IMG/VR virus record: IMGVR_UViG_3300030104_000603
Coordinates: 1 to 42,132 of that record
Origin: a virus
Direction: 5' to 3' (one strand)
DNA length: 42,132 bases
Shown here in pieces: positions 1 to 42,132 of the stretch. Below the pieces are notes generated by a model. It saw only the letters and a program-made list of their open reading frames with translations. It did no database searches and was not told the origin of the DNA. The translations under genes and the position numbers were made by a program. Each line of letters opens with the position of its first letter. Positions within the stretch are counted from its first letter, which is position 1.

Positions 1-13
1 TTATTATTATTGA

Positions 14-331
14 TTAGACTGTAGTTGTCAGTTCGCCATCTGCGTTTACTGAAAATGTAAGTCCTCTTTTTGCTACAAAACTTTCATCATATAAATCTGA
101 TTGTTCTGTATTGTTTGTTGCTACAGACAAATCGTCTGCACCATTTGTATAGTGAAGGATAAGGTCTTCTTTTTGTGTACCTGTACCATTCGTTTTTACA
201 AATCCGTAAATATCTGAAGACCCTGCGTCTCCAAATGTTAATTCTGTTCCACCTGCATTAACTACAACCGCTTTCTCTGCGTTTGCACTTAAATTAGATA
301 CAATGTCTGCTAAATCTCTTGCTTTTGTCAT
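14..331 (-). CDS. Small late protein at the end of the tail module
   Basis: A 105-residue protein of unrecognised family. It has no membrane segment or signal peptide and is rich in Asn, Thr, Asp and Gly, as tail proteins often are. It starts 2 nt after the stop of the adhesin-like gene upstream, so it is read in the same transcript. Its place as the last gene of the adhesin run suggests a tail accessory protein, but nothing in the sequence names a function. The next gene in the same direction would be the holin candidate at the other edge of the window, only about 36 nt away if the map is circularly permuted. Confidence 0.75.
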   Translation of the reverse strand: MTKARDLADIVSNLSANAEKAVVVNAGGTELTFGDAGSSDIYGFVKTNGTGTQKEDLILHYTNGADDLSVATNNTEQSDLYDESFVAKRGLTFSVNADGELTTTV

Positions 332-333
332 TA

Positions 334-1410
334 TTACCTCGCTGTTGCAGGAATATTATTTGTTCCCACCATTGTTTGCCCTATGGCTAAATACACATAA
401 GTATGACCTGTATTAAATGCACCTGAGTTTCTTCTTAATTTGAAACCATTAGAAAGTAGGTCAATATCATCATCTGTTTTATCTTCGTCTGCTACACTTG
501 GTCTTTGCATATTGTTATCAGGATTATATCCAAGTCTTTTATTATCGTAGAGATGCCAGTGATTAGAACTATCAGTAGAATTTTTAATCAAAACCCAAGT
601 AGGTTTTAGACCACAGTATACAAAAGTTCCATCAGTTGATGAATTTCCTGTATAAGAACCTGCTTTACAATAACCAGTTTTTTCTCCAAACGCATAACAT
701 ATATAAGTATCATCATTTCCATTTGTTGAAGTTGAAGAACCACAAGTAAAATTAGTAGCATTAGGAGCTACATCATTCCAAATAGAATCATCATCAGCAA
801 AAGCATTACCTGCATCTAAAATTAAATTCTTTGTTTCGCCTAAATCTTTATGATAAACCATCCAAGAAGTTCCATTAGTGTTTAATCTTTTTACTATAAG
901 GAATGAAGGGGTTACACCTAAATGGTGCGGAATTGTATGTCCTGATGAACCATTACCTGTATATTTAATTATTGAAAAACCACTCGTTGTATTAACAGAA
1001 TAATTATATGTTTTTCCTGTTCCTGAACCTGTTGTAGTTCCTGAACCAGTTGTTCCTGCTTTCCAAGACCAAGCCGTATATCCGCCACCATTGGCATTAG
1101 TATAAGCAATATCTCCTGAACCTTCTTTTAAAGTAATAAAACTATCACCAGTACCACCTATATAACCATTTGCGGCTGCGGCTACTGAACCTTCTTCCGT
1201 TTGGTCGTGTGAAGATAAACCTTTATCTCCTGCAAAAGTTCTAACACTATCAAAAATCATATGTGGGTAGGCATTATCTCTTCGTTTAGTCCATACTAAA
1301 TCAGCTCCATTTACTCCTGTAGTAATGTTTCTGTCACTTGTAGAATTGTTCCCATCCCAAAGACAAGTGTCCATATATTCACTTGATTTATTAATTGTTG
1401 TGTATGCCAT
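334..1410 (-). CDS. Adhesin-like tail protein (DUF7483-type)
   Basis: A 358-residue protein that resembles the repeat-built tail proteins of marine phages grouped as DUF7483-like. It contains two similar blocks, each running from a Gly/Thr/Ser-rich stretch into a hydrophobic 'P-x-W/F-[VL]-[LI]-[VI]-K' strand: TPSFLIVKR near residue 165 and KPTWVLIKN near residue 272. Each block continues into a HxYD/VYHKD-like segment. The composition is rich in Gly, Thr, Asn and aromatic residues, with no membrane segment. It lies in the tail-fibre operon, so a role in host recognition is likely. This is inferred from family resemblance and position. Confidence 0.65.
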   Translation of the reverse strand: MAYTTINKSSEYMDTCLWDGNNSTSDRNITTGVNGADLVWTKRRDNAYPHMIFDSVRTFAGDKGLSSHDQTEEGSVAAAANGYIGGTGDSFITLKEGSGDIAYTNANGGGYTAWSWKAGTTGSGTTTGSGTGKTYNYSVNTTSGFSIIKYTGNGSSGHTIPHHLGVTPSFLIVKRLNTNGTSWMVYHKDLGETKNLILDAGNAFADDDSIWNDVAPNATNFTCGSSTSTNGNDDTYICYAFGEKTGYCKAGSYTGNSSTDGTFVYCGLKPTWVLIKNSTDSSNHWHLYDNKRLGYNPDNNMQRPSVADEDKTDDDIDLLSNGFKLRRNSGAFNTGHTYVYLAIGQTMVGTNNIPATAR

Positions 1411-1411
1411 A

Positions 1412-2734
1412 TTATTCGTTTAACCCCTTTGTTGATAAAGCAGTGTACCCAGTTGGTACATCATACTCAAATTTTCCTATTCCTGATGCGTTAGTTCCCT
1501 CTGAAGAAATCGCAGTCGTTCCAAAATATCCATTCCCATAATTACTATCTAATGCTCCATTATATACACTTGGAGCAAAGAACCATACGCCTGTTGAGTT
1601 TGAAGAAGTTGGTAAATCTATTGCACCTGTTCCTGTTGAACCTGAAGTTGGGTCTCCTGAATTTTGCCAAGTACCATTTTTACTAAAATATACTTTTCCA
1701 TTGTCTATATCAATGGCACACCCAATCACATCTCCAGTTGTATAACTATTTCCATAGCCAGTTTCACTAGCTGAAATTTGTTTACCACCAGACTTATAAT
1801 AACCGACACTTAAAGCATCATAACCTGCATATTGTAAAGCATTTGTAGAAATACCATATTGGTCTACTACACCTGAAAACCATTCAGCACCACTTACTGG
1901 TTTCATCTCCATATAAAATTTTCCTTTAGTCATACCTAAAGTTGATGTTGCAGGAGACCAAGTAGTACCTGCAGTATAAGTAGTATTACCATTTGACAAT
2001 GTTGGAAGTCTTCCACTATTTTTTTCTAAGGCATTACCACAAGCAAAAACGTTGCTTGGATTATCTTCTGTCTTCGTAAGTGTACCACCACCTAAAGTTA
2101 AATCATTACTGTTTGATGACTGGTCTGTGTATGTGTTCCCATCTTTTAAAACTGTAAATCCATTTGTTCCCATTGTAACTGAAGGAGAAGTTTTAATCTT
2201 CCACTCACCCGTACTCGCATCTTCTTCCCCAAATACATCTGCATCATAAGCAGTTCCATCAATGTAGTAATAGTGAGATAAAACTCCATCAAGGTAAGCA
2301 TCAGTACCACCTTCGTGCCTTCCAATCACTTGTCTATAACCATTTATACCTGTTAAAAATCGGCTACCACTCATATTAGTTTGTGTACTAAAAGAAGTTT
2401 CTCTAACTCCATTTATCCAAAGTTTTGCTCTATCTGCCGCAGTTCCGTTTGTTTGGTCTAACGTAAGACATATATGGTAATATCCAAAAGTATCCCTGAA
2501 TTTTCTGTTTGTTTCATATTTAAAATTAGTTCCTTCATCATCATTCATACATCTAAGTGTGTCGTCAGTATTAAAATTAATCCTAAAACTATATTGTCCA
2601 TAATCAGCAGTTAAGCCACTGAACCATATATGTTGTTCAGTACCATTTGTTGCTTTTTTAAACCAACACGAAATAGTTGCTTTAGTGACGTGTGTTGAAC
2701 CTGTTGCATCTCTATATAAATATGTATTAGCCAT
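1412..2734 (-). CDS. LamG plus SPRY-domain tail adhesin
   Basis: A 440-residue protein with two recognisable beta-sandwich folds. Residues about 15-175 look like a concanavalin/LamG domain: 'ATISCWFK', later 'YHICLTLDQT', then 'KLWINGVRE' and 'DGVLSHYYYIDG'. Residues about 250-400 look like a SPRY domain, with the typical 'GCAIDIDNGKVYFSKNG' strand pair. Both folds commonly bind carbohydrate or protein ligands, so a receptor-binding role on the tail is likely. The stop codon overlaps the start of its neighbour by one base, showing tight coupling in the tail operon. Family calls rest on motif recognition only. Confidence 0.75.
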   Translation of the reverse strand: MANTYLYRDATGSTHVTKATISCWFKKATNGTEQHIWFSGLTADYGQYSFRINFNTDDTLRCMNDDEGTNFKYETNRKFRDTFGYYHICLTLDQTNGTAADRAKLWINGVRETSFSTQTNMSGSRFLTGINGYRQVIGRHEGGTDAYLDGVLSHYYYIDGTAYDADVFGEEDASTGEWKIKTSPSVTMGTNGFTVLKDGNTYTDQSSNSNDLTLGGGTLTKTEDNPSNVFACGNALEKNSGRLPTLSNGNTTYTAGTTWSPATSTLGMTKGKFYMEMKPVSGAEWFSGVVDQYGISTNALQYAGYDALSVGYYKSGGKQISASETGYGNSYTTGDVIGCAIDIDNGKVYFSKNGTWQNSGDPTSGSTGTGAIDLPTSSNSTGVWFFAPSVYNGALDSNYGNGYFGTTAISSEGTNASGIGKFEYDVPTGYTALSTKGLNE

Positions 2735-3429
2735 TAGTTAAATTGTCCCCCGCCTGTTGCTCCATAAGAGCTTGTTAATGTAAATTCTCTATCTGATGTT
2801 TGCGATTGTGCATCTGTTGCTCTAATCGTAAACGTATGCGTTCTCGCAGTTCCACTATTATTATCAAAGTTAGTTGTTGTTATTGCACCTGTAGAACTAT
2901 TCAACGCACAGTTCGCTAAAGATGCGTTTGTTAATACTGATGTTGTTTCTGAATATGTAACTGTATCTCCTGTAGCCGCTACTGTTGCAACTGTTCCTGA
3001 AAATGCTCCTGCGGCACTTCCTAAAGAACCTGCTGAAGTTGTCCATACTGGTGCATCTGAAACTGTTAAGAAACTAGCCGCAGATATACCTGAATTTCCA
3101 TCAGGATTTTCTACTCTTATTCTGTAAGTACCTGCATCTACAGCTAAAGCTAAATTAACTGTTAATTGCGTTGCACTATCTCTTGTAACTGTATTTACAG
3201 AATACCATATTCCTGTTGCTGTATTAATCACATCTACTCTTGGAATTGCTACAAAATCTGTTCCTGTAATTACAATATTTTGAGCATCATTAGTAATAAC
3301 TGTTGGACTAACACTTGAAACAACTGGTTTAGTTTCAGCAGGAGCATTGTTTAATCTTGCTGAAGCTATATCTCCGCTAGTGATTGCACTTGCAGGGAAT
3401 TGATATTTTATATCTTTATAATTTGCCAT
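2734..3429 (-). CDS. IPT/TIG and Ig-like domain tail protein
   Basis: A 231-residue protein with two tandem Ig-like folds. Residues about 35-125 match an IPT/TIG domain: 'PVVSSVSPTVITNDAQNIVI' then 'ITGTDF', ending 'YRIRVENPDGNSG'. Residues about 130-220 match a putative-Ig/cadherin-like domain of the type seen in surface proteins ('SASTGAITTT'-like turn, 'HTFTIRATDA', then 'DREFTLT'). It has no signal peptide, as expected for a virion protein. It lies one base after the tail-fibre gene and overlaps the next adhesin by one base. It probably decorates the tail or fibre and binds host glycans; the role is inferred. Confidence 0.72.
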   Translation of the reverse strand: MANYKDIKYQFPASAITSGDIASARLNNAPAETKPVVSSVSPTVITNDAQNIVITGTDFVAIPRVDVINTATGIWYSVNTVTRDSATQLTVNLALAVDAGTYRIRVENPDGNSGISAASFLTVSDAPVWTTSAGSLGSAAGAFSGTVATVAATGDTVTYSETTSVLTNASLANCALNSSTGAITTTNFDNNSGTARTHTFTIRATDAQSQTSDREFTLTSSYGATGGGQFN

Positions 3430-3430
3430 A

Positions 3431-5020
3431 TTATTTCTCTGTTAATAACCACCCTTGTGTTGAATTGTAGTAAACTAAACCAAAACCTGCTCGTTCAGTT
3501 CCTACATCTAAATTTGCTGAAGCACCTTGTATTTTGCTACTTCCATATAAAATTGTTAAATCGTTTGTGTCAAAAGTTCCTGATACATCAAGAAATCTTA
3601 TTGTGTCACCTATTGTTCCTGAAGGTAACGTAACATCAATATCATTACTTGAAGTATCACAAAAATATGATTTACCTGCTTCGGCTGTAAAATCATTTGA
3701 TTTACTTTCCCATACTCCCGCAACAGATTTTGGTAAACGAGCCGCATTAAGTGTTCCTGCATCTATGTTAGCCGCATTAATAGAAGCTACATCAAAAGTT
3801 CCATAAGCAACTACATCTAAAATATCTCCTGCCGCCGCACCTGAAGCTAGAACTACAGAAGTACCTGAAGTAATTGTAATATCTGCCGCAGATAATCTTA
3901 CACCATTTAAGTAAACATCTGCGTAACCTGCGTCATACGCAAGTGTATTTCCTGCTGTGTCTGCACCTGTAAATGTTGTTTGAGCCGCAGTTGCAGTATA
4001 ATTATACCTTTGAGCTGTCCCGTTTACTGTGCTACCTGCCGCCGCCCAACCGCTAGATTTGTAAACTTTTAATTCGTTAGCACTTGTATCAAAATATAAA
4101 TCTCCGACATCAAGTGAACTTGCGGGAGCTGAACTTGATACTCTATATCTATCACCAAAAGAGTTTACTCCTGCTAAATTTCCTGCAACAGTATTAACAT
4201 TAGCAATATCATTACCAACATTATTAACATTAGTAATTGAACCACCAACTAAATTAACATTAGCAATAGAACCACCAACTAAATCAACATTAGTAATTGC
4301 TCCTGCAACAGTATCAATTTCTGAAGTTGCTTCGTTTAAATCATCAGCTACAGTTTCTACTTCTGAAACTGCTTCAGCTAAATCATTAGCTACAGCTACT
4401 ACTTTTGTAATATCTGTCGCAACAGTATTAACTGAAGTAATATTATTAGCTACTGTTGTTACATTGGCACTTACTCCTGCAACTGTATTAATATTACTAG
4501 AGTTAGAATTAACTGAATTAATATTTGAAATATTGTCTTTTACTGTTGTTAAAGCTGTTTTATCAGCAGATGTCAACCAAGTGTTTTCTAAATAATTCTT
4601 TGTTGCCGCATCTTGAGCCGCAGTAGGGTCAGCTACATTTTTAACTCTTTTACTTTGAGCGTCCCATTGAAAATCTGTTGAGTCTAACTTAATTCTATCA
4701 TTAGCATCATCTATGGCTTCTTGACCCATAAAGAAACCTTGCTGACTATCAGTATCTAAATCATTTTCTTTTAATACTGAACCATCAGCATAATCTACTA
4801 ATCTTGCCGCTTGACTTGTTGTTCTTCTAATTTCAATAGAAGATGTATCAGCAGGTGGACTTGTAAATGTAATATTAGTCCCTGCTCCGTCCCAAGTGAA
4901 AGCTGTTGTAGCGACACCATCAATGGTTACTGCTACGTCTCCTTGAGCCCTATAACTAAATGGGACTGCATAGGAAGATGTACTACCATTACCTGTATAT
5001 CGTACAAAACTATTTGCCAT
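3431..5020 (-). CDS. Tail fibre protein (T7 gp17-like N terminus)
   Basis: A 529-residue protein. Residues about 1-150 match the T7-type tail-fibre attachment domain ('FVRYTGNGST', 'FSYRAQGDVAVTIDG', 'IEIRRTTSQAARLVDYADGS', 'AATKNYLENTW'), which joins the fibre to the tail tube. Residues about 160-300 are a run of short repeats of the form N-[VI]-x-x-V-[AG] (for example 'NINTVAG', 'NVNLVGGSI', 'NVNTVAGNL'), typical of a trimeric shaft. The C-terminal 230 residues are beta-rich and probably carry the receptor-binding part. A candidate phage promoter lies about 40 nt upstream of its start, so it heads its own transcription unit. Confidence 0.9.
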   Translation of the reverse strand: MANSFVRYTGNGSTSSYAVPFSYRAQGDVAVTIDGVATTAFTWDGAGTNITFTSPPADTSSIEIRRTTSQAARLVDYADGSVLKENDLDTDSQQGFFMGQEAIDDANDRIKLDSTDFQWDAQSKRVKNVADPTAAQDAATKNYLENTWLTSADKTALTTVKDNISNINSVNSNSSNINTVAGVSANVTTVANNITSVNTVATDITKVVAVANDLAEAVSEVETVADDLNEATSEIDTVAGAITNVDLVGGSIANVNLVGGSITNVNNVGNDIANVNTVAGNLAGVNSFGDRYRVSSSAPASSLDVGDLYFDTSANELKVYKSSGWAAAGSTVNGTAQRYNYTATAAQTTFTGADTAGNTLAYDAGYADVYLNGVRLSAADITITSGTSVVLASGAAAGDILDVVAYGTFDVASINAANIDAGTLNAARLPKSVAGVWESKSNDFTAEAGKSYFCDTSSNDIDVTLPSGTIGDTIRFLDVSGTFDTNDLTILYGSSKIQGASANLDVGTERAGFGLVYYNSTQGWLLTEK

Positions 5021-5055
5021 ATTTTATTAAATTCCTTGTATTTATTCGTTTATCT

Positions 5056-5077
5056 CTTCTAAAAGGGGTACTTTATT
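5056..5077 (-). promoter_or_regulatory. Candidate phage RNA polymerase promoter (tail-fibre operon)
   Basis: On the minus strand the site reads ATAAAGTACCCC then TTTTAGAAGA. It is a close match to the motif that recurs before the polymerase, ssb, virion and endolysin genes. It overlaps the last codons of the large internal virion protein gene and lies just upstream of the tail-fibre gene. It would give separate late transcription of the fibre and adhesins. Confidence 0.6.
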
Positions 5078-8000
5078 GAGAAAGTATCATTATTGCTTTT
5101 TCAGCATCTTTTAGACCCTCATATAGTTGAGCTTCGTGGCTTTTAGCCATCTTTTCTATCTGAGGAAATTCTTTAACCATTTTCCAAAATGCCGCTCTTT
5201 CAAATTTTCTTATTTCCGTTAGTATATATGCTTGTTGGAAATCTTTACCTTTTTGTGTAGTAAAGAACATATATCCTGTTTCTTTTTTACCTGTAGGTCT
5301 TTTCCATAAAGGACTTGTTTTATCTTCAATAAGTGCTTCTAAATATTCTTTTAATTTTAATTCTTTTCCATTATAATTAATTTTAAGTTCTGATTTAATT
5401 TCAAGCCATCTATCATAAGCTGTTTGATGATTAGCATTTTTAATACTTCTTAAATCTACACCCACATCTACTAAGCCTCTTTTAGGTGGAGCTTTATATA
5501 AAAACTCACGTCCTTCAAAGAAATTAGCTATTGTAGAATTTTTCCATTGTGTCATCGCAAAAGGTGTAGACCATAAACCTGTTTCTCCACCTAGCCCAAA
5601 TAACCAACCATTCTTTCTATCAATCTTTTCACCTAGCATATTTCTTCTAGGCATAACTCTATCTTCTGCCATAAATATACGAGACATTCTATCACTAAAA
5701 GTCCATAAATCTTTTTCCCATTCATCATTAATTCTATCTGCATATCTAAGTCCACCTGATAATGGCATAAATTTATAGATTCCTCTTGAAAATACTGATA
5801 TACCTAAATATTCAGGTTTATTATGATGGATAGCATCATCACTCATTAAGAAATTAGCAGTTTCTAAAATTCCTTTTGTATAAAATTTAGAAGTTAAATT
5901 TCTTACTAATGTTGCAACTGTTCCTAAAGCTAATTCTAATTCTTGACTCCTCATATTTTCAGGCATTTTATCATTATATCTAAAATATTCAGTTAATCTT
6001 TCGTGCATATCTGCCGCTATAAAGAAAGGCATAAAGATAGGGTCTAATCTATTTAATGAAATATATCTTCCATTCTCATCTTTATAAGAATAAGGTTGCC
6101 AACCTGTCATTGATTCTCTTTGTTGATTAGCTCTCCAATCTCTTGAACCACCACCAGTAAATTTTCCTGCTTGAGCCATAGCGATTGCTGTACTCCATAT
6201 TAACCAACCTGCTTGTATTCTAGCATTAGCTTCTGCCGCCGCTTCAGGATTAAGGTATCTTGTTTTAGCGAGTCTACCACCGCTTACTGTTTCTAATGTT
6301 CCTCTAATAGGTGCAGTTATTCTTCCTATTTTACCTGTACTTAAACTGTGTGTTATCTTTTTAAATGTACTTGCACCTGCATCTAAATCAGGTACATCAG
6401 CTTCAGCTAACATATGTCTTAATTGAAATTGAAATCTACCTAAGAAAGGTAAATGTTGAAAATTCCATCTTAATAAGTTTGAAGGTGTATTAATAAAGTG
6501 AAGACCCATAACTCTAGTCCATTGGTGTTGATTAGTATTATGAAGTACCCAACCTGTTATTTTACTTTCTCTTTTACCTGTAATCGGATTTATTTGTCCT
6601 GCTTTTTGTGTATATGAACCTTCTCTAGCATAGTGTAAAGGAGCATCAAGTTGGTCTTCTACTCTATCTCCAATAGGTTTAGCTCTTCCAGTATCAGCAT
6701 CATAGTATTCTTTTTGTATTTCTTTAAATCTATCTTTATACCATTTCTTAAATTGGTCACCTTTTAATAAACTAAAATTACCACCAGTTTCTTCTAAAAT
6801 TCTTGTATTAATAATTGATGTCATTCTAGCTCTAAACATCATAGTTTTAAGAAATTCATCACCTGCCGCTAAAGTACGCAAAGGTAATGTAGTAGCTAAC
6901 CCAATAGGTTCAGCAACAGAATATTGAATAACTTTACCTGCTAATCCTAAAGGTTCAGTACCTAATTTTGCTGTTTCACTTATCCATCTTTGTAGTTGTC
7001 CTTGTCTAATATTACTATCCCATTTCATTTGTTCAGAATCAAGGATTGGTCTACCATAATAAAAACTTTTACCTGCTCTTTTTAAAGCGTGTCCAATTAA
7101 AACATATTGATAAACATAAGTTTGAAATGCCTCTCTAGTAATTTGCCAAGCCTTTTTCCTATCTCTAGGAAGCATATTAGCCGCTCTTAAAGCCATTACA
7201 AAAGGTTTCCACTGTGTCTGTGTTAAACCTGAAACTATATTAATAATGTGTGTATCAGGAGAAGACAACAAGTTATTGTTTACATACTCAGCCGCTAAAG
7301 CCCACTTATCTGCTCTTCTAGCATTTGCTAATGCTAACATAATTTGGTCGTCATCAGTAAGCATAGCTACTGCTTTCCAATATGCTTCAGGATTATCAGA
7401 TTTTAATTTTATCATTGTAGGGTCTTCAGGTCTTTGTTTTAATTCCTGAGCTCTTTGTCCTACTTTAATAACATTTCCTGCATAAGTTCCTCTAGCAACA
7501 TTTTCTTGCATTTGCTTTTGAATATCTAATAAAGGTTCTACTGCTTTGTCTCTTATATTTAATTCATTAATAATTAATTTTCTTTCTTTAGGTGTTAAAT
7601 CTACTCTATGTAATTCTAAAGCAAGTTTATTCATATCTTGAAATTCTCTAGCAATAGCATCAGCGTGAGCTATTATATATGCAAACTGTTCTTTAAATAC
7701 AGGGTCAGTAGCAATTTTACGAGACATTTTCTCTAAATTAATTCTATCATAACCTAGCTTAGTAGCACGTTCAATCATTTCTTTTACAGAAATTTTATCA
7801 GTACCTAATTCACCTGACAATTCAATTACTTTTTGTTTAATGTGTTTTCTGTAACCACCTTTTTCATATTTAGTTACGTTTAATTTTAATTTAGGTGGTT
7901 TATCTGTGCTTAAAATATCTTTTCTTAAATTCTTAATTCTTTGTTCTACAGTATCTCCGTGTAATCTACTGTCTCTATCTAATTTATCTATATCTTCTTT

Positions 8001-8918
8001 AGTTCTATCTTTAAGTTTAGGTTGTTTAACTTTTGAATCTTTTAATTTATCAGGTAAAATTTCTTCAAATAATTTATTTCCTGTTGTAGTGCTTCTACCA
8101 TATTTGTGAAAATCATTTATATTTTTTACAGTTTTGTTTTGTAAAAGTTTGCTAGTAAGTTTAAATCCCCCTGCCGCAAACGCTCCGCCAAACACAGTTC
8201 CAAAACCAAAACCTGCCGCACTAGAAAGTCCTGCTTGTTTAAAACTAAATTCATCTATTATTCCTGTTTCAAGAGCAATTCCTTGTAACATAGCATCGTG
8301 ACCACCTGCTACAACAGTCCCAATATAACCTTCAGTTAAAGCTCCTTTTTTAATAGCTTGACCTAATGCTTTTTTTGAAGCTAACTTAGCCGCTTCTTCA
8401 ACAGTCTTTTTATTAATTTCTTTAGCCATTTTAGCTTTTAAAGTTAATTTTAAAGCCTGTTTAAAACTTTGTCCTGCCGCTACACCACCAATACGAGCTC
8501 CAATTAAATTAACTGGGTCTAATACCATAGCTCCACCATTATCAATTAACCAACCACCAAAACTTCTATTAGGGTCGTCCCACCAAGAAGGAAGAGCATT
8601 ATAAGTTTCTTGAATATAAGCAAATTGTTGTAATCTTTCAGGATTATCTTCATTAAATACTTGTGCCGCATCTAATCCAATAGATATAGTATTATGATTT
8701 CTCCAAGACCTATCATTATAAAAATATTCTAATAAATCAGCACTGTCCATAAAATTGAATTTATCAGTTCCTTCTCTATAAGAATAATAACTTTTTAAAG
8801 TTGTATAAAATTTTTCAGTTTGTATTTCTTCTAAAGCTAATCTAGCACTTTCAGGTTTTTTCAATGAAAGTCCTGTTAATTGACTTTCTGTTGCTGTGTC
8901 TATGCTATAAGTTGCCAT
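5073..8918 (-). CDS. Internal virion protein, gp16-like
   Basis: A 1281-residue protein, the largest in the window, in the position of T7 gp16 between the gp15-like protein and the tail fibre. T7 gp16 is an internal core protein ejected first to form the DNA conduit across the cell envelope. A Gly/Ala-rich hydrophobic stretch near residues 215-260 and an Ala-rich helix around 130-200 could insert in membrane. I see no lytic transglycosylase motif at the N terminus, unlike T7 gp16, so peptidoglycan digestion must come from elsewhere or be absent. The function call rests on length, order and composition. Confidence 0.8.
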   Translation of the reverse strand: MATYSIDTATESQLTGLSLKKPESARLALEEIQTEKFYTTLKSYYSYREGTDKFNFMDSADLLEYFYNDRSWRNHNTISIGLDAAQVFNEDNPERLQQFAYIQETYNALPSWWDDPNRSFGGWLIDNGGAMVLDPVNLIGARIGGVAAGQSFKQALKLTLKAKMAKEINKKTVEEAAKLASKKALGQAIKKGALTEGYIGTVVAGGHDAMLQGIALETGIIDEFSFKQAGLSSAAGFGFGTVFGGAFAAGGFKLTSKLLQNKTVKNINDFHKYGRSTTTGNKLFEEILPDKLKDSKVKQPKLKDRTKEDIDKLDRDSRLHGDTVEQRIKNLRKDILSTDKPPKLKLNVTKYEKGGYRKHIKQKVIELSGELGTDKISVKEMIERATKLGYDRINLEKMSRKIATDPVFKEQFAYIIAHADAIAREFQDMNKLALELHRVDLTPKERKLIINELNIRDKAVEPLLDIQKQMQENVARGTYAGNVIKVGQRAQELKQRPEDPTMIKLKSDNPEAYWKAVAMLTDDDQIMLALANARRADKWALAAEYVNNNLLSSPDTHIINIVSGLTQTQWKPFVMALRAANMLPRDRKKAWQITREAFQTYVYQYVLIGHALKRAGKSFYYGRPILDSEQMKWDSNIRQGQLQRWISETAKLGTEPLGLAGKVIQYSVAEPIGLATTLPLRTLAAGDEFLKTMMFRARMTSIINTRILEETGGNFSLLKGDQFKKWYKDRFKEIQKEYYDADTGRAKPIGDRVEDQLDAPLHYAREGSYTQKAGQINPITGKRESKITGWVLHNTNQHQWTRVMGLHFINTPSNLLRWNFQHLPFLGRFQFQLRHMLAEADVPDLDAGASTFKKITHSLSTGKIGRITAPIRGTLETVSGGRLAKTRYLNPEAAAEANARIQAGWLIWSTAIAMAQAGKFTGGGSRDWRANQQRESMTGWQPYSYKDENGRYISLNRLDPIFMPFFIAADMHERLTEYFRYNDKMPENMRSQELELALGTVATLVRNLTSKFYTKGILETANFLMSDDAIHHNKPEYLGISVFSRGIYKFMPLSGGLRYADRINDEWEKDLWTFSDRMSRIFMAEDRVMPRRNMLGEKIDRKNGWLFGLGGETGLWSTPFAMTQWKNSTIANFFEGREFLYKAPPKRGLVDVGVDLRSIKNANHQTAYDRWLEIKSELKINYNGKELKLKEYLEALIEDKTSPLWKRPTGKKETGYMFFTTQKGKDFQQAYILTEIRKFERAAFWKMVKEFPQIEKMAKSHEAQLYEGLKDAEKAIMILSQ

Positions 8919-8920
8919 TA

Positions 8921-10969
8921 TTATTTATTATTCCTTTGTGCTATTGCTTTTAATGCTTTTTCAACTGTATTAATGTTTATTCCTTTAATTCCGAAAGCAG
9001 TCAATGTGTCTATAATATTATCTCTAAATGCTTTATAATCAGAGTCTTCCATTAATGCCATCATATCATCATTCCATTTAAAGTCTCCCATAAATTTCTC
9101 TAATCGGTCTGTAAGAATTGGAACAATTTTAGCTTCATTAAATTCTCTTTCATCTGTTGCATCAGTGTCAAACCAATCTGTATCACTCCAAAATATATCA
9201 TCATCAAATTCGGGAATTGCAAGTTTTAAGTCTTTTTCATTAATATCAAGAGCTTTAGTTACATTCTCAATCATTTGAGTAACACCTGCTTCTTCATATG
9301 ATTTATTTTTAGCTTCTAACGCTTTAACTTTGTCTTCTTCTATTTTTCTATTAGCTAAAACTTCTTCTTCATATGCACTGTATGGTTTAAGAATAGGACT
9401 AATATTATCTTTATTAAATTGTTTAACTACTACAGCTTGAAGATTGTTCATAAATTCATTACGTTCCATCTCTGTAGGTTTTCTTTTTTCTTTTTCCTCA
9501 AAATTCTTTTCCCACTCAACAATTTGTTTTTCCATATAAAATTGAGCATTAGCTAAAGCAACGCCTGAGTTTGGTTGCTCAACCCACATATCTCCAACTT
9601 TTTTCATAAAGTTACCTTTAACAGCAGTAAGATTAACTTTAATTCCAGTTGCATAAGTTTCATTTCTTTGATAAATAGGTTTTAAACCATTTTTTCTATC
9701 TTCATCAAATTCTTTAAAGTATACAAGACCTGATTTCCAATCATCAGGATTTATATTTAATGCAACCATCGCATCTAAAACATCTCCTAAGTCTTCAAAA
9801 TCACCATCACGAATAGAAGATATAAGTCCATTAAATATAGCAGGGTCAGATTCTTTCCAAGCATTAACATCTATAAGTTTTTCATAAGCATTAATATAAG
9901 AAGGATTACCATATGCCGCTAATTTTTCTAATATTTTTAAATTTTCAGTATGTGTTCTTTTTCTTGTTTTTGTTTCTCCTGCAATAACTTCATCTACATC
10001 AGTCATAAGCTCAGCTAATAAAGCGGAAACATCTTCTTTTTCAGCATCTTGTTCTTTTTGTCTATCATCATTTTGTATTCGTATTCTTTTATTATTTAAT
10101 GCTAATATAAGTTCACGAGATTCTTTAGAATAAGTATTCATTAAAGAACCTAATTCATTACCACCTTTACCTTTACCTCTATCTTGAGTTAAAAGCGTAA
10201 TAGCTTTATCTAATGCTTCTTCACTTGTAGCAGTATCAATCAACCATCTAGCGTGACCCAAAGCAATCTCTTCGTTTAATTCATTAGTATCAAAGAAATA
10301 CGCTTTACCATCTTTCTTTGATATAGGCATTTCAGTATTAAGTGTCATTAACTTTTTAAAATAATTACCATTTTTAATATCTTCTATTGACGTAGTAGTG
10401 TCCATAAAACCAATAGCTTTATTAATTTTAACTTCGTGTGCGTGAGTAGCTCTATTTTCAGCATCTTTAATTTTAGCATTAGCAGACCATTCATTAAATA
10501 CAGCAGAAAATCCTACTGTAAATTGTGAACTAGCTTCATTAAAATTAGGTAAATATTGTTTATACCACTCTTCTAAGGTTTGTGTACCATTTTTGTAATC
10601 ATAAGAATCCATATTGGCTTCAATATTACGGATAGTTTCAGCCGCTTCAAATCTTCCTGAGTGTGTGTCTACTACAGATGTAGCATATTGATTACTTAAT
10701 TCAGGAATTTCATCATTTAAAATAGCTTTTTGAATTTCTTTTGTTGTCCAACCATTTGCATAAAGCTCGTCCATTTTAGCTCCTGCCTCAGTTTTTTTCT
10801 TTTCAATATGTTTTTCTCCCCACTTATTCATAGCGGGAGTAAGGTCATTTCTTAAAGCAGAAACAATTTGACCCATTTCAGTATTTCTAGCATCTATATG
10901 TCTAACAGTTCCTTTATAACCTGAACCTATCCACTTATTAGTTACTTGTGATTCATATTTTTTTGCCAT
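8921..10969 (-). CDS. Internal virion protein, gp15-like
   Basis: A 682-residue, highly charged and mostly helical protein with long Glu/Lys-rich segments (about residues 300-330 and 480-560). It is in the position of T7 gp15, which stacks with gp16 to form the ejected periplasmic tunnel and motor. Size (T7 gp15 is 747 residues), order and lack of a signal peptide agree. It starts 1 nt after the upstream gene's stop and is followed directly by the gp16-like gene, as in T7. No enzyme motif is visible. Confidence 0.75.
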   Translation of the reverse strand: MAKKYESQVTNKWIGSGYKGTVRHIDARNTEMGQIVSALRNDLTPAMNKWGEKHIEKKKTEAGAKMDELYANGWTTKEIQKAILNDEIPELSNQYATSVVDTHSGRFEAAETIRNIEANMDSYDYKNGTQTLEEWYKQYLPNFNEASSQFTVGFSAVFNEWSANAKIKDAENRATHAHEVKINKAIGFMDTTTSIEDIKNGNYFKKLMTLNTEMPISKKDGKAYFFDTNELNEEIALGHARWLIDTATSEEALDKAITLLTQDRGKGKGGNELGSLMNTYSKESRELILALNNKRIRIQNDDRQKEQDAEKEDVSALLAELMTDVDEVIAGETKTRKRTHTENLKILEKLAAYGNPSYINAYEKLIDVNAWKESDPAIFNGLISSIRDGDFEDLGDVLDAMVALNINPDDWKSGLVYFKEFDEDRKNGLKPIYQRNETYATGIKVNLTAVKGNFMKKVGDMWVEQPNSGVALANAQFYMEKQIVEWEKNFEEKEKRKPTEMERNEFMNNLQAVVVKQFNKDNISPILKPYSAYEEEVLANRKIEEDKVKALEAKNKSYEEAGVTQMIENVTKALDINEKDLKLAIPEFDDDIFWSDTDWFDTDATDEREFNEAKIVPILTDRLEKFMGDFKWNDDMMALMEDSDYKAFRDNIIDTLTAFGIKGININTVEKALKAIAQRNNK

Positions 10970-10970
10970 A

Positions 10971-11537
10971 TTACATTAACTCCTTAGTTTTATGTGAAGG
11001 TACGGCTGAGTAATTCACTGTAGGTTTTTTTCTTTTATTAATCCATTTATTATCTGAAGCCGCATAATTCAATCCGTGTGAACCGAGTTCAATTACTGAG
11101 CCGATTAAGCTAGGTGGTTGAGATGGTCTTATGTTAGCATAATTTCTATGTAAACCCGCATAAGCATCATTTTCAGAACCTTGTAAAGATAACATATCAG
11201 CTTCAAAATCAAACGCAATTTGAGAGAAACCTAAATCGTGTTCTCCACTCATATCTTGCATTACTTTAAGTGAATTTCCAAATCCTGAGTTAAGAGCATA
11301 CGCTTGGTTCTTAGTTAATTCTTGTCTTGCTTTTAATTCAGCTAAAGCCTTTGCTTGTGTTGCACGAGAAGCCTCATTATCAATTTTAGATAAATCATTC
11401 AAATATGCTTGGTCAGCATTTCGCATACTAACTTCATTAGCCGCCATATTTGTTTCGTGTACCGCTTTATCATTTTGAAATTTAGCGACTGTTGAAACAA
11501 CTGCCAACGCTAATTGAGCTTCAGGTACTCCACACAT
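10971..11537 (-). CDS. Internal virion protein, gp14-like
   Basis: A 188-residue protein that starts MCGVPEAQLALAVVSTVAKF, a hydrophobic N terminus like the 'MC..' start of T7-group gp14 proteins. A long Ala/Glu/Lys helix follows at about residues 30-85. T7 gp14 forms the outer-membrane pore of the ejectosome. Length matches T7 gp14 (196 residues) and so does position, between the gp13-like and gp15-like genes. Its start overlaps the upstream stop by one base. It could also be described as a small internal core protein without further function. Confidence 0.75.
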   Translation of the reverse strand: MCGVPEAQLALAVVSTVAKFQNDKAVHETNMAANEVSMRNADQAYLNDLSKIDNEASRATQAKALAELKARQELTKNQAYALNSGFGNSLKVMQDMSGEHDLGFSQIAFDFEADMLSLQGSENDAYAGLHRNYANIRPSQPPSLIGSVIELGSHGLNYAASDNKWINKRKKPTVNYSAVPSHKTKELM

Positions 11538-12019
11538 TATTCTTTATTTGTCTCCTTTATCATTAATAAGAAGGGTAATTTTCCTACCCCATATTGTTTA
11601 ATTTCTTCTTTAGGTTCAAAGCCTAGAAACTGTAGCCATTTTAATGACTTCCAATTTCTTCTATCAACCCAGTTGTATATATAAGTATATCCTTTACTCA
11701 TTTTAGCTACCCAGTAAGGACATTCCTTAATAAATTGTTTTGTATGTTTAAATAAGTCTTCACTTGATAATAACCAAGCTACGCCATATTCAGGGTCTTT
11801 TGTTGGAGCAACCCCAAACATACCTATAACTCCTTCACTGGCTGTGCCAATGATTGTATAATTTCTACTTCCGTCATAAGTAAACGGAGTAACTAAAGCC
11901 TCTAACGGAGAAACTCCATTTGATGCTCTTACTTCTTCCCTATCTGCTTTACGCATTTTAGGTGCTAATTGTAATACGTCAGCTAATATCGCAGGACGTA
12001 CATAGTTTTCTTTTTCCAT
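11537..12019 (-). CDS. gp13-like internal protein with an acetyltransferase-type fold
   Basis: A 160-residue protein resembling the T7 gp13/DUF2833 group, which has a GNAT-like fold. The pattern is 'RPAILADVLQLAPKMRKAD' at the N terminus, 'GVIGMFGVAP' as a central beta-strand pair, then 'YIYNWVDRRNWKSLKWLQFL' before 'GFEPKEE'. The last part corresponds to the T7 'NYVWVGN..HIRFLKTIGA' region. T7 gp13 is needed for virion morphogenesis but leaves the particle. It lies between the tail tube B and gp14-like genes, as in T7. Acetyltransferase activity is not implied. Confidence 0.75.
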   Translation of the reverse strand: MEKENYVRPAILADVLQLAPKMRKADREEVRASNGVSPLEALVTPFTYDGSRNYTIIGTASEGVIGMFGVAPTKDPEYGVAWLLSSEDLFKHTKQFIKECPYWVAKMSKGYTYIYNWVDRRNWKSLKWLQFLGFEPKEEIKQYGVGKLPFLLMIKETNKE

Positions 12020-14517
12020 TATATCCTTGTTGCTCTGTTATGGTATAAACCTTCTACTTCAGCACTTGCTATATACATAGGTAAGTGCGAACTAGAGATA
12101 ATGTCAAAAGTAAAATCGGTATTTCTACATTGTATTGGTACTTTAATAGTTCCTGAAGACAATGCGGCAGACCCAATGGTACTACCTGCTGTCCCTAGAA
12201 CATATCCGTTCATTACAGTTGTAGATTTACTTCTATTCTCAGGTGTTACTTCTGCTGTGAAGAAACCTGAATTTTCGTAAGTTAATGCTATATTTCTAAC
12301 TTGGTAACGACCTGTAGTTACAGCTAAAAGTCCTCTACCAGTATTTTCTCTAACGTATTGTGTTGATAAGGTATACTTAGATTCAAAAGGCACACCTATC
12401 CATAAATCTGTATGGTTTCCTTCTAAAGTATAATTAGAACCACTAACAAATGTTAAAGCATAATCTGCTCCATCAGTTTTATCTACAGCTTTTAAACCTG
12501 TTTTAGCTCCATACGGAGAAGTTACAGTTGTTAAACCTGTTGTACTAGAATATGAACCTGTAACTGAAGTTCTTTTATCAAGGTATATTCCGTGTCCTAA
12601 TGTTGCATCTTTTAAATTTCTTAAATCTATTTTAAATAATTTTGTATCTTGTCCTTCAATAGTAAATAAATAAATATTACTTTCTACAGACATACCACCT
12701 AATATTTTAACACCACTAAATTCCCATTTAGACCAAGCGGTTTGCACTTTTTCTCCACCATCAAAGAAATATTTATAAATATACATAGTATCAGCATTAG
12801 TTGCTGTTATGTCTGAACCTATAGTATAAGGTGCAACTTGTGTGTCTGCTGTGTCATCACATAGAATTGCCATACAATCTTCAACAGTATTACTTACAAT
12901 TTGATACGCATTAGAAGGTATTAGACTTTGTACTGAAACTGAAATATCTAAACCATCATTTGTCAATGTATCATCATCAGCATAGTATTCTCTTATTGCT
13001 GTGTTGTTTGTTCTAGCTTGAGCAAAGTAAGCAAACTTACCCGCCGCAATAGGTGTCACTGAATCATCGTGTTCAAAACTTGACACTTCATTTAAGATAG
13101 CAGTAGTTGGACTTATTGTATCTCCTGCGTGGTCAAGTTTATATTGAGCTGTATCAGAGAATAATAATAATGTTTCATTAAATCCTACTGAGTGTTTCAA
13201 TGTATTAACTTGTGTCCCTGAAGCCGCTATATCAATAGGGTCAGTATCTAAAACTTGTGTAACTGTTGTAGCAAAGAAATTAAAGTAACTAGCATTTTCA
13301 GTTAAAATTAAATTCTCTCCTGATAACAGTCCTAATCTATTTTTATAATATGTTAAATTCTGTATTGTTTTACCTACAAATGAAGGATTAGGATTAGTGT
13401 CTGTAGCATCACCACAAACTCTATCTGTCCAATCTAATTTTTTAAATGTAAATGTACCATCATTATTATTAACCAATGCGTGAGGCATTGTAGTATCATC
13501 TAAACCTAAACTTGTTGCAGGTGCAATAGTTTCTGTCCACACACCCATACCATCAAATTTAACATAGTAATCAGAAAGAGTATCTCCTTCATCACCTGTT
13601 ACTTTAACGATAGTTCCTGTTTTTCCATAGTAAGGTAATTTTGTAAAATCTTGTATTGTATCTCTAATGGCATACATCGCTGTATTACCTGAACCATCAG
13701 CCGTACTTATTGTATAAGTTTTAGCTTGGTTAATAATTGTTCCATAAATAACAGAATCAAATTGTTCAAAATTAAAATAAGTATTTATATCAGAAAAGTT
13801 TGATAATCCTTGTGAACTAGATAAAGTTGCTCCTGTATCTGTTCTAATTGTTTTAAAAGAAATACCATTAGCACTTGAATCATAATGGGTACTTGAAGTA
13901 CCTTTCATTAATATGTCTGTTATTTTATTTGTATCCCTATATTTACTATCTGTAGAAGCATCATTTCCTGTAGGTATTTGAAATATAACTTCTATTTCAT
14001 AAGCCCAATCTTCGTGTTTTAATGCTACTTTATATTCTCTACCATAATTAGTTGATTTACAGTAGACGTGAAATTCCTCTACTTTTGCCGCAGTTGTTGT
14101 ACTGTCAGCCGCAGGTGTAATTGACTTATTAACTATAAAAGTATAATCCGCAATATTAACCATACGGAAATCATTTTTAGGATTTGTAGAATTAAGGTAA
14201 GTATTACCATCAGGATAACTTACAGTTTTTTCATTACCTGCTAAATCATAAACTTTAACTCCATTGTCATAGAACGCACATAAATATCTATTTGACGCAT
14301 CTCTTTGTATACTCCATATCTTAGAAGTATTAGGAAATACATTTGTAGAATCTAATGTAGCTACATATTCTAAAGGTGGTCTCTTTGATAACCCATCTAC
14401 AATGTTGTTTTGACAATTAACTTGGTCTTGACCTTGATTAATACCACGTTGTGAAGGGGTTTGTTGAGACATACCATTTAGAAAATTTGGTACGGATTGT
14501 GAAATCACTTGTCCCAT
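12019..14517 (-). CDS. Tail tubular protein B (gp12-like nozzle)
   Basis: An 832-residue protein with the characteristic start 'QSVPNFLNGMSQQTPSQR' followed by 'QVNCQNNIVDGLSKRPP', shared by tail tubular B (nozzle) proteins of T7-like phages; T7 gp12 is 794 residues. The nozzle closes the tail tip and carries the fibres. Other family-like segments are 'KNRLGLLSGENLILTE' near residue 393 and 'LLLFSDTAQYKLD' near residue 450. It overlaps the genes on both sides by one base, in the order tube A, tube B, gp13, as in T7. Confidence 0.93.
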   Translation of the reverse strand: MGQVISQSVPNFLNGMSQQTPSQRGINQGQDQVNCQNNIVDGLSKRPPLEYVATLDSTNVFPNTSKIWSIQRDASNRYLCAFYDNGVKVYDLAGNEKTVSYPDGNTYLNSTNPKNDFRMVNIADYTFIVNKSITPAADSTTTAAKVEEFHVYCKSTNYGREYKVALKHEDWAYEIEVIFQIPTGNDASTDSKYRDTNKITDILMKGTSSTHYDSSANGISFKTIRTDTGATLSSSQGLSNFSDINTYFNFEQFDSVIYGTIINQAKTYTISTADGSGNTAMYAIRDTIQDFTKLPYYGKTGTIVKVTGDEGDTLSDYYVKFDGMGVWTETIAPATSLGLDDTTMPHALVNNNDGTFTFKKLDWTDRVCGDATDTNPNPSFVGKTIQNLTYYKNRLGLLSGENLILTENASYFNFFATTVTQVLDTDPIDIAASGTQVNTLKHSVGFNETLLLFSDTAQYKLDHAGDTISPTTAILNEVSSFEHDDSVTPIAAGKFAYFAQARTNNTAIREYYADDDTLTNDGLDISVSVQSLIPSNAYQIVSNTVEDCMAILCDDTADTQVAPYTIGSDITATNADTMYIYKYFFDGGEKVQTAWSKWEFSGVKILGGMSVESNIYLFTIEGQDTKLFKIDLRNLKDATLGHGIYLDKRTSVTGSYSSTTGLTTVTSPYGAKTGLKAVDKTDGADYALTFVSGSNYTLEGNHTDLWIGVPFESKYTLSTQYVRENTGRGLLAVTTGRYQVRNIALTYENSGFFTAEVTPENRSKSTTVMNGYVLGTAGSTIGSAALSSGTIKVPIQCRNTDFTFDIISSSHLPMYIASAEVEGLYHNRATRI

Positions 14518-15128
14518 TAATAAGTCCTTCTAGTAGTCCTGTTTATGATTGAATAAGTATTCATATCACCTTCTAACATATTAGCATCAGCACTTCTACT
14601 ATCCGCTTGTCTAAAAGCGGCTAGTGCTTCTTGCTCATCATTTCCTGCCAATTCAGTAATTCCTTTATCTCCAATAAATCTTGAAGCAAAACGTCTAGCG
14701 GCTTTTGTTGCTATATATTGCCTTGCATATTCAGGGAGTTGTTCAAATTGTTGGACTAAGACTAAGTCCACTGTAGGTAGGGTTGTTGATGTTCCAAACA
14801 CATCGGTATGGTCGTCCATATCATATAGAAAACCATTACGAATAACTAAATTTCTATTTCGGTATTGTGCAGAAGCATCGGCTTGTACGCAGTTAGATGG
14901 TAAAGGTACTTTATTGTCTGTATCTCTTGCGAGTGTATAAGCATAATGGGTATTAAAATTCCACCCCATTGATTGAACTGACATTGAAGTTTCATCTAAA
15001 ATGTTTTTAGCGACAGATACATCGGTAGTTACTGTCCCTGTAATTGAGTTTACAGGAGCTTCTCCTATAACGCTCAACATTTGATTAACTGTTTGTAATT
15101 CAGTCGTAGGTGTAATTTGTGTTGCCAT
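14517..15128 (-). CDS. Tail tubular protein A (gp11-like gatekeeper)
   Basis: A 203-residue protein matching T7 gp11-type tail tubular A: N-terminal 'ELQTVNQMLSVIGEAPVNSI', 'SVQSMGWNFNTH' near residue 50, and 'YARQYIATKAARRFASRFIG' near residue 135. This protein forms the ring between portal and nozzle. Length is close to T7 gp11 (196 residues). It comes after the capsid, hsp20 and a 36-residue membrane ORF rather than directly after the capsid as in T7. Its stop overlaps the start of tube B. Confidence 0.93.
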   Translation of the reverse strand: MATQITPTTELQTVNQMLSVIGEAPVNSITGTVTTDVSVAKNILDETSMSVQSMGWNFNTHYAYTLARDTDNKVPLPSNCVQADASAQYRNRNLVIRNGFLYDMDDHTDVFGTSTTLPTVDLVLVQQFEQLPEYARQYIATKAARRFASRFIGDKGITELAGNDEQEALAAFRQADSRSADANMLEGDMNTYSIINRTTRRTY

Positions 15129-15132
15129 TATA

Positions 15133-15243
15133 TTATATTATTATTGCTATTAATAAAATTATTGCAAAAGCAATACTTACTTTTTTATGTTCATTCCAAA
15201 AGTGTTTTGCTTCTAACATAATTTCTGTTATTTTATTTATCAT
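15133..15243 (-). CDS. 36-residue membrane protein between hsp20 and tail tube A
   Basis: Translating the short minus-strand frame gives an intact ORF starting MINKITEIMLEAKHFW and ending with about 15 hydrophobic residues (SIAFAIILLIAIII). This is a one-pass membrane protein with the C terminus in or across the membrane. An AGAGG sequence lies 14 nt upstream of the ATG, a long spacing. An internal ATG at codon 9 is an alternative start. It ends 4 nt before the tail tube A start. The function is unknown. A position between late structural genes would fit a virion- or lysis-linked membrane peptide. Confidence 0.5.
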   Translation of the reverse strand: MINKITEIMLEAKHFWNEHKKVSIAFAIILLIAIII

Positions 15244-15263
15244 TATTGTTTATATATCCTCTC

Positions 15264-15298
15264 ATTAAAATTAACTAGAGGGGATTTCTCCCCCCTAG
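15264..15298 (-). terminator. Stem-loop after hsp20
   Basis: On the minus strand CTAGGGGGG, loop AGAAAT, CCCCTCTAG forms a 9-bp stem with one G-U pair, directly after the hsp20 stop. It is followed by the T-rich but interrupted TTAATTTTAATG, so it could be a weak terminator or an mRNA-stabilising hairpin. Confidence 0.55.
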
Positions 15299-15307
15299 AC
15301 TTTGTTA

Positions 15308-15703
15308 TTAAGATATTTTGATTGTCTTTTCTTTCTTCTCTTCAGGTAAATTCTGAATCAAAGAAATGTTTAGAACACCATCTTCTAACTTAACTTCTTT
15401 TACTTCCGTAAATTCAGCGAGTTTAAATGATTGTTCAAAAGACCTTTCACCAATACCTTTGTAAAGATAATCTTTCTCTTTACTTTCTTTCTTTCCTTTT
15501 ACTTTTAAGACATTTTCTTTGACAGAAATTGTAAGGTCATCTTTTGAAAACCCTGCAACAGCCATTGAAATGTTATATATACCATCTGACATTTTTTCAA
15601 TGTTATATGGCGGATAACCAACTGTCTTAAAACTTCTAAGCTCATCAAATAGGTCATCAAAACCTACCGAAAAAGCTCGGAATGGTGTTAAGTCTAGTGT
15701 CAT
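15308..15703 (-). CDS. Small heat shock protein (Hsp20/alpha-crystallin)
   Basis: A 131-residue Hsp20 chaperone. The alpha-crystallin domain runs from about residue 30 to the end: 'PPYNIEKMSDGIYNISMAVA', 'FSKDDLTISVKENVLKVKGK', 'IGERSFEQSFKLAE', then the A-x-L-x-x-G-V-L equivalent 'VKLEDGVLNISLI'. The chosen ATG follows a GGGGGAAAT ribosome site; an in-frame GTG 13 codons upstream has none. Hsp20 genes occur in marine cyanophages and pelagiphages and may aid virion assembly or protect late proteins. Here the gene is a cassette bounded by a hairpin on each side, between capsid and tail genes. Confidence 0.92.
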   Translation of the reverse strand: MTLDLTPFRAFSVGFDDLFDELRSFKTVGYPPYNIEKMSDGIYNISMAVAGFSKDDLTISVKENVLKVKGKKESKEKDYLYKGIGERSFEQSFKLAEFTEVKEVKLEDGVLNISLIQNLPEEKKEKTIKIS

Positions 15704-15771
15704 ATTTCCCCCTTTCTTAGGCGAGTTAATCAAGATACCCACTAGGCATATCTTGAAGTTATTATAAGTAG

Positions 15772-15793
15772 AAAAGGGGGACGTTAATCCCCC
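15772..15793 (-). terminator. Rho-independent terminator after the capsid gene
   Basis: On the minus strand GGGGG, loop ATTAACGT, CCCCC is followed at once by TTTT. It lies downstream of the capsid stop, the same place as T-phi after gene 10 of T7. It would raise capsid mRNA over the downstream tail genes. Confidence 0.8.
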
Positions 15794-15820
15794 TAATCTA
15801 TTAGTGTAATAAAGAAACTA

Positions 15821-16798
15821 TTACGCTTCTTTAATTCCTACAGCCGCTTCAGGTCTAAGAACGCCGTGTCCCATAGCATATTTAGCGACCATTAATGTAC
15901 CTTGTCTTCTGATGTCATATTCTGACTCAACAGCCAAGTCCATAAGTTTAACAGTACCAACTGCTGAAGGGTGAGATACAAGACCTTCATAGTTTGTCAG
16001 GTTCACAGATTGAGGTGTACCACCTGTAGCTGTTTGTCCTGCATCAACGTCTGAAGTTCCTACATCATCTTTCACAAAATGAGCCATAGGTACTAATTCA
16101 ATACCTGCTATTTTTGTTACTTTACCTTCTGCGATTGAGCCTTTACCACTAAAGTCTACGTTAATAGCATTAGTTGCATTAGCTAACTTGTAGTACATTT
16201 CAGGGTCTAAGAAACATTTTCTACCTTCTGAAGGAACGTAGTTGTTATCTAAGTTTTTAGCACAGTCAAATAATGCTGTGATAAACCCATTAGCACTTGT
16301 AGCCGCAGTCGCATTAGCGATGTCGGTATTTGTCACAGTTGAACCTGCACCATATCCAGTGTCAGATACGTTTGCGTTCGCTTGTGACGCTAAACCAATA
16401 GTTTGTAAAACGTGCTTGTCTTTAACGAAAGCTAAAGCTCTACCGATTTCAGCAGAGTATGCACTTCTTACGTCCCAATGATTTTTTGCTTCCTCAATGT
16501 TTGATAAAAACACTGAAGATATTAAAAGGTCATTAATTGTAATAACCTTTTCGTTGTGGTTTACATCAGAACCAGTAATTTCTGCTCCTGCTGTATGATA
16601 AGCCGCATCAATTCTTCCCATTACTGGAAATGTTGCAGACTTCCCACTAGAGATAGAACGAACCATCTCTTGTCCGCCTGTTTTTGAAGCTCTGTCAAAA
16701 GAAGTAAGAACTTCCCCCGCAAAAACTTTTAAAAACAATGCGTCTTCTGTTCCCGCTTTGTTTACTAGACCAACGGAAACTGGTGTTGCATTTGCCAT
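15821..16798 (-). CDS. Major capsid protein (gp10-like)
   Basis: A 325-residue major capsid protein of the T7 gp10/HK97-fold type. Typical segments are 'AGEVLTSFDRAS' near residue 28, 'SISSGKSATFPVMGR' near 46, 'TINDLLISSVFLSNIEEA' near 86, and the C-terminal 'RRQGTLMVAKYAMGHGVLRP' where the peptide contains a conserved A-x-G-H-G. It is preceded by an AAAGGAG ribosome site and a structured leader, and followed by a strong terminator, as expected for the most abundant protein. It follows the scaffold gene. No slippery sequence for a long capsid form is evident. Confidence 0.95.
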   Translation of the reverse strand: MANATPVSVGLVNKAGTEDALFLKVFAGEVLTSFDRASKTGGQEMVRSISSGKSATFPVMGRIDAAYHTAGAEITGSDVNHNEKVITINDLLISSVFLSNIEEAKNHWDVRSAYSAEIGRALAFVKDKHVLQTIGLASQANANVSDTGYGAGSTVTNTDIANATAATSANGFITALFDCAKNLDNNYVPSEGRKCFLDPEMYYKLANATNAINVDFSGKGSIAEGKVTKIAGIELVPMAHFVKDDVGTSDVDAGQTATGGTPQSVNLTNYEGLVSHPSAVGTVKLMDLAVESEYDIRRQGTLMVAKYAMGHGVLRPEAAVGIKEA

Positions 16799-16944
16799 AA
16801 TATATTCTCCTTTGAATTTATGGTTTGTTAATAAAAGCCTCGTACTTTCAGCTTCTTATACTAAATTGTCTTCCCGCAGGAAGGTTAAGATAATATACTT
16901 ACTTACTTGGCAGTTGCCACGCATCAGCGTTGCACAACTATCTT
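16799..16944 (-). promoter_or_regulatory. Structured leader of the capsid gene
   Basis: This 146-nt untranslated stretch has two clear minus-strand stem-loops. One pairs AGTTG with CAACT around an inner ACGC-TGAT-GCGT hairpin. The other is CTTCC-TGCG-GGAAG. After them come an AT-rich stretch and AAAGGAG, 9 nt before the capsid ATG. No match to the recurring phage promoter motif is present. The hairpins may therefore protect or process the capsid mRNA. Confidence 0.45.
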
Positions 16945-17007
16945 TTATTTTTTCTTTTTCTTATTTTTTTTCTTTTTCTTATCTTTTTTCTTTTTTTTCT
17001 TTTTCAT
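16945..17007 (-). CDS. Twenty-residue poly-lysine ORF between scaffold and capsid
   Basis: The minus-strand frame begins with ATG one base after the scaffold stop codon. It encodes Met, 7 Lys, Asp, 5 Lys, Asn, 5 Lys, then TAA: 17 lysines in 20 residues. Codons alternate AAA and AAG, and the tract is not a pure A run because G recurs at codon ends. The TAATATG junction would allow re-initiation after scaffold translation. If translated, the peptide could bind DNA or capsid-interior acids. If not, the tract is a purine-rich mRNA element. I know of no T7 counterpart. Confidence 0.4.
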   Translation of the reverse strand: MKKKKKKKDKKKKKNKKKKK

Positions 17008-17008
17008 A

Positions 17009-17779
17009 TTATATCTTACTATTTGCTAGTTTATTTTTAACTTCAGCTTGATAAGCAGGGTCTTTAGAATATCTAGGGTCAGACATAGCTTGTGTTACCT
17101 GAGCCCAAGAATCAAAACCTTGTTCACCACTAGGAGATGCTTTACCTTCTACTAATTTAGGTTCACTTCCTGTAGCTTGTGCATATCTTGCTTTAAGACC
17201 TACTACAGCTAACTTAACAGCTTCTAAATCTTTGCTGTTTACTGCTGTATTATAAGCCTGTTTTTCAGTTTCAGATAAATTATTACTAGCCCATTCAGAC
17301 ATAGCATCATATGATTCAGTTCCACCAACCATATTTTTAACTGACGCTGATTGTTGGTCAGCTATTGCTTGTTGTCCTGCAATAAATCTGTCCACATACT
17401 CTTTCGGTATTCCTGCTTTTTCTAATGATTTATAAGAACCATCAGCAAGTTTACCATCTTTAGCATATTCTTCTGCTAGAGAATCCATATTTAAACCTGC
17501 ACTATCTACTGCTTTTGTGGCAATATCTAAATCAGATTTAGGTTGTTCTTCTTTTGTTTCTTCTTTTACTTCTGTCTTTGAAACTGGGTCTACTGATTCC
17601 TTAGTAGGTTGAGATTGCTCACCAAGTTTTTTCTCTAACTCTGAATATGATTTGACTAATTCTTCAACTGAGTTGAATTTTTCAGGCAAACCTTCAGGTT
17701 TACTTTGTGTAGGCTTATTCTCTTCCACTGGTTTCTCAGCAGTAGTTTCAGCTTGTTTAACTTCTACTTGTTCTACCAT
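17009..17779 (-). CDS. Scaffolding protein (gp9-like)
   Basis: A 256-residue acidic, helical protein in the place of T7 gp9, between portal and capsid. The N-terminal 90 residues are Glu/Lys/Thr/Pro-rich and disordered-looking ('QAETTAEKPVEENKPTQSKP'). The C-terminal half has the helical segments expected to bind capsid ('ASPSGEQGFDSWAQVTQAMS', 'DPRYSKDPAYQAEVKNKL'). The 'DPRY..DPAYQ..V' ending is typical of scaffold proteins in T7-like cyanophages. It directs procapsid assembly and leaves before maturation. Confidence 0.9.
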   Translation of the reverse strand: MVEQVEVKQAETTAEKPVEENKPTQSKPEGLPEKFNSVEELVKSYSELEKKLGEQSQPTKESVDPVSKTEVKEETKEEQPKSDLDIATKAVDSAGLNMDSLAEEYAKDGKLADGSYKSLEKAGIPKEYVDRFIAGQQAIADQQSASVKNMVGGTESYDAMSEWASNNLSETEKQAYNTAVNSKDLEAVKLAVVGLKARYAQATGSEPKLVEGKASPSGEQGFDSWAQVTQAMSDPRYSKDPAYQAEVKNKLANSKI

Positions 17780-17794
17780 TTTATTTTCCTTTTA

Positions 17795-19372
17795 TTATTG
17801 TGGTTGTGGCTTAGTCATATTACTTGCCACAGGAGCTACAGCTTTCTCAGCCATCTGCATCATTTGTTGTTGTTGCATCTGTTCTTGCTGTGCTTGTTGT
17901 TCAGCCGCCATTTGTTCTTGAGTTTTAATTAAACCTTCCATCTCTATTCCTAAACTTGTAGCGATACGTTTAATTAAATCATCAGGATTTAACGATTGAA
18001 CTACTTGTGGATTCATCTGAGCTAGATTACCTAACTCAGCCACAAATTCTCTTAATTTTTGTAAATCATTTCCTCTACCTAATGCTTCAATACCTGTAAT
18101 AATTGTAGGCTTAACTGAATTTTTAGGTAATGGTGGAATTTCTTTTGATTCTTGCATACGTTTCATTAGTATTTTAACTAATGGAAGTTGAAACTCTTGT
18201 GATAATAATGAGTATACTCCACCCATAGCTGTTTCTAATTGCTCAGCCATATATCTAATTTCTTGAGCAGTAACTCTTTCAGCATCTCTTTGAATTGCTG
18301 TGTGTAATAAGAAAGCATAAGACATTCTTTCTTCTAATTTTGCTATACTTCTTTCTACTACTTGTAAATCATATTGTTTCTGTGCTTGTAATACAGATAC
18401 ATCTTCTTCTGAACCAGTAATAATATCACCATTTCTAGTTAAAGCTAAATCTCTTTTCTTAGTTACAGAATTAGGTCTTACCATAAATACTACTTTAGAA
18501 GAAGCCGCCGCACTTTCAACAAGTGCTTGAGACAATCCTTCTAATGATTTAAGGTCTCCTAAAAATTCTTCTACATAACCTCTTCCGTAATCTTCGCCGT
18601 CAATTCTAACCATTCTTAAAGCTGAATAAGGAAGTCGGTCTTCAGGATATGTACCTATTGAATCAGGAATTTTAATTCCATTTACTTCTTGACATATATA
18701 AAATTTTCCATCTCCTAATTTATAAATATGTGTATACAATTCTACATCTTCATCTTTTTTATAATCAGCATTTTGTATTACCAAATTTCTAACATCTGTA
18801 TCTAAACTTAAAGGACTAACACTTTCTTTAATAACTATTTCTAATATGTTTCCTGACGCATCTCTATTACATACATAATGAGTAATAGGAAATACTCTCA
18901 TCGTTCCTTTTTTAGGAAGATAAGTTAATACATTTCCTGATACTATTAAATGTTTAAGAGCTTCAAATACACTAACTCTTAAAGCTAACTCTTCAATCTT
19001 TTTAGAAACTTCTCTTTCAATATTTGCTAAAGATTTTTCTATTTCAGATTTCATTTCTTTATTTTGGTCAAGTTCTTCTTTTGTTTTTCCGCTAACGGAT
19101 AGTCTAAAAAATGGGGAATTTGGTGGGAGTAATAAAAGAAGTAACTTAGAGGCTAAATTGTTTACACCTCTAGCTCCTACCGATTGGAAGGGATTGTATA
19201 TTTTTGCGGAATGATTGTGTCCGTCTGTTGGGATTAAAGAAGATATTGTAAGTTCACTACACTCTTGAGCTCTATCAACGAACATTTCTCTTTTATCTTT
19301 TAATTTTAAATATCGTTCTTTTGCTGTAGGATTTACCTGTAGCATTGTTTCGTTGCTCTTTTTAGTTGCCAT
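17795..19372 (-). CDS. Portal protein (gp8-like head-tail connector)
   Basis: A 525-residue portal protein; T7 gp8 is 536 residues. Family segments include 'REMFVDRAQECSELTISSLIP' near residue 28 (split by 'D'), 'YNPFQSVGARGVNNLASKLL' near residue 59, 'DYGRGYVEEFLGDLKSLEGL' near residue 257, and 'RVTAQEIRYMAEQLETAMGG' near residue 350. The last 60 residues are Gln/Met-rich, as in relatives. It forms the dodecameric gate through which DNA is packaged. It precedes the scaffold gene, as in T7. Confidence 0.95.
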   Translation of the reverse strand: MATKKSNETMLQVNPTAKERYLKLKDKREMFVDRAQECSELTISSLIPTDGHNHSAKIYNPFQSVGARGVNNLASKLLLLLLPPNSPFFRLSVSGKTKEELDQNKEMKSEIEKSLANIEREVSKKIEELALRVSVFEALKHLIVSGNVLTYLPKKGTMRVFPITHYVCNRDASGNILEIVIKESVSPLSLDTDVRNLVIQNADYKKDEDVELYTHIYKLGDGKFYICQEVNGIKIPDSIGTYPEDRLPYSALRMVRIDGEDYGRGYVEEFLGDLKSLEGLSQALVESAAASSKVVFMVRPNSVTKKRDLALTRNGDIITGSEEDVSVLQAQKQYDLQVVERSIAKLEERMSYAFLLHTAIQRDAERVTAQEIRYMAEQLETAMGGVYSLLSQEFQLPLVKILMKRMQESKEIPPLPKNSVKPTIITGIEALGRGNDLQKLREFVAELGNLAQMNPQVVQSLNPDDLIKRIATSLGIEMEGLIKTQEQMAAEQQAQQEQMQQQQMMQMAEKAVAPVASNMTKPQPQ

Positions 19373-19383
19373 TTATATCCTTA

Positions 19384-19608
19384 TTATGAATATGATACGC
19401 CTGAACTTGAACCAGTCGTATTAATACCTAAGCCAGTTTGTAAAGCTGTTGTTCCAGTTTTAGAAGCTAATTTCTTTTTCTTCTTAACATCTTTATCTGC
19501 TGTTACTAACTCTATCGGCTTCTCCACTACTTCTTCCATTCTTGAAGCAACCTGAGCAGGTGCTCTTTGAATTGGAGCAGGAGCGGGTGCTTTTGATGAC
19601 ATACACAT
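19384..19608 (-). CDS. Small virion-module protein, possibly gp7.3-like
   Basis: A 74-residue protein with an Ala/Pro-rich N terminus ('SSKAPAPAPIQRAPAQVASR'), a Lys cluster (VKKKKKLASK) and a Gly/Ser-rich end ('GLGINTTGSSSGVSY'). The layout of basic patch followed by a Gly/Ser tail, and the position directly before the portal gene, recall T7 gp7.3, a tail-tip or scaffold-like virion protein. The similarity is too short for a firm call. ATG codons 1 and 3 are both possible starts. Confidence 0.6.
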   Translation of the reverse strand: MCMSSKAPAPAPIQRAPAQVASRMEEVVEKPIELVTADKDVKKKKKLASKTGTTALQTGLGINTTGSSSGVSYS

Positions 19609-19610
19609 AG

Positions 19611-19796
19611 TTATTTAGTCCTCTCTTTAAGTGTGTTTATGAATCGTACTACGTCCCTTTGACCTGCTTTAAAATAAATAGTCTTAGTATCATCTTTTAA
19701 ATTAGGTGACTTTTCAGGGTATACATTATTCAAAAGTTTTACCAAATCTTCTGATTTAATAGGTAAAACTAAATCTTCTTCGTTGTTTTTTGCCAT
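19611..19796 (-). CDS. Conserved-looking 61-residue protein at the head of the virion operon
   Basis: A small charged protein, 'VLPIKSEDLVKLLNNVYPEK' followed by 'TIYFKAGQRDVVRFINTL'. The last segment is a pattern I associate with short uncharacterised proteins next to portal genes in T7-like marine phages. It has no membrane segment. It is the first gene after the candidate late promoter and is spaced 2 nt from the following gene, so it is co-transcribed with portal, scaffold and capsid. The function is not known to me. Confidence 0.65.
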   Translation of the reverse strand: MAKNNEEDLVLPIKSEDLVKLLNNVYPEKSPNLKDDTKTIYFKAGQRDVVRFINTLKERTK

Positions 19797-19802
19797 ATAA
19801 TT

Positions 19803-19824
19803 CTTCTAAAACGGGCACTTTAGT
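19803..19824 (-). promoter_or_regulatory. Candidate phage RNA polymerase promoter (virion operon)
   Basis: The minus strand reads ACTAAAGTGCCCG then TTTTAGAAGAA. It overlaps the last codons of nrdB and lies just upstream of the first virion-module gene. The recurring motif is well conserved here, including the CCC core and TTAGAAG end, so this is a strong candidate for the major late promoter. Confidence 0.65.
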
Positions 19825-20773
19825 TCCAAAGTTTACCCGTGATAGTTCCTTTATTGTATTCTGTTGCTCTATTCTCAAAGAAATTAGCGTGTTCTACACC
19901 ATTTAATACCCAATCTAACCAACCCAAAGGGTTATCTTTAACACCATAATTAGGTTTTAATGATAGCTGTAGTAATCTTCTATCCGCTATATATCTTATA
20001 TATTTTTTAACTTCATCAGCACTTAGTCCTCTTATACCACCCATACTAAAAGCCAAGTCTATAAATTTATCTTCTAGGTCTACCATATCTCTAGCTGTTT
20101 GATAGATACTTGCTTTAAATTTTTCTGTCCAAATATTCGGGTTTTCTTTTACCAATGTTTTAAATAATTTAATCATACTTTCAACGTGATGTGTTTCATC
20201 TCTAATAGACCAAGTAACTATTTGACACATACCTTTCATTCTACCATATCTTTGAAAGTTAAGTAGCATAACAAATGAAGCGAACAGTTGTAAGCCTTCA
20301 CCAAATGCAGAGAAACAAGCTATCTCTCTAGCTAAACCTTGAATACCTTTTCCTTTATCTGTAAATAAATATTCGTGCTTATCTGCCATCTCTTTGTATT
20401 CTTGAAATGCTTTAAAATCTAACAATTCAGGCTCACCTATAGTATCATTAAGTAAAGCATAAGCGTGAGCGTGATTGGCTTCTGCTGTAGCAAAAGCAGA
20501 CAACATCATTCTAACTTCAGGTGGTTTAAACTTAGGAATATAATTATCTAAGTATGCTTTAGCTATATCTACATCACCTTGAGTAAAGAATTTTAATATT
20601 TGATTAATTAAATTCTTCTCTTCTTTAGTAAGTCTTTCATTCCAGTCTCTTATATCTTCGTGTAATGGAACTTCACTAGGAAGCCAGTGCATCTTTTGCA
20701 TAGTATCGTATGATTCAAACGCCCATTCATAATCAAATGGTTTATAGTATAATCTATCTTTAAATAAACTCAT
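19820..20773 (-). CDS. nrdB: Ribonucleotide reductase class I, beta subunit
   Basis: A 317-residue radical-generating subunit of class Ia-type ribonucleotide reductase, which makes deoxynucleotides with NrdA for phage replication. Ligand motifs are visible: Asp at about 67-69 (QGDVDIA), the E98-x-x-H101-x-x-x-Y105 block (EANHAHAY) with the radical tyrosine, E159 (FGEG), and E193-x-x-H196 (DETHH). The length is slightly below the usual 340-375. Its ATG overlaps the stop of a 55-residue membrane ORF (ATGA), which itself overlaps nrdA, so all three are coupled. Confidence 0.96.
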   Translation of the reverse strand: MSLFKDRLYYKPFDYEWAFESYDTMQKMHWLPSEVPLHEDIRDWNERLTKEEKNLINQILKFFTQGDVDIAKAYLDNYIPKFKPPEVRMMLSAFATAEANHAHAYALLNDTIGEPELLDFKAFQEYKEMADKHEYLFTDKGKGIQGLAREIACFSAFGEGLQLFASFVMLLNFQRYGRMKGMCQIVTWSIRDETHHVESMIKLFKTLVKENPNIWTEKFKASIYQTARDMVDLEDKFIDLAFSMGGIRGLSADEVKKYIRYIADRRLLQLSLKPNYGVKDNPLGWLDWVLNGVEHANFFENRATEYNKGTITGKLWN

Positions 20774-20937
20774 CTTAATAATTCAATCCCTTCTATAATA
20801 ATAATTGCTAATAATTCTAATGCTAATATTGTATGATATACAGTCCACAATACAGTTTGTTTATCTTTATTAACATATATTACTTTCTTTTTATCATTAT
20901 ACTCTACTTGTATAACATCAGGTTTCTTCTCTTCCAT
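20770..20937 (-). CDS. 55-residue membrane protein overlapping nrdA and nrdB
   Basis: An intact ORF fills the gap between nrdA and nrdB, with its ATG inside the nrdA stop (TAATG) and its TGA inside the nrdB start (ATGA). The first 28 residues are charged (MEEKKPDVIQVEYNDKKKVI...). Residues about 29-48 are a hydrophobic helix ('TVYHTILALELLAIIII'). Overlap at both ends by only a few bases is strong evidence for a real gene. I do not recognise the family. The context suggests a role linked to nucleotide reduction or simple operon packing. Confidence 0.65.
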   Translation of the reverse strand: MEEKKPDVIQVEYNDKKKVIYVNKDKQTVLWTVYHTILALELLAIIIIEGIELLR

Positions 20938-22688
20938 TATCCCTCACACGCTAAACAATCAGCTTCAGGTATGATTGTTCTTTCTATTTTTTTAGATACT
21001 AATTCAGCTCTTTTAATTGCTTCAGAACGACAGTAGTATAAAGTTTTTAATTTTCTTTTCCAAGCTAACATATGTATATCGTGTAGTTCTTTTATATCTA
21101 CATCAGCAGGAACAAATACATTGACACTTTGTGCTTGACAAATAAACTTCTGTCTATCTGCGGCGTGTTCTATAATCCATTGTTGATTAAGTTCTATTGC
21201 AGTTTTGAAAACATCTTTTTCATAATCAGTTAATTCTTTTAAATGTAATATTGAACCTCTATTAGATACAATACTTGACCACACTTCTTCAGTGTTAATA
21301 CCTTTCTTCTCTAAAAGTTTTTCTAAATATTTATTCTTAACTAAAAAAGAACCTGACATAGTTTTTTGAACATAAGCATTAGCTCTATAAGGTTCTATTG
21401 ATGGTGAAGTAGTACCACAAATAATTGATGAAGAAGCATTAGGTGCGATAGCTAACAAGTGTGAGTTTCTCATACCAGTGCCTTCCATATCAGGAGCTTC
21501 ACCTCTTTTAATTGCTAATCTTTTTGATTCAGCTACAGCTTGTTCTTTAATCTTTTTAAATATTTGGAGATTTTTTGCTTTGGCTAAAGCAGATTCAAAC
21601 GGAATGTTTTGTGATTGTAAATAAGCGTGGAAACCCATAGTACCTAGACCAATACTTCTCTCATTGTTAGCACTAAATCTAGCTTTAAATAATTCATCGG
21701 GTGCATAGTCAATAAAGTATTGTAATACGTTATCTAAAAAACGAATCATATCAGGAATGAATAAACTATCTTTTTTCCATTCTTCATATTTTTCTAAGTT
21801 AAGGGAAGATAAACAACAAACGGCTGTCCGTGTTTCGTTAGTAGGTAGGGTAATTTCAGTACAAAGATTAGAATGATGTACTGTTAATCCTAAATCTTTT
21901 TGTGGTTGTGGGAGTCCTTCATTTATAGTATCACTAAAACAAACATAAGGCTCACCAGTAGCAACACGATTCTCTAAAATCTTTTGCCACAAATCTCGTG
22001 CTGATATTGTTCTTACTTTTTCTTTTGTATGTGGGTCTATTAAATCCCAACTGTCATCATAAGTAGGTTCTTTAATACAATTATCTATAAGTTCCATAAA
22101 CTTATTAGGAATGTTTACTCCGTGATGTAAGTTTAAACATTTTCTATGTATGTCTCCGCCACTAGGTTTTCTTATATCTAAAAATTCTAATATTTCAGGG
22201 TGAGATATATCCATATAAGAAGCATAACTTCCTCTTCTTGTTTTACCTTGTGAGAAAGCAAGTATCTCAGAATCTACAACGTGCATAAAAGGAATGACAC
22301 CTGAGCTTTGACTTCCACCTGAAGTTAAAGTCCCATCAGACCTAACGTCTCCCCAATATCCTGCAATACCACCACCAACAGAAGCTAACCAAGCGTTTTC
22401 TGTGTAGTGTTCCGCAAGTTCACCTCTACTATCTCCAACGTAATTTAAAAAACAAGAGATAGGCATACCTCTTTTAGTTCCTGCATTACTTAATATAGGA
22501 GTAGAAAACATACACCAAAGATTAGATACATATTCATATATTCTTTCAGCCATTTCATCATTATCAGAAAAGGCTTTCGCCGCTCTCATAAAAGCATCTT
22601 GAGGTGACTGTTCATCGGGTAATAAATACCTATCTTTTAATGTAGTCTTCCCAAAATCTGTTAGTAAGTTATCTCTTTCGTAATTCAT
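20937..22688 (-). CDS. nrdA: Ribonucleotide reductase class I, alpha subunit
   Basis: A 583-residue catalytic subunit that reduces ribonucleoside diphosphates. The active-site set is complete: C79 (PISCF) and C291/C292 (AVCCLSS) for the redox pair, N274-L-C276-T-E278 for radical chemistry, PNASSS at 416-421, Y551-Y552 (LYYC) for radical transfer, and the C-terminal C578-x-x-C581 that takes electrons from thioredoxin. It is about 180 residues shorter than E. coli NrdA and begins at the barrel region, so it lacks the N-terminal ATP-cone and should escape dATP feedback. It overlaps the neighbouring genes on both sides. Confidence 0.96.
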   Translation of the reverse strand: MNYERDNLLTDFGKTTLKDRYLLPDEQSPQDAFMRAAKAFSDNDEMAERIYEYVSNLWCMFSTPILSNAGTKRGMPISCFLNYVGDSRGELAEHYTENAWLASVGGGIAGYWGDVRSDGTLTSGGSQSSGVIPFMHVVDSEILAFSQGKTRRGSYASYMDISHPEILEFLDIRKPSGGDIHRKCLNLHHGVNIPNKFMELIDNCIKEPTYDDSWDLIDPHTKEKVRTISARDLWQKILENRVATGEPYVCFSDTINEGLPQPQKDLGLTVHHSNLCTEITLPTNETRTAVCCLSSLNLEKYEEWKKDSLFIPDMIRFLDNVLQYFIDYAPDELFKARFSANNERSIGLGTMGFHAYLQSQNIPFESALAKAKNLQIFKKIKEQAVAESKRLAIKRGEAPDMEGTGMRNSHLLAIAPNASSSIICGTTSPSIEPYRANAYVQKTMSGSFLVKNKYLEKLLEKKGINTEEVWSSIVSNRGSILHLKELTDYEKDVFKTAIELNQQWIIEHAADRQKFICQAQSVNVFVPADVDIKELHDIHMLAWKRKLKTLYYCRSEAIKRAELVSKKIERTIIPEADCLACEG

Positions 22689-22987
22689 TATGCTCCGTTA
22701 AATTCATCTTCATTAAATTGTTTATCATTAGGTGTATTGTTTGCTATATCATCAAAAAACTTTTCTGTTTCTTTATCAATAGGTTCTAATTCTTCTTGTG
22801 ATTTCTCTGATTCAGTTCTTTCTTTTTTATTTCTTAGTGATTGTTCGTAAGATTCTTTTAATTCATCTTGTTCTTTTTTTCCAAAGATTCTATTCCAACC
22901 TTCTTTATATTCTTTAGTAGGTTGATGTATCGGATTACCAAACATATTAAGGTTTTTACCTTTTAATTTTTTTCCAATTCTTCCCAT
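22688..22987 (-). CDS. Hypothetical charged protein upstream of nrdA
   Basis: A 99-residue protein starting MGRIGKKLKGKNLNMFGNPI, a basic N terminus. The middle is 'YKEGWNRIFGKKEQDELKES', and the end is strongly acidic ('EPIDKETEKFFDDIANNTPN'). No membrane segment or known motif is visible. The stop overlaps the nrdA ATG by one base and the start overlaps the lipoprotein gene by 25 nt, so it is part of the metabolic operon. The function is unknown. Confidence 0.6.
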   Translation of the reverse strand: MGRIGKKLKGKNLNMFGNPIHQPTKEYKEGWNRIFGKKEQDELKESYEQSLRNKKERTESEKSQEELEPIDKETEKFFDDIANNTPNDKQFNEDEFNGA

Positions 22988-23205
22988 TCTAATTCCTTTT
23001 TTGCTTTAGTTACATAATAATATGCGTGAGTTTTAATATCTTTTTCAGTAGTAAGTGTTGTCATTAAATCTACACCACTGTATGCTTTAGCATAAACATT
23101 ATTACTTATTGCTAAACTTGACCCGCTTGATACTATAGCAAATTGACTACAGCCATTAAGAAGGACTATTAATATAAAGAGCTTTATCCCTGTCAATCGT
23201 AACAT
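22963..23205 (-). CDS. Small lipoprotein
   Basis: An 80-residue protein with a lipoprotein signal: 'MLRLTGIKLFILIVLLNGC', a short basic region, hydrophobic helix, then the lipobox L-L-N-G-C with Cys at residue 19. The mature part has 'YSGVDLMTTLTTEKDIKTHA' followed by a basic tail. This pattern recurs in small lipoproteins of marine T7-like phages. An AAGGAG site 7 nt before the ATG supports this start, even though it overlaps the speD-like gene by 50 nt. It would sit in the inner or outer membrane. The role is unknown; superinfection exclusion is one possibility. Confidence 0.7.
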   Translation of the reverse strand: MLRLTGIKLFILIVLLNGCSQFAIVSSGSSLAISNNVYAKAYSGVDLMTTLTTEKDIKTHAYYYVTKAKKELEWEELEKN

Positions 23206-23527
23206 AATTTATCTCCTTCGGTTCAAACTGTTCTATATGTTTAAACACAATTTTTTTATCTAAATCACTACACGAGTAAACATCTAATTGTAATAATGCA
23301 GGGGACATTTCGTCCCAAGTATGTAAAGCGATGTGTGATGTACTAAGAACAGCAAGACAAGTAAGTCCTCTATTCCCTTTGTCATTAACATAATGTGCAT
23401 TAGGTTGCCCTAACATTTTCATATTTATTGCTCGTACAAATTTTCTTATCCATTTTCTTATAAAGCGAATGTCCTTTGGTGGCTTTTTTATTTCAGCCCT
23501 GATAATTATATGATTGTGTTGTAGCAT
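23156..23527 (-). CDS. speD: SpeD-like S-adenosylmethionine decarboxylase
   Basis: A 123-residue protein of the bacterial AdoMet decarboxylase family, which makes the aminopropyl donor for spermidine. The processing site is visible as T63-S64-H65-I-A-L-H69-T-W; Ser64 would become the pyruvoyl group, and H65/H69 are the conserved histidines. The catalytic cysteine is C86 in 'LDVYSCSD'. Length matches class 1B proenzymes. The family usually has Glu before the Ser (ES); here it is Thr (TS). It is an auxiliary metabolic gene known from marine phages. No spermidine synthase gene is present here. Confidence 0.85.
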   Translation of the reverse strand: MLQHNHIIIRAEIKKPPKDIRFIRKWIRKFVRAINMKMLGQPNAHYVNDKGNRGLTCLAVLSTSHIALHTWDEMSPALLQLDVYSCSDLDKKIVFKHIEQFEPKEINYVTIDRDKALYINSPS

Positions 23528-23811
23528 TATAGTGCACCAGTCTTTCTTAAATCAGAAGGGTCATTTCCTAATTTAAGTTTCACTGTGTCATCTGATTTAT
23601 TATCTTCGTGTTCTAATATTAAATCAATGTATTGCTTAGCTTTCTTTAGGTCTTCAATCTGAGCTTCTTTAGTTTTATGTTTAAACCGCCAACGACAAAT
23701 ATACTTAATCGCATTACCTTCAGCATACGGAATATCATTCTGCATAATAAAGGTAATAGGTTCTATCTTAAATCTAAAATAGTGAGGTGGTTGCTTTACT
23801 TTATCTGCCAT
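23527..23811 (-). CDS. DUF3310-like protein
   Basis: A 94-residue protein with the DUF3310 pattern: 'QPPHYFRFKIEPITFI' near residue 7, 'YAEGNAIKYICRWRFKHKTK' near residue 29 (the 'GN..KY..R...K' signature), and 'QIEDLKKAKQYIDLILEH' near residue 52. The family is common in phage replication clusters and is sometimes called nucleotide-kinase-like, though no activity is proven. It overlaps the exonuclease by 16 nt and the speD-like gene by one base. Confidence 0.8.
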   Translation of the reverse strand: MADKVKQPPHYFRFKIEPITFIMQNDIPYAEGNAIKYICRWRFKHKTKEAQIEDLKKAKQYIDLILEHEDNKSDDTVKLKLGNDPSDLRKTGAL

Positions 23812-24548
23812 AGTTTCACCTTCCCAGTCTTCTTATTGTATTCTTTATGTCTAAGAATATGTGCAACTCTAGCTTGTTGTAAAGCCTCTTTCTTAGAGTA
23901 GCCTTTAGCTTTGTAAGCACCAACAACTATCTTCCATAGGTCTAAAAGGGGTACATTAGTGTACTGCTTAATCATTTTCTCAGCAGTTTTAACCCCCACA
24001 TTTGGAAGTCCAGTATAACCATCTGTACTATCTCCCGCCAATGTTTGTATCATAAACCAGTAATCAGCTAATCGTTGAGGTATGTCTTCCACTGTCTCAC
24101 CATCTCTACTTACTTTAGCAGGTATCTGTCTCATATCTTTATCAATAGAAACAATAATCCTCTCTTCAGTAGGACAAGGTTCAGTTGCTAGAATACCCAT
24201 AACATCGTCAGCTTCTAAGTTTTTCCACATAATTCCATTATGTTTTTTCATAATGTAATCACGCAAAGCATTTAAAACCATAGGTTTACGTCTTTGTTTA
24301 CGATTATCTTTGTAACTTGGAAGAACATCTTTACGAAAATTATTCTTATCAGTTAGAGCTACAATATAATCATCAGCTTGTAGGCTTTGACCTAAGTCAT
24401 CTATCTTAGCATCAACTTCGTGCTTACATTGAATCTCATCACAATGTAATGTCCAAAAGCCATCACCCCAGTGAGTATCTATTTCATTAGAGGTAGCAAT
24501 TTTATATGCTAATATATCTCCGTCTATTAGTAATACCTTTTTTTTCAT
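23796..24548 (-). CDS. 5'-3' exonuclease (gp6-like, FEN/PolI-exo family)
   Basis: A 250-residue exonuclease of the T7 gp6/FEN family that removes RNA primers and degrades host DNA. Acidic motifs are visible: 'LLIDGDILAY' at residues 6-15, 'FRKDVLPSYKDNRKQRR' near 72, 'NLEADDVMGILA' near 105, 'IVSIDKDMRQIP' near 123, and 'LAGDSTDGYTGLPNVGVKTA' near 158, which combines metal-binding Asp with the helix-hairpin-helix. It is slightly shorter than T7 gp6 (300 residues). A candidate internal promoter lies near its 3' end. Confidence 0.93.
   Translation of the reverse strand: MKKKVLLIDGDILAYKIATSNEIDTHWGDGFWTLHCDEIQCKHEVDAKIDDLGQSLQADDYIVALTDKNNFRKDVLPSYKDNRKQRRKPMVLNALRDYIMKKHNGIMWKNLEADDVMGILATEPCPTEERIIVSIDKDMRQIPAKVSRDGETVEDIPQRLADYWFMIQTLAGDSTDGYTGLPNVGVKTAEKMIKQYTNVPLLDLWKIVVGAYKAKGYSKKEALQQARVAHILRHKEYNKKTGKVKLWQIK
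23941..23962 (-). promoter_or_regulatory. Possible internal phage promoter in the exonuclease gene
   Basis: The minus strand reads ACTAATGTACCCC then TTTTAGACC, the recurring motif with one change in the AAAG block (AATG) and a weaker end. It lies about 130 nt upstream of the DUF3310-like gene and could boost the nrd/speD-like cluster. It is also coding sequence, so chance is possible. Confidence 0.35.
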
Positions 24549-24564
24549 TTTTCCTTTCCTTATT

Positions 24565-24966
24565 TTACGTTAAATTTTTTCTGTCAAATATTTCGGATAA
24601 TGGAATCAATACTACTCTACTTCTATTACCATCTCCCACGCTTTTAGTATTTTTGACATACTTTTTTGCAAGACGCTTCATTGTTTTTGTAGAAAAGATT
24701 AAATGACAATAATCTTTATCACCATTCGCTAAACATTGTACCCAATACTCAGCTTTGGTGGAAGTAATACCTGAAGGCTTACCATTACATTCAATCTCTA
24801 TTGCAATATTACCTGTCTTTTGCCACCAATCTCTTTCTGTCTTCACTTCAACTTTATCTTCAGCTCTCATTCCTAAGAGTTTATGAAGTCTGTTTTCTCT
24901 CTTTTTTCCAAACTTTAAATCAAAATCAAAATCTGACTTCTTTTTTATATTTGTATTTAATGCCAT
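24565..24966 (-). CDS. Possible PD-(D/E)XK-type nuclease
   Basis: A 133-residue protein starting MALNTNIKKKSDFDFDLKFG. The first half has 'REN.LHKLLGM' followed by 'KVEVKTERDWWQKTGNIAIE' and 'IECNGKPSG', resembling the E-V-K / E-x-E core of PD-(D/E)XK nucleases. I have seen similar small proteins beside phage polymerases. The chosen ATG is one base after the polymerase stop with GGAG upstream. A longer frame would start 14 codons earlier inside polA. A role in recombination or host-DNA breakdown is inferred from context. Confidence 0.6.
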   Translation of the reverse strand: MALNTNIKKKSDFDFDLKFGKKRENRLHKLLGMRAEDKVEVKTERDWWQKTGNIAIEIECNGKPSGITSTKAEYWVQCLANGDKDYCHLIFSTKTMKRLAKKYVKNTKSVGDGNRSRVVLIPLSEIFDRKNLT

Positions 24967-24967
24967 A

Positions 24968-26698
24968 TTAATGTGTTTCACTCCAATTATTTCCGATTTT
25001 ATATTCACCAGTTAAAGGCAATCTTAAATTGAAATGTTCGCCAGTGCGTTTGATAGATTCTACAGCTAACTTTCCTATATCTTCTGCGTTCTCTTCAGGA
25101 CATTCTACTTGGATTTCATCGTGCACCCAAACAACCTGTTGAACATCAGAATATTCTTTAACAGCTTTGTTAAACTCAACTAGCCATTGTTTACAAACTA
25201 TAGCCCCTGCACTTTGTAAAAGTGAATTGAGTGCGGCGTGAACTGAACGAATTTTAATTTGTCTTTTATCAAGACCAACTAAATATCCTCTTTCAGCCGC
25301 TTGTTGTACTTGCTTTAATAACTTACTCAAAGCAGGAAGATTATTTAAAAATCTTTCTCTTATCTTCTTAGCTTCTTTTGTACTTTTACCTGTTACTAAG
25401 GCAATCTTTTTTACACCACCGCCATAAAGGAAGCAGTAGTAAAATCTTTTTGCAAGGTCTCTTGAATCTAACCCTGCTAATTCTTTTGTTTCTGTATGTA
25501 TATCACCATTTAAAACTACTTTAGAATATTCTCCTTCATCAAACTTAGACATAAAGTGAGCTAATAATCTAACTTCTAATCCTGATATATCTATTCCAAC
25601 TAATTTTTTTCCTTTAGGAACAGTGAATAAACTTCTACACTCTTTTCCATAAGGAACTGTAACACTTGGAACTTGTCCTAAATTAGGGTTCGTATGACTA
25701 GCACGAGCTGTTACTGTTGAATTAGTATTACAAGTGCCGTGTATTCTACCACTAACTTCATTCTTTAACCAAGCCTGAGCACCAGTTGCTAATTGTCCTA
25801 TCCTTTTATCTAATAAAAAGTGTTCACATAAAACTTTTGCTTCAGGATATGGAAGACTAGCTAAAACTGTTTCATCTAATTTTGGTTTACCATCATTAGT
25901 ATATTCTTCAGGTTTCCAGTTGTGTCTCTCAATTAATCTATCTGCTATATGATGTCTTGAACTAGGATTAAAAGTAACAGTCTTTTCTTTATAAAAAGTT
26001 TCACCTTTAATATATCCTCTAGCTTTATTATTAACTTTAGGAATAAATGGTGTACGTTCTAACTTAGGTGGAAACAATTTTTGTAATTGTTCTTCCAACT
26101 CTAAACGTCTAGCATTTAATTTAGAATACAATTTAACTCCTTCATCTGTATTAAACATAAAACCATAACGCTCTTGTTTAAAAATTAAAGTTGCTACTTC
26201 GTGTTCTAACTCCATCGCTTGACAAGAATAACCTTTACGTTCCATAGCTTTGTATAGACTATCCGTTACTTCAACATCTTGAACGCAATAGTCCAACATC
26301 GCAGGACTGTATTCTTTCCAGTCAGTATCAAAGACTTCCTTGTAGTTACCCACCCTATACCCCCACGCTTTCAAGCTGTGTCGTCCTATACAATTAGTAG
26401 GGAAGTCTTTTCTTTTAAAATCTCGCTCCTTTACATCAGGGTAAAGTAAACGAGTTGCTACTATTGTATCAAAAACCTTTCCTTTAGGTTTAAAGTCGTA
26501 AAACTTTTCTAGGACGGGTATGTCAAATTTAATAATGTTATGACCAACAATTAAATCCGCCTGTTCTAATTCTTTTATAGCTGTTTCATTATCTAATTTT
26601 AGTATTTCATTAGTATCAATATTCTTTAATACTATACAATGTACTTTAGTGCATTGATTTAAAAAACCATCTGTCTCTATATCAAAACAATATTTCAT
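24968..26698 (-). CDS. DNA polymerase, family A (gp5-like)
   Basis: A 576-residue replicative polymerase with proofreading. Exonuclease motifs: D6-x-E8 (FDIETDGF), N54...D59 (HNIIKFD), and Y137-x-x-x-D141. Polymerase motifs: A with D370-x-S-x-x-E375 (GIDISGLEVR), B 'RDLAKRFYYCFLYGG' near 413, and C H526-D527-E528. It is about 130 residues shorter than T7 gp5. The segment just before 'FNPSSR' (residue 243), where T7 has its ~76-residue thioredoxin-binding loop, is only about 35 residues and basic, so thioredoxin use is doubtful. Confidence 0.96.
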   Translation of the reverse strand: MKYCFDIETDGFLNQCTKVHCIVLKNIDTNEILKLDNETAIKELEQADLIVGHNIIKFDIPVLEKFYDFKPKGKVFDTIVATRLLYPDVKERDFKRKDFPTNCIGRHSLKAWGYRVGNYKEVFDTDWKEYSPAMLDYCVQDVEVTDSLYKAMERKGYSCQAMELEHEVATLIFKQERYGFMFNTDEGVKLYSKLNARRLELEEQLQKLFPPKLERTPFIPKVNNKARGYIKGETFYKEKTVTFNPSSRHHIADRLIERHNWKPEEYTNDGKPKLDETVLASLPYPEAKVLCEHFLLDKRIGQLATGAQAWLKNEVSGRIHGTCNTNSTVTARASHTNPNLGQVPSVTVPYGKECRSLFTVPKGKKLVGIDISGLEVRLLAHFMSKFDEGEYSKVVLNGDIHTETKELAGLDSRDLAKRFYYCFLYGGGVKKIALVTGKSTKEAKKIRERFLNNLPALSKLLKQVQQAAERGYLVGLDKRQIKIRSVHAALNSLLQSAGAIVCKQWLVEFNKAVKEYSDVQQVVWVHDEIQVECPEENAEDIGKLAVESIKRTGEHFNLRLPLTGEYKIGNNWSETH

Positions 26699-26877
26699 TT
26701 TTTAAGTTTACCTTTCATTAAATCTTCTATTTCTTGTGTGTGTACTGATTTGTCATATTCTCTATCTAACTTTTCTGTCTTCAAATCTTCTTTTAATTTA
26801 TTATTTTCTTTTTCAAGTTGCTGTCGCTTTTGCTTTTCCTCTCTCCACATTTCTAATAATTTTTGATAGTCTGACAT
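26695..26877 (-). CDS. Small coiled-coil protein upstream of polymerase
   Basis: A 60-residue, highly charged protein predicted to be one long coiled coil ('WREEKQKRQQLEKENNKLKE' and onward). Its stop overlaps the polymerase ATG by 4 nt. No family is recognised. The tight spacing to polymerase suggests coupling of expression. It could be an accessory or regulatory peptide. Confidence 0.6.
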   Translation of the reverse strand: MSDYQKLLEMWREEKQKRQQLEKENNKLKEDLKTEKLDREYDKSVHTQEIEDLMKGKLKK

Positions 26878-26878
26878 A

Positions 26879-27157
26879 TTATATTCTCTTCATACTTTTA
26901 ATAACACTACGAGGATAAATATTTCTATCCCCAAATTCTATTTCTCCATTGTCTGTAAAATAACTTGCAAACGAATAAACATAGTCAGTTGTTTTTTCAA
27001 ATATCCAACACTCAGTATGCACATCAGCACAAGTCATCTTAATAAAATCATTTGCAGTAGCTAAAGTTGAATCGCCAACAATATCTTCCCAAATAATTTT
27101 ATATTTGTAATATCTTTTTCCGCCAATTATAAGCGGCTCACTAGGTTTCTTTTTCAT
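26879..27157 (-). CDS. Conserved-looking replication-cluster protein
   Basis: A 92-residue protein with 'YKIIWEDIVGDSTLATANDF' in the first third and an aromatic, acidic C-terminal half ('FASYFTDNGEIEFGDRNIYP'). The 'W.DIVGDSTLA..' pattern looks familiar from T7-like marine phages, but I know no function. It has no signal peptide. It starts in an ATGA overlap with a 33-residue membrane ORF and ends 1 nt before the coiled-coil gene. Confidence 0.62.
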   Translation of the reverse strand: MKKKPSEPLIIGGKRYYKYKIIWEDIVGDSTLATANDFIKMTCADVHTECWIFEKTTDYVYSFASYFTDNGEIEFGDRNIYPRSVIKSMKRI

Positions 27158-27255
27158 AATAATATTGCTCCCGTAATAAAGCCAATAATAAAATAAACTA
27201 TTTCAGTTCTATAATACAAAGACCATATCTCAAATTTTTCTTTTAGTTTTTTCAT
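27154..27255 (-). CDS. 33-residue membrane protein
   Basis: A short ORF, MKKLKEKFEIWSLYYR then a hydrophobic segment 'VYFIIGFITGAILL'. The ATG overlaps the upstream gene's stop, and the TGA overlaps the downstream start (ATGA). Perfect end-to-end packing in a dense operon supports reality. It would be an inner-membrane peptide with a positively charged cytoplasmic N terminus. The function is unknown. Confidence 0.55.
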   Translation of the reverse strand: MKKLKEKFEIWSLYYRTEIVYFIIGFITGAILL

Positions 27256-27461
27256 TAATGTAATGTATGTAGTTTAACTTCTACTCTCCACGCCGCATTT
27301 TCACCATTTAATGCTAGTTGTAAAAGAGCATCTTCTAACAATAGAGCTGAATTTTCTCTTGCAACATCTAATGTTATTGGTCGTTGATATTTTTTAGCTT
27401 TACCTACAGCTTCTAAAACTAAAGCTGTCCACTGTATAGATTTTCTTCTATTAGAACTCAT
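27255..27461 (-). CDS. Hypothetical protein after primase-helicase
   Basis: A 68-residue protein, MSSNRRKSIQWTALVLEAVG, ending 'AAWRVEVKLHTLH'. It is alpha-rich with a Leu-rich middle ('NSALLLEDALLQLALNG'). The chosen ATG overlaps the primase-helicase stop and sits 9 nt after AAAGGAG. An upstream in-frame ATG eight codons earlier lacks such a site. The function is unknown. Confidence 0.6.
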   Translation of the reverse strand: MSSNRRKSIQWTALVLEAVGKAKKYQRPITLDVARENSALLLEDALLQLALNGENAAWRVEVKLHTLH

Positions 27462-29046
27462 CAGATAATTCTCCTTTAACTTCACTTAAACAACCAGTCT
27501 TTAAATCATAATAAAGATTACAAGCCTTTCCAGTTTCTCCTGAAAATCTATTCTTTAATATATTTACTTGAGCAATATTATTGTTTGCCTGTAAATTTCT
27601 ATTCATTGAAATAATTATATCTGATAGTTGAGCTATACTTTGACTACCTCTAAGAGCATTTAATCCTACACTCTTACCATCTTCAAATCCTTTGTCTCCC
27701 TCAGACCTTCTTAAATGACTAACTAATATTAATCCTATACCAGTCTCTTCTACTAATGTTCTTAATTTAGAAACAGTATAATCAATTAGTTTTCTTTCAT
27801 CACTTGTATGCTCATCACCAATAGATGATAAAGCCATATGTAAATGGTCTAATATTACAAAGTCTACACTACACGCCTTCGCTAAATATCTTATCTTAGA
27901 CAATAAGTTATCAGCAAGGGTACTACCAAAGTGGTTATATAGGTAAAACTTCCCATTACCAACAGTATGTTTAAAAGTCTTATTAAGTTCTGATTCATCT
28001 GTTCCTTCTCTAGTTAAATGTAAAGGTTTCTTCATAGATACTCCCATAATTCCAAGAGCACTACGTTTTATGCTTTCTTCTAAAGCAATATAACCTACGC
28101 TAAAATCTTTTTCTAATAAATGTAATGCAACGTGCCTACAAAAAGAACTCTTACCTATTCCCGTTCCTGCTGTTATCGTAACTAACTCTCCTTTTCTTAA
28201 TCCGTGTGTCTTAATATTTAAACACTCAAAAGGATAAGGAACTGTAACATAAGTATCTTCTTTTCTTATTTCATTCCATAAGTCAGCACCTAAAACTATT
28301 CCATCAGGTCTATATGATTTACTAGACCATATACAATCTACTAATTCTCTAGTCTTACCTTCAACTAACATTTCATTAGCATCTTTTAAAGGAAGACTAC
28401 ATATCTTAGCTTTATTAGGTGAGAATAATTTAGCACATTCAATAGCTCCTTGTTTACCTTGTTCATCTTGGTCAAACATTAACACTACTGAATCAAATCC
28501 TTCAAGCCATTCTAGCTCTCTTTGAATATCTTTTTTAGCTCCTTGAGCTCCACTCTTTACACTTACTACTGGAAATTTATTTTGGTTGATACGAGAAACG
28601 CTAAGGCAATCTATCTCACCTTCTGTAATTATTATCATCTTACCTTTATCTCTCCAAAGGTGTTGTCCGAATAAACCTGACTTCTTTGCGTCTCCTAACC
28701 ATTGAAATGTCTTGTCAGGGTTTCTTAATTTTTGAGCAACTAAATTTTTATCTTTATCATAGTAATTAGCTATCTGAACTGGTCTTCCAAACCAAGCTCC
28801 CGTTTGATAATTAAATTTTCTTGCTGTATCTAAATCTATTTTTCTTTTTATTAAAGGTGCTACTGCTCCACTAATAAATTCACTACTTGTTTTTTCTTTT
28901 GCGGGTTGTGTCAAATCATTTCCTCTTGTTGTTGTATTACACGAGAAACAATAAGAGTGTCCATCATCATAGACGGAATTAGCGTCTGACGAGCCACAAT
29001 TATTGCACGGCGTATGATATAAAAAGTTGCTTTCTTGTTTTTCCAT
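27451..29046 (-). CDS. DNA primase-helicase (gp4-like)
   Basis: A 531-residue bifunctional enzyme that unwinds DNA at the fork and makes RNA primers. The zinc ribbon is C14-x-x-C17...C33-x-x-C36. The TOPRIM primase core has E142 (ITEGEID) and D192-x-D194 (FDQDEQG). The RecA-like helicase has Walker A 'GTGIGKSS' at 294-301 and Walker B 'FVILDH' ending at D400. Length is close to T7 gp4A (566). The chosen start gives the zinc ribbon its usual short lead. An in-frame ATG 12 codons upstream is less likely. Confidence 0.95.
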   Translation of the reverse strand: MEKQESNFLYHTPCNNCGSSDANSVYDDGHSYCFSCNTTTRGNDLTQPAKEKTSSEFISGAVAPLIKRKIDLDTARKFNYQTGAWFGRPVQIANYYDKDKNLVAQKLRNPDKTFQWLGDAKKSGLFGQHLWRDKGKMIIITEGEIDCLSVSRINQNKFPVVSVKSGAQGAKKDIQRELEWLEGFDSVVLMFDQDEQGKQGAIECAKLFSPNKAKICSLPLKDANEMLVEGKTRELVDCIWSSKSYRPDGIVLGADLWNEIRKEDTYVTVPYPFECLNIKTHGLRKGELVTITAGTGIGKSSFCRHVALHLLEKDFSVGYIALEESIKRSALGIMGVSMKKPLHLTREGTDESELNKTFKHTVGNGKFYLYNHFGSTLADNLLSKIRYLAKACSVDFVILDHLHMALSSIGDEHTSDERKLIDYTVSKLRTLVEETGIGLILVSHLRRSEGDKGFEDGKSVGLNALRGSQSIAQLSDIIISMNRNLQANNNIAQVNILKNRFSGETGKACNLYYDLKTGCLSEVKGELSDEF

Positions 29047-29069
29047 AAAATTTTCTGTTAAAATATTGC

Positions 29070-29112
29070 GGTGGCAGAGCAAGGCTACTGTGTGATTTCT
29101 CTTGATGCCACC
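29070..29112 (-). terminator. Stem-loop before primase-helicase
   Basis: On the minus strand GGTGGCA pairs with TGCCACC, and within it CAAG pairs with CTTG around a 17-nt loop. The 3' side runs into GCAATATTTTAAC. It lies between the amidase-like gene and the primase-helicase start. It could be a weak terminator or an RNase III-type processing site like those of T7. The rest of the 29,047-29,202 spacer shows no ORF. Confidence 0.45.
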
Positions 29113-29202
29113 TATTTCCCCTTGAGAGCTTTAGCCTCACAATTCCAATCATTTAAGATTTTCCGTTGAGTATTATATACTCTCTCAATGGGTACAAACA
29201 AA

Positions 29203-29628
29203 CTATCTCAGCAATTCAGTTACGTTGAAATGCGGAGATAAGGAGTCGGTCATATCTCTATGACCAACTATCTTAACCTCTTTATAATCTTTTTTTAAAT
29301 CACGAATTAACTCTAAAAGAGCTTCGTATTGTTTAAAAGTAAAATTACAATCGGGCTTACCATCTACTGACTGTCCACCGATTAGACAGATACCAATAGA
29401 ATTTTTATTTGACAATTTAACATTACTATCAACGTGAGCACCTGCGATTTGTATGTCTCTTCCGTCTTGCACTTCGCCTTCTCTAGTAATCACTTTGTGA
29501 AATGCACACGAAAACAAACCTTCTTTTCTATGCTGTATGTCAATATCCTTTACGTCAAAATTCTGTGTAGGATTAGTGTCTGAAGAATGAATAACAATAT
29601 ATTTAGTTTCTTTTCTTATGTTGCTCAC
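29203..29628 (-). CDS. Amidase-fold protein (gp3.5-like), probably catalytically inactive
   Basis: A 141-residue homologue of T7 lysozyme, an N-acetylmuramoyl-L-alanine amidase that also binds and inhibits the phage RNA polymerase. The fold is clear: 'YIVIHSSDT' with H14, 'FHKVITREGEVQDGRD', 'NSIGICLIGG', and 'VGHRDMT' with H123. Aligned to T7, the zinc cysteine C130 is Ser131, K128 is Ser129 and Y46 is Phe43, so zinc binding and catalysis are probably lost. It may keep only the polymerase-control role. The start is GTG. It overlaps a 55-residue ORF by 26 nt. Confidence 0.88.
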   Translation of the reverse strand: MSNIRKETKYIVIHSSDTNPTQNFDVKDIDIQHRKEGLFSCAFHKVITREGEVQDGRDIQIAGAHVDSNVKLSNKNSIGICLIGGQSVDGKPDCNFTFKQYEALLELIRDLKKDYKEVKIVGHRDMTDSLSPHFNVTELLR

Positions 29629-29770
29629 TTATCACTCCATACTTCCTGATAATTTTTTTAAGAGCATTACGACAATGTTGTTCGTCCATATTATCTACAT
29701 CAATCCATTCATCTTTTGATTCTGAATAGTATTGAACGCTCTCTTGTTTATAAATTACTCTACCTATCAT
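29603..29770 (-). CDS. 55-residue protein between endonuclease I and amidase-like gene
   Basis: An intact ORF, MIGRVIYKQESVQYYSESKD, with a basic C terminus ('NALKKIIRKYGVISEQHKKR'). Its ATG overlaps the endonuclease stop (ATGA), and its end runs 26 nt into the amidase-like gene in another frame. No membrane segment or known motif is present. The ATGA junction and filled gap make it a likely real gene. Confidence 0.55.
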   Translation of the reverse strand: MIGRVIYKQESVQYYSESKDEWIDVDNMDEQHCRNALKKIIRKYGVISEQHKKRN

Positions 29771-30174
29771 AACCACTCCTTCGGAACGTGTTTATCGGCA
29801 TATTTATATCCGTATCTTTCACACCACATTCCATAAGTTGTTTTTGATTTCTTACTTATCCTAGCTCTTGAATTAGAAAATATAAATCTAATATCTAAAT
29901 TAGGGTATTGCTCCCTAATCAATTTCATTTTCTGTCTATCTTGAGTAGTAAATAATCCTTTTGTTTCTATAAAAATTTTTTTCTTTGTTAAATGAAAATC
30001 AGGCGTATAGGTATGAATCTTTTGAGGCTTAGTATATTTCAACTTAGTCTTTTCAAATTCATACACTACACGATTATCTTTAAGCTCTTTCGCTATAGAC
30101 TCTTCCAAGCCTGAACGAAATCCGTATCTTAGTCCGACTTGTTTAGAAGTCAGCCTGAGTTTCCTGCGATACAT
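29767..30174 (-). CDS. Endonuclease I, Holliday junction resolvase (gp3-like)
   Basis: A 135-residue resolvase matching T7 endonuclease I, which cuts branched DNA and helps degrade host DNA. The active-site set is intact: 'FRSGLEE' (Glu), 'YTPDFHL' (Asp), and 'FIETKGL' (Glu and Lys). Later 'LIREQYPNLDIRFIFSNSRA' and the ending 'YADKHVPKEWL' also match T7. The ATG chosen (MYRRKLRL) lies about 17 residues before the T7-aligned 'FRSGLEE' and overlaps ssb by 32 nt. A longer frame of 164 residues would lie wholly inside ssb. Confidence 0.93.
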   Translation of the reverse strand: MYRRKLRLTSKQVGLRYGFRSGLEESIAKELKDNRVVYEFEKTKLKYTKPQKIHTYTPDFHLTKKKIFIETKGLFTTQDRQKMKLIREQYPNLDIRFIFSNSRARISKKSKTTYGMWCERYGYKYADKHVPKEWL

Positions 30175-30757
30175 TTTCTTCTGCCATAGCTTCAGGTTGT
30201 TCATAGCCATCTTTAACAGATTCAAAGCCATAACCTTTAGCATTACTTGAGCCACCTTCAACTAGCTTAACTATTTGACAAGCTCTAAGTCTCATTGACA
30301 CTCCTGCTCCTGCCATAGCAGTGTAATAAGGTATCAATTCTGCTGATACTTTCATTTCACTACCTGACCAAACATTTGCGTCAATCATAGGTTTACCCGC
30401 ACTATCAAATAATGCAACTCTATTAGGTATAACCTTTCCATCTTTAGCTATAATTTTTGCCTTCGTCTTAAATTTAAAGATAACATTTCCTGACGCTTTA
30501 CCATCAATTAATTCATCTTCATAAGGACGAGGAGCTTCTTTAATAGCTTTTCCTTTAGCCTTCTCTTTAGCAAGAGCAACGCTTTTCTTTATCTCAGCAT
30601 CAATTTGAGTTTTCAATGACTGAGCTTCTTTTCCGTTTATAATAAGATTAGTCTTATAATGACCAGTCTCATCAAAACGAGTATCAGGTGTCGTTAGCCA
30701 CGCATATTGCGAAACTCCAACTGGTGATACTACCTTGACGTTATTATTCTTCGCCAT
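30143..30757 (-). CDS. Single-stranded DNA-binding protein (gp2.5-like)
   Basis: A 204-residue protein of the T7 gp2.5 type, which coats single-stranded DNA and links helicase and polymerase. The N-terminal half has 'VSPVGVSQYAWLTTPDTRFD' and 'GHYKTNLII'. The core has 'VIPNRVALFDSAGKPMI' and 'VWSGSEMKVSAELIPYY'. The C terminus is acidic and ends in Phe ('SQETQADF'), the feature gp2.5 uses to contact partners. It is the first gene after the polymerase and a candidate promoter. Confidence 0.9.
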   Translation of the reverse strand: MAKNNNVKVVSPVGVSQYAWLTTPDTRFDETGHYKTNLIINGKEAQSLKTQIDAEIKKSVALAKEKAKGKAIKEAPRPYEDELIDGKASGNVIFKFKTKAKIIAKDGKVIPNRVALFDSAGKPMIDANVWSGSEMKVSAELIPYYTAMAGAGVSMRLRACQIVKLVEGGSSNAKGYGFESVKDGYEQPEAMAEENVSQETQADF

Positions 30758-30775
30758 TTTGTCTCCTCTTTTTTA

Positions 30776-30799
30776 TTGTTCTAAGTAGGGGTACTTTAA
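30776..30799 (-). promoter_or_regulatory. Candidate phage RNA polymerase promoter (DNA metabolism operon)
   Basis: The minus strand reads ATTAAAGTACCCC then TACTTAGAACAA. The core matches the recurring motif, with one extra base between CCC and TTAG compared with the tail and virion copies. It lies in the 47-nt gap between the polymerase stop and ssb. It would start middle-gene transcription. Confidence 0.6.
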
Positions 30800-30804
30800 T
30801 GCTT

Positions 30805-33264
30805 TTACGCAAAAAAGAACTTACTTTCCCTCAGTTTATTTATATCTAAATCGCCTTTTGAGGGTACTTCAGGTAATTTAGCCTTCAATTTATCAGGTAA
30901 TTGTTTTTCAACATCTTCCCTGAACTTTGCCAATACATCGTGATTAGAAAACATATCAATAAAGGCTTCTCTTAAACTTTTATTTAACATTTCTACATCA
31001 CCCGCAGTCGTACCAAAGCTGTCGTGCACATTACAGAAATTCTTAACTCCGTTTTTATGAGCAAAATTAACAGTCTTAATCATACCCGCAGAATCAACCG
31101 AGTGCACCACATTAGGAGCTACTCCATTTGACATACGCAATTTATCTGTCTTATCAGTCTCAGCATTAATACGGGGTTTTATAACTTCTCCCATAAGCAT
31201 AGCTTTAACTCTTTTAGACTTCATTTCAGGATAGGATTGATAAACTGGAAATCCTACTGGTGTAACCCAGTGTATAGGTAATTGTTCTTTTGAAACAATC
31301 TTAGCTATATCCTGAAGATACTTCATACCAACTCTAGCTGATTTTAAATTATCCCCTATGCTATCCCAAATGACACTAGCCAAATAAGAAGCGGGTCTAA
31401 ATAAATCCTCAACGAAAGGGTGGCTCTCTCCTTTATCTTTTCTCTTGGTTAAATCTTCTATTACAAAGTCCGTACAAGAGTATCTTGTTGAGCCATAACA
31501 AATTGTCATAATACTTCGTTTAGTAGTAGAACGCTTAACTCCATAATCTAACCACTGCTGAGCATAAGGTCTATCTTCTGAAGCGTGTACTCTTAACTTT
31601 TCATTAACAGCGTCAGCAACTAATTGATAAATGTCTTGAGGTTTATCTGACGGAAGTAAATTAACTAACCTACCCGCAACACTATCTCTTAACATTAAAG
31701 AATATAATTGAAGACCATTACAGCTCCCATCAACATTAACTGGTAAATGAGATATAAACTTTTCTCCAATTCCTCTAGCTTGGTATCTTCTCCACTCATC
31801 ACACCACGCTAAAAATTGAAAAGCATTTGAGGCATCTTCCCATTCTCTATGTCTAAAAGGGTCTTGAGCACAATTAACTATCCACTCTTCATTATCATTA
31901 ACCCATTTAACTCTATCTTCTAAAGACACTTTATCATTACCATACATATTAGCTCCGTGTACGGCTAACCAAAAATCTCCTCTATTCTCAGGAGTAATTT
32001 CTTTTCCATTAGAAAATACAAGTAATGCTTTAGCTCCACCAATACTTTGATAGTTAAGGAAGGCGGGGACACAATACGAGCGACCTCGAAAGTCAAATTG
32101 TAAAGGATAATATAATGTCGCATAGTCTTTAAACTTTTGAGCTAACCAAATTATTTTAGCATACAATAATCTTTTAGAAAACATACGAGCATTTTCAGTA
32201 TGAGCGATAACAGCTCTTCTCTTCCAATCTCTTCTTGAGTCTTTATTTGTCTCTATGTCGTGAGGCTTATTTGGTATATCTAAATTTCTATTAGGTGGCA
32301 TACCACCAATAGCGTCTCCATTATCCCAAGCCTTTTGCATAACACTTAAAACAAACTTATTAACTTTAAAAGGTGTACTTTGCATTATATTGATTGCACT
32401 ATAAACTTCAGGCATATCAAAGTTTTCAAGCTCTCTCTTAAATTGTTTATTCTTTTGTTTAACCAAATCCAACTCAGGTAATTCCTTAGTCCAATATCCA
32501 CCACCAACAACTGAGCTCCACATCTTAGGTTGTAAAACTGTTGGAAGATACTCAGGATTCAAAAGCTCATTAAAGCTATTTCTATTCTTAATCCATTCTC
32601 TAGTCTTATGAGTCTGTTTAATAATCTTAGCTTTTTTATGATTGATAGTTTCCATACCAATTTCAATTAAGCCCGTTGAGATAATTAACATCTCAATTAG
32701 TTTTAATCCAACGTGCAATTTCTCAGGTGTAGTCCACTCTTCCCATTTAACTATTCCACGCTTAGCACTCTCTCTTAATTTTCTTCTTTTATAAGTATAG
32801 TTCCAAGACCTTTTGTCTAAGTCTTGTTTAACAGCTTCATAAAGCTCAGGATTAAGAAACTTAAAGTTCTTCAAAGCTATCTCAGTCTCAATCTTACCAC
32901 CAAGACTAATGCAAGTAGCAGTTAAAGGTTTGTATTGTGTAATTGTATTGATTATATGCTTACCCGTGATTAGAGCAAGTATTTCAGGTGGGACTTCACA
33001 CATTTTGACAAAAGCAATAGGTGGTTTTCCTATAGTCTTCTTAGCTGTCTCTTGTATATACTCAGCTATCGCATTGGCTAAAGGTCTGATTGTGTTGGCA
33101 ACCATAACTTTACCATAGCTCGTAACAGACTCCTCTTCACGCTCAACGTGAGAGACTCGTCTTTTGTTAGTTCTGTGTTTACCTAGCTCAGCCATTTCTT
33201 TTTCGTGTTTTAATTGGTCTGAGTATTTAGGCATTATTTCTAGTAATGTTTGTTTACTATCCAT
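30805..33264 (-). CDS. Phage single-subunit RNA polymerase (gp1-like)
   Basis: An 819-residue T7-type RNA polymerase that transcribes the middle and late genes. Catalytic residues are all present: D512 (VNVDGSCNG, T7 D537), K582 and Y590 (KRSIMTICYGS, T7 K631/Y639), and H747-D748 (NVHDSFGT, T7 D812). 'DFRGRSY' at 391 and the C-terminal 'FFFA' also match T7 ('FAFA'). It is 64 residues shorter than T7's, mainly at the N terminus. It lies alone between a terminator and ssb, behind its own candidate promoter and an AGGAG site 12 nt before the ATG. Confidence 0.97.
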   Translation of the reverse strand: MDSKQTLLEIMPKYSDQLKHEKEMAELGKHRTNKRRVSHVEREEESVTSYGKVMVANTIRPLANAIAEYIQETAKKTIGKPPIAFVKMCEVPPEILALITGKHIINTITQYKPLTATCISLGGKIETEIALKNFKFLNPELYEAVKQDLDKRSWNYTYKRRKLRESAKRGIVKWEEWTTPEKLHVGLKLIEMLIISTGLIEIGMETINHKKAKIIKQTHKTREWIKNRNSFNELLNPEYLPTVLQPKMWSSVVGGGYWTKELPELDLVKQKNKQFKRELENFDMPEVYSAINIMQSTPFKVNKFVLSVMQKAWDNGDAIGGMPPNRNLDIPNKPHDIETNKDSRRDWKRRAVIAHTENARMFSKRLLYAKIIWLAQKFKDYATLYYPLQFDFRGRSYCVPAFLNYQSIGGAKALLVFSNGKEITPENRGDFWLAVHGANMYGNDKVSLEDRVKWVNDNEEWIVNCAQDPFRHREWEDASNAFQFLAWCDEWRRYQARGIGEKFISHLPVNVDGSCNGLQLYSLMLRDSVAGRLVNLLPSDKPQDIYQLVADAVNEKLRVHASEDRPYAQQWLDYGVKRSTTKRSIMTICYGSTRYSCTDFVIEDLTKRKDKGESHPFVEDLFRPASYLASVIWDSIGDNLKSARVGMKYLQDIAKIVSKEQLPIHWVTPVGFPVYQSYPEMKSKRVKAMLMGEVIKPRINAETDKTDKLRMSNGVAPNVVHSVDSAGMIKTVNFAHKNGVKNFCNVHDSFGTTAGDVEMLNKSLREAFIDMFSNHDVLAKFREDVEKQLPDKLKAKLPEVPSKGDLDINKLRESKFFFA

Positions 33265-33307
33265 ATATTGTATAAACTCCTATAAGTTATTGTGTTTATG
33301 TTTTTGG

Positions 33308-33331
33308 CTTCTACATACGGGCACTTTAGTG
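33308..33331 (-). promoter_or_regulatory. Candidate promoter of the phage RNA polymerase gene
   Basis: The minus strand reads ACTAAAGTGCCCG then TATGTAGAAGCC, about 45 nt before the polymerase ATG. It shows the recurring core with one extra base before the TAGAAG end. If the phage enzyme uses it, the polymerase would activate its own gene. Four 11-bp repeats lie just upstream. Confidence 0.55.
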
Positions 33332-33337
33332 TAAATT

Positions 33338-33397
33338 GCCGTCTAGTCGCCGTCTAGTCTTTTTTAAAAAAACGCCGTTAAGTCTTGCCGTCTAGTC
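33338..33397 (-). repeat. Cluster of 11-bp repeats upstream of the polymerase promoter
   Basis: Three exact copies of GACTAGACGGC and one variant (GACTTAACGGC) stand as two pairs either side of an A6-T6-like tract (TTTTTTTAAAAAA on the minus strand). Two copies abut with no spacer. A further exact copy is at 35,000-35,010 and a variant at 35,198-35,208. The arrangement beside a promoter suggests binding sites for a regulator or a replication origin function. Confidence 0.6.
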
Positions 33398-33408
33398 TTT
33401 TTAAAGTA

Positions 33409-33450
33409 TAAAAAAAATAAGGTCGGGAGTACCCCGCTAGGAGTACCCCC
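33409..33450 (-). terminator. Strong terminator ending the early region
   Basis: On the minus strand GGGGGTACTCC, loop TAGC, GGGGTACTCCC forms an 11-bp stem with two G-U pairs, followed by GACC and TTATTTTTTTT. The stem arms are also direct repeats of GGGGTACTCC. It should stop host polymerase before the phage RNA polymerase gene. Confidence 0.85.
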
Positions 33451-33461
33451 TATCCAATAGC

Positions 33462-33507
33462 CTAGAGTAGCCACACTCTAGCACGGGATAATAGGTCTTC
33501 AACCTAT
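33462..33507 (-). other. Two hairpins upstream of the early terminator
   Basis: CTAGAGT-GTGGCT-ACTCTAG has a perfect 7-bp stem. ATAGGT-TGAAG-ACCTAT has a perfect 6-bp stem. They sit 10-50 nt before the terminator and after the last early gene. With it they form a 100-nt stretch of stacked stem-loops that may stabilise or process the early mRNA 3' end. Confidence 0.5.
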
Positions 33508-33569
33508 CTTCTCAGCTATATTGCAGTGAATATTATACAATATTCTGACTCACAAGGCTTGGTGCTACG

Positions 33570-33731
33570 CTATTTGGAATTTGGTAAATGCCAAAAAACA
33601 ATATTATCTTCAATATCGTGGTCTGCACTCTCTAATTCTTTTTTAGTATAAGTGCTTTTATAACCCCAATTTGTATGTCCATATTGTTCTAAGCAATACT
33701 CATCTATTTTTTCTGACATATCTTGTGCCAT
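33570..33731 (-). CDS. 53-residue early protein
   Basis: An ORF translating as MAQDMSEKIDEYCLEQYGHT, with 'YTKKELESADHDIEDNIVFW' near the end. It is acidic, with no membrane segment. A strong AAGGAG site lies 8 nt before the ATG, which itself falls directly after the stop of the preceding small membrane ORF. It is the last early gene before the terminator hairpins. Such small early proteins often target host enzymes; here this is only inference. Confidence 0.6.
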   Translation of the reverse strand: MAQDMSEKIDEYCLEQYGHTNWGYKSTYTKKELESADHDIEDNIVFWHLPNSK

Positions 33732-33732
33732 A

Positions 33733-33834
33733 TTATTTACTCCTTAATAGAAATACTGGCGAGATTAAACCCGCCAATATTATAACTCTTAGCTCAATAG
33801 GTGCTGACCAAAAAATTTCAAATATTTCAATCAT
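33733..33834 (-). CDS. 33-residue early membrane protein
   Basis: A short ORF, MIEIFEIFWSAPIELRV, then a hydrophobic segment 'VIILAGLISPVFLL' and a basic end. It follows the preceding gene by 3 nt and ends just before the next ATG; its last codons contain the next gene's AAGGAG site. This dense packing supports it. It would be a one-pass inner-membrane peptide. Confidence 0.5.
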   Translation of the reverse strand: MIEIFEIFWSAPIELRVIILAGLISPVFLLRSK

Positions 33835-33837
33835 ATC

Positions 33838-34023
33838 CTACTCGTTCATAAACTTAGCTGAAATCATCACGCCAAGTTTATCCTTTCCTAGTACATAACA
33901 AAGTGCTCTCATATAACCTACATCATAAGCAACATTTGAGTAGTCTTCTATTAACTCAAAGTCATTTCTTAGGTCTCTAAGACAATCTGCTAATATCTTC
34001 CTTAGCTCTTTTAGGTCTTTCAT
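33838..34023 (-). CDS. 61-residue early protein
   Basis: A helical charged protein, MKDLKELRKILADCLRDLRN, then 'YDVGYMRALCYVLGKDKLGV'. No known motif is present. The ATG overlaps the upstream stop by 4 nt. Two Cys are present but no metal-binding spacing. It belongs to the early cluster. The function is unknown. Confidence 0.6.
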   Translation of the reverse strand: MKDLKELRKILADCLRDLRNDFELIEDYSNVAYDVGYMRALCYVLGKDKLGVMISAKFMNE

Positions 34024-34205
34024 TTGTCCGCCTTTCTACATACGCCTTTTTCAATAAGCTCTATTGCTGTTCTTCCAAAACGACCTTGTAAAGACCAACA
34101 TAAGCCCGTATCTATCAGGTGTTGCCACGCTTTTATATAAGTGTCTTCGTCTTCACACTCAATAAAACCTTCGGCTATACCCGTTGCTGTATAATTGTCC
34201 ATCAT
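34020..34205 (-). CDS. Small phage protein with 'GxxxRTAxxLIExGxC' motif (DUF7417-like)
   Basis: A 61-residue acidic protein. Its core, 'AWQHLIDTGLCWSLQGRFGR' followed by 'TAIELIEKGVC', matches a widespread short phage protein with the pattern 'W.LQG.YGRTA..LI..G', placed in DUF7417-like groups. No biochemical role is established. It overlaps both neighbours by 4 nt in the early operon. Confidence 0.7.
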   Translation of the reverse strand: MMDNYTATGIAEGFIECEDEDTYIKAWQHLIDTGLCWSLQGRFGRTAIELIEKGVCRKADK

Positions 34206-34408
34206 CTGCCTAGCTTCTTCTTCCTACCCATTGGAAGTTTTTGCCAAGACACTTTATAACTTCCATCTTTTATTATTCTTCCGACATCTACATATTTAAG
34301 CTCAGGGTGTTTAGCTTGAAATGACTTAACAGCTTTTTTATAGCTCATAGCTGTTATAGTTTCCTTTCCGTCGGGAAGTTCACTTTTATGAAAATTAAAC
34401 TCTTTCAT
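34202..34408 (-). CDS. 68-residue basic early protein
   Basis: A protein starting MKEFNFHKSELPDGKETITA and ending in a basic tail, 'WQKLPMGRKKKLGR'. The middle 'SYKKAVKSFQAKHPELKYVD' is a basic helix followed by a beta-like segment. It has nucleic-acid-binding character by charge only. It overlaps the downstream gene by 4 nt and starts 1 nt after the upstream stop. Confidence 0.58.
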   Translation of the reverse strand: MKEFNFHKSELPDGKETITAMSYKKAVKSFQAKHPELKYVDVGRIIKDGSYKVSWQKLPMGRKKKLGR

Positions 34409-34409
34409 A

Positions 34410-34625
34410 TTAGTACCTGTGTTGCTTCATTATTACTTTAAAATGAACATCACATCTAGCATCGTGGCTGTCGCCTATCTGCTCCACCATATCTATAAAC
34501 GCTTTACTGTTCATACCATCTTTAGAAGACATACTCATTTTTTCAACTAAAGGTGCTTTTTTGTTTTTAGAGTCGTGGTCTTCACCTTCAACTCTAATAT
34601 CGTAACTATCAATATAAATTGACAT
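34410..34625 (-). CDS. 71-residue early protein
   Basis: A protein starting MSIYIDSYDIRVEGEDHDSK with a C-terminal 'FIDMVEQIGDSHDARCDVHF'. It is rich in Asp, Lys and Ser with no recognised domain. A TAGGAGT ribosome site precedes the ATG. It heads a block of six tightly packed early genes that ends at the terminator near 33.4 kb. Confidence 0.58.
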   Translation of the reverse strand: MSIYIDSYDIRVEGEDHDSKNKKAPLVEKMSMSSKDGMNSKAFIDMVEQIGDSHDARCDVHFKVIMKQHRY

Positions 34626-34653
34626 ACTTACTCCTATTGTTTGTTTAAAGAAA

Positions 34654-34668
34654 TAGAGCCAAGCTCTA
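34654..34668 (-). terminator. Small hairpin between early genes
   Basis: TAGAGC-TTG-GCTCTA is a perfect 6-bp stem with a 3-nt loop, followed by TTTCTTTAAAC on the minus strand. It lies between the 28-residue ORF and the next gene. It could be a weak terminator or an mRNA-processing hairpin. Confidence 0.45.
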
Positions 34669-34692
34669 AGCTCAGCTCCATTTCAGGTTTAT

Positions 34693-34779
34693 TTAAAATG
34701 GCAACAAACCCCATAGCTTTTGTGCATAAATAAAAGTATAGGTTGCAACCACTTTCGTTTTATATACTAACCAAGACAT
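34693..34779 (-). CDS. 28-residue early peptide
   Basis: A short ORF, MSWLVYKTKVVATYTFIYAQ, ending LWGLLPF. It is preceded by an AAGGAG site 4 nt from the ATG, one of the best ribosome sites in this region. It is hydrophobic and basic and may associate with membrane. The excellent ribosome site is the main support; no family is known. The 34,780-34,948 stretch upstream shows hairpins but no further ORF that I can support. Confidence 0.42.
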   Translation of the reverse strand: MSWLVYKTKVVATYTFIYAQKLWGLLPF

Positions 34780-34916
34780 ATTACTCCTTTATGTTGTATT
34801 AGTTTTTCGGCTTGTTGTTATTGGTTTAGCGACAGTATAATCTAATAATACAATTTTAAACCATAATTTGTAGGGGTCGGCTCACTTAAGGCACTCCTCA
34901 ACCGCTTTTTGTGGAG

Positions 34917-34959
34917 TAGGCGAGTTTCCCCGCCTAGCTCCGATAGGCTTAACGCCTAT
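34917..34959 (-). other. Paired hairpins in the early-region spacer
   Basis: On the minus strand ATAGGC-GTTAA-GCCTAT and then TAGGCG-GGGAAACT-CGCCTA are two perfect 6-bp stem-loops, one enclosing the stop codon of the startless ORF. A further ACTCC/GGAGT pairing (34,893-34,917) competes with the second. The stretch is GC-richer than its surroundings. Confidence 0.5.
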
Positions 34960-35292
34960 TCTTGAAGACTTTTCTCTTGTAGTCTTGCCATTTCTTTTCG
35001 CCGTCTAGTCTGACACGCTCAGTTTTTAAAATACTTAGCTTATCCTTTTCATTAACGCCGTTAGGACATTGACAAGGCATACCTGAATTATCAAACCACC
35101 GACAATCTTCCGTTAGTGTAAAAGTTTGGCTTCCAATTTTAAAAGTTTTTAAATAACCTTTATAGTTTGAGCCGTCCTTTTCAACTAGCGTACTTTTGCC
35201 GTTTAGTCCGCCGTATATCCTAGCAATATATATAAAGTCTTCGGAATATATATCAGGATAATACTTGTTTGTCTCAGGTATTATTTTAACAT
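34949..35292 (-). pseudogene. Open reading frame without a start codon, possibly frameshifted
   Basis: The minus-strand frame is open for 120 codons (35,311 to 34,952) but has no ATG, GTG or TTG in its first 77 codons. An ATG at 35,292-35,290 in the neighbouring frame reads ATG TTA AAA TAA. A -1 slip on the AAAA would join it to the long frame and give a 114-residue product (M-L-K-IIPETNKYYPDIYSEDF...). The sequence looks like protein, with 'GSQTFTLTEDCRWFDNSGMP' and a basic end. TAACTTATAGGAGT upstream is the same 14-mer as before the RNA polymerase gene. Alternatives are a sequencing indel, a decayed gene or a programmed frameshift. Confidence 0.5.
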
Positions 35293-35339
35293 TATATTTG
35301 TTTTTATACTCCTATAAGTTAAATGTTTGTTTGTTTTGG

Positions 35340-35523
35340 GTGTTGTTTAACTCCGCCTGACTTGGCTATCAATGTGAGTTTATTTTATATATTAAATAAA
35401 ACTCAACAGCCCTGACCTAAAAACAACACGCTTTTAGCAATACCCATTACTAAGCTATTGCGGGATTTTATTGCTAGACTTACTTTTATATAAGTCTCAA
35501 AGCGGTCTATTTCTAAACCGCTT
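35340..35523 (-). ncRNA. Cascade of four stem-loops, candidate structured RNA or leader
   Basis: This spacer holds four consecutive inverted repeats. Reading the minus strand: AAGCGGT/ACCGCTT (7 bp), GACTTA/TAAGTC (6 bp), TAGCAATA/TATTGCTA (8 bp, with inner CCC/GGG), and an outer GTGTTGTTT/AAACAACAC (9 bp). The last encloses GGCT/AGCC and TGAGTTT/AAACTCA as one long rod. No ORF is present. The element lies directly upstream of the startless ORF. It may be a non-coding RNA or a regulatory leader. Confidence 0.5.
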
Positions 35524-35529
35524 CGGGTC

Positions 35530-35634
35530 TTATATTTTTGATTTTTTTCTGTGAACGCCTTTAATATCATCTTCAACTAATTTAATAAGACGCTCAAGAG
35601 CTTTCGCAATTCGTTCAAGTGTTTTATTATCCAT
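35530..35634 (-). CDS. 34-residue early peptide
   Basis: A short ORF, MDNKTLERIAKALERLIKLV, ending 'EDDIKGVHRKKSKI'. It is an amphipathic helix with a basic tail. Its ATG overlaps the stop of the preceding gene by 8 nt, consistent with translational coupling. No known family. Confidence 0.5.
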   Translation of the reverse strand: MDNKTLERIAKALERLIKLVEDDIKGVHRKKSKI

Positions 35635-36013
35635 TGACAGCCAACCTTTCAGCATATCTTTTATTTCTAAACTCTTGCTCTTTTGCCTCTTCTTCAGCTT
35701 TCCACTTGTTAAAATATTCTTTTTTTAGCTCCGCTTCATTTGGTACTAAATTAAAAGATTTTTTTAACATTTCTTTTTTGTTTTTTTGATACGTTGCAGT
35801 TTTTACAAGTACGCCGTCAACATAGAAATTGTATTTTTTCTCTTTTCCGTTGTCGCTATGGCTTACACTGTAGCTTCCAAAGTCATATGAATTGTTGGCA
35901 CTTGTACCAACATAAATTTGACTTTTGCTGTAGTCTCTAACGCCTTGAGATTTAGCCATACTTGATTTGTAGCTGTTGTTATATGTATCAATCCAAATTG
36001 GATAGCTTCTCAT
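35627..36013 (-). CDS. Early protein with 'SYPIW' N terminus
   Basis: A 128-residue protein, MRSYPIWIDTYNNSYKSSMA, then 'SQIYVGTSANNSYDFGSYSV' and a beta strand pair 'YNFYVDGVLVKTATY'. The last 50 residues form a charged helix ('NEAELKKEYFNKWKAEEEAK'). The 'SYPIW...SYGVxD...VYVGTS..NS' pattern recurs in small proteins of many phages infecting diverse hosts, none with known function to me. It is the largest gene of the early cluster. Confidence 0.62.
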   Translation of the reverse strand: MRSYPIWIDTYNNSYKSSMAKSQGVRDYSKSQIYVGTSANNSYDFGSYSVSHSDNGKEKKYNFYVDGVLVKTATYQKNKKEMLKKSFNLVPNEAELKKEYFNKWKAEEEAKEQEFRNKRYAERLAVNG

Positions 36014-36102
36014 ATGTGCTCCTTTTTTTGTTTGTTTGTGTTTTCTAACATAATTGCTAGAGACAATAAATAGTTTAATTGTTTCGGCTCTTCAAGCCTC
36101 AT
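36010..36102 (-). CDS. 30-residue early peptide
   Basis: A short ORF, MRLEEPKQLNYLLSLAIMLE, with a basic end. Its TGA overlaps the next ATG by 4 nt, and the ribosome site of the next gene (AAGGAG) lies within its last codons. There is no clear ribosome site of its own. The ATGA junction is the main support. Confidence 0.4.
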   Translation of the reverse strand: MRLEEPKQLNYLLSLAIMLENTNKQKKEHI

Positions 36103-36114
36103 CAGTCTAGCTTT

Positions 36115-36145
36115 GAGCTCAGGCGATACTAGACCGCCTAAGCCC
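36115..36145 (-). other. 11-bp hairpin in the early leader
   Basis: GGGCTTAGGCG, loop GTCTAGTAT, CGCCTGAGCTC pairs over 11 positions on the minus strand with two G-U wobbles. The wobbles would be A-C mismatches on the other strand, which points to a minus-strand transcript. It lies between the first and second early genes. Confidence 0.5.
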
Positions 36146-36159
36146 GTAATTTTTAAAAT

Positions 36160-36366
36160 TTATGCTTTCATTAAATCCTTCATAATCGCTTCAGCTTGAG
36201 TTTTAACAAAAGTATATTCAACTATAGGTTTACTATATTGAGTGTGTTTCATAACTCTATAAGCCAACATATCCGCCATAAAGTCTTTAATGTAAAAAAC
36301 GCCTTTAGTGATACTATAAAAGGTGTCCCCGTCCTTTTCACTAAAAATAGTCTCTTGATTACTCAT
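36160..36366 (-). CDS. First early protein, 68 residues
   Basis: A protein starting MSNQETIFSEKDGDTFYSIT, with 'AYRVMKHTQYSKPIVEYTFV' in the second half. The chosen ATG has TAGGAG 6 nt upstream; a frame extending 25 codons further has no such site. It is the first gene of the early block, downstream of the structured, AT-rich region at 36.4-36.8 kb. The function is unknown; early entry suggests host takeover. Confidence 0.6.
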   Translation of the reverse strand: MSNQETIFSEKDGDTFYSITKGVFYIKDFMADMLAYRVMKHTQYSKPIVEYTFVKTQAEAIMKDLMKA

Positions 36367-36430
36367 TTTAACTCCTATTATTAATTGATTTATATAAATT
36401 CTAGTAAAATTACTAGATACAAACAAACAC

Positions 36431-36566
36431 GGCTTAGTCAATTTTGACCCGTTCCCGTTTTAGGTGTGCTCCGCACATCACCTGAGTGGATTTCCCCTAG
36501 TCCTTAGCGATTATCAACTTGCCGAGATACGAGCTCCGTCCTGAGACTAACTCCACCCGACTAGGG
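36431..36566 (-). ncRNA. Candidate pseudoknotted structured RNA upstream of early genes
   Basis: Within 136 nt the minus strand holds CCCTAGTC...GACTAGGG (8 bp) crossing GGGTGGA...TCCACTC (7 bp, one G-U), in the order A-B-A'-B'. This is either a pseudoknot or two exclusive states. Downstream are AGGT-GAT-GTGC-GGA-GCAC-ACCT (bulged hairpin) and GTCAA-AA-TTGAC. It is far more GC-rich than the flanks and has no ORF. It would form the 5' part of the early transcript. Confidence 0.5.
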
Positions 36567-36671
36567 CACTATTTATTTTTGTATGTAGATAAAAAAAATT
36601 TTAAAAAAAAATAATATCTAACCAATAAACTAATAAAATCCATATGCAAGTAAAAAATGATATAAATGCTT

Positions 36672-36694
36672 AACTGCGTCAACTTGACACAGTT
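36672..36694. promoter_or_regulatory. 23-bp palindrome, operator-like
   Basis: AACTG-C-GTCAA-C-TTGAC-A-CAGTT is a near-perfect dyad with 10 of 11 half-site positions matching. It lies in the divergent region between the minus-strand early genes and the plus-strand small ORFs. It suits a dimeric regulator or a host promoter region (it contains TTGACA on the plus strand), though no good -10 box is seen at the right spacing. Confidence 0.5.
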
Positions 36695-36697
36695 TGA

Positions 36698-36720
36698 GGC
36701 AAGATTAAGGCAAGTATTAA
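36698..36720. repeat. Tandem 11/12-bp repeat
   Basis: GGCAAGATTAA is followed directly by GGCAAGTATTAA, between the 23-bp palindrome and the plus-strand promoter motif. Its function is unknown. It could be part of an operator or origin. Confidence 0.5.
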
Positions 36721-36738
36721 AGTACCCATATTAGAGAA
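36715..36738 (+). promoter_or_regulatory. Phage promoter motif on the plus strand
   Basis: TATTAAAGTACCC then ATATTAGAGAATA matches the recurring motif as well as any minus-strand copy, but it points the other way. It would drive the plus-strand 29-residue ORF and transcription antisense to the endolysin gene. It could also prime replication, as T7 promoters do at the primary origin. Confidence 0.55.
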
Positions 36739-36811
36739 TAAAAGGTAAATACAGCTATTCTATAACTTACTTACTTATTAACTAATTAAATAAAAGAGGA
36801 ATTAAAAAGAA

Positions 36812-36901
36812 ATGAAAAGAATATTTGAAAAGATTATTTATGTATTATTTTGGATAATGCTTATTCTATTAACTTTGATAGCTTCAGCATTTATTAAATA
36901 A
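36812..36901 (+). CDS. 29-residue plus-strand membrane peptide
   Basis: An ORF, MKRIFEKIIYVLFWIMLILL, ending TLIASAFIK: a basic N terminus and a single membrane helix of about 20 residues. GAGG lies 12 nt upstream of the ATG, and a plus-strand phage promoter motif lies about 75 nt further up. It is the best-supported plus-strand gene in the window. The function is unknown; small membrane peptides near genome ends may act in lysis or exclusion. Confidence 0.5.
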   Translation: MKRIFEKIIYVLFWIMLILLTLIASAFIK

Positions 36902-36933
36902 TATTTATAGTTTGTCTGTCTTGATGTGTTGTT

Positions 36934-37086
36934 ATGGATATTAAAGAGAATGAGAAGACAAAAACAAAAGAGAATATAAAAGAGAAAATAAAAAGTAAAA
37001 CACCAAACGAAAAAAACAGACTAGCTCTAACAAACACAAAAAGAAAACAATCAACGGCTTTAGGTGTGCCCTTGCGTGTTCTTTAG
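36934..37086 (+). CDS. Possible 50-residue lysine-rich plus-strand ORF
   Basis: An ORF beginning MDIKENEKTKTKENIKEKIK and ending 'STALGVPLRVL', with about 14 lysines. There is no ribosome site before the ATG, and the sequence is simply purine-rich, so chance is quite possible. It lies 32 nt after the plus-strand membrane peptide and could be co-transcribed. The remaining bases to the endolysin stop (37,087-37,238) carry GT-rich repeats and no ORF that I can support. Confidence 0.25.
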   Translation: MDIKENEKTKTKENIKEKIKSKTPNEKNRLALTNTKRKQSTALGVPLRVL

Positions 37087-37105
37087 GTATGCGTGGCGGG
37101 TGTGC

Positions 37106-37171
37106 GTGTGCCCGTGTGTGTATATAGAGCGTGAGTGTCGCTTTTTGTGTGCGGGGGTGTGCCCGTGTGTG
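37106..37171. repeat. GT-rich direct repeats at the putative genome end
   Basis: GTGTGCCCGTGTGTG occurs exactly twice (37,106-37,120 and 37,157-37,171), and a shorter relative GGTGTGCCCTTGCGTG stands near 37,063. The 110-nt tract is strongly G/T-biased on the plus strand and GC-rich against an AT-rich genome. It lies between the last late gene and the early region, where T7-like genomes have terminal repeats. Confidence 0.55.
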
Positions 37172-37238
37172 CGTAAAAAGTGAAGCCCTACGGGGAAACC
37201 TGTGTCTCGCTGTAGTCGTGATACCTATTCACATTTTT

Positions 37239-37871
37239 TTACTGAATATTTTTGATAATCTTACTTAATTTAACAGCTCTATCAGGTGTTTGTTGAGCCC
37301 AATCAGAGTTTAACATCTCATCAGAAGCTAGTTCCCATTGTCCATTATTCATATAATTTAAAGTATTCTTAAACTTAGACACACCTGTATACCCCATTTG
37401 ATATATCATTTCAGTAAGAACACCAATGGCTCGGTAGTCCATATCAGTTCCTACAAGTCTTAAAGCTCCATCGTGAGCGTTCTTAAAGTCTTTCTCAAAG
37501 ACACCTTCCCAATACTCCTTAGTGTAACCACCTTCAGGTGCTTTCTCTCCTTCTAAAATCTTATGACCAAATCCACCTGTTTTAAAGTTCTCTTTTATTA
37601 TTTCTGCTTCTATTTCTCCGCCTTCAACACGTTTTCTAGTGTATTTTAAATGATAAGGAAGTAACTTATAACCTTCGTGTTTTTTAATTCTTGTCTTTAA
37701 TAATTCAATATCTTTATTAGTATCTTTATTATCCATTTGTTTCGTATGTCCTATCGTTGTCCCTAGAAGTATCGCAGTTACAAGACCCACAGCAATTATC
37801 TTGATGAGTCTCTTTGTCGCAGTGGCACTCGTGTCCACAATTTTCACATTTCTCCATAATTCTATATTCAT
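37239..37871 (-). CDS. Endolysin, GH24-like lysozyme, possible SAR form
   Basis: A 210-residue peptidoglycan hydrolase. The lysozyme domain starts near residue 54: 'LKTRIKKHEGYKLLPYHL' with the catalytic-type Glu in K-x-H-E-G, then 'FKTGGFGHKI' (compare T4 'YTIGIGH'), and a C-terminal 'RAVKLSKIIKNIQ'. With this start, residues 22-41 ('LIKIIAVGLVTAILLGTTIG') are a weakly hydrophobic Gly/Thr-rich helix, as in SAR endolysins that lyse without a large-hole holin. An alternative ATG at 37,736 gives a soluble 165-residue enzyme and leaves the upstream DNA to a Cys-rich ORF in another frame. A candidate promoter lies upstream. Confidence 0.82.
   Translation of the reverse strand: MNIELWRNVKIVDTSATATKRLIKIIAVGLVTAILLGTTIGHTKQMDNKDTNKDIELLKTRIKKHEGYKLLPYHLKYTRKRVEGGEIEAEIIKENFKTGGFGHKILEGEKAPEGGYTKEYWEGVFEKDFKNAHDGALRLVGTDMDYRAIGVLTEMIYQMGYTGVSKFKNTLNYMNNGQWELASDEMLNSDWAQQTPDRAVKLSKIIKNIQ
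37729..37857 (-). CDS. Cysteine-rich metallothionein-like small protein overlapping the endolysin
   Basis: A 42-residue ORF in the +1 frame relative to the longer endolysin frame. Residues 4-28 read CENCGHECHCDKETHQDNCC then GSCNC, giving eight Cys and three His in 25 residues, followed by a polar tail. This is a convincing metal-binding pattern like the small Cys-rich proteins of marine phages. Its stop overlaps the internal endolysin ATG at 37,736 by 8 nt, a junction type seen elsewhere here. No clear ribosome site precedes its ATG. Either this ORF or the N-terminal helix of the endolysin, or both, is expressed. Confidence 0.5.
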   Translation of the reverse strand: MEKCENCGHECHCDKETHQDNCCGSCNCDTSRDNDRTYETNG

Positions 37872-37920
37872 AAGAAGAGTGAGTAAGTAAACAGCTATAG
37901 TAATAGCTTTAACCTTTGTC

Positions 37921-37943
37921 TTCCCTAATACGGGTACTTAAAT
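37921..37943 (-). promoter_or_regulatory. Candidate phage promoter (endolysin)
   Basis: The minus strand reads ATTTAAGTACCCG then TATTAGGGAAG, overlapping the terminase stop and about 50 nt before the endolysin and Cys-rich ORFs. It differs from the consensus at one A in the AAAG block. It may raise endolysin expression late in infection. Confidence 0.55.
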
Positions 37944-39578
37944 GAACCTATCCCGTCTAGGTTGTCTACCAACTGTGTGCTCCATAAACCTTTCTAAGTC
38001 TTTATTGATTAGTTCGTCTTTATGTTGTTGATAAGATAAAGTTTGGTCTCTGTCCATTCTTTCAACCCAGTAATTAGCCGCAATAGCTAATGCGTCAATT
38101 TGGTCATCGTGTCTTAACGCACCTTTATCTCTTGTTATTCTCGTTAGTTGCCTAAACAGTTGATGATTAGGTTCTAACTTGAAGTCTTCTTTTATTGTAT
38201 TCTCGTCTACCACTAGCCTATGAGTATTCATAATAGGCTCTAAGGTATCTATAATTCTTTTCTCTTTTTGTATGTTATGCCTTACCTCTTCAATTTGACA
38301 AGGGTGTATTCTAGCCATAACAGGCTTTAATAACGCTGTAGCCATACCATCACCAAAGTTAGATTCAATAACCACGTTATTCACTTTGTTACGTTTAGCT
38401 ATAGCTGAAAGCTCTTCTAAGGTAGCATCTGAGTAACCACCATCTAAAGCTCCTATATCGGTCAAATAAAGCACTCCGTGAAGCATTTTAAGCACCGCAT
38501 ACGCTGTTTTGTCTTCCCCACGACCCGCAGGGTCTATAGACATAGCTACCCCTTCAAAATCTGCGTATTCGTCAGATATGTGTAAAGGAGCAACGTAATA
38601 ATCACCCTTTAAACCTACATTAGGTATATCAGGGTCTATCCCTTTAATCTGTTGTGTACCTGAAGCCCACTGAATTTGAGCAGGAGCTTTATTCCAAGTA
38701 GTACAACCTGAAGCTACAATCAAATCGTTGAGCTTTAAAGGGTATCTATTAGCGTCAGACATTGTAGTGTCTAACATAAACTGTAAGTTAAATCCTGAAC
38801 GTCCATATGAAGACAAACGCTCTAACAAATCTATACCATCAAATCTTTCAGGGTCAGTAGGTTCACCTTCTTTATCTGTAATATTAGAAATAATAGAAGA
38901 TAACTTATTACCATAACCGATAGTTTGTTCTTTAGTTGGATATAACGCTGTCCATATTTTTGTCTTATAACCTCTTTCCTCTAATGTGTTATATAAACTC
39001 ATTTCAGTTTGAGGTGTTCCTAAGAATATGATACGACCCACTTCGGGTTTAATAATCGCATCAAATTCTTTCACAGTTTCACTTAATCTGTCTCTCATTA
39101 ATTGTGTCTGTGAGTTATTTGCTGATTCTACGTCATCGGCAATAATTAAATCGGCACGAGAACCTGTAAGCTGTCCTGTAATACCCATAGATTTCACACT
39201 AGGTGCGTGAGATGCTATAGCAGGAGCTACATCAAAACTAATCTTAGAATGTCTTTGGTCATCTCTAGGAATTAGATGTTGTAATATTGGCATTTCATTG
39301 ATTAGTCTTTGAGTAAAGGTACTAAAGTCATCAGCTCTGTTTTTAGAAGCTGAAACTACCAATATATTCCTTTGAGGATTTAGTAAAAGTTGATGACAGA
39401 CAAATGCTGACGTAATCCAAGATTTACCAACGCCTCTGAAGGCTTCTATAACTAATCTACGCTCTTTTGACTGTAGATAGTCTGCAATATCATATTGTAT
39501 GGGAGTTGGGTTAGGTAGGTTAAGAAACTTCCAACATAAATACAAAAAATTCTTAAAATTTTTTAAGCGATTATCCAT
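37938..39578 (-). CDS. Terminase large subunit (gp19-like)
   Basis: A 546-residue DNA-packaging motor and nuclease. The ATPase has Walker A 'EAFRGVGKS' at 45-53, Walker B 'LIIADDVE' at 144-151, and a coupling motif 'FLGTPQTE' near 185. The nuclease domain has D349 in 'AMSIDPAGRGEDKTAY' and the late 'DDQIDALAIAANYW'. Length is close to T7 gp19 (586). The chosen ATG overlaps the small-subunit stop by 8 nt; an in-frame ATG 15 codons upstream lies deeper in that gene. The terminase gene is followed by the endolysin and then the putative genome end. Confidence 0.95.
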   Translation of the reverse strand: MDNRLKNFKNFLYLCWKFLNLPNPTPIQYDIADYLQSKERRLVIEAFRGVGKSWITSAFVCHQLLLNPQRNILVVSASKNRADDFSTFTQRLINEMPILQHLIPRDDQRHSKISFDVAPAIASHAPSVKSMGITGQLTGSRADLIIADDVESANNSQTQLMRDRLSETVKEFDAIIKPEVGRIIFLGTPQTEMSLYNTLEERGYKTKIWTALYPTKEQTIGYGNKLSSIISNITDKEGEPTDPERFDGIDLLERLSSYGRSGFNLQFMLDTTMSDANRYPLKLNDLIVASGCTTWNKAPAQIQWASGTQQIKGIDPDIPNVGLKGDYYVAPLHISDEYADFEGVAMSIDPAGRGEDKTAYAVLKMLHGVLYLTDIGALDGGYSDATLEELSAIAKRNKVNNVVIESNFGDGMATALLKPVMARIHPCQIEEVRHNIQKEKRIIDTLEPIMNTHRLVVDENTIKEDFKLEPNHQLFRQLTRITRDKGALRHDDQIDALAIAANYWVERMDRDQTLSYQQHKDELINKDLERFMEHTVGRQPRRDRFI

Positions 39579-39858
39579 TTGTGTCAAAAGGTACTTTCTC
39601 AAGAATGTTATCAGGTTTTGCACCTAATTTTTCAGAGCTATAAGTTTTACAAACTTCTAAACATACTTTCATTTCTGAAGCTGTTAGCTCTTGTCCTGAT
39701 TTTAATTTTTGGTATGCGTGTTTAACTAATAATTCAGGTAATTCTTCTATAATTTTTTCTATCCTAACGTCCTTGCCCTCTGTATTTTTTTCTTGTGACG
39801 CTTTTGTTTGGAGACTTTGCGTGTCTTCCTTTTCTTTTTTTGGGCTTGTCTCTAACAT
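39571..39858 (-). CDS. Terminase small subunit (gp18-like)
   Basis: A 95-residue protein directly before the large terminase, with a disordered Lys/Glu/Gln N terminus ('SPKKEKEDTQSLQTKASQEK'). A helical C-terminal half follows ('IIEELPELLVKHAYQKLKSG', 'LTASEMKVCLEVCKTY'). This layout and length match gp18-like small subunits (T7 gp18, 89 residues) that recognise DNA and regulate the motor. The call rests mainly on position and helical pattern. Confidence 0.75.
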   Translation of the reverse strand: MLETSPKKEKEDTQSLQTKASQEKNTEGKDVRIEKIIEELPELLVKHAYQKLKSGQELTASEMKVCLEVCKTYSSEKLGAKPDNILEKVPFDTNG

Positions 39859-39860
39859 AA

Positions 39861-40103
39861 TTATTTACTCCCCACTTTGGTGCTTTTGCCATTTATTTCT
39901 TCTCTCGGTGTTTGTAGTATCTGTGATACACTTCTTTTTTGTAAGCCCACATATTTATTCTTGTTGTAATTCGGTGTATAAATCTTATTATGGTCATAAT
40001 CATAAGAAGACTCCTCTGTAAAGTTTGTTATCTTGTTTAAGGTACAATAACCTACAAAGTAAAAAAAGAAAAATGCGTAAATTAAAGGTTTTAATTTTGG
40101 CAT
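39861..40103 (-). CDS. 80-residue membrane or lipoprotein before terminase
   Basis: The N terminus 'MPKLKPLIYAFFFFYFVGYC' is a basic start followed by an aromatic-rich hydrophobic helix ending in V-G-Y-C, a possible lipobox with Cys at residue 20. The rest is polar and Asn/Tyr/Lys-rich ('YTPNYNKNKYVGLQKRS'). It could be an outer-membrane spanin-type lipoprotein by position in the lysis/terminase block, or simply a membrane peptide. The lipobox has Tyr before Cys, which is not ideal. Confidence 0.58.
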   Translation of the reverse strand: MPKLKPLIYAFFFFYFVGYCTLNKITNFTEESSYDYDHNKIYTPNYNKNKYVGLQKRSVSQILQTPREEINGKSTKVGSK

Positions 40104-40106
40104 ATA

Positions 40107-40388
40107 TTAAGCATCTTGTTCAAATGCTGACGGCTTTCCTTCCTCTACTGGTTTCATTTCTTTATCCCATTGGTCTTTTGATACACAGCTATAAAACATT
40201 CTAACTTGCATCTTTTTAAACTCTTGAACACCTACAGTGTCCATATAAGTTTCAGCGATTTCTGCAATAGCATAATATCCCTTTTTATAACAATCATCTT
40301 CATTTGTAAACACCCATTTCTCATTCGTCATTGGGGGTAGACAACCTAAATTAGAGCAAAAAGTAATTACGAGTAAAATCTTACTCAT
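40107..40388 (-). CDS. Secreted-looking Cys-containing small protein
   Basis: A 93-residue protein with a hydrophobic N terminus 'MSKILLVITFCSNLGCLPPM' resembling a signal peptide. The polar body has further Cys residues ('NEDDCYKKGYYAIAEI', 'MFYSCVSKDQW') that could form disulphides in the periplasm. The chosen ATG overlaps the upstream stop by 8 nt; another ATG is four codons earlier. Position suggests a lysis or envelope role. No family is recognised. Confidence 0.58.
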   Translation of the reverse strand: MSKILLVITFCSNLGCLPPMTNEKWVFTNEDDCYKKGYYAIAEIAETYMDTVGVQEFKKMQVRMFYSCVSKDQWDKEMKPVEEGKPSAFEQDA

Positions 40389-40701
40389 AACTATATCCAC
40401 TATCTACTTTTTTCTTCTTTTTTAAAAGTTTGAAGATTTGGTCGTGTTGTTTCATAATCTTCTTATCTTTTTTATTTGATTTCTTTAATTCTGTTTTAAT
40501 TTCTTCAACATCTTTTAATAAATTCTCTATATCAAGTTTCATACGAACCTGATTTTCAACTACTTCAGTTTTACTATCTTCAGCATATTTTTCATAAAGT
40601 ATATTAACTTTACTGTCAATTTTACTAACATACCACACTAATCCTATAGCTTGTAGTATAACCGCAAAAATTAAAGCGGCATTAAATTTCATTCCATTCA
40701 T
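40381..40701 (-). CDS. Membrane-anchored coiled-coil protein, inner spanin candidate
   Basis: A 106-residue protein with an N-terminal membrane helix ('FNAALIFAVILQAIGLVWYV') followed by an uninterrupted charged coiled coil to the end ('RMKLDIENLLKDVEEIKTEL', then a Lys-rich stretch). A single N-terminal helix plus periplasmic coiled coil is the layout of i-spanins such as Rz. The lipoprotein-like 89-residue protein upstream could be the partner. Other explanations include a structural membrane protein of the lysis block. Confidence 0.55.
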   Translation of the reverse strand: MNGMKFNAALIFAVILQAIGLVWYVSKIDSKVNILYEKYAEDSKTEVVENQVRMKLDIENLLKDVEEIKTELKKSNKKDKKIMKQHDQIFKLLKKKKKVDSGYSYE

Positions 40702-40702
40702 A

Positions 40703-40918
40703 TTATTCTAATATTAAAGATAGTATCTTTTTTTCTCCCATATACACTTCTACGTTAGCTTTAGATTGAATACATTTGTATACAACTCTATCTTTGGTAC
40801 TTTTGTCCTTCATAGCGTAACGCTTAGCCTTGAGACACTTTGATAATGATTCGTGGTAGCGATGTTCTACAATTTTATGGTCTTGTAAAAGTAAAAGTGC
40901 AAATACCATTTCTATCAT
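40703..40918 (-). CDS. 71-residue small envelope-type protein
   Basis: The start 'MIEMVFALLLLQDHKIVEHR' is a short hydrophobic stretch; the body is basic with two Cys ('SLSKCLKAKRYAMKDKSTKD', 'VVYKCIQSKANVEVYMGEK') spaced as in small disulphide proteins. It is packed 1-2 nt from both neighbours. The signal is weak, so the location is uncertain. Unknown function in the lysis block. Confidence 0.55.
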   Translation of the reverse strand: MIEMVFALLLLQDHKIVEHRYHESLSKCLKAKRYAMKDKSTKDRVVYKCIQSKANVEVYMGEKKILSLILE

Positions 40919-41320
40919 TTAATGTGCTCCATTTCCATTTCTAATTAATTTTTCTACATCTTCTTGTAGTTTTGAAACTTGTTCTTTTAAGAAATCAATA
41001 TTAACTTTATTGTTTCTCATATTTTTTAATTCTTCTTCCATACCCTCAATTAAACCTGCCATATGTTCCACGAGCATAAATAATTCCGCTTCCCCACTTG
41101 ATTGACCAAGTTCTCCACGAGGATATTTGATTCTAAATTCTGTATTTTGATTTAAGTCTTTTTCCATTAACTCTAAAGTCGTACTATGCTTGTTTAGAGT
41201 CTCTTGTATGCCAAAAAATGCGTACACGCCAACTGCCACTGCTGAGATTATTCCTATTAAATTACGCATAGGCATAGAAATTGCCGTTTTATCCGATACG
41301 TCTATTCTATCTTTTTTCAT
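40919..41320 (-). CDS. Membrane protein with coiled coil, lysis-block
   Basis: A 133-residue protein with one membrane helix at about residues 20-37 ('NLIGIISAVAVGVYAFFG'), then a helical, acidic body with a coiled coil at 100-128 ('VNIDFLKEQVSKLQEDVEKL'). The segment 'EFRIKYPRGELGQSSGEAEL' recalls small lysis-block proteins of marine phages. It could be a spanin-like or holin-associated protein. I cannot assign a family. Confidence 0.6.
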   Translation of the reverse strand: MKKDRIDVSDKTAISMPMRNLIGIISAVAVGVYAFFGIQETLNKHSTTLELMEKDLNQNTEFRIKYPRGELGQSSGEAELFMLVEHMAGLIEGMEEELKNMRNNKVNIDFLKEQVSKLQEDVEKLIRNGNGAH

Positions 41321-41321
41321 A

Positions 41322-41531
41322 TTATTGTGTCATAAGTAAAGTCTTAATAGTAATAACTAATTGAGTAAATATTAATATACCAACTGTCCATAAAACTCTA
41401 TTAATCCCACTTACTTTTTTTTCTAAATGTACTAAATGATTATCTTTAATAGTGTCTACAGATTGTTTAATAAGGTTAATATCGCCTCGTACTCTTTCAA
41501 CTTCTAAGTTTAATTCATTAATATCTTTCAT
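41322..41531 (-). CDS. Small haemolysin XhlA-like membrane protein
   Basis: A 69-residue protein with a coiled-coil N-terminal half ('LEVERVRGDINLIKQSVDTI', 'NHLVHLEKKVSGINRVLW') and a C-terminal membrane helix ('VLWTVGILIFTQLVITIKTL'). This resembles XhlA-type cell-surface or holin-associated proteins ('..NHL.HLEK.......LW.....'). It overlaps the upstream lipoprotein-like gene by 14 nt. A role in membrane disruption at lysis is plausible but not shown. Confidence 0.6.
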   Translation of the reverse strand: MKDINELNLEVERVRGDINLIKQSVDTIKDNHLVHLEKKVSGINRVLWTVGILIFTQLVITIKTLLMTQ

Positions 41532-41787
41532 CTTTACAATGTTTTTTCCCCCATTTCCAAGATTGACTAATAGTCTTTTTCTCTTGGTGTTTATCGTTAT
41601 CTTTATTTAAAGAATCTGTCTCAGTTACACCATATGTAACTGTCGTCTTATCAGGACAAACATTTTGGCAACCAGTTAAAAGTACAAAGGCAACCATACA
41701 AATAATTGCTATAGTGCTACCTAAGTATACGTTCCAAAAGTTACTTAAACTTTTTACCCGATAATAGATTCGTGACAGAAATTCCAT
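41518..41787 (-). CDS. Lipoprotein-like protein, outer spanin candidate
   Basis: An 89-residue protein with a hydrophobic helix and lipobox, 'IAIICMVAFVLLTGCQNVC' (L-L-T-G-C, Cys about residue 40). The lead before the helix is long (about 25 residues), so the true start may be a later Met. The mature part is Lys/Trp-rich ('KTISQSWKWGKKHC'). It overlaps the holin candidate by 47 nt in another frame. Overlap with a membrane-protein gene recalls embedded spanin genes. Confidence 0.6.
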   Translation of the reverse strand: MEFLSRIYYRVKSLSNFWNVYLGSTIAIICMVAFVLLTGCQNVCPDKTTVTYGVTETDSLNKDNDKHQEKKTISQSWKWGKKHCKDERY

Positions 41788-42109
41788 AATTACCCCCGAC
41801 TACTATAAAGATTAAGTATAAATATACTTCAGGTATCTCTTTTAGTAAGTCAAAATAATCTTTAGTTTTCTCTAACATCGCAGGGTCTCCCCAAAATGTT
41901 CCATACGCTAGAATCCCTAATGGTGCTAAAATAAAAGCACCAAGAACTAAATCAAGAAATAATGAGCCATTTCTTTTAGCTCTTTCATTACCTGTTCTAA
42001 TTTCTTCTAAAGCTACTTTATGTTTTTGGTCAGATATAGCTCTTCTACGATTCATATATCCGCCTACAAGTTTTCCACCTATATTTAAAAGTGTCCCTAT
42101 TGGTAGCAT
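41741..42109 (-). CDS. Holin candidate
   Basis: A 122-residue membrane protein. It begins with an amphipathic Gly-rich segment ('LPIGTLLNIGGKLVGGYMNR'), then a basic helix. Two strong membrane helices follow: residues about 51-70 ('FLDLVLGAFILAPLGILAYG') and 94-112 ('YLYLIFIVVGGNYGISVTN'), and a basic C terminus. This resembles 3-TM gene-transfer-agent-type phage holins (DUF3154-like). AAGGAG lies 12 nt upstream. It is the first gene of the lysis/terminase block and would follow the tail genes directly if the window ends are joined. Confidence 0.65.
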   Translation of the reverse strand: MLPIGTLLNIGGKLVGGYMNRRRAISDQKHKVALEEIRTGNERAKRNGSLFLDLVLGAFILAPLGILAYGTFWGDPAMLEKTKDYFDLLKEIPEVYLYLIFIVVGGNYGISVTNLLSGKKFK

Positions 42110-42132
42110 TTTCTGTTGTTACTCCTTGTTTA

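Follow-up and report, generated by a model that had tools for sequence, protein, structure and literature searches.

The window analysed here, a 42,132-nt stretch of viral DNA (positions 1 to 42,132 of IMG/VR record IMGVR_UViG_3300030104_000603), comes, as its genes indicate, from a T7-like podovirus whose closest named relatives are SAR11-infecting phages (Pelagivirus). The minus strand carries all the genes for RNA polymerase, primase/helicase, DNA polymerase, tail proteins and terminase, and the last of these shares 72-84% identity with its counterparts in many cultured Pelagibacter phages (the Pelagivirus group and its neighbours). Between the last late gene, a lysozyme (37871-37239), with the terminase also on the late side, and the first early genes, which lead on to the phage RNA polymerase, lies a conserved structured RNA that we call element A (Table 1). 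The initial annotation had placed a candidate RNA upstream of the early genes, and this location is right. The first early ORF had no match in PHROGs.

Table 1. Features of element A and its surroundings, in window coordinates.
Feature	Position	Strand	Basis or remark
Possible early promoter, TTGCAT-16 nt-TATTGG (weak)	36622..36649	-	suggested by position
Element A, whole; conserved structured early-leader RNA	36429..36569	-	R1 match, homologue alignment
P0 5' strand, GTG	36567..36569	-	pairs with CAC at 36488-36486
P1 5' strand, CCCTAGTC	36559..36566	-	compensatory changes, fully paired
P2 5' strand (7-bp pairing), GGGTGGA	36552..36558	-	only the first two G conserved
Conserved loop strand, ATCTCGGCAAGTTGATAATCGCTAAG region	36503..36529 (limits approximate)	-	near-invariant columns in A1 and A2
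P1 3' strand, GACTAGGG	36495..36502	-	P1 pair counts
Purine-rich 6-nt bulge between P1 and P0, GAAATC	36489..36494	-	conserved A1 columns; family form (G)AAANYC
P0 3' strand, CAC	36486..36488	-	covariation with P0 5' strand
Extra hairpin, AGGTGATGTGCGGAGCACACCT	36462..36483	-	sequence comparison; absent from L022, the nearest A-type relative
Proposed P4 of the window, ACGG-GAACGG...CC-GT	36429..36458	-	assigned by analogy with L022
Possible relic of adjacent hammerhead, GTTTGTTTGTATCTAGTAATTTTACTAGA	36400..36428	-	relatives compared
First early ORF, 68 aa	36160..36366	-	AGGAG ribosome-binding site
Hammerhead, RAGATH-1-like, complete core	36057..36140	-	full-length match to RF03152

Upstream of element A, promoter-like sites recur by eye at a distance of 70-85 nt, and at the position matching the candidate of the window L022 has TTGTAA-17-TATAAA and L028 has TTGCAT-16-TATAAA (L numbers denote compared loci); generic sigma-70 scans were not above chance in this AT-rich DNA. 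A terminator scan of the early region, on both strands, found 9 against 3.1 expected. We also noticed a palindrome-like block, GCATAGCTGTTATGC(AA), which is conserved upstream of the element in L022, L058, L090, L111 and L117, is common to A-type and B-type phages (see below) and precedes the presumed early promoter; it could be an operator. A small ORF of 29 aa (approximately 36813-36902) lies on the plus strand, opposite to the other genes, in a long non-coding stretch, with a good ribosome-binding site and, by eye, one predicted membrane span. Finally, the DNA at 37060-37180, between late and early genes, contains GT-rich near-repeats and is possibly near the genome end or a terminal repeat.

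The initial annotation proposed a pseudoknot built of two pairings on the minus strand, and both are present in the window: the 8-bp pairing P1 and a 7-bp pairing, P2, of GGGTGGA with TCCACTC (36490-36484). Their order is interlocked as described, with GAAA (36494-36491) linking the 3' strands and the 5' strands abutting with zero linker, and both are perfect apart from a sole wobble: G-U when read on the minus strand, but A-C if the plus strand were read. An interlocked pair of 8 bp and 7 bp with at least 4 G-C pairs each is unique in the 42-kb window, both strands searched; when the 136-nt stretch was dinucleotide-shuffled 4000 times, one appeared at the 8+7 bp stringency in 3 of the shuffles. 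With the criteria relaxed, the window contains about 28 interlocked pairs; the topology alone therefore means little, and homologues had to decide.

Loci were gathered via lysozyme, terminase and a conserved 18-nt flank, a descriptor search then brought element A to light in further pelagiphages (Eistla EXVC025P and HTVC019P among them), and scanning IMG/VR with a motif added more members. Alignment A1 holds 19 sequences, and a larger alignment of 26 sequences consists of 22 clear members and 4 divergent ones. Because the latter was fitted to the structure of our covariance model R1, more weight attaches to how well each non-seed sequence, taken singly, agrees with the fold. The four rows that diverge most reach only 14-17 bits, and their assignment owes as much to a location immediately ahead of a hammerhead as to the score. 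In the window, which belongs to the R1 seed, R1 matched the core at 36483-36572 (57.4 bits, E 5e-15). Results against 100 sources showed 23 strong matches, and the model found the non-seed L090, L096 and L106, as well as HTVC168P, HTVC022P and HTVC201P, all non-seed too, at the expected place. Neither blastn against phages, for which the family is too diverged, nor an exact-pattern scan for the window's own junction found anything, and a scan with RGGGAAATCCACTCARG had L022/L032 as its only real match. The 65 matches of a motif scan of genome contigs, mostly a recurrent Chryseobacterium stretch plus scattered unrelated genomes, were taken as chance from the record titles. Rfam matches to snoR16, the hairpin ribozyme and miRNAs were at chance level, and neither element A nor the element B described below has an Rfam match.

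In the homologues, the 8-bp pairing held: P1 is kept in 22 of the 22 clear members and 100% of its cells are paired in A1, with compensatory double changes in 6 of 8 pairs and few G-U pairs. Directly 5' of P1 lies GWG, the partner of the P0 3' strand within YCCWCUC. P0 is GUG/CAC or GAG/CUC in 18 of the 19 sequences of A1, with L115 keeping 2 of 3 pairs; over the 26 sequences it is 98.7% paired, its middle pair being UA in 15, AU in 10, CG in 1 and broken in none, and non-seed members bring the further variants CCG/CGG (L090) and AUG/CAU (HTVC168P). Taken jointly, P0 and P1 reach a covariation score of 0.67; shuffles gave 0.15, and slid controls no more than 0.12. When every pair of columns was scanned without a preset structure, the P1 and P0 pairs came out on top, and the minimum-energy fold of the window's own core is P0+P1. 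The loop strand has the consensus AUCUGGGCKAGUUGUCUYUAAR, and the small variable hairpin P3 is paired in 77.5% of cells. P4 also covaries (GCTAGA/TCTAGC, GCCAGA/TCTGGC, AAGCCAT/ATGGCTT, AAGCTAT/ATAGCTT, AAGCTGT/ACAGCTT, ACCTGA/TCAGGT); in the window, an extra hairpin is inserted ahead of the P4-like stem. Considering that P1 and P0 covary while the 7-bp pairing is broken in homologues, the alignments indicate that the family fold is nested, in the order P0, 3'-side (G)AAANYC bulge, P1, P3, loop strand and then the P4 hairpin. Element A is slightly larger than initially annotated, starting at 36569 with P0 and ending near 36429.

The 7-bp pairing did not withstand the comparison. It is complete in the window alone, with 50% of cells paired with 36484-36490 overall in A1, and the 18 homologues there keep 2-4 of its 7 pairs without compensation, an outcome that the initial annotation had itself named as refuting; the pseudoknot is rejected as the family fold. 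Instead, its 3' strand covaries with the three bases 5' of P1, which form the P0 5' strand, giving a nested hairpin. Of the original proposal, the structured RNA stands, conserved, on the minus strand and in the leader of the early genes, and what falls is the pseudoknot. The P2 duplex has an energy of -9.0 kcal/mol in the window and -3.8 in L022, which keeps 4-5 of the pairs, compared with -1.4 to -1.9 kcal/mol in three homologues tested. The alternative pairing of 7 bp (window) or 4-5 bp (L022) could still form as a lineage-specific conformer; in the phage of the window it is, to judge from the relatives, not what selection kept. A pseudoknotted RNA with P1 and P2 interlocked, acting as leader, switch or nuclease-resistant element, is in our opinion very improbable, despite the low chance of finding both pairings in the window and the strength of the P2 duplex there.

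We also looked at how element A is distributed. Over 23 complete records, R1 matched strongly in Eistla, HTVC168P, HTVC019P, HTVC022P and HTVC201P, the cultured phages with element A, which always have the early genes downstream of it, and in MedDCM-OCT-S35-C6. Weak matches at the right place were obtained in HTVC109P and HTVC021P, and none in HTVC011P, HTVC120P, HTVC200P, HTVC309P, Bylgja or Roseobacter phage CRP-113. Comparing phages by locus revealed near-identical neighbouring DNA, yet different RNAs at this slot. L022 carries a relative of the element A of the window, while L005, L010, L023, L028, L029 and L031 carry an unrelated element B in the place of A; the flanks of the window and L005 are about 90% identical, but one has A and the other B. 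As close relatives have the unrelated B or a third sequence, C, at the spot of A, the slot is modular. Element B was also found in HTVC031P, HTVC142P and HTVC121P and has, by inspection, compensating changes of its own (CUGAC/GUCGG, CUCAC/GUGGG, CUCUC/GAGGG; ACCG/CGGU, ACCU/AGGU). Its core is GUCGGACACCGCAACAG, and its loci include L005 7281-7425, L010 3784-3870, L111 1232-1374, L112 1276-1424 and L103 543-661. Sequence C lies at L011 2901-3075 and L048 11103-11276.

In most members, a hammerhead core follows 62-80 nt downstream of P0 (usually about 70 nt), while directly after element A none was found in the window, L022 or Eistla. At this place relatives have GTTTGTC-hairpin-CTGATGA...CGAAACAAAC, and the possible relic in the window keeps the cleavage triplet and stem I, with the CUGANGA and GAAA core gone; in the window group, by this alignment made by eye, the adjacent hammerhead seems to have been reduced to those two parts. 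The complete hammerhead of the window lies 3' of the first early ORF and matches RF03152 over its full length with 25.3 bits (E 0.13), short of the gathering score, which is 56.3. Its alignment has CUGANGA, GAAA and a UH cleavage site joined by three stems, as in a hammerhead, and an ACTGAnGA...CGAAAC core is conserved at the equivalent place in L005, L011, L023, L045, L048 and L057. Copies of the type III hammerhead in relatives reach 37-41 bits (E down to 1.6e-6), also below the Rfam gathering score. In 23 named phage records, the hammerhead pattern occurred 15 times forward, 0 times in reverse and 0 times for a reversed control. This strand bias is a better indicator of the direction of transcription than one wobble pair. 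Comparison of the sequences establishes the fold, strand and position of element A as well as its hammerhead neighbour.

In many genomes, two to four hammerheads are interspersed among the early genes. At least three per genome, on the transcribed strand, were seen in L064, L067, L076, L079, L085, L087, L088, L090 and L099, and many of these pair GTAACA/TGTTAC or similar in the end-holding stem. In Eistla EXVC025P (L102 1455-1620), the hammerhead slot after element A has GTTTGTT-hairpin, then a large structured region and finally AACAAAC, which may represent a different ribozyme or one that has decayed.

The anatomy of element A is well supported by these comparisons; its function we infer. 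The best explanation, which we consider rather probable, would be a conserved two-hairpin early-leader RNA, transcribed by the host, often severed by a hammerhead and perhaps put-like. In this view, the early transcript of SAR11 podophages would begin with element A, a leader of about 110-140 nt in which hairpin I (P0 and P1, with the purine-rich bulge on the 3' side and the conserved 22-nt loop strand beside the small variable hairpin) is directly followed by hairpin II (P4), and it would be made as the polymerase of the host moves into the early operon. The hammerhead about 70 nt downstream would, in most relatives, sever element A, producing an mRNA with a 5'-OH; in the lineage of the window, where the adjacent hammerhead was apparently lost, the next one would come after the first gene. 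Both transcription and cutting in vivo we infer from sequence.

The folded RNA may stay with the host RNA polymerase and so favour read-through of the early operon in the style of the put RNA of phage HK022, which binds host RNA polymerase and suppresses pausing and termination with no need of a tether (PMC9378689). As put works untethered, this would fit a leader that is later cut off by a hammerhead and, if the role is put-like, the swap of A, B and C at the slot would be an exchange of functionally equivalent leaders. We advance this polymerase-bound role only tentatively, as one possibility that is only slightly ahead of an RNA acting in trans and of a device for stability, and the conserved loop could just as well be where a protein or ligand binds. 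Still more doubtful, to our minds, is the broader proposal that these leaders form a new class of phage antiterminator or polymerase-binding RNA in a modular early-operon slot of pelagiphages, with at least three unrelated RNAs (A, B and C), all of them positioned to influence host transcription before a hammerhead releases them.

Element A could also be a phage small RNA working in trans, freed by the hammerhead so that the folded RNA titrates a host protein or RNA. The hammerheads directly downstream in most members, the conserved unpaired loop strand and the fact that unrelated structured RNAs can replace element A give this possibility some weight, but the window, L022 and Eistla have no directly adjoining hammerhead core and no target is known, and we see it as a minority prospect. 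A compact leader with two strong hairpins, placed ahead of the hammerhead and the first gene, may otherwise serve as a device for stability or insulation of the 5' end, whose fold would shield the leader and keep upstream sequence off the hammerhead or the first ribosome-binding site; a near-invariant loop and bulge would be superfluous for a mere insulator, however, and we regard this as rather unlikely.

Ribozyme classes cluster in places such as beside phage hammerheads, and element A, with its conserved internal loops and adjoining hammerheads in phages, might itself be an undescribed self-cleaving ribozyme. Yet the next position is already occupied by a hammerhead in most members, and element A is without HDV features and matches no Rfam ribozyme, which makes this improbable. 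Scarcely likely at all, in our judgement, is a DNA-level signal (packaging, replication or operator) with inverted repeats resembling RNA hairpins: the site between late and early genes is where T7-like genomes have their ends, and P1 has few G-U pairs, but P0 and the asymmetric conserved bulge suit an RNA, and the strand is always that of the early genes and the hammerheads.

A host-transcribed early leader would matter beyond the phage of the window, since few cell types of the ocean are as abundant as SAR11, and its podophages abound accordingly. A conserved, covarying RNA family without an Rfam match, first in the early operon and next to hammerheads, implies that these infections open under control at the RNA level, and the fact that A, B and C replace one another as modules suggests selection on this RNA by hosts or superinfecting phages. 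The presence of element A in the cultured phages named above makes it directly testable.

With regard to known systems, the likeness to HDV-like and theta ribozymes (PMC10879173) lies in the window's two pairings, which look interlocked, whereas the second pairing is unconserved in element A and the junction is (G)AAANYC. The nested double pseudoknot of an HDV-like ribozyme, in which a P2 strand 3' of P1 pairs with the strand that directly follows the P1 5' strand, is absent, with P2 paired in 50% of cells and full only in the window; in place of the J4/2 catalytic C and P1.1, the joining strand is (G)AAANY followed by an invariant C leading into P0, and no partner for P1.1 was seen in element A by inspection. 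No defining feature of theta ribozymes was found either, and these adjoin phage tRNAs (PMC10879173), while no tRNA was found in the window. A group I intron has a P3/P7 core, P4-P6 and more than 200 nt, and element A is shorter than 145 nt. Neither the Rfam HDV families nor the group I introns gave a match, in agreement with the initial annotation, which had set both classes aside. The full RAGATH-1 hammerhead model (RF03152) is matched by the ribozyme downstream, a neighbour and not element A.

Closer parallels are found among phages themselves. Clusters of hammerheads are known from operons of phages and prophages, and cleavage in vivo has been described for a prophage set of A. tumefaciens, in which three surround ardA with marR and an integrase nearby, a gene set also present in these pelagiphages; as far as the part of that report considered here goes, hammerheads flank early genes in the prophage clusters as in pelagiphages, but element A itself has no hammerhead core, and that part notes no leader RNA beside the hammerheads (PMC3088659). 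HK022 put, of about 70 nt with two stem-loops downstream of early promoters, is like element A a phage RNA at the start of early transcription that needs no dedicated protein (PMC9378689). Element A shares with it adjacent stem-loops (the P0/P1 hairpin, then P4) and conserved unpaired bases; it is longer, has the P0/bulge/P1 architecture and usually a hammerhead behind it, and the likeness is one of architecture only; R1 found no match in the HK022 record in a search without a positive control. Our search of the open-access literature on pelagiphage ribozymes or leader RNAs returned no description of element A or B. In conclusion, a phage leader RNA beside hammerheads is of a known kind, and the family of element A is, as far as our searches reach, new.
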